Assembly (NCBI GenBank): GCA_024643785.1
Contig: JAHEMI010000013.1
Coordinates: 1-33,484, forward strand
Direction of reading: 5' to 3'
DNA length: 33,484 nt
From: Burkholderiaceae bacterium
GTDB taxonomy: Bacteria; Pseudomonadota; Gammaproteobacteria; Burkholderiales; Burkholderiaceae_E
In this document: piece by piece, positions 1 through 33,484 of the stretch
Numbering within the stretch: the stretch's first letter is position 1
Layout: each line of letters starts with the position of its first letter
Made by a program: the position numbers and the translations under genes
The notes under the pieces: generated by a model
Databases searched by the model: none
What the model was told of the DNA's origin: nothing
What the model saw: only the letters and a program-made list of their open reading frames with translations

Positions 1-112
1 GGTGCTGCTCGGCGCGGCGCGGGCGGTCCACGTCCTGACCCCGTCGGCGACGGTGCGGCGGATCGTCAACATGAGCGCCTGGGCGGTGCTCGACGCCAAC
101 GCCGAACGCTAG
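1..112 (+). CDS. C-terminal end of an unidentified protein (partial)
   Basis: An open frame enters from the left edge in the second base position and stops at TAG 110-112, giving about 36 residues ending in SAWAVLDANAER. Codon use is GC-rich, like the real genes nearby. The start and most of the protein lie outside the window. I do not recognise the family from this tail. The next gene, a DUF1631 protein, begins about 140 bases downstream on the same strand, so the two could be cotranscribed, but nothing here shows a shared role. Confidence 0.45.
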   Translation, partial: VLLGAARAVHVLTPSATVRRIVNMSAWAVLDANAER

Positions 113-250
113 GGATGTGGCTTGCCCGGCGCCGCTTTCCTGCCGTTTGTCGGCGCATCCCGCTCTCCCGGCGGCTCCTAGGGGTTGGCGATTGACCCGG
201 CCCCGGGGTCGGACTTAGGCTCACGAATATCCATTTTCCAATGTCCACCA

Positions 251-2536
251 ATGGCCTCCATGCCCATCGATTCGCCGCTCATTGACGAAGAATCAGACGT
301 TCCGGTCGATTCGCGGCGGCGCTTCGAACTGCTCGAGGATTGCCGCGAGATCGTCGTCTCGCGGATGTCGCGGGCCATATCCGAAGCGCTCGAGAAAATG
401 AGCGATGAACTTACTGCCCTGGCGCTCAAGAAGACCAAGCGCGAGGAGCAGGCGATCCTGCTGGAAGCTGTTTCGCTCGTGCGCCAGCACCGCCCCGAGA
501 TCGAACTGCGCTTCCGGCGCTCCTTTGTCGATGTCTTCGAGCGCCGAATGTTCAGGCGCGGGGCCGCCACTGCCGGCACGCCGGATCTCGACAGCGAACT
601 GGCTCTGGTCGACGAGGACGAGGTCGAAAGCCGGCTGGCAGTGACCAGGATAGTGAGCCGTTCGAGCAGCAAGCTCGATCCCGATGAAGTGCTGGGCGTG
701 AGGGCGCGGCTGGCGGCGCTGGTCGACAGCGACTGGTTCGAAGAGGACAGCCACCCGGCTTCCCCGGAGGCAGTCTTCGAGGCGCTCAAGATCGCCGTCA
801 ACAGCCTGGCGCAAAGCAAGGAGATCCAGTCGACGCTGATGGAAGCATTCGAACCCTATGTCTCGTCGGGGCTGAATCGGGTGTACGCCAACGTCAACGA
901 AACCCTGAAGTCGAACCATGTCCTGCCGCGGATCAAGCCGCGCGCGGTGGTCAGCCGCCCGCAGGCGCCAAAGCCGCAGGCCGCGGTATCGGCCGCCACC
1001 GGCAACAGCGCTGGCCAAGTGCAGGATGGCGCCGGTGCGTGGCATGGCGGCTCGGGCGCAGGGCAGGGTGGTGCAGGCGCGGTTCAGGGTGGTGGCGGTG
1101 CCGGGCCTGGCCGGCAGCAAATGCAGCTGCTGGAAACATTCGAGGACCTGGTGCGTCAGCTCCAGGAAGGGCGCGGCGATGCCCGGCGCGACGCTGCCCG
1201 GATTCTCTCCGACCCGCAGTCCTTCGGGGTGGCGGATCTGCCGCTGCCGGCCGTCGAGCAGCCGCTGGTCGAGGCGATCGACTCGCTGCAGCAGTTTGCC
1301 GCCGGCGAAGTTGCGGTCAGCGGGGCGCTGCTCGAGGAACTGCTCGAACAGGCCCACAACAAGGGCAGTTCGCTCGACCAGATGACGGTCGAGATCGTCG
1401 CGATGGTGTTCGACTACATCTACCAGGACAAGCTCGTTCCCGACCTGATCAAGCAGCAGTTGTTGCGCCTGCAGGTGGTCGCGGTCAAGGCTGCGCTTCT
1501 TGACCGCAGCTTCTTCGCCCGGCGCCAGCACCCGATGCGCCAGCTCATCGACCGGATCTCCGAGATCGCAACTGATCCCGATTCCGAAATTAATCCCGCT
1601 TCGCCGCTGTTGGTTGGCTTGCGCGAGATCGTCGATGCGGTGCTGGCCAATTTCGATCGCGACCTGGCGGTGTTCGAGAGCGCGCTGCGGCGCGTCGACC
1701 TGATCTCCTTTGCCGAGTCGGAGCGCCGCGCATCCCAGCTCGCCGAACTGACTCGTGAGGCGCAGCGCGCTGAGACGCTGGCCGTGGCCCATGATGCTGC
1801 GCGCTCCGAGATCAGGGCGCGCTGTGACGAAGCCACGCCGGAGTTCGCCCGCGATTTCCTCGACGGCTGGTGGGCTCAGGTAATGGCTGATGCCCGCATG
1901 CGGCCCAATGCGATGGATTCGGATTTCGAGGACATGATCGCGCTGTGCGAACAACTGCTCTGGAGCGTTGCGCCCAAGAGTCCCGACGAAATTCCGGTCC
2001 TGGCAGCGATGTTGCCGCGGCTGATTGGCGGGTTGATGCGCGGTCTCCAGGTTACGGCGATCAGCAAGGAAGAACGCGAGAAGTTCTTCAACGACCTGCT
2101 GCAATGGCACGCCAAGTCGATCAGCGCGGCCAAGGAAGCGCCAGCCGGAGCGCGCACGCGCACCGCGCAGGTGCTGAGCGTCGGCGCCGATGGCGCCGTG
2201 CGCTTCGACCCGAGCCGCCGGAGCAGTACCGCGGCAGCTGCCCTGCAGGAGCCGCTCGGCTCGCTGGCGGAGTCGATGCTCGACGACGCCGCCCGCGGCG
2301 ACCAGCTCGATCTCACCCTCGAGGACGGGACGGTCGCGCGGGTCAAGATCGCCTGGATCGGCCCATCACGCAAGCTCTTCGCTCTGACGCGCTACCCCGA
2401 CATTGCGCGGTCGATCGGTCGGCGCGAACTGGCCGACCTCTTTGCCGGCGGGCGGGCATCATGGATCGACAATACCAGTGCGACCGACCGGGCCATCGAT
2501 GCGCTCGCCGATGGTGTCGAGGCCGCCGCGGCCTGA
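251..2536 (+). CDS. DUF1631 family protein
   Basis: About 761 residues, resembling the DUF1631 family of large, mostly helical proteins found in beta- and gammaproteobacteria, whose function is not established. The sequence is acidic and rich in Leu, Ala, Glu and Arg, with no signal peptide or membrane segment. A Gly/Ala/Gln-rich low-complexity linker lies around bases 1015-1120 and separates an N-terminal helical part from the long C-terminal part. The last ~130 residues look like a small beta-containing module (LDLTLEDGTVARVKIAWIG) resembling a PilZ-like fold, which is only an impression. I chose ATG 251 (MASMPIDSPL). The frame extends back to TTG 185, but the family usually begins close to the DSRRRFELLEDCRE segment. 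No strong ribosome binding site decides the start. Confidence 0.82.
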   Translation: MASMPIDSPLIDEESDVPVDSRRRFELLEDCREIVVSRMSRAISEALEKMSDELTALALKKTKREEQAILLEAVSLVRQHRPEIELRFRRSFVDVFERRMFRRGAATAGTPDLDSELALVDEDEVESRLAVTRIVSRSSSKLDPDEVLGVRARLAALVDSDWFEEDSHPASPEAVFEALKIAVNSLAQSKEIQSTLMEAFEPYVSSGLNRVYANVNETLKSNHVLPRIKPRAVVSRPQAPKPQAAVSAATGNSAGQVQDGAGAWHGGSGAGQGGAGAVQGGGGAGPGRQQMQLLETFEDLVRQLQEGRGDARRDAARILSDPQSFGVADLPLPAVEQPLVEAIDSLQQFAAGEVAVSGALLEELLEQAHNKGSSLDQMTVEIVAMVFDYIYQDKLVPDLIKQQLLRLQVVAVKAALLDRSFFARRQHPMRQLIDRISEIATDPDSEINPASPLLVGLREIVDAVLANFDRDLAVFESALRRVDLISFAESERRASQLAELTREAQRAETLAVAHDAARSEIRARCDEATPEFARDFLDGWWAQVMADARMRPNAMDSDFEDMIALCEQLLWSVAPKSPDEIPVLAAMLPRLIGGLMRGLQVTAISKEEREKFFNDLLQWHAKSISAAKEAPAGARTRTAQVLSVGADGAVRFDPSRRSSTAAAALQEPLGSLAESMLDDAARGDQLDLTLEDGTVARVKIAWIGPSRKLFALTRYPDIARSIGRRELADLFAGGRASWIDNTSATDRAIDALADGVEAAAA

Positions 2537-2607
2537 AGTCCGAGGCACGCACTCCGTTGCCTGATCCCCGGTCGGGAAGTCGCTTGCGCTGTTGCTGCGG
2601 TTGCGGC

Positions 2608-2625
2608 TCTCGCGGGATCGCGAGA
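2608..2625. terminator. perfect 7-bp hairpin after the DUF1631 gene
   Basis: TCTCGCG and CGCGAGA form a perfect stem around the loop GGAT, 71 bases after the DUF1631 stop. No T-tract follows on either strand, so intrinsic termination is not proven. Another palindrome, GCACCGGTGC, follows at 2633-2642. The gap 2537-2790 holds nothing else I can identify. Confidence 0.35.
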
Positions 2626-2790
2626 CAACATTGCACCGGTGCTATTTCCAGTGATCCGCTTTGTGCCTTAGGATAGGACGCATGTTCGCACCGTGCCATT
2701 CATTGTCTGCCCCAGCCTGCGTCCCAAGCGTGTATCGTTGCGGGAAGTTTTTTTGCTGTGGTCGGAAATCCGGTATTGAGGGATAGGCTG

Positions 2791-3219
2791 ATGAGCGCCT
2801 TGAGCAACGTCCCCCGCCATGCGGTCCTGCCGCTGAGTGCCTACGATCTCGAGGATCTGCGCAAGGGCGCGGCCCGCCTGGACCAGCGCTGGCTGCAAGC
2901 CGATTGCGCGGGCAGTTCCGACCGTGCCGCGGTGCTGTCGGCCATTGCGCAGGGGTTCGGGCTTTCGTCAGGATTCGGTGACAGCCACACCAAGTTGTAC
3001 CAGGCGTTGACGGGACTGAAACCGGACAACTCGGCGGACCAGCCGGGATTCGTCATCGTTCTTCGCGCACTGCCCGGCAATGGCGGCTTCGACCAGGCCG
3101 AACGACAGGCACTGCTCGACGTGTTCCGGGAAGCTGCCGACTACTTCTACGATCGCGATACCGCGTTCCGGGTCTTCTACTCGGTCGTCAACACCCAGCC
3201 GGCGTCAGCCGCCAACTAG
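2791..3219 (+). CDS. barstar-like (barnase inhibitor family) protein
   Basis: About 142 residues that fit the barstar-like fold. An early beta strand (HAVLPLSAYD) is followed by an alpha/beta core, then the characteristic segment in which a glycine-rich FG turn precedes a Leu/Tyr helix (GFGLSSGFGDSHTKLYQALT), then a hydrophobic strand (GFVIVLRAL). In Bacillus, barstar binds and blocks the secreted RNase barnase; many proteobacterial homologues have unknown targets. ATG 2791 is preferred over GTG 2758 because GAGGGA at 2779-2784 is well placed as a ribosome binding site. No barnase-like RNase is nearby. The stop overlaps that of the convergent polyamine gene within a shared CTAG. Confidence 0.68.
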   Translation: MSALSNVPRHAVLPLSAYDLEDLRKGAARLDQRWLQADCAGSSDRAAVLSAIAQGFGLSSGFGDSHTKLYQALTGLKPDNSADQPGFVIVLRALPGNGGFDQAERQALLDVFREAADYFYDRDTAFRVFYSVVNTQPASAAN

Positions 3220-4451
3220 TCCAGCAAGGTCCTGAAGTAGTTGGGCAGCGCGAACAGCGCCTGGTGGACGTCCCCGTTGTAGTAGCGCAGGTCGGCCAGT
3301 TGGCGCTCGGCCAGGCGCTGTTCTGCCTCGCCGGCGCTCAGCGCTACCGGGTCGAGTTCGTCCGAGGCGCAGGCCAGTCCCCAGTAGGTGCCGTAGAGCG
3401 GGATGTAGAGGCCGAGCGGGCGAACCATCTTGAAGGCCTGGCGCAGGTCGGCTACCAGCCGCTTGACCAGTTCGGGCTTGAACACCGGCGAACCGATGTG
3501 TAGCGAAACCGCGCCGCCCGGCGCCAGTACGGTACGCACCAGTTCGAAGAATTCCCGGGTGTAGAGGCGGTGAGCCGGAGTGTCGGGATCGGTCAGGTCG
3601 AGAATCACCAGGTCGAAGCGCTCGCTGGTGCCGGCGACGTAATCCCAGCCGTCGCCGATATGGACCTCGAGCCGGGGGTCGTCGAACACGCCGCGGTGGA
3701 CCTGGTGCAGGTATTTGCGCGAGATCCGGACCACTTCCTCATCGAGCTCGGCCATCACCACCCGCTCCATCGTCGGGTGCTTGAGCAGTTCTTCGCTTGA
3801 ACCGCCATCGCCGCCGCCGATGACCAGCGCGCTGCGTGGCGCCGGGTGGGCCAATGCGCTCGGGTGGACGATGGCCTCGTGGTAGAAGAACTCGTCCTTC
3901 TCCGAGGTCATGTAGATGCCGTCGAGGCGAAAGAGCTTGCCGAACTGCGGCGTCTCGAACACCTCGAGGGTCTGGTACCTGGTGCGCAGGGTCTCGAGCC
4001 GCCGTGAAGCCTTGTAGCCGAAGAACGAGCCCGAGTTGTGCCATTCGAGGTGCATTTCCTCGGCTTCGGTCTCCGGCTCGGTCGAACCCCGCAGCAGGCG
4101 GTTGAGGTTGCGCTCGTCAGGGTCGAAGGCGGCGATCAGGGCTTCGAGCAGATGCTCGGCCTTGCTCGAGTTGTCGGTCGAAAAATTGCAGACGTAGACG
4201 TCGAGCGTGGCACCGCGGCGCTCCGGCCAGGTGTGCACCGCGAGGTGCGATTCCGCCAGCAGCACCGCTCCGGTTACCCCGCCCGGCTGCCCCTCGTAGT
4301 CCGGGAACGTGAAGAAACGCTCGTCGACCCGCTGGAGGCCGGCTTCGGCCACTGCCTCCCGGCACAGCCTCGAGAGCGCCTCGGCATCCAGAAGGATCGC
4401 ATCACTGCACCTGCAACCGTGCAGATCTGCGGTCAGATGCAGTCCCTGCAT
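3216..4451 (-). CDS. speDE: fused S-adenosylmethionine decarboxylase / aminopropyltransferase (spermidine synthase)
   Basis: A 411-residue fusion. Residues 1 to about 120 are a SpeH/SpeD-type AdoMet decarboxylase: Ser68 in AESHLAVHTWPE is the expected self-cleavage and pyruvoyl residue, with His73 and Cys88 (YVCNFS) at the spacing of the Thermotoga enzyme (Ser63, His68, Cys83). Residues about 130-411 are a SpeE-type aminopropyltransferase with Tyr190-His191-Glu192, the nucleotide loop GGGDGG (212-217) and the active-site segment LDLTDP (Asp285). The fusion should decarboxylate AdoMet and transfer the aminopropyl group to putrescine in one chain. Fusions of this kind are known from betaproteobacteria such as Delftia. 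ATG 4451 is chosen over GTG 4478 because GAGGA lies nine bases upstream. The gene is divergent from tkt and converges on the barstar gene. Confidence 0.92.
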   Translation of the reverse strand: MQGLHLTADLHGCRCSDAILLDAEALSRLCREAVAEAGLQRVDERFFTFPDYEGQPGGVTGAVLLAESHLAVHTWPERRGATLDVYVCNFSTDNSSKAEHLLEALIAAFDPDERNLNRLLRGSTEPETEAEEMHLEWHNSGSFFGYKASRRLETLRTRYQTLEVFETPQFGKLFRLDGIYMTSEKDEFFYHEAIVHPSALAHPAPRSALVIGGGDGGSSEELLKHPTMERVVMAELDEEVVRISRKYLHQVHRGVFDDPRLEVHIGDGWDYVAGTSERFDLVILDLTDPDTPAHRLYTREFFELVRTVLAPGGAVSLHIGSPVFKPELVKRLVADLRQAFKMVRPLGLYIPLYGTYWGLACASDELDPVALSAGEAEQRLAERQLADLRYYNGDVHQALFALPNYFRTLLD

Positions 4452-4480
4452 TTCGCCGTATCCTCGTTGATGGTGCACCG

Positions 4481-4514
4481 ATCAGCGGGGAATTGCCCGC
4501 AAATCCGCGCTGAT
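4481..4514 (-). other. leader inverted repeats upstream of speDE
   Basis: In the presumed 5' leader of the polyamine gene, ATCAGCG (4481-4487) can pair with CGCTGAT (4508-4514), or GCGGG (4485-4489) can pair with CCCGC (4496-4500). The two outer-arm choices share bases and compete. The position, 30-60 bases before the start codon, would allow translational control, but no known riboswitch class is recognised. Confidence 0.3.
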
Positions 4515-4575
4515 AAGGCAATCTCCCGGCCCTGATGGGGGGCTGTCTGCCAATGGTGGTTTGGAAAGCGGGGGA

Positions 4576-4581
4576 ATTATA
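4576..4581 (-). promoter_or_regulatory. candidate -10 box for speDE
   Basis: The minus strand reads TATAAT, a perfect sigma-70 -10 hexamer in otherwise GC-rich sequence, about 125 bases upstream of the speDE start codon. No convincing -35 box lies 16-18 bases further upstream, so this is a tentative promoter. Confidence 0.35.
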
Positions 4582-4620
4582 ACGGACGCTGAAGGGGTGG
4601 CCGGTAAGGGATCGGCATTT

Positions 4621-4629
4621 TGTTAAAAT
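4621..4629 (+). promoter_or_regulatory. candidate extended -10 promoter for tkt
   Basis: TGTTAAAAT matches an extended -10 element (TGn followed by TAAAAT) 80 bases upstream of the transketolase start, which would explain the lack of a clear -35 box. The predicted leader contains a small hairpin, CCCAC-GAA-GTGGG, at 4648-4660. Confidence 0.4.
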
Positions 4630-4708
4630 CCGATTCTTCACGAGTTCCCCACGAAGTGGGCCACTCCTGCCGCCTGCTGCACCACCTTCATCCGAGAACG
4701 AGACCAAA

Positions 4709-6790
4709 ATGCTGACCAACGGACGCGACGAGACCACGCTCTCGAGTTCCTCGAAAATGGCCGACGCGATCCGCGTCCTGGCCATGGACACCGTGCAACG
4801 GGCCAATTCGGGGCACCCCGGCGCGCCCATGGGGATGGCCGAAATGGCGGTCGCCCTGTGGTCACGCAATATGCGCCATAACCCGGCGAACCCGGCCTGG
4901 TTCGATCGCGACCGGTTCGTGCTCTCCAACGGGCACGGTTCGATGCTGCTCTACGCGCTGCTGCACCTGAGCGGCTACGAGCTATCGATCGACGACCTCA
5001 AGGCATTCCGCCAGCTGCATTCGAAGACGCCAGGGCATCCGGAACACGGGATGACCCCGGGGGTCGAGACCACCACCGGCCCACTGGGACAGGGCCTCGC
5101 GAACGCGGTCGGAATGGCGCTCGCCGAGCGGCTGCTGGCCGACGAGTTCAATCGCCCGGCGTTGCCGATCGTGGACCACGATACCTTCGTGTTCCTCGGC
5201 GACGGCTGCATGATGGAAGGGATTTCCCACGAGGCCTGCTCGCTGGCGGCGAACTGGCAGTTGTCGCGCCTGATCGCCCTCTACGACGACAACGGCATCT
5301 CGATCGACGGTCCGGTGGCCGACTGGTTCTCGGAGGACACGGTCCGTCGCTTCGAGGCCTACGGCTGGCATGTCATCCCGGCCGTCGACGGTCACGATAT
5401 CGATGCCGTCGACCAGGCCATCGCGACCGCGCGCGAATGGGCCCGGAGCGGTCGCAACGGGGTGTTCGCGCCGACCCTGATCCAGTGCAAGACCGTGATC
5501 GGCAAGGGTTCTCCGGGACGCGCCGGCACCGCCAAGGCCCACGGCGAACCGCTCGGAGCGGCCGAGATCGAGCTCACCCGGGCGGCCATCGGCTGGAACG
5601 CCGAGCCCTTCGAGATTCCCCAGGATGTCTATGCCTCATGGTCGGCGCGTGAGCGCGGCGCACGGCTGGAGTCCGAGTGGAACGACTTGTTCGCCCGCTA
5701 CCGGGTCAACGAGCCGGAACTCGCCGCCGAGTTCGAGCGCCGCATGCGTGGCGGCCTCGGGCTGGCCTACGATCGGGCGGTCGATGCCGCGATCGAGCAG
5801 GCGGTCGTGGCAGCCGCGACGATCGCCACCCGCAAGGCCTCGCAAAACGCCTTGCAGCACTTTGGTCCGGCGTTGCCCGAGATGCTGGGCGGGTCGGCCG
5901 ACCTGACCGGCAGCAACCTGACCGATTTCGCCGGCGCCGGAGCAATGCGCGATCGCGGCGGTTTGCTCACTGGCCGGCACATCAACTACGGCGTGCGCGA
6001 GTTCGGCATGGCGGCGATCATGAATGGGCTTGGGCTGCACGGCGGCTTCATTCCCTACGGCGGCACCTTCCTGACTTTCTCCGACTATTCGCGCAACGCG
6101 CTGCGCATGGCTGCGCTGATGAAGCAGCGCGTGATCCACGTCTTCACCCACGATTCGATCGGGCTCGGCGAGGATGGGCCGACCCACCAGCCGGTCGAGC
6201 ATGCGGCGTCGCTGCGCCTGATTCCCAACATGGACGTGTGGCGCCCGGGCGACCCGGTCGAGACCGCCATCGCCTGGGCGGCGGCGATCGCGCGCCGCGA
6301 CGGACCGACCTCACTGCTGCTGTCGCGCCAGGCGGTGCCGTTCGTGCCCCGCTCGAGCGGCCAGATCGACGCGATCTGGCGCGGCGGCTACGTGCTGCGC
6401 GACGCCGACGAGGCGCAGGCAGTGCTGATCGCGACCGGCTCGGAACTGGGCCTGGCGTTGGCCGCCCGGGAACTGCTGGCCGAACGCGGAGTGGCGGTGC
6501 GGGTGGTGTCGATGCCCTCGACCTCGGTATTCGACCGCCAGGACCTGGCGTACCGGAGCAACGTGCTGCCTGCCGGCTTGCCCCGGGTCGCGCTCGAGGC
6601 CGGGCTGCCGGACACGTGGTGGAAATACGGTTGCGCCGCGGTGGTCGGAGTCGAGGGCTTCGGCGAGTCGGCTCCCGCCGGCGAGCTCTTCGCGCTATTC
6701 GGACTTACCCCTGACAACGTTGTCAACACGGTGCTCGCGGTAGTGCGCCGTTCGGCACCAGTAATTCAACGCAAAAAAGGAAAGAAATAA
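4709..6790 (+). CDS. tkt: transketolase
   Basis: A 693-residue, full-length thiamine-diphosphate transketolase, which moves two-carbon units between ketoses and aldoses in the pentose phosphate pathway. The N-terminal signature [12 protein letters not shown] and the ThDP/metal motif GDGCMMEG followed by DDNGISIDG are present. So are the pyrimidine-domain segments GVREFGMA and [16 protein letters not shown], and a C-terminal domain with [12 protein letters not shown]. It is first in a plus-strand run of carbon-metabolism genes, and its stop overlaps the next start as TAATG. In autotrophs the homologue is cbbT, but no RuBisCO or phosphoribulokinase is in the window, so a general pentose phosphate role is more likely. 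Confidence 0.97.
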
Positions 6791-7800
6791 TGACGATACG
6801 AGTTGCCATCAACGGCTACGGCCGGATCGGCCGCAATATCCTGCGGGCGCACTACGAAGGCGGCAAGAAGCATGCGATCGAGATCGTCGCGATCAACGAT
6901 CTGGGCGATGCCGAAACCAACGCCCATCTCACGCGGCACGACACCACCCATGGCAAGTTCCCGGGCACGGTGGTGGTCGACGGCGACTCGATCGTGGTCA
7001 ACGGCGACCGGATCCGGGTGCTCGCCAACCGCAACCCCGCGGAGCTGCCCTGGCGTGAACTGGGCGTCGACGTGGTGCTGGAATGCACCGGCTTCTTCAC
7101 CAGCAAGGAGAAGGCCTCGGCCCATATCGCCGGCGGCGCGAAGAAAGTCATCATTTCGGCACCGGGCGGCAAGGACATCGATGCCACCGTGGTCTATGGC
7201 GTGAACCACCAGGTACTCAAGGCGAGCGACACCGTGATTTCCAACGCCTCGTGCACCACCAACTGCCTGGCGCCGCTGGTCAAGCCGCTGCACGCGGCGA
7301 TCGGACTGGTTTCCGGGCTGATGACCACGGTCCATGCCTATACCAACGACCAGGTGCTGACCGACGTCTATCACACCGACCTGCGCCGGGCCCGCTCGGC
7401 ACCGATGTCGATGATCCCGACCAAGACCGGCGCAGCCGGCGCGGTCGGGCTGGTGCTGCCCGAACTCAATGGCCGCCTCGACGGCTATGCCATCAGGGTC
7501 CCGACGCTCAACGTCTCGCTGGTCGACCTGTCGTTCATCGCGGCGCGCGACACCTCGGTGGCGGAAATCAATGCGCTGATGAAGGCCGCCGCGGAAGGCG
7601 AACTCAAGGGCGTGCTGGCCTATACCAGCGAGCCGCTGGTCTCGATCGACTTCAATCACGATCCGGCTTCGAGCACCTTCGATTCGTCGCTCACCAAGGT
7701 TTCCGGGCGGTTGGTCAAGGTGGGCAGCTGGTACGACAACGAGTGGGGCTTTTCCAACCGGATGCTCGACACCACCGTTGCACTGATGAGCGCGAAGTGA
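6790..7800 (+). CDS. gap: type I glyceraldehyde-3-phosphate dehydrogenase
   Basis: A 336-residue GAPDH that interconverts glyceraldehyde-3-phosphate and 1,3-bisphosphoglycerate. The Rossmann start [10 protein letters not shown] is followed by AINDLGD, whose Asp is expected for NAD preference. The active site SNASCTTNC has its catalytic Cys at residue 155. The phosphate-binding and C-terminal motifs ([19 protein letters not shown]) are intact. The ATG shares one base with the tkt stop, and pgk follows after one base, so translational coupling across tkt-gap-pgk is likely. Confidence 0.97.
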
Positions 7801-7801
7801 A

Positions 7802-8980
<1,179 letters not shown>

Positions 8981-9030
8981 AGCGGAATCGAAGTATCTTG
9001 TCGGTTGATGCAACCAATTCACGGACGACC

Positions 9031-10470
9031 ATGATCGAGTCCTCGCCCCGAGCCACCAAGATAGTCGCCACGCTGGGGCCGGCGTCCAATTCCCCCGAGA
9101 TGATCGAGCGCCTGATTCGGGCCGGGGTCAACGTCATGCGGGTCAACTTCTCGCACGGCTCGGTCGATGAGCATTCGGCCACGATCAGGATCGTGCGCGA
9201 GACCGCCGCGCGGTTGGACCGCGACATCGGGGTGCTGGCGGACCTGCAGGGGCCGAAGATCAGGATCGGGAAGTTCGCCGACGGCAAGGTCGACCTGGTC
9301 AGCGGCGAGCCCTTTACCTTCGACGTCGAATGCGAAGTCGGCGACCGCCAACGGGTCGGGCTCGACTATCCCGAACTGGTCAACGACGTCGCCCCCGGTG
9401 ACACCCTGCTGCTCAACGACGGGCGGCTCACTATGCGTGTCGAACGGGTGGGCGCGACCACCATCGAGTGCACCGTGGTGGTGGGCGGGGTCCTGTCCAA
9501 CCGCAAGGGCATCAACCGCCAGGGCGGCGGGCTGTCAGCGCCGGCGCTGACCTCCAAGGACATGGACGACATCCGCACGGCGGCGAAGCTGGAGGCCGAC
9601 TTCCTGGCGGTTTCTTTCCCCAAGAACGCCGCCGACATGTACATGGCGCGTGAACTGATGCGCGCCGCCGGTGGCCGCGCGCTGACCATCGCCAAGATCG
9701 AACGTTTCGAGGCGATCGGCAACCTCGAGGAAATCCTCCGGGCATCCGACGGGATCATGGTCGCCAGGGGCGACCTGGCGGTCGAGGTCGGCGATGCGGC
9801 GGTGCCGGCGCTGCAAAAGCGCATGATCAGGATGGCCAATGGCCTGAACAAGCTGACCATCACCGCAACCCAGATGATGGAGTCGATGATCGAGTCGCCG
9901 GTGCCCACGCGCGCCGAGGTTTCCGACGTTGCCAACGCGGTGCTCGACGGTACCGACGCGGTCATGCTCTCGGCCGAGACCGCGGCTGGCAAGTTTCCGG
10001 TCGAGACGGTCGAGGCCATGGTCCGGGTCTGCCTCGAGGCCGACCGCCACCACGCGCTGCCGTTCGACAACGAGTTCCTCAACCGCACCTTCACCCGGGT
10101 CGACCAGTCGATCGCGCTGAGCGCCCTGTGGGTCGCGATGCGCCTCAAGGTCAAGGCGATCGTGGCACTGACCGAGTCGGGGTCGACTGCGCTGTGGATG
10201 TCGCGGATCGATTCCGGCGTTCCGATCTACGCGCTCACCCCGGCGGCGGCTGGCCGGCGCCGCATGAGCCTGTTCCGCGAAGTCCACCCGTTGAGCCTCG
10301 ACGTCCATTCCAAGGATCGCGAGCAGGTTCTGCTCGAGGCCGAGATGCGCGTCCTCCAGGCCGGCGTGGTCGAACACGGCGACCTGATCGTGATGACGAT
10401 CGGCGAGCCGATCGGCAAGCCGGGCGGCACCAACACCATGAAGATCGTCAAGGTCGGCTTCACCCATTAA
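9031..10470 (+). CDS. pyk: pyruvate kinase
   Basis: About 479 residues, matching pyruvate kinase, which makes pyruvate and ATP from phosphoenolpyruvate. Seen are TKIVATLGPAS near the N-terminus, NFSHG, the B-domain, the catalytic stretch AKIERFEAIGN, MVARGDLAVE, ATQMMESM and SAETAAGKFP, and a C-terminal allosteric domain. I place the start at ATG 9031 (MIESSPRATK), next to the conserved first strand; the frame extends to TTG 8998 without conserved sequence. It is grouped with pgk and fba. A 14-base GC palindrome (CCGGCCGCGGCCGG) sits in the 42-base gap before fba. Confidence 0.96.
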   Translation: MIESSPRATKIVATLGPASNSPEMIERLIRAGVNVMRVNFSHGSVDEHSATIRIVRETAARLDRDIGVLADLQGPKIRIGKFADGKVDLVSGEPFTFDVECEVGDRQRVGLDYPELVNDVAPGDTLLLNDGRLTMRVERVGATTIECTVVVGGVLSNRKGINRQGGGLSAPALTSKDMDDIRTAAKLEADFLAVSFPKNAADMYMARELMRAAGGRALTIAKIERFEAIGNLEEILRASDGIMVARGDLAVEVGDAAVPALQKRMIRMANGLNKLTITATQMMESMIESPVPTRAEVSDVANAVLDGTDAVMLSAETAAGKFPVETVEAMVRVCLEADRHHALPFDNEFLNRTFTRVDQSIALSALWVAMRLKVKAIVALTESGSTALWMSRIDSGVPIYALTPAAAGRRRMSLFREVHPLSLDVHSKDREQVLLEAEMRVLQAGVVEHGDLIVMTIGEPIGKPGGTNTMKIVKVGFTH

Positions 10471-10512
10471 TGACAACAGCCGGCCGCGGCCGGTCCAGAG
10501 GAGATATACGCG

Positions 10513-11577
10513 ATGCCCCTAGTTTCAATGCGCCAGCTGCTTGATCACGCGGCCGAGAACGGCTACGGAATTCCGGCGTTCAACGTCAACAATCTCGAGC
10601 AGGTGCAGGCGATCATGTCGGCCGCCAGCGAACTCGATGCACCGGTGATCATGCAGGCGTCGGCGGGGGCACGCAAATATGCCGGTGAGACCTTCCTGCG
10701 CCACCTGATCGAAGCCGCCGTCGAGAGCTATCCGCAGGTGCCGGTGGTGATGCACCAGGACCACGGCCAATCGCCGGCGATTTGCCAGCAGGCGATCCGG
10801 CTCGGATTCAGCTCGGTGATGATGGACGGCTCGTTGCGCGAAGACGGCAAGACCATCGCCAGCTACGACTACAACGTCGACGTGACCCGCAACGTGGTCG
10901 CGCTCGCCCATGCGGTCGGGGTAACCGTGGAAGGCGAGCTCGGCTGCCTCGGTTCGCTCGAGACCATGAAGGGCGACAAGGAGGATGGTCACGGCGCCGA
11001 GGGCACCATGACCCGCGAGCAACTGCTGACCGACCCCGAGCAGGCGGCCGATTTCGTCGAGCGCACGCAGGTCGACGCGCTGGCGATTGCCATCGGCACC
11101 AGCCACGGCGCCTACAAGTTCTCGCGCAAGCCGACCGGCGACATCCTGGCGATCGAGCGGATCAAGGAGATCAACCGGCGCATCCCCAACACCCACCTGG
11201 TGATGCACGGCTCGTCGTCGGTGCCACAGGAATTGCTGGCCCAGATCCGCGAGTACGGCGGCGACATGAAGGAAACCTACGGCGTCCCGGTCGAGGAGAT
11301 CCAGCAGGCGATTCGCTTCGGGGTGCGCAAGATCAATATCGACACCGACATCCGCCTGGCGATGACTGGCGCGATCCGGGAATACCTGGTCAAGAACCCG
11401 GGCAAGTTCGACCCCCGCGACTACCTCAAGCCGGCGTCAGCGGCGGCGCGCTCGGTCTGCCTCAAGCGCTACGAACAATTCGGTTGCGTCGGCCAGGCGA
11501 GCAAGATCCGCCCGCTCGCGATGTCGGTGATGATCGAGCGCTACGGCAAGGGCGAACTGGCGCAGGTCGTCAAGTAA
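10513..11577 (+). CDS. fba: class II fructose-1,6-bisphosphate aldolase (Calvin-cycle subtype)
   Basis: A 354-residue class II, zinc-dependent fructose-bisphosphate aldolase, condensing or cleaving dihydroxyacetone phosphate and glyceraldehyde-3-phosphate. The zinc/substrate motifs are visible: [38 protein letters not shown] and [10 protein letters not shown]. Length and motifs fit the CbbA-like subtype common in betaproteobacteria. A very strong ribosome binding site (AGAGGAGATATACG) precedes the ATG. It closes the glycolytic block; a compound hairpin separates it from purC. Confidence 0.96.
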
Positions 11578-11595
11578 GCCTGGCCAAGTCCGGGT

Positions 11596-11627
11596 TGGCC
11601 GGGAAGGCAGACGCTGCCAACCGGCCA
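11596..11627 (+). terminator. compound hairpin between fba and purC
   Basis: TGGCCGG (11596-11602) pairs with CCGGCCA (11621-11627). Inside it, GGCAG (11606-11610) pairs with CTGCC (11614-11618) around an ACG loop, giving a 12-bp stem with one small internal loop. It begins 18 bases after the fba stop. There is no U-tract, so it may be a weak terminator or an mRNA-stabilising 3' end separating glycolytic from purine genes. Confidence 0.45.
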
Positions 11628-11687
11628 CGGAAACTCCTTGGTGGTCGGCGGATTGGGGCAAAATAGTCTTTTCAGGCGAGGTCCACC

Positions 11688-12590
11688 ATGTCCGAATGTC
11701 TGTACGAATCGCAGCTTCATTCACTGCCGCTGCTGAGCCGGGGAAAGGTTCGCGACAACTACGTGGTCGGCAAGGATCGTCTGCTGATGGTCACGACCGA
11801 CCGGCTCTCGGCATTCGACGTGGTCATGAACGAGCCGATTCCCGACAAGGGGCGGGTGCTGACCCAGATGGCGCTGTTCTGGTTCGATCTGCTCGCCGAC
11901 GTGGTCCCCAATCATCTGACCGGCGACGCCCCCGAGAGCGTGGTGAAACCCGAGGAAGTCGGGCAGGTCAGCGGCCGCTCCATGCTGGTCAAGAGGCTGA
12001 CGCCGCTGCCGATCGAGGCGGTGGTGCGCGGCTACCTGATCGGGTCGGGCTGGAAGGACTACCAGGCCAATGGCAAGGTGTGCGGCATCGCGTTGCCTGC
12101 CGGACTGCAACTGGCGCAACAACTGCCTGAGCCGATCTTCACGCCGGCCAGCAAGGAACAGGGCGGCGCTCACGACGAGAACATCTCGTTCGACGAAGTG
12201 GTGGCGCGCATCGGCCAGCCGCTCGCCGAACAGGTCCGCAAGGTCAGCCTCGAGCTCTATGCGCGGGCGCGCGACTATGCCTCGCAGCGCGGCATCATCA
12301 TCGCCGACACCAAGTTCGAATTCGGACTCGATGCCGACGGCACCCTGCACCTGATGGACGAGGTGCTCACCGCCGACTCGTCGCGGTTCTGGCCGGCCGA
12401 CACCTACCGCCCGGGGATTTCGCCGCCGTCATTCGACAAGCAGTTCGTGCGCGATTTTCTCGAAACCGTACCGGGCTGGGACAAGAAGGCCCCGGCGCCG
12501 ACGCTGCCGCCCGAGGTCGTGGCGCAAACGGCGGAGAAATACCGGGAAGCTTTGCGGCGCATCACTGGCCGTGAACTCGGGGGGGGCTGA
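11688..12590 (+). CDS. purC: phosphoribosylaminoimidazole-succinocarboxamide synthase (SAICAR synthase)
   Basis: A 300-residue PurC, which joins CAIR with aspartate using ATP in purine synthesis. Recognisable motifs are SRGKVRDNY near the N-terminus, [11 protein letters not shown], the conserved [25 protein letters not shown] and [14 protein letters not shown]. The length fits the longer PurC form found in betaproteobacteria and yeast rather than the ~237-residue E. coli form. GAGG about seven bases upstream supports ATG 11688. purE starts three bases after its stop. Confidence 0.96.
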
Positions 12591-12593
12591 GCG

Positions 12594-13088
12594 ATGGCAG
12601 CGGCGGCACTGGTGGGTGTGGTAATGGGCAGCAGCAGCGACTGGGAGGTGATGCAGCACGCAGTCGAGGTGTTGCGCGAATTCGAAGTGCCGCACGAGGC
12701 GCTCGTGGTTTCGGCGCACCGCATGCCCGACGAGATGTTCGCGTACGCGAGCGGCGCCCGGGCCCGCGGGCTGCGGGCGATCATCGCCGGCGCCGGTGGC
12801 GCCGCGCACCTTCCCGGCATGCTCGCCGCCAAGACCACGGTGCCGGTGCTGGGCGTGCCGGTGCCGTCACGGTACCTGCGCGGCGAGGACTCGCTGCTTT
12901 CCATCGTCCAGATGCCGCGCGGGATTCCGGTCGCGACTTTCGCGATCGGCGAAGCAGGCGCTGCCAACGCGGCGCTCTACGCGGTCGCCATTCTTGCCGG
13001 CGAAGATACGCAGCTGCTCGAGCGGCTGGAGCAATACCGGCGGCGCCAGAGCGAACTGGCGCAGGCGATGACGCTGCCGCCGCGCTGA
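12594..13088 (+). CDS. purE: N5-carboxyaminoimidazole ribonucleotide mutase
   Basis: A 164-residue class I PurE, which converts N5-CAIR to CAIR. Diagnostic motifs are GSSSDWEVM, the catalytic-histidine segment [10 protein letters not shown], and [11 protein letters not shown] with PVLGVPVPS. It overlaps neither neighbour but follows purC by three bases, with a purine-rich GGGGGGG run inside the end of purC as its likely ribosome binding site. It works with PurK, encoded 69 bases downstream. Confidence 0.96.
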
Positions 13089-13157
13089 CCATGGTGTGCG
13101 CGTTCGCCACGGCGGACGCGGACGCGGACACCGGACAACCCCAGTAGGAGTATTGAC

Positions 13158-14357
13158 ATGATTGAGCACGCTCGGCACCAGTTCCGCCCCTCTCCCCCGC
13201 TGCCTCCGGGCAGCTGGCTCGGCCTGCTTGGCGGCGGCCAACTCGGCCGGATGTTTTGCAGCGCGGCGCAATCGGTCGGCTTTCGGGTCTGCGTGCTCGA
13301 CCCGGGCAGCAACAGCCCGGCCGGGTCGGTGGCCGACCGGCACATCCAGGCCGATTACCTGGACGGAGAGGCGCTGGCCGAGATGTCCCGGCTTTGCTCT
13401 GCCGTGACCACCGAATTCGAGAATGTTCCGGCGCGGGCGCTGGAAATCCTTGCCCAGCACCTGGTTGTAAGCCCGGCGGCCGATGCCGTCGAAATTGCCC
13501 AGGACCGGATCGCCGAGAAGCATTTCCTGCGCGAGTGCGGGCTGGCGGTGGCCCCCTTCGCGGAGATTCGGTCAGCCGAAGACATCGCCGCGGCTCCCGC
13601 CAACCTGTTTCCCGGAATCCTGAAGATCTCCCGGCTGGGCTACGACGGCAAGGGCCAGGCGCGGGTCGCCAATCGCGAAGAGGCACTCGCGGCATTCGCG
13701 AGCATGGGCAGCTCGGTCTGCGTGCTCGAGCGCCAGCTTGCGCTGAGCTGCGAACTGTCGGTGGTGGTCGCGCGCGGTTTCGACGGTGAAACGGCTCCCT
13801 ATCCGGTAGCTGAAAACGTTCACGGCGACGGCATACTGCGGCGCTCGAGTGCGCCGGCACGGGTCGAGGCCTCGCTCGCGCGGGAAGCCACTGACGCGGC
13901 AGTGCGCATCGCGCACACCATCGAATACGTGGGCGTGCTGTGCGTCGAGTTCTTCGTTCTCGCCGACGGTTCGCTGGTAGTCAATGAGTTGGCGCCGCGA
14001 CCGCACAATTCCGGGCACTACACGATCGACGCCTGCGTCACCAGCCAGTTCGAACAGCAGGTGCGTGTGATGACCGGCTGGCCGTTGGGTGGCACCCAAC
14101 AGCACGAGCCCGCGGTGATGATCAATGTCCTTGGCGACTGCTGGTTCGACGGGCCGGACTGGACGCTGCGCGAACCCGACTGGCGCCGGGTCGTGATGCA
14201 TCCCCGCGCCAAGCTGCACCTCTACGGCAAGACCGAGGCCCGGCCGGGGCGCAAGATGGGTCACATCACGGTGCTGGGAGATTCGGTGGAACAGGCAGCC
14301 GGCCTGGCACAGCGCATCGCGGACGATCTCGGCATCGGCGGCAGCCCGCCGGCGTGA
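13158..14357 (+). CDS. purK: N5-carboxyaminoimidazole ribonucleotide synthase
   Basis: A 399-residue ATP-grasp enzyme, PurK, which makes N5-CAIR from AIR, bicarbonate and ATP. The N-terminal GLLGGGQLGRM motif, the central EFENVPARAL segment, the ATP-grasp core (KISRLGYDGKGQ; ERQLALSCELSV) and the C-terminal metal-binding NELAPRPHNSGHYTIDAC are all present. AGGAG at 13146-13150 lies seven bases before the ATG. Its stop overlaps the GTG start of the next gene (GTGA), indicating coupled translation. Confidence 0.96.
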   Translation: MIEHARHQFRPSPPLPPGSWLGLLGGGQLGRMFCSAAQSVGFRVCVLDPGSNSPAGSVADRHIQADYLDGEALAEMSRLCSAVTTEFENVPARALEILAQHLVVSPAADAVEIAQDRIAEKHFLRECGLAVAPFAEIRSAEDIAAAPANLFPGILKISRLGYDGKGQARVANREEALAAFASMGSSVCVLERQLALSCELSVVVARGFDGETAPYPVAENVHGDGILRRSSAPARVEASLAREATDAAVRIAHTIEYVGVLCVEFFVLADGSLVVNELAPRPHNSGHYTIDACVTSQFEQQVRVMTGWPLGGTQQHEPAVMINVLGDCWFDGPDWTLREPDWRRVVMHPRAKLHLYGKTEARPGRKMGHITVLGDSVEQAAGLAQRIADDLGIGGSPPA

Positions 14358-15370
14358 ACGCGGGCGCAGGCACCGCGGCGCCAGCGCACCCCGGCGCCGG
14401 CAGCGAACAGATTGCGGAAGCCGTCCGGCGCCTGCGCGCCGGGGCGGTGGTCGCCTTTCCGACCGAAACGGTTTATGGGCTGGGTGCCGACGCCGAGAGC
14501 GCGGCTGGTGTCGCGGCGATCTACCGGATCAAGCGCCGGCCCAGCGGCCACCCGCTGATCGTGCATGTGCCCGATCGCGCCAGCGCCGAATACTGGGCCG
14601 AGATCGGCCCGCGCGCGGCAGCTCTGATGGCCGCCTTCTGGCCGGGGCCGCTTACGCTGGTGCTGACGCGGCGTCCCGGGGTGGCGGCGCTGGCCTGCGG
14701 CAACGAGAGCACGGTCGGGCTGCGCTGTCCTTCGCACCCGGTGGCCCGGCAACTGCTCGCGGCGTTCGTGGCGTCCGGGGGGCACGGCATTGCGGCACCA
14801 TCGGCCAACCTGTTCGGGCGGGTCAGCCCGACCAGCGTCGCGCACGTCTTCGATGACCTCGGCGCCGAAACCCCGCTGGTGCTCGAGGGCGGGGATTCGG
14901 AGCACGGCGTCGAGTCGACCATCGTCGACCTGAGTCGCGGTTTCCCGGCGCTGTTGCGCCCGGGTTCGATTTCGGCGGCCCAGATCGAGGAAGTCCTCGA
15001 GGAACCGCTGGAGGGGCCGGGTGCGGCGGCGCCACGCGTTGCCGGTGCACTGGCGGCCCATTACGCAACGGCCACGGCGCTCGAGCTGGTTGCACCGGAG
15101 GCGCTCGCCCAACGGGTGGCGCAATGCCTCGAGCGCGGCGAGCGGATTGCCGTCTGGTCGCAGCGCAATCCCGGCGCCGGAGCGGCACTGACCTGGGAGC
15201 CGGCGCCGATGGAACCGGTGGCTTATGCGCGCCGCCTCTACGCCACCCTGCGCCGGCTCGACGCCCAATCGGTGAATCGGATCCTGGTCGAGGAGCCGCC
15301 TGCCGCAGCCCAGTGGCTGGCGGTGCGTGACCGCCTGGGTCGCGCCCAGGCCGGTGCCGGCGCGCGCTGA
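14354..15370 (+). CDS. sua5: L-threonylcarbamoyladenylate synthase (Sua5 long form)
   Basis: A 338-residue Sua5/YciO/YrdC protein. It makes threonylcarbamoyl-AMP from threonine, bicarbonate and ATP for t6A modification of tRNAs. The YrdC domain fills roughly residues 15-205: PTETVYGLG, KRRPSGHPL (60-68), FWPGPLTLVL, GLRCPSHPVA and APSANLFGRVSPT. The remaining ~130 residues are the C-terminal Sua5 domain, which distinguishes it from the short TsaC form. It starts with GTG overlapping the purK stop, so it is probably the last gene of the purine operon. Confidence 0.93.
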   Translation: MNAGAGTAAPAHPGAGSEQIAEAVRRLRAGAVVAFPTETVYGLGADAESAAGVAAIYRIKRRPSGHPLIVHVPDRASAEYWAEIGPRAAALMAAFWPGPLTLVLTRRPGVAALACGNESTVGLRCPSHPVARQLLAAFVASGGHGIAAPSANLFGRVSPTSVAHVFDDLGAETPLVLEGGDSEHGVESTIVDLSRGFPALLRPGSISAAQIEEVLEEPLEGPGAAAPRVAGALAAHYATATALELVAPEALAQRVAQCLERGERIAVWSQRNPGAGAALTWEPAPMEPVAYARRLYATLRRLDAQSVNRILVEEPPAAAQWLAVRDRLGRAQAGAGAR

Positions 15371-15377
15371 GAAACCG

Positions 15378-15407
15378 GGTCGGGCGGGGGCGCCACCGCC
15401 GCCCACC
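15378..15407. terminator. hairpin between convergent sua5 and ABC transporter genes
   Basis: GGGCGG (15382-15387) pairs with CCGCCC (15399-15404), extended by GGT and ACC across a one-base bulge. It sits in the 48-base gap between two converging genes and could end transcription from both sides, but it lacks a T-tract. Confidence 0.35.
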
Positions 15408-15418
15408 ATGATCGGCGC

Positions 15419-16126
15419 CTAGACGCTGAGGTAGCGCTCGATCAGTTGCGGGTCGGCGCCTAGTTGCGCGCTGTCGCCATGCCAGGCGATCAGGCCCTTG
15501 TCGAGGATGTAATGGTGATCGGCGAGCGGCAGCAGCGGTCGCAGGTTCTTGTCGATGACGATCATCGCCAGGCCCTCGGCGCGCAGCAGCGCGAGGCAGC
15601 GCCAGATCTCGCTGCGCACCAGCGGTGCCAGGCCTTCCGTGGCCTCGTCGAGGATCAGCAGCCGGGGATTGGTCATCAGCGCGCGGCCGATGGCGAGCAT
15701 CTGCTGCTCGCCGCCCGAGAGCCGGCCGCCGAGTTGGCGTTCGCGCTCGGCCAGTCGCGGGAACAGCTCGAAGACCCGCGCCAGCGTCCAGGGGCTCGCG
15801 CCGGCGTTGCGCCGCGATGCCGTCGCGACCAGGTTCTCGCGCACGGTCAGCGTCGGGAACACCTGCCGCCCCTCCGGAACCAGGCCGACTCCGGCGCGCC
15901 CGATCCGGTAGGACGGCTGCCCGGCCAGCGCCATGCCGCCGAGTTCGATGGTTCCGGACGTGGGCTTGAGCAGCCCGCTCAGGCACTTGACCGTTGTCGA
16001 CTTGCCCATCCCGTTGCGCCCGAGCAGCGTCACCACCTGGCCCGCCGCGACGCTGAAATCGATGCCGAACAACACCTGGCTGTGCTGGTAGCCAGCTTGC
16101 AGCGCACTGACCCGCAGCATGGTCAC
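15419..16126 (-). CDS. ABC transporter ATP-binding protein, LivF type
   Basis: A 235-residue ABC ATPase of the branched-chain amino acid (HAAT) family, LivF class. Walker A is GRNGMGKST, the Q-loop region is LVPEGRQVFPTLT, the signature is LSGGEQQ, and Walker B is LLILDEATEGLAP. With the neighbouring LivG-type ATPase it would drive uptake by the LivH/LivM-type permeases. Its start overlaps the end of the upstream ATPase gene by four bases. The context, next to boxR and benzoyl-CoA genes, suggests benzoate or a related aromatic acid as substrate rather than leucine; this is inference. Confidence 0.92.
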   Translation of the reverse strand: MTMLRVSALQAGYQHSQVLFGIDFSVAAGQVVTLLGRNGMGKSTTVKCLSGLLKPTSGTIELGGMALAGQPSYRIGRAGVGLVPEGRQVFPTLTVRENLVATASRRNAGASPWTLARVFELFPRLAERERQLGGRLSGGEQQMLAIGRALMTNPRLLILDEATEGLAPLVRSEIWRCLALLRAEGLAMIVIDKNLRPLLPLADHHYILDKGLIAWHGDSAQLGADPQLIERYLSV

Positions 16127-16929
16127 GACACCAGCTCCTCGTCGCCCAGGTAGGCGCTGCGCACTTCCTGGTTGCTGCGGATCTCGTCCGGCAGCCCGCT
16201 GGCGATTACCTGTCCGTAGACCAGCACGCTGATCCGGTCGGCGAGCGCGAAGACCGCGTTCATGTCGTGTTCGACCAGCAGCACCGGGTAGCGGTCGCGC
16301 AATTTCTGGAGCAACTCGACCATCGCCTCGGACTCGGCGCCGCTCATGCCGGCGAGCGGTTCGTCGAGCAACAGCATCTTCGGCTCCAGTGCCAGCGCCA
16401 TCGCGAGTTCCAGCTGACGATGTTCGCCGTGGGACATCGCAGCCGCGATAACCTCGCCCTGGGCGCCGATCCCGACGCTGGCGAGCGCCGCGTGGGCCTG
16501 CTCGATCAGCCGCCGCTCGCTGTGCAGCGGTCGCCAGCAGCCGAACGAACTGCCGCTGCGGGCCAGCACCGCCATCGCGACGTTCTCGAGCGCGGTGAAG
16601 TGGGGGCAGAACTGGGTGATCTGGTAGGAGCGGCCCAGGCCGGCGCGGGCACGCTGGGCGACCGAGAGGCGGGTGACGTCGCGTCCGCCGATCAGCACCT
16701 GGCCGGCATCCGGCCGCAACTCACCGGTGATCTGACCGATCAGCGTGGTCTTGCCGGCGCCATTGGGCCCGATCAGCGCGTGGATTTCGCCCGGCAACAG
16801 TGTGAGGCTGACCCCGTCGGTGGCCAGCAGCCCGCCAAAACGCTTGACGAGTTTCCTGGTCTCGAGCACGGGCGCGCCGGGCGCGCCAACACCGTGCTCC
16901 GTTCCGGCTGGTCGGCGCGAGTCAGTCAT
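16123..16929 (-). CDS. ABC transporter ATP-binding protein, LivG type
   Basis: About 268 residues, the LivG-class partner ATPase. Walker A is GPNGAGKTT, the Q-loop lies in the SYQITQFCPHFTALENV region, the signature variant is MSHGEHRQLELAMAL, and Walker B is MLLLDEPLAGM. ATG 16929 (MTDSRRPAG) is preferred over GTG 16944: GAGG lies about nine bases upstream, and the start then overlaps the LivM-type stop by eight bases, typical of coupled Liv operons. Confidence 0.92.
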   Translation of the reverse strand: MTDSRRPAGTEHGVGAPGAPVLETRKLVKRFGGLLATDGVSLTLLPGEIHALIGPNGAGKTTLIGQITGELRPDAGQVLIGGRDVTRLSVAQRARAGLGRSYQITQFCPHFTALENVAMAVLARSGSSFGCWRPLHSERRLIEQAHAALASVGIGAQGEVIAAAMSHGEHRQLELAMALALEPKMLLLDEPLAGMSGAESEAMVELLQKLRDRYPVLLVEHDMNAVFALADRISVLVYGQVIASGLPDEIRSNQEVRSAYLGDEELVS

Positions 16930-17905
16930 TGTTGCGGGCCTCACGCTCGCGCCTCGTGGCCCAGGCGTGGAATGAGCCGTAGAGCCCGCGCTTGGCGAAC
17001 ATCACCACCGCGACAATTGCCAGGCCCAGCGGCGCCATCCAGTGCTGGGTCAGCGACGACAGCATCTCCTCGACCAGCAGCAGTGCCAGGGCGCCCACCA
17101 GCGGCCCGATCACCGTTCCCATGCCGCCGAGAACCACCATCACGATCAGTTCGCCGGAGACCGTCCAGGCGCTGTAAGCGGGCGAGGTGTACTCGTTGTG
17201 ATTGGCCAGCAGCACGCCGGCAACGGCCGTGCAGCAACCCGCCAGCACGTAGATCGCGAGCTTGTAGCGCAGCGTCGGGAAACCGAGAGCCTTGAGGCGG
17301 CGTTCGTTGGCGTGGATGCCGCGCAGCGTGAAGCCCAGGCGCGCGTGGACCATGCGCCAGGAGAAGTAGAGCAGCGCGAGCAGCAGCACCAGGCACAGGT
17401 AGTAGAGCACCGTGTTCGAAGCCAGGTCGAAGGGCGCCAGCTGCGAGCGGGCGTCGAGCCTGATGCCGTCGTCGCCGCCATAGTTCTTCAGCGACACGCC
17501 GAGGTAGTAGAACATCTGCGTGAACGCCAGGGTGATCATGATGAACGCCATGCCGCTGGTGCGCAGGACCACCAGCCCGGTTGCGAAGGCCACCAGTGCG
17601 CCAGCGGCGAGCGCCACCAGCAGTTGCAGCCACCCGTTGCTGATCCCGTGGAAGCTCAGGATGCCCACGGCGTAGGCGCCGATCCCGAGGTAGAGGGCGT
17701 GGCCGAAGCTCACCAGTCCGGTGAAGCCGATCAGCAGGTTCAGGCTGCAGGCGGCGATCGCGTAGATCAGGATGCGGCCGAACTGCGTGACGTAGAACGG
17801 TTGGGCGACCAGGTGGGAGTAGACCGGCACCAGTGCAAGCAGCACCAGCAGCGCGGCGACCAGCCAGGGGCGCGGCGAGTTGAGCGAGATCGGTTCCGGG
17901 AACAT
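16922..17905 (-). CDS. ABC transporter permease, LivM type
   Basis: A 327-residue inner-membrane permease of the LivM class, with about eight to ten hydrophobic helices. Family motifs include SLNLLIGFTGLVSFGHALYL, FIMITLAFTQMFYYL with the following YGGDDGI segment, the EAA-like loop GIHANERRLKALGF and VVLGGMGTVIGP. It would form a heterodimeric channel with the LivH-type permease encoded just upstream, 15 bases away. No truncation is visible. Confidence 0.92.
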   Translation of the reverse strand: MFPEPISLNSPRPWLVAALLVLLALVPVYSHLVAQPFYVTQFGRILIYAIAACSLNLLIGFTGLVSFGHALYLGIGAYAVGILSFHGISNGWLQLLVALAAGALVAFATGLVVLRTSGMAFIMITLAFTQMFYYLGVSLKNYGGDDGIRLDARSQLAPFDLASNTVLYYLCLVLLLALLYFSWRMVHARLGFTLRGIHANERRLKALGFPTLRYKLAIYVLAGCCTAVAGVLLANHNEYTSPAYSAWTVSGELIVMVVLGGMGTVIGPLVGALALLLVEEMLSSLTQHWMAPLGLAIVAVVMFAKRGLYGSFHAWATRREREARNND

Positions 17906-17920
17906 CGGGCTCTGCCTCGC

Positions 17921-18841
17921 CTAGCCGTGACGGACCGGGAACAGCCCTTCGGGCTTGAACGCCAGCACCGCGGCCATCAGCAGGTAGATCAGCATCGAGG
18001 CCAGCGCCGGCCCGGCCGCCTGCGCAAAGCTGGGGCTCATCAAGGCGCTCATCCAGAGCGGCAGGAAGACCCGGCCCATGGTGTCGACCACCCCGATGAT
18101 CAGGGCCGCCAGGAAGGCGCCGCGGATCGAACCGATGCCGCCGACCACGATCACCACCAGGGTCTGGATCAGGATCGCCTCGCCCATCGCCGCCTGGACC
18201 GAGAAGATCGGTCCTGCCATCAGCCCCGCCAGTCCGGCCAGTCCGGCCCCGAGGCCGAAGATCAGCGTGTTGAGCAGGCGGATGTTGATGCCCAGCGCGC
18301 CGACCATGTCGGCGTTGGTGGCGCCCGCCCGGATCAGCATTCCGACCCGGGTATAGCTGATCAGCCAGTAGAGGAACAGGGCCACCATCAGCCCGACGGC
18401 AATGATCGCCACCCGATAGAGCGGGTAGAACAGTCCGCCAAAGGCGACGATCCCGGTGAGCCACTGCGGCGTTTGCGCATAAAGCGGCGACACGCCCCAG
18501 ATGATGCGCACCAGTTCATTGAAGAACAGCACCAGCCCGAAGGTCGCCAGCACCTGGTCGAGGTGGTCGCGCGCGTACAGGCCCGAGAGCGCGATCCTCT
18601 CGACCAGCATTCCCACCAGCATGGCGCCCGGTACCGCGACCAGCGCTGCGACCAGGAATGAACCGCTGGCGTTGCCGGCTGCCGCTGCGAAGTACGCCCC
18701 GACCATGTAGAGCGAACCATGGGCGAGATTGACGAAATTCATGATCCCGAACACCAGGGTCAGCCCGGCGGCGAGCAGGAACAGCAGCACCCCGAGTTGC
18801 AGTCCGTTGAGCAGCTGGGTAAGGAACAGTCCGAGCGTCAT
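17921..18841 (-). CDS. ABC transporter permease, LivH type
   Basis: A 306-residue LivH-class permease. The N-terminal helix and signature GLTLVFGIMNFVNLAHGSLY and the loop GALGINIRLLNTLIFGLGAGLAGLAG with IVVGGIGSIRGAF are typical. The protein is hydrophobic throughout. It is the first permease gene after the binding-protein gene, separated by 68 bases that contain overlapping hairpins. It is part of the presumed aromatic-acid importer. Confidence 0.92.
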   Translation of the reverse strand: MTLGLFLTQLLNGLQLGVLLFLLAAGLTLVFGIMNFVNLAHGSLYMVGAYFAAAAGNASGSFLVAALVAVPGAMLVGMLVERIALSGLYARDHLDQVLATFGLVLFFNELVRIIWGVSPLYAQTPQWLTGIVAFGGLFYPLYRVAIIAVGLMVALFLYWLISYTRVGMLIRAGATNADMVGALGINIRLLNTLIFGLGAGLAGLAGLMAGPIFSVQAAMGEAILIQTLVVIVVGGIGSIRGAFLAALIIGVVDTMGRVFLPLWMSALMSPSFAQAAGPALASMLIYLLMAAVLAFKPEGLFPVRHG

Positions 18842-18863
18842 GCGTGGTTCCGGATCGAGCAGG

Positions 18864-18897
18864 CACGACGGGCGCGGGCGGCGCCCGTCCCGTCGTG
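18864..18897 (-). other. overlapping hairpins between binding-protein and permease genes
   Basis: CACGACGGG (18864-18872) pairs perfectly with CCCGTCGTG (18889-18897). Alternatively ACGGGCGC (18868-18875) pairs with GCGCCCGT (18881-18888). The two share bases. In binding-protein operons such hairpins often protect the upstream mRNA or partly stop transcription, so that more binding protein than permease is made; here that is inference. Confidence 0.5.
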
Positions 18898-18909
18898 GTC
18901 AGCGTCAGA

Positions 18910-20085
18910 TCACTTCATCGGGCACTGGCTGTAGAAGGCGTCCTTGTAATCCTTGAGCGGAGTCGCCACGGTCTTCAGGGTCATCCTGCCCTGTGCGTCC
19001 TTGACCGCCTCGAAGATGTGGAAGTCCTGGATCACGAAGTGGTTGGTGTTGTACTTGAAGTTGCCGCGCAACGACTTGAAGTCCGCCGCCTTGAGCGCGG
19101 CCATGAATGCCGCCTGGTCATCGATCTTGCCGCCGACCTTGCGGATCGCCGAGTCAAGCAGCAGCGCCGCGTCGTAGGACTGGGCGGCGTACTGGGACGG
19201 GATACGCTTGTACTTGGCCTCGAAGTCCTTGACGAACTTCTGGTTGGTGGCGTTGGCGAAATCCGGGCCCCAGAAGCTGCCCGCGATGACGCCAATCGCA
19301 GCGTCGCCCATTGCCGGCAGGCCGATGCCATCAGCGGTCGAGGCGGTCAGCAGGGCGATCTTGCCCTTGAGTCCCGACTGGTTCCACTGCTTGACGAAGT
19401 TGATCCCCATGCCGCCGGGCAGGAACGCGAACACCGCCTGCGGTTGCGCCGCAGCGATCTGGGCGATCTCGGCCGAGTAATCCTGGGTGCCGAGCGCCGG
19501 CCACAGTTCGCCGGTGGTGGGCGTGGTGTAGTTGCGTCTGAAGCCCGCGACGAAGTCCTTGCCCGCCTGGTAGTTGGGCGCGATGGTCATGACTTTCTGG
19601 TAACCATTGTCGGCGGCGTAGCGGCCGACGACTTCGGGCTGTTGCCCGCCTTCCCATGAGGTCGAGAAGAAGTACGGCGAGCATTTCGCGCCGGCGATCG
19701 GCGACGGCCCGGCATTGGAGCCGATCAGGAACACCTTCTGGTCGGTGACCTTCTTGTGGATAGCCATCATGATGTTGGAGAAGGTGATGCCGGTGATGAT
19801 CTGCACCTTCTCCTTCTCGATCATCTTGTCGACGACCTGGACCGCCACCTCGGGCTTGAGCTGGCTGTCCTCGCGCAGCACTGACACCGGGACGCCGCCG
19901 AGCTTGCCGCCGTTTTGTTCGACCACCAGCATGAACGCATCGTACTGGTCCTGGCCCAACGGTCCCTGGGGACCTGAGAGAACGCCCATGAAGCCGATCT
20001 TGATCTCGGCCTGGGCCAAACCCGGCGCCGCGAGCGCGCCGATCACTGCTGCCGCAGTGAGGGCAAGTCTCAACCTCGTTTTCAT
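18910..20085 (-). CDS. periplasmic substrate-binding protein of HAAT-type ABC transporter
   Basis: A 391-residue Leu/Ile/Val-type type I periplasmic binding protein. A signal peptide is clear: MKTRLRLALT, a hydrophobic stretch, then AQA with cleavage predicted before EIKIGF. The mature N-terminus IKIGFMGVLSGPQGPLG and the following EDSQLKPEVAVQVVDKMI match the family. AGGAGA precedes the ATG. It lies beside boxR and the box catabolic genes, as in known benzoate clusters of Azoarcus-type bacteria, so benzoate or a related aromatic acid is the likely ligand. A 140-base gap with a weak operator-like element at 20098-20108 separates it from the hydrolase gene. Confidence 0.9.
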   Translation of the reverse strand: MKTRLRLALTAAAVIGALAAPGLAQAEIKIGFMGVLSGPQGPLGQDQYDAFMLVVEQNGGKLGGVPVSVLREDSQLKPEVAVQVVDKMIEKEKVQIITGITFSNIMMAIHKKVTDQKVFLIGSNAGPSPIAGAKCSPYFFSTSWEGGQQPEVVGRYAADNGYQKVMTIAPNYQAGKDFVAGFRRNYTTPTTGELWPALGTQDYSAEIAQIAAAQPQAVFAFLPGGMGINFVKQWNQSGLKGKIALLTASTADGIGLPAMGDAAIGVIAGSFWGPDFANATNQKFVKDFEAKYKRIPSQYAAQSYDAALLLDSAIRKVGGKIDDQAAFMAALKAADFKSLRGNFKYNTNHFVIQDFHIFEAVKDAQGRMTLKTVATPLKDYKDAFYSQCPMK

Positions 20086-20225
20086 CGTCTGTCTCCTGGT
20101 TATGGTGCGAACCTATTGGCATGTGCGTGACCCATGCGCGCGCTGCGAATGGGCTGGCATCACTGGTTCGCTGCGGGAGAGTCTAAGTTAAAAGGCGGTG
20201 CGCCACCATCGCGGCGATTGCCGAT

Positions 20226-21071
20226 TCACTGCTGCAGCGCACCCAGGAAAGCGATGATTTCGCTGGCGGTGCGCCCCGGCTGCTCGAGATGCGGGCTGTG
20301 CCGCGCCCCGGGGATCGCGACCGCGCGGGCATCTGGCGCCAGTTCCGCGACCCGCTCGATCTGGCGCAGGGTGCCGTACTGATCCTCGGTCCCCTGGAGT
20401 GCCAGCACCGGGCAGCGGACCTGCGCCACTTCGGACTCGATGTTCCAGGCCAGGAACTCGGGGTCCAGCCAGATGTCGCTCCAGGTCCTGAAGGTCAGCT
20501 GCGGATCGCGGTGGTAGCGCCCCAGCGCCCGCGCCAGGCGGCCGTCGGGGAACGCGGCGGCGGCCGCCGCAATCGAATCGATGCAGACCGGCTCGACGAA
20601 CAGGTGCGGCGCGAGCGCGACCACCGCCGCTATCGTCGGCGCTGCACCGCCGTCGCGCTGCGCCGCCGTGGCGGCGTGGAGCAGCGCGATCGAGCCGCCG
20701 TCGCTGTGACCGACCAGGATCGCGCGCCTGATGCCGAGGTGCGCCAGCAGCGCCGGCAGGGCCTGCCGCGCCTCATCGTGCATGAAGCTGGTGGTGAAGG
20801 GCGTGGCGAAAGTCTCGGAACCACCGTAGCCGCGGCGCGACGACACCACTGCCGGCAGGTCGAGCGAGCGCGCCATGTGCTGCGGGAAATCGCGCCACAT
20901 CGCCAGGCAGCCCAGGCCCTCGTGAAGAAACACCAGCACGCTACGGTCGCCGGCGACAGCGCCGATCGTGGCGTATTCGATGGTCTCGCCGCCAACTCGT
21001 TCGCAGCGTGTCGTGGCGGCCAGTTCGGGACAGGGGCTGGGCTCGATCATCGGTGGACTTTCCATCGTCAT
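20226..21071 (-). CDS. alpha/beta hydrolase associated with the benzoate cluster
   Basis: A 281-residue alpha/beta-fold hydrolase. The nucleophile elbow is VGHSDGGS with Ser123. The likely acid is Asp230 (LQGTEDQYG) and the likely base His258 (PGARHSPHLEQP). An HEG oxyanion motif is near residue 50. There is no signal peptide, so it should be cytoplasmic. Hydrolases of this kind accompany box genes in other bacteria and have been called lactone hydrolases, but the substrate is not established; a lactone or CoA-thioester side product is plausible. It is divergent from boxR with only 49 bases between start codons, and a candidate BoxR operator touches its ATG. A second ATG at 21065 is also possible. 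Confidence 0.85.
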   Translation of the reverse strand: MTMESPPMIEPSPCPELAATTRCERVGGETIEYATIGAVAGDRSVLVFLHEGLGCLAMWRDFPQHMARSLDLPAVVSSRRGYGGSETFATPFTTSFMHDEARQALPALLAHLGIRRAILVGHSDGGSIALLHAATAAQRDGGAAPTIAAVVALAPHLFVEPVCIDSIAAAAAAFPDGRLARALGRYHRDPQLTFRTWSDIWLDPEFLAWNIESEVAQVRCPVLALQGTEDQYGTLRQIERVAELAPDARAVAIPGARHSPHLEQPGRTASEIIAFLGALQQ

Positions 21072-21081
21072 GCGCTATAGT
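21054..21081 (+). promoter_or_regulatory. candidate boxR promoter
   Basis: TGGACT (21054-21059), a 16-base spacer and TATAGT (21076-21081) resemble a sigma-70 promoter reading toward boxR, about 40 bases before its ATG. The -10 box lies inside the candidate BoxR operator, as expected for autorepression. Confidence 0.35.
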
Positions 21082-21083
21082 GC
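21069..21083. promoter_or_regulatory. candidate BoxR operator, copy 1
   Basis: The minus strand reads GCACTATAGCGCATG, which matches copy 2 at 22505-22519 in 14 of 15 bases. Its core GCACTATAGCGC is nearly palindromic (five of six pairs). It lies between the divergent hydrolase and boxR genes and overlaps the hydrolase start codon. Assignment to BoxR is inference from position. Confidence 0.6.
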
Positions 21084-21120
21084 CATCCAGTAACAACTTT
21101 TGAAACTATCTTGCAATCCA

Positions 21121-22035
21121 ATGCCGGCCCGTGGCAACCAACAGGACGACGGCCAGTACCTTGAGCGACTGGGTGCGCGCGTGCGCCAGCGCCGTGAGGA
21201 ACTAGGCCTTACGCGACGGCGCCTGGCCGAGGAGTCGGGGCTTTCGGAGCGCTACCTCGCGCAGCTCGAACTGGGCGCCGGCAACGCTTCGGTGCTGTTG
21301 ATCAGGCGCCTCGCGCTCGCCCTCGAAGTCGCTCCCGAAGTGATCCTGCTCGATGCTCCCGCGGGACCGGCTACCGCCCAGATCTTCGCCGCGCTTCGGT
21401 TCCTCGACACCGAGACCCTGGCCCAGGCGGCAGGGCTGCTCGAGCAGCGGTTTGGCAAGGTCAGCCACGCGCGGCGCCAGCGCATCGCACTGATCGGCCT
21501 GCGGGCCGCCGGCAAGTCAACCCTGGGCACTGCGCTGGCGCGCCGGTTGCGGATTCCGTTTCATGAACTCGACCTCGAGGTCGAGCGCGATGCCGGGATG
21601 AGTCTCGCCAATCTCTTTTCGCTCTACGGCCAGGACGCCTACCGGGTTCACGAACGCAAGGCGCTGACGGCGCTGGTCGGGCGTGTCGGCCCACAGGTGA
21701 TCGCCACCGGCGGCTCGCTGCCGACCGAGCCGGAATCGTTCGAACTCCTGCGCAGCCACTGTTTCACGGTGTGGCTGCGCGCCGAACCCCAGGACCACAT
21801 GAAGCGGGTGGTGGCTGCCGGCGACCTGCGCCCGATTCGCGGCCGCAGCCGGGCGATGGCCGAACTCGAGGCGATCCTGGCTGAGCGCGAATCGCTCTAC
21901 GCCCAGGCCGACCTGCGCGTCGATACCAGCGCCAATTCAGTGGAGCGTTGCGTCGAGATGGTGTTGGCGGCGCTCGGCGATGCCCCGCCGGCGCGAAACC
22001 AGGCGCGGCGGGCACGCCCCTCGTCGGGGCGCTGA
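21121..22035 (+). CDS. boxR: BoxR/BzdR-type benzoyl-CoA-responsive transcriptional regulator
   Basis: A 304-residue regulator with the two-part design of BoxR and BzdR. Residues about 13-70 are an XRE/Cro-type helix-turn-helix (RRRLAEESGLSERYLAQLELG), followed by a short linker. Residues about 121-290 are a shikimate-kinase-like domain with an intact P-loop, GLRAAGKST (126-134). In the studied homologues this domain binds benzoyl-CoA and releases repression of box or bzd promoters. ATG 21121 is chosen; the frame extends to TTG 21100 without conserved sequence. Its position between the transporter/hydrolase genes and the box genes fits local control. Confidence 0.93.
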   Translation: MPARGNQQDDGQYLERLGARVRQRREELGLTRRRLAEESGLSERYLAQLELGAGNASVLLIRRLALALEVAPEVILLDAPAGPATAQIFAALRFLDTETLAQAAGLLEQRFGKVSHARRQRIALIGLRAAGKSTLGTALARRLRIPFHELDLEVERDAGMSLANLFSLYGQDAYRVHERKALTALVGRVGPQVIATGGSLPTEPESFELLRSHCFTVWLRAEPQDHMKRVVAAGDLRPIRGRSRAMAELEAILAERESLYAQADLRVDTSANSVERCVEMVLAALGDAPPARNQARRARPSSGR

Positions 22036-22043
22036 CCGGATCG

Positions 22044-22499
22044 TCAGGCGGCGCGCGCCAGTTCGAGCCAGCCGGGCATCCATTCGAGCGCGAGGTCCTC
22101 GGGCATCTGGCCGCCGGCGGAATCGAGCCGGGCACGCTCGCCGATGCGCCGGGCGCCGAGTTCGGCGAGCAATTCGTCGAATTTCTGGCCGCCAAAGTTG
22201 AAGGTGTCGGTGTAGGTGTTGTCGCCCAGCCCGATGACGCCGTAGCGCACCGCCGACAGGTCAGGGCGCTGGGCACGCAGCGCGTCGTAGAGCGGTTTGC
22301 CGTTGTCCGGGACATCGCCCTGGCCGTAGGTCGAGGTGCAGATCAGGTAGATCTCGTCGCCGTCGAATACCTCAGGGCCGAGGTTGTCCATCGGTGTGAC
22401 GACTATTTCGGTGTCATCGTCACCAAAGGTGAGCTCGAGTTCCTGCGCCACCATCTCGGCGGTTCCGGTCATTGTTGCAACGAGTATGTTTATTCGCAT
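22044..22499 (-). CDS. MioC-type flavodoxin
   Basis: A 151-residue short-chain flavodoxin that should bind FMN and carry electrons in the cytoplasm. The phosphate loop is ATMTGTAEMVA, the 60s loop is TSTYGQGDVPDN, and the 90s loop is GLGDNTYTDTFNFGG. ATG 22499 (MRINILVATM) is used; a GTG at 22508 is an alternative. It converges on boxR with an 8-base gap and is divergent from boxC, with the second candidate BoxR operator just upstream of its ATG. It could pass electrons to the diiron oxygenase component BoxB, since no boxA reductase is seen here; this is inference, and a housekeeping MioC/BisC-like role is possible. Confidence 0.85.
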   Translation of the reverse strand: MRINILVATMTGTAEMVAQELELTFGDDDTEIVVTPMDNLGPEVFDGDEIYLICTSTYGQGDVPDNGKPLYDALRAQRPDLSAVRYGVIGLGDNTYTDTFNFGGQKFDELLAELGARRIGERARLDSAGGQMPEDLALEWMPGWLELARAA

Positions 22500-22504
22500 G
22501 GCAA

Positions 22505-22519
22505 GCACTATAACGCATG
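22505..22519. promoter_or_regulatory. candidate BoxR operator, copy 2
   Basis: GCACTATAACGCATG on the plus strand differs by one base from the minus-strand copy at 21069-21083. It lies six bases upstream of the flavodoxin ATG and 126 bases upstream of the boxC ATG. Downstream, AACTTT (22535-22540) and TTGCAAT (22542-22548) also recur in the boxR promoter region at 21095-21100 and 21111-21117. Confidence 0.6.
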
Positions 22520-22644
22520 TATAGACAAATAAGGAACTTTATTGCAATTTCGTTCCGGGCACAGTAATCTGTGTCGCTAGCGGGGGCTAAGCGTTGCGCT
22601 GTTGCCTTGCGCCGCCGTGTCAATCAAAGCTGCAGGAGAACGCG

Positions 22645-24315
22645 ATGCCAGCCAACGGATCAAATGGCGCCAGCGCGCCGATTCGGTTCGAGACCGACCC
22701 CTCACGATACCAGCACTGGAAGCTCCAGGTCGACGGGGCAGTGGCGCGGCTCGAACTCGACGTTGCCGAGGACGGCGGCATTGCGCCGGGCTACCAGCTC
22801 AAGCTCAATTCCTATGACCTCGGGGTGGACATCGAGCTCAACGACGCGCTCAACCGGATCCGCTACGAGCACCCTGGCGTACGCACGGTCGTGGTCGCCA
22901 GTGCGCGGCCGCGGATGTTCTGTTCCGGAGCGAATATCTACATGCTCGGACTATCGAGCCACGGCGACAAGGTCAATTTCTGCAAGTTCACCAACGAGAC
23001 CCGCAACGGCATGGAGGATTCCAGCCGCTTCGAGGGCATCCGCTTCCTGGCGGCGATCAACGGGGCGTGCGCCGGCGGCGGCTATGAGCTGGCGCTGGCC
23101 TGCGACGAGATCCTGATGGTCGACGACCGTTCGAGCACGGTCAGCCTGCCGGAAGTGCCGCTGCTGGGTGTCCTGCCCGGCACCGGCGGATTGACCCGGC
23201 TGGTTGACAAGCGCCAGGTGCGGCGCGACCTCGCCGACGTCTTCTGCACCACCGCGGAGGGCGTGCGGGCCGAGCGCGCGCTGCAGTGGCGCCTGGTCGA
23301 TCACATCGCCAAGCCGGCAGCGTTCGACGAGTCGGTGGCGACGCACGCCGCCCGGCTGGCCGCCTCTGGTCCGCGTCCGGCCGATGCCGCGGCAGTGGCG
23401 TTGACGCCGCTGGCCTGCACCCAGGATGGCCCCGACCGGCGCAGCTATTCGCTGGTGCGCTGCGTGATCGACCGCGAGCAGCGCAGCGCCGCGATCACGC
23501 TCGCCGGTCCTGCCGAGGCGCCGCCCGCCGACGGCGAAGCCGCCCGGAGCGCCGGCTCCGACTATTGGGCGTTGCGGCTCGCGCGTGAGTTCGAGGACCT
23601 GGTGCTGCACCTGCGCAGCAACGAGACCGAGATCGGGCTCTGGCTGCTGCGCACCGAGGGCGACCTGGCGCGCACCCTTGCCCACGACGCTTTCCTCGAG
23701 GCCAACCAGGATCACTGGTTCGTGCGCCAGGTGAGCGGCACCTGGCGCCGGCTGCTCTCGCGTCTCGATGTCGGCTCGCGCTCGATGTTCGCGCTCGTCG
23801 AGCCGGGCTCGTGCTTTGGCGCAGTGCTGCTCGAGGTGGCGCTCGCCGCCGACCGGATCTACATGCTCGATACCGAGGAGAGCGATCCGGGCGCCGCGCT
23901 CGCGCTCGCCGAGTCGAATTTCGGCCGTTATCCGATGGCCAGCGGCGCGACGCGGCTAGAAGCGCATTACAGCGGCCTGGTGCCCGCGGAACTGCGCGAA
24001 CAGCTCGGCGCCGCGCTTTCGGCCGCGCAATGCGATGCGCTCGGCCTGGTCACCGCCGCGCCCGACGACCTCGACTATGCCGAGGAAGTGCGCATCGCCA
24101 TCGAGGAGCGCGCAGCGCAATCGCCCGATGCGCTGACCGCGATGGAGGCCAACCTGCGCTTCCCCGGGGCGGAGACCATGATCACGCGCATTTTCGGGCG
24201 CCTCACAGCCTGGCAGAACTGGGTCTTCCAGCGGCCCAACGCGACCGGCGAAGGCGGGGCACTGAAAGTCTATGGCACCGGGTCGCGACCAGATTTCGAT
24301 CGCCGGCGCGTCTGA
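22645..24315 (+). CDS. boxC: 2,3-epoxybenzoyl-CoA dihydrolase (benzoyl-CoA-dihydrodiol lyase)
   Basis: A 556-residue crotonase-superfamily enzyme, BoxC. It opens 2,3-epoxybenzoyl-CoA hydrolytically, releasing formate and 3,4-dehydroadipyl-CoA semialdehyde. Oxyanion-hole motifs are RMFCSGANIYML (about 90-101) and INGACAGGGYELA (138-150), followed by LPEVPLLGVLPGTGG. A second, diverged crotonase-like half follows, with LRSNETEIGLWLLRTEGD. The length is typical for BoxC. CAGGAGA just upstream supports ATG 22645; the upstream TTG at 22594 is not conserved. It is the first gene of a boxC-boxB-bclA run. Confidence 0.95.
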   Translation: MPANGSNGASAPIRFETDPSRYQHWKLQVDGAVARLELDVAEDGGIAPGYQLKLNSYDLGVDIELNDALNRIRYEHPGVRTVVVASARPRMFCSGANIYMLGLSSHGDKVNFCKFTNETRNGMEDSSRFEGIRFLAAINGACAGGGYELALACDEILMVDDRSSTVSLPEVPLLGVLPGTGGLTRLVDKRQVRRDLADVFCTTAEGVRAERALQWRLVDHIAKPAAFDESVATHAARLAASGPRPADAAAVALTPLACTQDGPDRRSYSLVRCVIDREQRSAAITLAGPAEAPPADGEAARSAGSDYWALRLAREFEDLVLHLRSNETEIGLWLLRTEGDLARTLAHDAFLEANQDHWFVRQVSGTWRRLLSRLDVGSRSMFALVEPGSCFGAVLLEVALAADRIYMLDTEESDPGAALALAESNFGRYPMASGATRLEAHYSGLVPAELREQLGAALSAAQCDALGLVTAAPDDLDYAEEVRIAIEERAAQSPDALTAMEANLRFPGAETMITRIFGRLTAWQNWVFQRPNATGEGGALKVYGTGSRPDFDRRRV

Positions 24316-24353
24316 CGCGCCAGTGCGCAACAACTTGAGCAAGGGGAAAGCAG

Positions 24354-25796
24354 ATGTCAACCATCCAGTACGGTGACCGGATTCCGAACAACGTCCGTCT
24401 CGACGAAGACCGGGTACTCCAGAGGGCGCTCGAACACTGGCAGCCCAGGTTCCTTGACTGGTGGAAGGAGTCCGGCCCGGCCGACTTCCAGTCCTCCGAC
24501 GTCTACCTGCGCACCGCCGTCGGCGTCGACGCCAAGGGCTGGGCCAGCTATGGCCAGGTGCGCATGCCCGACTATCGCTGGGGCATCTTCCTTGCCGATG
24601 CCGAGCCCGGGCGCAAGATCGGTTTCGGCGACGCGATGGGCCAGGATGCCTGGCAGTCGGTGCCGGGGGAATATCGCTCGATGCTGCGCCGCTTCATCGT
24701 CACCCAGGGTGATACCGAGCCGGCCTCGGTCGAGCAGCAGCGCATGCTTGGACACATTGCGCCCTCGCTCTACGACCTGCGCAATCTCTTCCAGATCAAC
24801 GTCGAGGAGGGGCGTCACCTCTGGGCGATGGTCTACCTGCTGCACGCCTACTTCGGCCGCGACGGCCGCGAGGAGGCCGAGGCCCTGCTCGAGCGTCACT
24901 CGGGCGATCCCGACAACGCCCGCATCCTCGAGACCTTCAACGAGCCCATCGACGACTGGCTCTCGCTGTACATGTTCACCTACTTCACCGATCGCGACGG
25001 CAAGTACCAGCTGAAGTCCTTCGCCGAATCGGCCTTCGATCCGCTCTCGCGCACCTGCCGCTTCATGCTGACCGAGGAAGCGCACCACATGTTCGTCGGC
25101 GACACCGGTATTGGCCGCGTGATCCGGCGCACTATCGACCTGATGAAGGAACTCAAGACCGACGACCCGGCTGCCATCAGGCGCGCCGGCGGCATCGACA
25201 TGGAGTTGCTGCAGCGCTACCTGAACTACTGGTTCACTTCGTCGCTCGATCTCTTTGGCGGCGAGGATTCGTCCAATGCCGCGAGCGCCTTCGCCACCGG
25301 GATCAAGGGCCGCCCGGACGAGGCCGGCTACGCCGATCATCTCGAGCGTGACACCAGTTTCGAACTCGCCCGGCCGGTCGCCGATTGGGACGGCAGCGGC
25401 GACGGCATCGCCGTCGACGAAATCCCGATGCGCAACGCCACCAACGAAGTGGTCCGCCAGTCCTACATTCGCGACTGCGAAATCGGCCTCAAGCGCTGGA
25501 ACCGGACCCTCGAGCGCGCCGGCACCGGGTTCCAGCTGGCTCTGCCGTCATCGCACTTCCGGCGCAAGATCGGTGCCTGGGCCAGTGTGCCGACCGATCC
25601 TTCGGGGCGGCGGATCACTGCCGGGCAGTTCAGCGCCGGGATCGGTGACTGGGTGCCGAGCGCCGACGACAAGGCCTATGTGAAGTCGCTGATGGTCAAG
25701 GTGCACGAGCCCGGCAAGATGGCTGGCTGGATCGCGCCGCCGGAACGGGGCATCAACAACCTGCCGCTCGATCACGAATACGTGCGGGTTCCCTGA
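24354..25796 (+). CDS. boxB: benzoyl-CoA 2,3-epoxidase, diiron oxygenase component
   Basis: A 480-residue BoxB, the diiron oxygenase that converts benzoyl-CoA to 2,3-epoxybenzoyl-CoA with O2. The expected iron ligands are present: Glu122, Glu152 and His155 (EEGRH), Asp213, Glu242 and His245 (EEAHH). This matches the ligands reported for Azoarcus evansii BoxB with a constant offset of two residues, as I recall the literature. AAGGGGA precedes the ATG by about six bases. BoxB needs electrons, normally from the reductase BoxA, which is not encoded in this window. Confidence 0.96.
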   Translation: MSTIQYGDRIPNNVRLDEDRVLQRALEHWQPRFLDWWKESGPADFQSSDVYLRTAVGVDAKGWASYGQVRMPDYRWGIFLADAEPGRKIGFGDAMGQDAWQSVPGEYRSMLRRFIVTQGDTEPASVEQQRMLGHIAPSLYDLRNLFQINVEEGRHLWAMVYLLHAYFGRDGREEAEALLERHSGDPDNARILETFNEPIDDWLSLYMFTYFTDRDGKYQLKSFAESAFDPLSRTCRFMLTEEAHHMFVGDTGIGRVIRRTIDLMKELKTDDPAAIRRAGGIDMELLQRYLNYWFTSSLDLFGGEDSSNAASAFATGIKGRPDEAGYADHLERDTSFELARPVADWDGSGDGIAVDEIPMRNATNEVVRQSYIRDCEIGLKRWNRTLERAGTGFQLALPSSHFRRKIGAWASVPTDPSGRRITAGQFSAGIGDWVPSADDKAYVKSLMVKVHEPGKMAGWIAPPERGINNLPLDHEYVRVP

Positions 25797-25848
25797 CCGG
25801 GGCATTGCCGCGGTAACATCCGGACCAGAAGGACAGGAGGAGACACGG

Positions 25849-27441
25849 ATGAACCAGCTATCGAGCGCGGACCACCGCGCCAGTCCGCCGCGCATCGAGA
25901 TCCCCGACAGCTACAACGCCGCGGTCGACCTGATCGGGCGCAATCTTGCCGCCGGCCGGGCCGACAAGGTCGCCTTCGTCGACGACGCCGGCAGTTGCAC
26001 CTACGGCGAACTGGCGCGCCGCGTCGACCGCTTCGCCAGTGGCCTTGCGACGCTGGGCCTGCGTCGCGAAGAGCGCGTGATGATCTGCATGCACGACTCG
26101 ATCGACTGGCCGGTCGCGTTCCTGGGAGCGATCAAGGCCGGGATCGTACCGGTGGCGGCAAACACGCTGCTGATGGCCAAGGACTACGAGTTCATGGTGC
26201 GCGACTCGCGCGCCCGGGCGGTGATCGTCTCCAATCCGCTGCTGGCCCATTTCGCCGGGCTGGTCGACACCGTGCCGACGCTCGAGCATCTCGTGGTTGC
26301 CGGAGTCGCTGCTGGCGAAAGCGGCGGCCGGATGCGTTTCGAGGACCTGCTCGCCGCCGGGCGCGAGCCGTTCGAGGGGCCGGACACCTCGCCCGACGAG
26401 CCGTGCTTCTGGCTCTACTCTTCCGGATCGACCGGGACTCCCAAGGGCACTGTCCACATCCATTCGAGCATGATCCAGACCGCCGAGCTTTATGCCCGGC
26501 CGGTGCTCGGGATCAAGGAATCGGACCGGGTGTTCTCGGCCGCCAAGCTGTTCTTCGCCTACGGACTGGGCAACGGGCTGAGTTTCCCGATGGCGGCCGG
26601 CGCCACCGCGGTGCTGATGGCCGAACGCCCGACGCCGGCGGCCGTGTTTGCCCGGCTCACCGGCACGCAGCGCCCGACGATCTTCTACGGCGTGCCGACG
26701 CTGTTTGCGGCGATGCTGGCAGACCCGGCGTTTCCCGAGCGCAACGCGCTGCCACTGCGGGTGGCGACTTCAGCCGGCGAGGCATTGCCCGCCCAGATCG
26801 GCGAGCGCTGGCGCGAGCGCACCGGCGTCGATATCCTCGACGGCATCGGCTCCACCGAGATGCTGCACATCTTCCTGTCCAACCGGCCGGGCGAAGTGCG
26901 CTACGGAACGACCGGCATGGCGGTCCCGGGTTACGAGCTCAAGCTGCTTGGCGACAACGGCGATCCGGTGGCCGACGGCGAGGTCGGCGACCTGTTCGTG
27001 AAGGGCCCGAGCGCGGCCTCGGGCTACTGGAACCAGCGCGAGAAGAGCCGCGCTGTCTTCCGCGGCGAGTGGACCCACAGCGGCGACAAGTACGTCCGCA
27101 GTGCCGACGGCTACTACACCTATTCCGGCCGCTCGGACGACATGCTCAAGGTGAGCGGGCAGTACGTTTCGCCCTTCGAGGTCGAGTCGGCGCTGGCGAC
27201 CCACCCCAAGGTGCTCGAGGCCGCCGTGGTCGGTTCTCCCGACGCCGAAAAGCTGATCAAGCCGCGGGCCTTCGTGGTCCTCAAGAACCCTGGCGATGCC
27301 AGCGAGCAACTGGCCGATGAGTTGCGCGCCCACGTGCGCGGCCAGCTCGCCGCGCACAAGTATCCGCGCTGGATCGAATTCACCGCGGAACTGCCGAAGA
27401 CGGCGACCGGGAAGATCCAGCGCTTCAGGCTGCGCGGCTGA
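25849..27441 (+). CDS. bclA: benzoate-CoA ligase
   Basis: A 530-residue adenylate-forming enzyme that activates benzoate to benzoyl-CoA with ATP and CoA. The AMP-binding motif LYSSGSTGTPKGT spans residues 189-201. FAYGLGNGLSFPM and LDGIGSTEMLHIF are typical of benzoate-CoA ligases, and SGRSDDMLKVSGQYVSPFEVE marks the hinge. The catalytic lysine is Lys522 in TATGKIQRF. A strong AGGAGGAG site precedes the ATG. It is the last box gene here, and its 3' end overlaps the convergent ATP-grasp gene by 17 bases. 2-Aminobenzoate- or hydroxybenzoate-CoA ligase activity is less likely in this context. Confidence 0.94.
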   Translation: MNQLSSADHRASPPRIEIPDSYNAAVDLIGRNLAAGRADKVAFVDDAGSCTYGELARRVDRFASGLATLGLRREERVMICMHDSIDWPVAFLGAIKAGIVPVAANTLLMAKDYEFMVRDSRARAVIVSNPLLAHFAGLVDTVPTLEHLVVAGVAAGESGGRMRFEDLLAAGREPFEGPDTSPDEPCFWLYSSGSTGTPKGTVHIHSSMIQTAELYARPVLGIKESDRVFSAAKLFFAYGLGNGLSFPMAAGATAVLMAERPTPAAVFARLTGTQRPTIFYGVPTLFAAMLADPAFPERNALPLRVATSAGEALPAQIGERWRERTGVDILDGIGSTEMLHIFLSNRPGEVRYGTTGMAVPGYELKLLGDNGDPVADGEVGDLFVKGPSAASGYWNQREKSRAVFRGEWTHSGDKYVRSADGYYTYSGRSDDMLKVSGQYVSPFEVESALATHPKVLEAAVVGSPDAEKLIKPRAFVVLKNPGDASEQLADELRAHVRGQLAAHKYPRWIEFTAELPKTATGKIQRFRLRG

Positions 27442-28768
27442 GTCCAGCGGCAGCGGCGCCGGCAATCTCGGGCGCCCGGTCGGCGACCACTACCACCGGC
27501 GCCAGGCCGCCACCGGGGGTGCGGAAATTGGTGGTCTGGCCGCGGTAGAGGCGCGCCGCCAGCAGCAGGGTCTCGCCGCCAAAGGCGTACGCGCGCAGGT
27601 CGAACTTCAGGCTCACAGTCTCTTCGCCAAGCGCCACCAGGCGCTGCGTCGGCGCGACGAAGTCCTGGGCCACATAGTTGCCGGCGACGATTTCGGCCCA
27701 GACGCGGCTGGTCAGCTTGTCGCCGCGGTACACGGCCTTGCTGCCGTAGCCGGCCGCCGGCTTGAAGAAGAGCCTGGAGCGTTCGGACCAGAGGCGGACG
27801 GCGTTGTCCGGGCTCACCAGCTGGGTATGGGCGATGCCGTCGTGGAGCAGGGCCTGGGTGGCAGCATCCACCCCGATCGATTCCATCAGCTGGGCATCGC
27901 CGAGGGACACCAGGTTGCGTTTGTTGGCATGGATCGCGTGGGCCCGCGGGTCGGGCGTCAGGACTACGGCGCCGGCGAGGTAGGCGGCGCGCAGCGCGGC
28001 GTGTGCCGGGTCCTCGAGGTAGAAATCGGTCAGGCGGTTGTAGACCAGGTCGATGCGCTGGCTGCCATCCCAGAGGGCGCCGTCGCGCCACTCGAGCGCG
28101 CTGGCTGTGGCAATTCCAGCGCCTATCCCCTGGCGCCGGAACAGCCGCTCGAAGAGCCGGAACTCGGGGTAGAGATACTGCTGCCGGGGATCATCGTCGA
28201 CGATGGCGACGTGGCGCAATCGTGCGCCACCCCGCTGGCTGCGCCACTCGCTCTGGAAGGTGTCGAACACCGCGCCCTCAAGAATCTCCCGGGTCGGGTC
28301 TGGCAGCTGCCTTGCGCCACTCCGCCCGGGGATGGTGCGGTGGGCGCTGGCGAGGGCTGCGCTCAACAGCATCCCGCCGGGATTGGTGTTGACCTCGATC
28401 AGGCGCGGACCTGACGGGCCGAGATGGAAATCGCAGCTGATGATTCCGCCACGCGGGCCGAAGTCCCGGTGCGCGATCGCCGGGGCGTTGGCCAGCACGA
28501 TGCGGCGATATGCGTCGCGCCCGCTGACGTTTTCGAGCGCCGCGACCAAGGCAGCGATGGCCTTGTGATCGCTATCCGAGATGAACACCGGCACCGCGGC
28601 AAGCAGGTGCGGCCGGGTGGCGGCCAACTGCTCCCCCAGGCCGGCCCCTGGGCCAGCGCCAGCGAGCGCCCGGAGCAATCGCCTGCGATCCAGAGTCGCG
28701 CCTGCGCGCGACGCGTTGAGGCGTGTTGCGAGCCCGTGCGCCGGGCCGGTATCAGGCGAACAGGCCAT
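27425..28768 (-). CDS. putative circularly permuted ATP-grasp family protein, function unknown
   Basis: About 447 residues with ATP-grasp features in an unusual order. A metal-binding EVNTNPGG motif comes early (residues 125-132). A lysine and glycine-rich loop, KPAAGYGSKAVYRG, comes late (336-349), followed by VAQDFV, SLKFDLRAY and TNFRTPGGGLAP. This order suggests a circularly permuted ATP-grasp like the glutathionylspermidine-synthase-related group, which forms peptide or amide bonds. The substrate is unknown. ATG 28768 is chosen; TTG 28810 would add 14 unremarkable residues. An ArsR-type repressor gene lies directly upstream on the same strand, with a shared operator-like element between them. 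Confidence 0.62.
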   Translation of the reverse strand: MACSPDTGPAHGLATRLNASRAGATLDRRRLLRALAGAGPGAGLGEQLAATRPHLLAAVPVFISDSDHKAIAALVAALENVSGRDAYRRIVLANAPAIAHRDFGPRGGIISCDFHLGPSGPRLIEVNTNPGGMLLSAALASAHRTIPGRSGARQLPDPTREILEGAVFDTFQSEWRSQRGGARLRHVAIVDDDPRQQYLYPEFRLFERLFRRQGIGAGIATASALEWRDGALWDGSQRIDLVYNRLTDFYLEDPAHAALRAAYLAGAVVLTPDPRAHAIHANKRNLVSLGDAQLMESIGVDAATQALLHDGIAHTQLVSPDNAVRLWSERSRLFFKPAAGYGSKAVYRGDKLTSRVWAEIVAGNYVAQDFVAPTQRLVALGEETVSLKFDLRAYAFGGETLLLAARLYRGQTTNFRTPGGGLAPVVVVADRAPEIAGAAAAGLSRAA

Positions 28769-28841
28769 AGACCAGTCCGGCAATGACTGCGCCCGCGTTC
28801 CGGACAACAAGGGGAGGCGCAGGCCTGGCAGATAAGAAATT

Positions 28842-28870
28842 CATATGACTATATTTCTAAAAAAATAGTT
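28842..28870. promoter_or_regulatory. AT-rich operator-like element upstream of the ATP-grasp gene
   Basis: On the minus strand AACTAT, five bases, TAGAAA, seven bases, ATATG. The first two blocks have the same order and spacing as in the element at 29220-29246 before the arsR gene. It also contains an inverted ACTAT/ATAGT pair. It stands out as AT-rich in GC-rich DNA and is a likely binding site for the ArsR-type repressor. Confidence 0.5.
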
Positions 28871-28887
28871 GTTTACGGTCAAAAAAA

Positions 28888-29214
28888 TCAGGAGCTGGTG
28901 CAGGGAGCGCAGCCCTCGTTGCGGCAGCACTCGGCCATGAGGTAGGAACTGACCTGGTCGATCTGGTCGTAGCGGGTGGTACAGATAAGCTCCCGGCCGC
29001 GCCGCTCCTGGGCAATGAGACCAGCCGCGACGAGGGTCGAGAGGTGGTGGGTGTGGGTCGATGCCGGCATCCCGAGCTCGCGCTGGAGATCGGAGACATT
29101 CATGCCAGCGCGGCCAGCACGAACCAATGCCTTGTACATGCGCAGACGCGCGATGCTCCCCAGCGCGGCGAGCATGCGTGCGACGGTTTCCTCATCCAAT
29201 TTCGGCGTGACCAT
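28888..29214 (-). CDS. ArsR/SmtB-family transcriptional regulator
   Basis: A 108-residue winged-helix repressor. The ARLRMYKALV helix, the recognition segment PASTHTHHLSTLVAAGLI and the wing QERRGRELICTT are typical. The classical ArsR metal motif ELCVCDL is replaced by MNVSDLQREL, so that arsenic site is absent. The C-terminus instead carries Cys96-Cys97, Cys102 and Cys105, a cluster that recalls ArsR proteins sensing As(III) or other thiophilic ligands through C-terminal vicinal cysteines. It precedes the ATP-grasp gene and is divergent from upp. Its promoter overlaps an operator-like repeat, suggesting autoregulation. Confidence 0.88.
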   Translation of the reverse strand: MVTPKLDEETVARMLAALGSIARLRMYKALVRAGRAGMNVSDLQRELGMPASTHTHHLSTLVAAGLIAQERRGRELICTTRYDQIDQVSSYLMAECCRNEGCAPCTSS

Positions 29215-29219
29215 ATCTC

Positions 29220-29246
29220 AACTATACAACTAGAAAATTGGATATG
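29220..29246. promoter_or_regulatory. AT-rich operator-like element at the arsR start
   Basis: AACTAT (29220-29225), five bases, TAGAAA (29231-29236), five bases, ATATG (29242-29246). The same blocks occur before the ATP-grasp gene at 28842-28870. In addition CATATC (29212-29217) and GATATG (29241-29246) form an inverted repeat spanning the arsR start codon. It covers the arsR promoter. Confidence 0.5.
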
Positions 29247-29250
29247 TCAA
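29221..29250 (-). promoter_or_regulatory. sigma-70 promoter for the arsR gene
   Basis: The minus strand reads TTGACA (29250-29245), an 18-base spacer and TATAGT (29226-29221). This is a near-consensus promoter. The -10 box ends seven bases before the ATG at 29214, so transcription would begin at or beside the start codon. Confidence 0.65.
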
Positions 29251-29324
29251 GCGGCAAGCGTCGCCACGTGATGGGCGGCAGGCAATATGAACCATGATGG
29301 CACCATTTCTTAAGCAAGTTCCGG

Positions 29325-29336
29325 CGTCAATTGACG
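29325..29336. repeat. perfect 12-base palindrome upstream of upp
   Basis: CGTCAATTGACG is a perfect palindrome about 54 bases upstream of a candidate upp -10 box (TACAAT, 29390-29395). It may be an operator for a dimeric regulator; no known motif is recognised. Confidence 0.35.
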
Positions 29337-29389
29337 GCGCGACGGCGGTGGCTGGTTTGGCCACCGGTTCCGGTCGCGGGTAAGTGCCT

Positions 29390-29395
29390 TACAAT
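29390..29395 (+). promoter_or_regulatory. candidate -10 box for upp
   Basis: TACAAT matches the -10 consensus in five of six bases, 91 bases upstream of the upp ATG. No good -35 box is visible. Confidence 0.3.
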
Positions 29396-29486
29396 CTTTG
29401 CCGTAACGCCCATCGTGGCGAGTCGTGCCGCAGACCTCGCTGGCTCTGGACACGCATTTGACCCCGCGTCGCAAGGACAAGACTTA

Positions 29487-30143
29487 ATGCGCAAGGATCC
29501 CCGTTTCCCGAACCTCTTCATCCTCGAACACCCGCTGGTCCAGCACAAGCTCTCGCACATGCGCGACCTGACGACCTCGACGCGGACCTTCCGCGAGTTG
29601 CTCAAGGAATTGACGCTGCTGATGGGCTACGAGATCACCCGCGACTTGCCGATGACTACCCTTGCAATCGAGACTCCACTCGAGCCGATGGACGCGCCGG
29701 TGATCGCCGGCAAGAAGGTGGCGGTGGTGCCGGTTTTGCGTGCCGGGCTGGGGATGGCCGATGGCCTTACCGAACTGATTCCGTCGGCGCGCCAGGGCCA
29801 CATCGGCCTGTACCGTGGTGACGATGCCCGGCCAGTCGAATACTACGTGCGCCTGCCCGAGATCGACGGCCGCCTGTTCATCGTCTGCGACCCGATGCTC
29901 GCCACCGGCTATTCCGCGGTCTACGCGGTGCAGACGCTGCTCGATCGCGGCGTACCAAAGGACATGATCCGCTTCCTCGCGCTGGTGGCTGCTCCCGAAG
30001 GCGTCGCGGTGTTCCAGGAGCATCACCCCGAGGTGCCGGTCTACGTTGCGGCACTCGACCGTTGCCTCAACGAGGTCTCCTACATCCTGCCCGGGCTCGG
30101 CGACGCCGGCGACCGGATCTTCGGCACCAAGCACGGCAACTAG
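29487..30143 (+). CDS. upp: uracil phosphoribosyltransferase
   Basis: A 218-residue Upp, which salvages uracil with PRPP to make UMP. Seen are the N-terminal [13 protein letters not shown], the [14 protein letters not shown] segment, the PRPP-binding [11 protein letters not shown] and the uracil-binding C-terminus [16 protein letters not shown]. The PRPP loop has Tyr where E. coli has a second Gly, a variation I believe occurs in other homologues. ATG 29487 with AAGGA about ten bases upstream is chosen; the longer frame back to 29331 is not conserved. It converges on the RHS gene with a 14-base gap. Confidence 0.95.
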
Positions 30144-30157
30144 TTGCGCGGTCGATC

Positions 30158-33100
30158 TCACGGCGCGAGCACCAATCCGTAGGCTGACGCCAACCACGAG
30201 CGATAGGCTGCGAGATCTACGCTGCCCTCGACGTGGGCGTCGGGATCGGGTTCGCTGATGACGAATGCCGAACTCGTTGCGGTGTCGAGTCCGGCGATCG
30301 GCGCGTCGCGCTGGAAGGGCGCTGGCCAGGGCGCGTCGGCGGCATTGGGGTAGCGCACCGCGCGGTCCTGGTCGCTTCCCCAGGCAATGTAGGGCAGGGC
30401 GTAGACCTCGTTGTGCAGTACCGGGTTGGTGACCTTGCGCTGCTCCGGCGGCAGCGTCGCCATCGTGACTCCGGCGCGCCGTGCCTGCTCGAGCATCCAG
30501 TTGAGCGCGATGTCGGAGAGATCGCCGCCATCGCACCCGCTCGCGCAGGCATAGCCGCCGCCGACGTCGGAGTGGGCGCCGACAAAACCCAGTTCGACCC
30601 TGGTCGGCGTCGCTCCGATCGCCGCAAAGTCGGGCTCGATCGACTCGAGCGGGAACAGCGTGCGGTGTTCGTTGAGCGCAACCGCCTGTGACGCGTAGGC
30701 CACGGCCGCCGGTATTCCCAGTTCGAAGCTCTCCGCAGCGATGCTGAGCACGGTGTCGAACAGTCCCATGAAGCGCAGTTCGACGTCGACGCAACGGCCC
30801 TTGAGCAGCCGCAGGTAGTAGCCCTCGCGCTCCCGGGCCGCGACCTGGTTGGCGAAGCTGCGCGCAGCCGCGGCGCCGCGCGAGAAACCCACCATGTCGA
30901 TGGTGGCGCTGATGGGGGCGGTTGATGCCCCGGTGAGCGAGCTGGCCCGGGCCACCGTCGCCAGCAGGTAGTCATCGAGCCGCTTGAGCTGGCGCGCGAC
31001 CACCAGCGAGAGTGTGTATGCGAGCGCCGAATCGCCGGGAGCCCACCAGCCTGAGCCCGGACCCGGTTCGTAGAATGGCCTGGTCGCGCCGCTGATGCCG
31101 CTGGCGTTGTCGCGGTAGTAGTTCGCCAGCCACGAGACATTGGTCCGCGAAGCAGGGGTATTGCCGGTACCGTCGAAGGCGAACAGGATCAGCCCCAGGG
31201 GATCGATCCCGGAGCGCGGATTCGATTCGGCGTAGGCGTAGGCGTTGGCACCGGCCAGCGGGCCGAGCGGATCGGGGCTGAGGTAACGCCCCGAGCGCGG
31301 GTTGTAGTAGCGATGCAGGTTGTAGTGCAAGCCGGTGGCCGCATCGCGGTACTGGCCGGCGAAGGCCAGCGGCTGGCGGTAACTGCGCGGCCCGCCGCGC
31401 TCCTGCCCGTCCGGCGCCCGCGCCCGGTCACCGAGCTCGGGTGCGCCGAACGCCGGTACAGTGCGGCGCCAGACCGCCCGGCCGGAATGGTCGGTGGCGA
31501 GTTCCGGCGCTCTCAGGTGATTGCTGTGCAGGAATGTGACGGTGGTGCGCGGCGCTGAGCGGCCGGTGCCTCGTTCCTGCGGCCAGCTCAGGTCGATGGT
31601 TGCGATCGGTACCCCGGCAAGATGGAAATAGTGACGCAGCACCCGGCCGTCGCCATCGAGCTCGGCCGATACCAGGCCATCGTGATACAGGAAGTGGGTG
31701 GGCGCTGCTGCTCCGTTCCAGGCGCTGATGCGCTCGCCACGGGCGTTGTATTCGTAGCGTGCGATCGGTTCGGAGTCATCTCCGGCTAGCGCCGAACGTA
31801 CTTCGATCAAGCTGCCCTCGGCGCTCCAGCGAAAGCGGCGCAGGCCATCGCCAATCAGCCGTCCGGCAGCGTCGAATCGTTCCGGACCAGAGGGCATGGT
31901 CAATGGGGTGAGCGCCGGTGACTGGCTCGCGATCCGGTTGCCCTCGGCGTCGTACGCGAAGCGGGTGATGCCGTTGGCGCTGCGCGCTGAGATCAGGCGC
32001 GCGAGCGGGTCGTAGCGGTGCTCGCTGAACGCCCCGTTGCGGCTTTCGGCGGCAACGTTGCCGACCGGGTCGTATCGCAGTCCCAGCGACAGCAATTCGC
32101 CGCCGCCCGGTTCCCGGTAGGACATGCCGAGCAGCCGTCCGCTGGCTGAACGGGTTGCCCGATAGCGCACCCCGTTGCCGTAGGTCCAGGACCTCGCGCC
32201 CAGATGGTCGGACTCGATGTCGCTGACGATGGCGACCGCCTCCGCTCCCGGGAAGGCAAGCCATTCGAGCGCGACGATCCGGCCCGTTGGGTTGGCGCGT
32301 GCCCGCAGGACACTGCCGTCGGCCAGGGTGCGGGCAGCGAGCTGGCCGTCGCCGCGATACTCGAACGATTCGCTGACCGTGAACGGGCGCTCGCCGTGGA
32401 ATCGGCGTTCGTTCATGACCAGCCGCGATTGCCCATCGAAGCGGCGTACTTCACCTTGCGCGTCGCTGTCGATCGCGACCAGCCGGGCGCCGCGGTAGCG
32501 CAGCGCTACCCGCCGCCGCGCCTGTCCGGGAGTGGCGCTCTGGCGCTCGACCAGGCGGCTGTCTTCATCGTAGCGATAGCTGCGCACCGAGCCGTCGGCG
32601 TCGCGGCGCTCGACCAGCCGATCGGCCGGGTCGTAGCGCAGGCTGCTGGTGCCGGCATCGGGATGCGTGCTCGCGACGATCCGCCCGAAGTCGTCACGCA
32701 CCGTGGCGTAGGTCCGGCCGCCGGCAGTGGTCAGGGTTGCGATTGCGCCCAGTTCGTCGTGGGTGAGCGATTGTGTGGCGGCGAAAGCGGTGTTGGCGGC
32801 CGCGGTGCTGGTGCGCGGCTGCAGTTGATCGTCGTAGTCGAGTGCCGCGAGGATTCCGGCGGGATCACGGATCGTGGCGAGCAGGCCGCGACGATCGTAG
32901 CCCAGTGCGGTCACCGCGCCATCGGCGGCCCGGTGAGTCGTTACCCGGCCCAACGCATCGCGCGCCAGTCGTTCGGTAGCGACGCCATCGCGGGTGGCGC
33001 TGGTCGTCGCGATGACCCTGCCGCTGGCGTCGTGTTCGAAGCCGAGCAGCGCCAGGTCGCTGTCTGCGACCAGACGCAGGCGTCCCGCCGGGTCGTGGAC

Positions 33101-33484
33101 CAGCAGGCGCTCGGGCTTGCCATTGCGCTGCAGTTCACCGAGGTTGCCGAAGGAGTCGTAGTCGAGCGTGGCGAGTTCCGGGCCGCGCCGCAGCGAGCGC
33201 AGTCTGCCTGCAGCGGTCCACGACAAATCGAGCGCCAGATCGTCGTCGGGCGCCAGCCGCGCGATCCTTCCGGCCGGGTCGTAGCTGATTTCGGTCACCC
33301 GCCCGCCGGCCGAGGTGATGCGCGTCAGGCGACCCGATCGGTCGTAGGCATAGCGCACCGTATCGCGCGGGCCGGGCAGCGCTCCGTCGACCGCGACGAG
33401 GCGCTGGTCGTGGTCGTAGGACAGTGCGATCCTGCGGCTCAGCGCAGTTGCCGGGCGCCCCGGCGCAAAGCCGCTCTCGCGCAG
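30158..33484 (-). CDS. RHS-repeat protein with C-terminal DUF2235/Tle1-like phospholipase domain (partial)
   Basis: At least 1108 residues; the frame stays open to the right edge, so the start is missing. The visible N-terminal two-thirds consist of YD/RHS repeats (RYAYDRSGRLTRI, SYDPAGRIARL and many variants) that form a shell. The conserved RHS core (YYNPRSGRYLSPDPLGP) ends with DPLGL at 31190-31204, the usual boundary before a toxin domain. The last ~343 residues resemble DUF2235/Tle1 lipases: FDGTGN, the nucleophile motif GFSRGAA (around 30870-30890) and HSDVGGGY (30551-30574). It is probably a polymorphic toxin, perhaps delivered by a type VI system, that attacks membrane lipids. No immunity gene follows it. 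Confidence 0.88.
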   Translation of the reverse strand: MRESGFAPGRPATALSRRIALSYDHDQRLVAVDGALPGPRDTVRYAYDRSGRLTRITSAGGRVTEISYDPAGRIARLAPDDDLALDLSWTAAGRLRSLRRGPELATLDYDSFGNLGELQRNGKPERLLVHDPAGRLRLVADSDLALLGFEHDASGRVIATTSATRDGVATERLARDALGRVTTHRAADGAVTALGYDRRGLLATIRDPAGILAALDYDDQLQPRTSTAAANTAFAATQSLTHDELGAIATLTTAGGRTYATVRDDFGRIVASTHPDAGTSSLRYDPADRLVERRDADGSVRSYRYDEDSRLVERQSATPGQARRRVALRYRGARLVAIDSDAQGEVRRFDGQSRLVMNERRFHGERPFTVSESFEYRGDGQLAARTLADGSVLRARANPTGRIVALEWLAFPGAEAVAIVSDIESDHLGARSWTYGNGVRYRATRSASGRLLGMSYREPGGGELLSLGLRYDPVGNVAAESRNGAFSEHRYDPLARLISARSANGITRFAYDAEGNRIASQSPALTPLTMPSGPERFDAAGRLIGDGLRRFRWSAEGSLIEVRSALAGDDSEPIARYEYNARGERISAWNGAAAPTHFLYHDGLVSAELDGDGRVLRHYFHLAGVPIATIDLSWPQERGTGRSAPRTTVTFLHSNHLRAPELATDHSGRAVWRRTVPAFGAPELGDRARAPDGQERGGPRSYRQPLAFAGQYRDAATGLHYNLHRYYNPRSGRYLSPDPLGPLAGANAYAYAESNPRSGIDPLGLILFAFDGTGNTPASRTNVSWLANYYRDNASGISGATRPFYEPGPGSGWWAPGDSALAYTLSLVVARQLKRLDDYLLATVARASSLTGASTAPISATIDMVGFSRGAAAARSFANQVAAREREGYYLRLLKGRCVDVELRFMGLFDTVLSIAAESFELGIPAAVAYASQAVALNEHRTLFPLESIEPDFAAIGATPTRVELGFVGAHSDVGGGYACASGCDGGDLSDIALNWMLEQARRAGVTMATLPPEQRKVTNPVLHNEVYALPYIAWGSDQDRAVRYPNAADAPWPAPFQRDAPIAGLDTATSSAFVISEPDPDAHVEGSVDLAAYRSWLASAYGLVLAP

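Follow-up and report, generated by a model that had tools for sequence, protein, structure and literature searches.

The closest described systems are those controlled by BoxR and BzdR, regulators that respond to benzoyl-CoA (PMC4424350). In Azoarcus sp. CIB, benzoyl-CoA is the effector of BzdR (PMC3602430). Work done by Suvorova and Gelfand (2019, PMC6449761) describes, in its section on these regulators, a main BoxR/BzdR motif that is the palindrome ATGCACTATAGTGCAT (TGCA-N6-TGCA). Among the papers searched, this is the sole one to contain that string. According to the same section, BoxR and BzdR bind TGCA repeats spaced 1, 6 or 15 nt apart, and the sites are almost always multiple, with a spacing of mainly three to five helical turns.

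The DNA analysed here, called the window, is a stretch of 33,484 nucleotides from a Burkholderiaceae bacterium. It belongs to a draft assembly (G000) of 2,663,814 bases in 179 contigs that is 96.1% complete, and this assembly was searched in full. The window carries a box module (Table 1). Its boxR product has an N-terminal XRE-type helix-turn-helix fused to a shikimate-kinase-like domain, the architecture that defines the BoxR family and that is described for the BzdR repressor of the Azoarcus PN promoter (PMC3602430). The boxR start at ATG 21121 was picked by the analyst; the mechanical frame opens at TTG 21100. The alpha/beta hydrolase is a candidate box-pathway lactonase. Downstream of it, the transporter genes comprise a binding protein, two ATPases and two permease-like frames (17921-18841 and 16922-17905), the last two assigned solely from tblastn matches to the transporter loci of the g8 relatives. 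A lactonase-type hydrolase, a ligase and an ABC transporter are likewise included in the regulon as given in the BoxR section of PMC6449761. That section makes no mention of a flavodoxin gene, whereas one is part of the module here. An RHS/YD-repeat protein frame is also present in the window (30158-33358, minus strand).

Table 1. Features of the box module and its predicted regulatory sites (positions in the window)
Feature	Position	Strand	Basis
Branched-chain-type ABC transporter genes, downstream of hydrolase	15419..20085	-	Peripla_BP_6, ABC_tran, BCA_ABC_TP_C
Alpha/beta hydrolase	20226..21071	-	Abhydrolase families; TIGR02427 63.2 bits, below cut-off 255.85
Sigma-70-like boxR promoter, TGGACT-N16-TATAGT	21054..21081	+	Consensus match only, 9/12; shuffles mean 0.0, sd 0.3
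Predicted primary BoxR-type operator, hydrolase/boxR region	21070..21085	.	ATGCGCTATAGTGCCA, 13/16 to ATGCACTATAGTGCAT
Second, weak BoxR-like site, hydrolase/boxR region	21101..21116	+	TGAAACTATCTTGCAA, single TGCA half-site, matrix score 0.3
boxR, 304 aa, XRE-type HTH and shikimate-kinase-like domain	21121..22035	+	NF006015 325.2 bits (cut-off 204); HTH_3 (PF01381), SKI (PF01202)
Flavodoxin	22044..22499	-	PF00258
Predicted primary BoxR-type operator, flavodoxin/boxC region	22503..22518	.	AAGCACTATAACGCAT, 13/16 to ATGCACTATAGTGCAT
Second BoxR-like site, flavodoxin/boxC region	22532..22547	+	AGGAACTTTATTGCAA, third-highest matrix score in window (12.9)
boxC, 2,3-epoxybenzoyl-CoA dihydrolase	22645..24315	+	TIGR03222 840.6 bits (cut-off 712.3)
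boxB, benzoyl-CoA 2,3-epoxidase	24354..25796	+	TIGR03225 718.5 bits (cut-off 499.1)
bclA, benzoate-CoA ligase	25849..27441	+	TIGR02262 792.1 bits (cut-off 375.25)

The initial annotation reported a repeated 15-base element in the two divergent regions of the module and proposed that it may define a different BoxR operator. The two 15-mers lie exactly where they had been placed: GCACTATAGCGCATG at 21069-21083 on the minus strand and GCACTATAACGCATG at 22505-22519 on the plus strand. Their shared form, GCACTATARCGCATG, has no exact match elsewhere in the 2.66-Mb assembly. The assignment to BoxR is borne out as a prediction. The idea of a different operator is not: the comparison had been made with a TGCA-N6-GGNTA motif, and each site agrees with the published palindrome in all but three of its 16 positions. 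On sequence grounds, the repeated element very probably represents the BoxR binding site known from earlier work, a further instance of the BoxR/BzdR operator and not a novel class. Searched through the whole assembly at up to 3 mismatches, ATGCACTATAGTGCAT is found only at 21070 and 22503, and the reversed-pattern control gives 0; with 2 or fewer mismatches allowed, the assembly yields no site. The two primary sites stand at boxR and at the box operon.

The same places are favoured by a weight matrix built from other genera. Its training set was 30 sites from 17 of 23 boxR loci (L010-L034 minus the g8 loci L013 and L017); these sites had been selected beforehand for lying within 3 mismatches of ATGCACTATAGTGCAT, and six of the loci yielded none. 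In the window the matrix ranks 22503 first (21.0), 21070 second (13.3) and 22532 third (12.9), with the fourth position at 7.1. All of the top three lie within the two divergent regions. Across 60 simulated windows the matrix maximum averaged 10.3 and reached 22.5, and single scores of 13 were not rare, so that single matrix scores are not decisive.

Each divergent region also holds a second, weaker copy, and this pairing was missed by the earlier description. The distance from primary to second site is 31 bp in the hydrolase/boxR region and 29 bp in the flavodoxin/boxC region, about three helical turns. With 29-32 bp in related loci, this agrees with the multiplicity and the three-to-five-turn spacing of BoxR/BzdR sites, the one at 21101 being weak. 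The in-register second element reads AACTATCTTGCAAT (21104-21117, plus strand) and AACTTTATTGCAAT (22535-22548, plus strand), with the shared form AACTWTMTTGCAAT. At up to 1 mismatch, AACTWTMTTGCAAT is confined to the box locus in G000, G001 and G003 and has no match in G002; its reversed control gives one match, in G001. AACTTT and TTGCAAT had been noted as recurring in both regions. They do recur, but out of register, with start-to-start distances of 16 bp and 7 bp, and AACTTT was accordingly rejected as an in-register shared element. Similarly, the mirror-image orientation attributed to the two 15-mers carries little information because the element is an imperfect palindrome. On their sequence and setting, both elements can be assigned with high confidence as the primary operators of BoxR in an ordinary box (aerobic CoA-dependent benzoate) regulon, each with its weaker partner at 29-31 bp.

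Both primary sites are kept in all four members of the genus. Extra places for ATGCACTATAGTGCAT at 3 mismatches were found in G001 (two) and G002 (one), and for the reversed control in G001 (two) and G003 (one). The comparison was extended to 15 hydrolase/boxR loci, made up of the four from this genus and 11 from g8 genomes with BoxR at 279 bits or more. A matrix site scoring at least 13.3 is present at the hydrolase start in all 15 regions. In 14 of these loci a TTGCA half-site lies 29-32 bp from the primary site (30 bp in L009); the exception is G002 (L008), in which TTGCA has become TTGCTA and the second-site score is -11.3. Scored over the full 16-mer, these second sites are weak; the 13 conserved ones with an in-register score range from 0.3 to 7.6. 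In each of the nine loci with a boxR-adjacent flavodoxin, the two top matrix positions of the flavodoxin/boxC or flavodoxin/bclA region lie 29 bp apart in this genus, with scores of 12.9-21.0, and 31 bp apart in g8, with 8.0-13.3. Burkholderiaceae MAGs L035-L037 likewise carry both sites. By consensus search, loci L009, L019 and L041 (partial, weak protein match) have no ATGCACTATAGTGCAT place within 4 mismatches, although L009 has a site by matrix, and L011, L012, L020, L022 and L024 have consensus places only at 4 mismatches. Wide genomic occurrence of the element and its absence from orthologous boxR loci had been named as grounds for doubt. Neither was found, as the assembly has box-locus sites only (up to 3 mismatches) and BoxR-type sites are present at the same places in relatives. 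The predicted BoxR operator is hereby extended to a genus represented here by draft genomes alone. Because the paired layout is kept together with its spacing, the predicted operator is open to gel shift with short defined DNA.

A distinct operator subtype, in which the recognition sequence of this lineage has shifted to the asymmetric GCACTATARCGCATG, would account for several features. The degenerate half (GCG for GCA) is common to both primary sites and departs from the motif of PMC6449761, a search with the published consensus at up to 2 mismatches gives no site in any of the four genus members, and the recognition-helix stretch reads SERYLAQLE here, whereas 18 of the 25 relatives (L010-L034) have SERHLANLE. 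SERYLAQLE is also found, however, in L010, L011 and L014, and the L010 site, ATGCACTATAGTGCTT, is near-consensus. The orthologous site in G095, ATGCGCTATAGTGCAC, is intermediate between the genus form and the consensus. Moreover, each site has a canonical TATA centre and one canonical half-site, the better of the two, and the matrix from other genera still detects them. A shifted subtype is improbable, and a separate operator class was rejected given the fit of the published consensus to both sites. The predicted sites share with the betaproteobacterial BoxR/BzdR motif, as described in PMC6449761, the palindromic TGCA-N6-TGCA type with a TATA centre, and with its regulon the occurrence of more than one site at boxR and boxC, spaced by about three turns. 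At the PN promoter of Azoarcus there are also several operator regions, but three of them, and the promoter is an anaerobic (bzd) one (PMC3602430).

The association of the motif with boxR was assessed in 74 family genomes. At up to 2 mismatches, ATGCACTATAGTGCAT occurs at 49 places, compared with 4 for the reversed pattern, and for 35 of these a boxR match is no more than 500 bp away. The site is present in 36 of 56 genomes with boxR and in 2 of 18 without it (Fisher p = 9e-5). The remaining 20 boxR-bearing genomes, among them all four of this genus, have no site within 2 mismatches.

The match between the two divergent regions was compared with chance. These were taken as 21069-21120 (52 bases, hydrolase start codon included) and 22500-22644 (145 bases). 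Their best 15-mer match is 14/15, which none of 3000 first-order Markov replicates reached; the replicate maximum was 13/15, attained in 30 of the 3000 region pairs. Pairs matching at 14/15 abound in the GC-rich window as a whole (209 direct runs and 505 inverted ones, the latter each counted about twice), and the weight of the 15-mer repeat thus rests on its place and conservation and not on the repeat alone. At up to 3 mismatches the window holds only the two 15-mer places; at the same looseness, 1.12 window matches are expected on average by chance. Two or more matches arose in 31 of 100 shuffled windows, which lends something to the view that the repeats are mere promoter -10 boxes beside a start codon, whose likeness is accidental or reflects a similar core sequence at both promoters. 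A TATA-centred palindrome does look like a -10 box on either strand, and TATAGT belongs to a good boxR promoter. This explanation leaves unaccounted for the GCA-type half-sites kept outside the TATA, the second TTGCA element at 29-32 bp and the association of the motif with boxR over the 74 genomes, and no simulated region pair attained the observed match; its likelihood is small, marginally below that of a shifted subtype. That the sites belong to some other benzoate-linked regulator is extremely unlikely, as the motif is the one published for BoxR/BzdR (PMC6449761, BoxR section) and accompanies boxR among the 74 genomes.

In the hydrolase/boxR region, the -10 box (TATAGT) of the predicted boxR promoter coincides with the middle of the primary operator. 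For the flavodoxin/boxC region the promoter scan gave nothing above its thresholds; a candidate picked out there by eye is TTGCAA-N17-TAATCT, located at the second site. Both elements had been described as intergenic. This stands for the second, where the flavodoxin ATG is set off from the primary operator by three bases, but only in part for the first, whose last three bases (21071-21069, minus strand) are the ATG of the longest hydrolase frame. Such an overlap of operator and hydrolase start codon differs from the sites described in the BoxR section of PMC6449761. Taking the hydrolase start of each locus as the ATG nearest to the operator (the choice of the script), this ATG shares bases with the 16-mer in 14 of the 15 loci; in the remaining one, L090, it directly adjoins it. 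Nine of the 15 loci have no alternative in-frame ATG, GTG or TTG in the N-terminal stretch of the hydrolase, scanned over 20 codons for the four genus loci and up to 30 for the others. The overlap of start codon and operator (window 21065-21085) suggests that the hydrolase transcript could be leaderless.

The centring of the operator on the -10 box, together with the published benzoyl-CoA response of these regulators, points to repression by paired dimers that benzoyl-CoA would relieve. In each pair, both sites would be filled by BoxR dimers lying on roughly one face of the helix, and the bound dimers would cover the boxR -10 region and the start of the divergent gene. Both divergent units, hydrolase(-transporter)/boxR and flavodoxin/boxC-boxB-bclA, would thereby be repressed. 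Binding of benzoyl-CoA to the shikimate-kinase-like domain would then release BoxR. Benzoyl-CoA is the effector of BzdR in Azoarcus sp. CIB (PMC3602430), and BoxR here presumably shares it.

The likely BoxR regulon is widened by these sites to a flavodoxin. BoxB is divergent in all four genus members, at 718-731 bits compared with 887-913 for the other full-length family matches. None of the four has a BoxA (TIGR03224) match at E 1e-60 or better, and a loose search of the G000 assembly gave six weak TIGR03224 matches, the best at 45.4 bits against a cut-off of 459.2. The published box gene set (boxA, boxB and boxC) is thus seen in this genus with boxB and boxC but no recognised boxA. BoxA is present in 42 of the 49 genomes with a BoxB match (48 above cut-off). 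The seven genomes with BoxB and no BoxA match are the four of this genus, G011, G078 and G033; in the latter three the lack may be an assembly gap, since BoxB is partial (G011, G078) or near a contig end (G033). One locus, L096, was considered as a divergent BoxA and set aside because, judged by eye, its frame resembles an NqrF-type reductase and has an NqrE-like gene as its neighbour. It is conceivable, though doubtful, that the flavodoxin, under BoxR, replaced BoxA as electron donor to the divergent BoxB. In five g8 genomes a boxR-adjacent flavodoxin and BoxA are both present, so the flavodoxin is not a simple replacement there. Within the paper collection searched, no paper joined BoxA, BoxB, benzoyl-CoA and flavodoxin.

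The 14 family-wide places that lie more than 500 bp from a boxR match fall into a few settings: six before a branched-chain-type transporter operon, two before boxC, three before a lactate-dehydrogenase-like flavoenzyme, two by a lytic-transglycosylase-like gene and one in G061. The six transporter cases come from g8 genomes (L072-L076, L080); the contig in question carries no boxR match, and the branched-chain-type ABC transporter that follows the site is probably the benzoate transporter. Two g3 genomes (L077:3034, L078:3007) carry a perfect ATGCACTATAGTGCAT near the lytic-transglycosylase-like gene (judged by sequence), away from benzoate genes, and an NCBIfam scan (1e-20) gave no name for the gene beside it in L077. 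At three g8 loci (L079:3035, L081:2995, L083:1027), an FMN-dependent lactate-dehydrogenase-like gene follows a BoxR-like palindrome at short distance; the gene was assigned by family scan in one of the three and by sequence in the other two. This gene is a possible new member of the BoxR regulon in g8.
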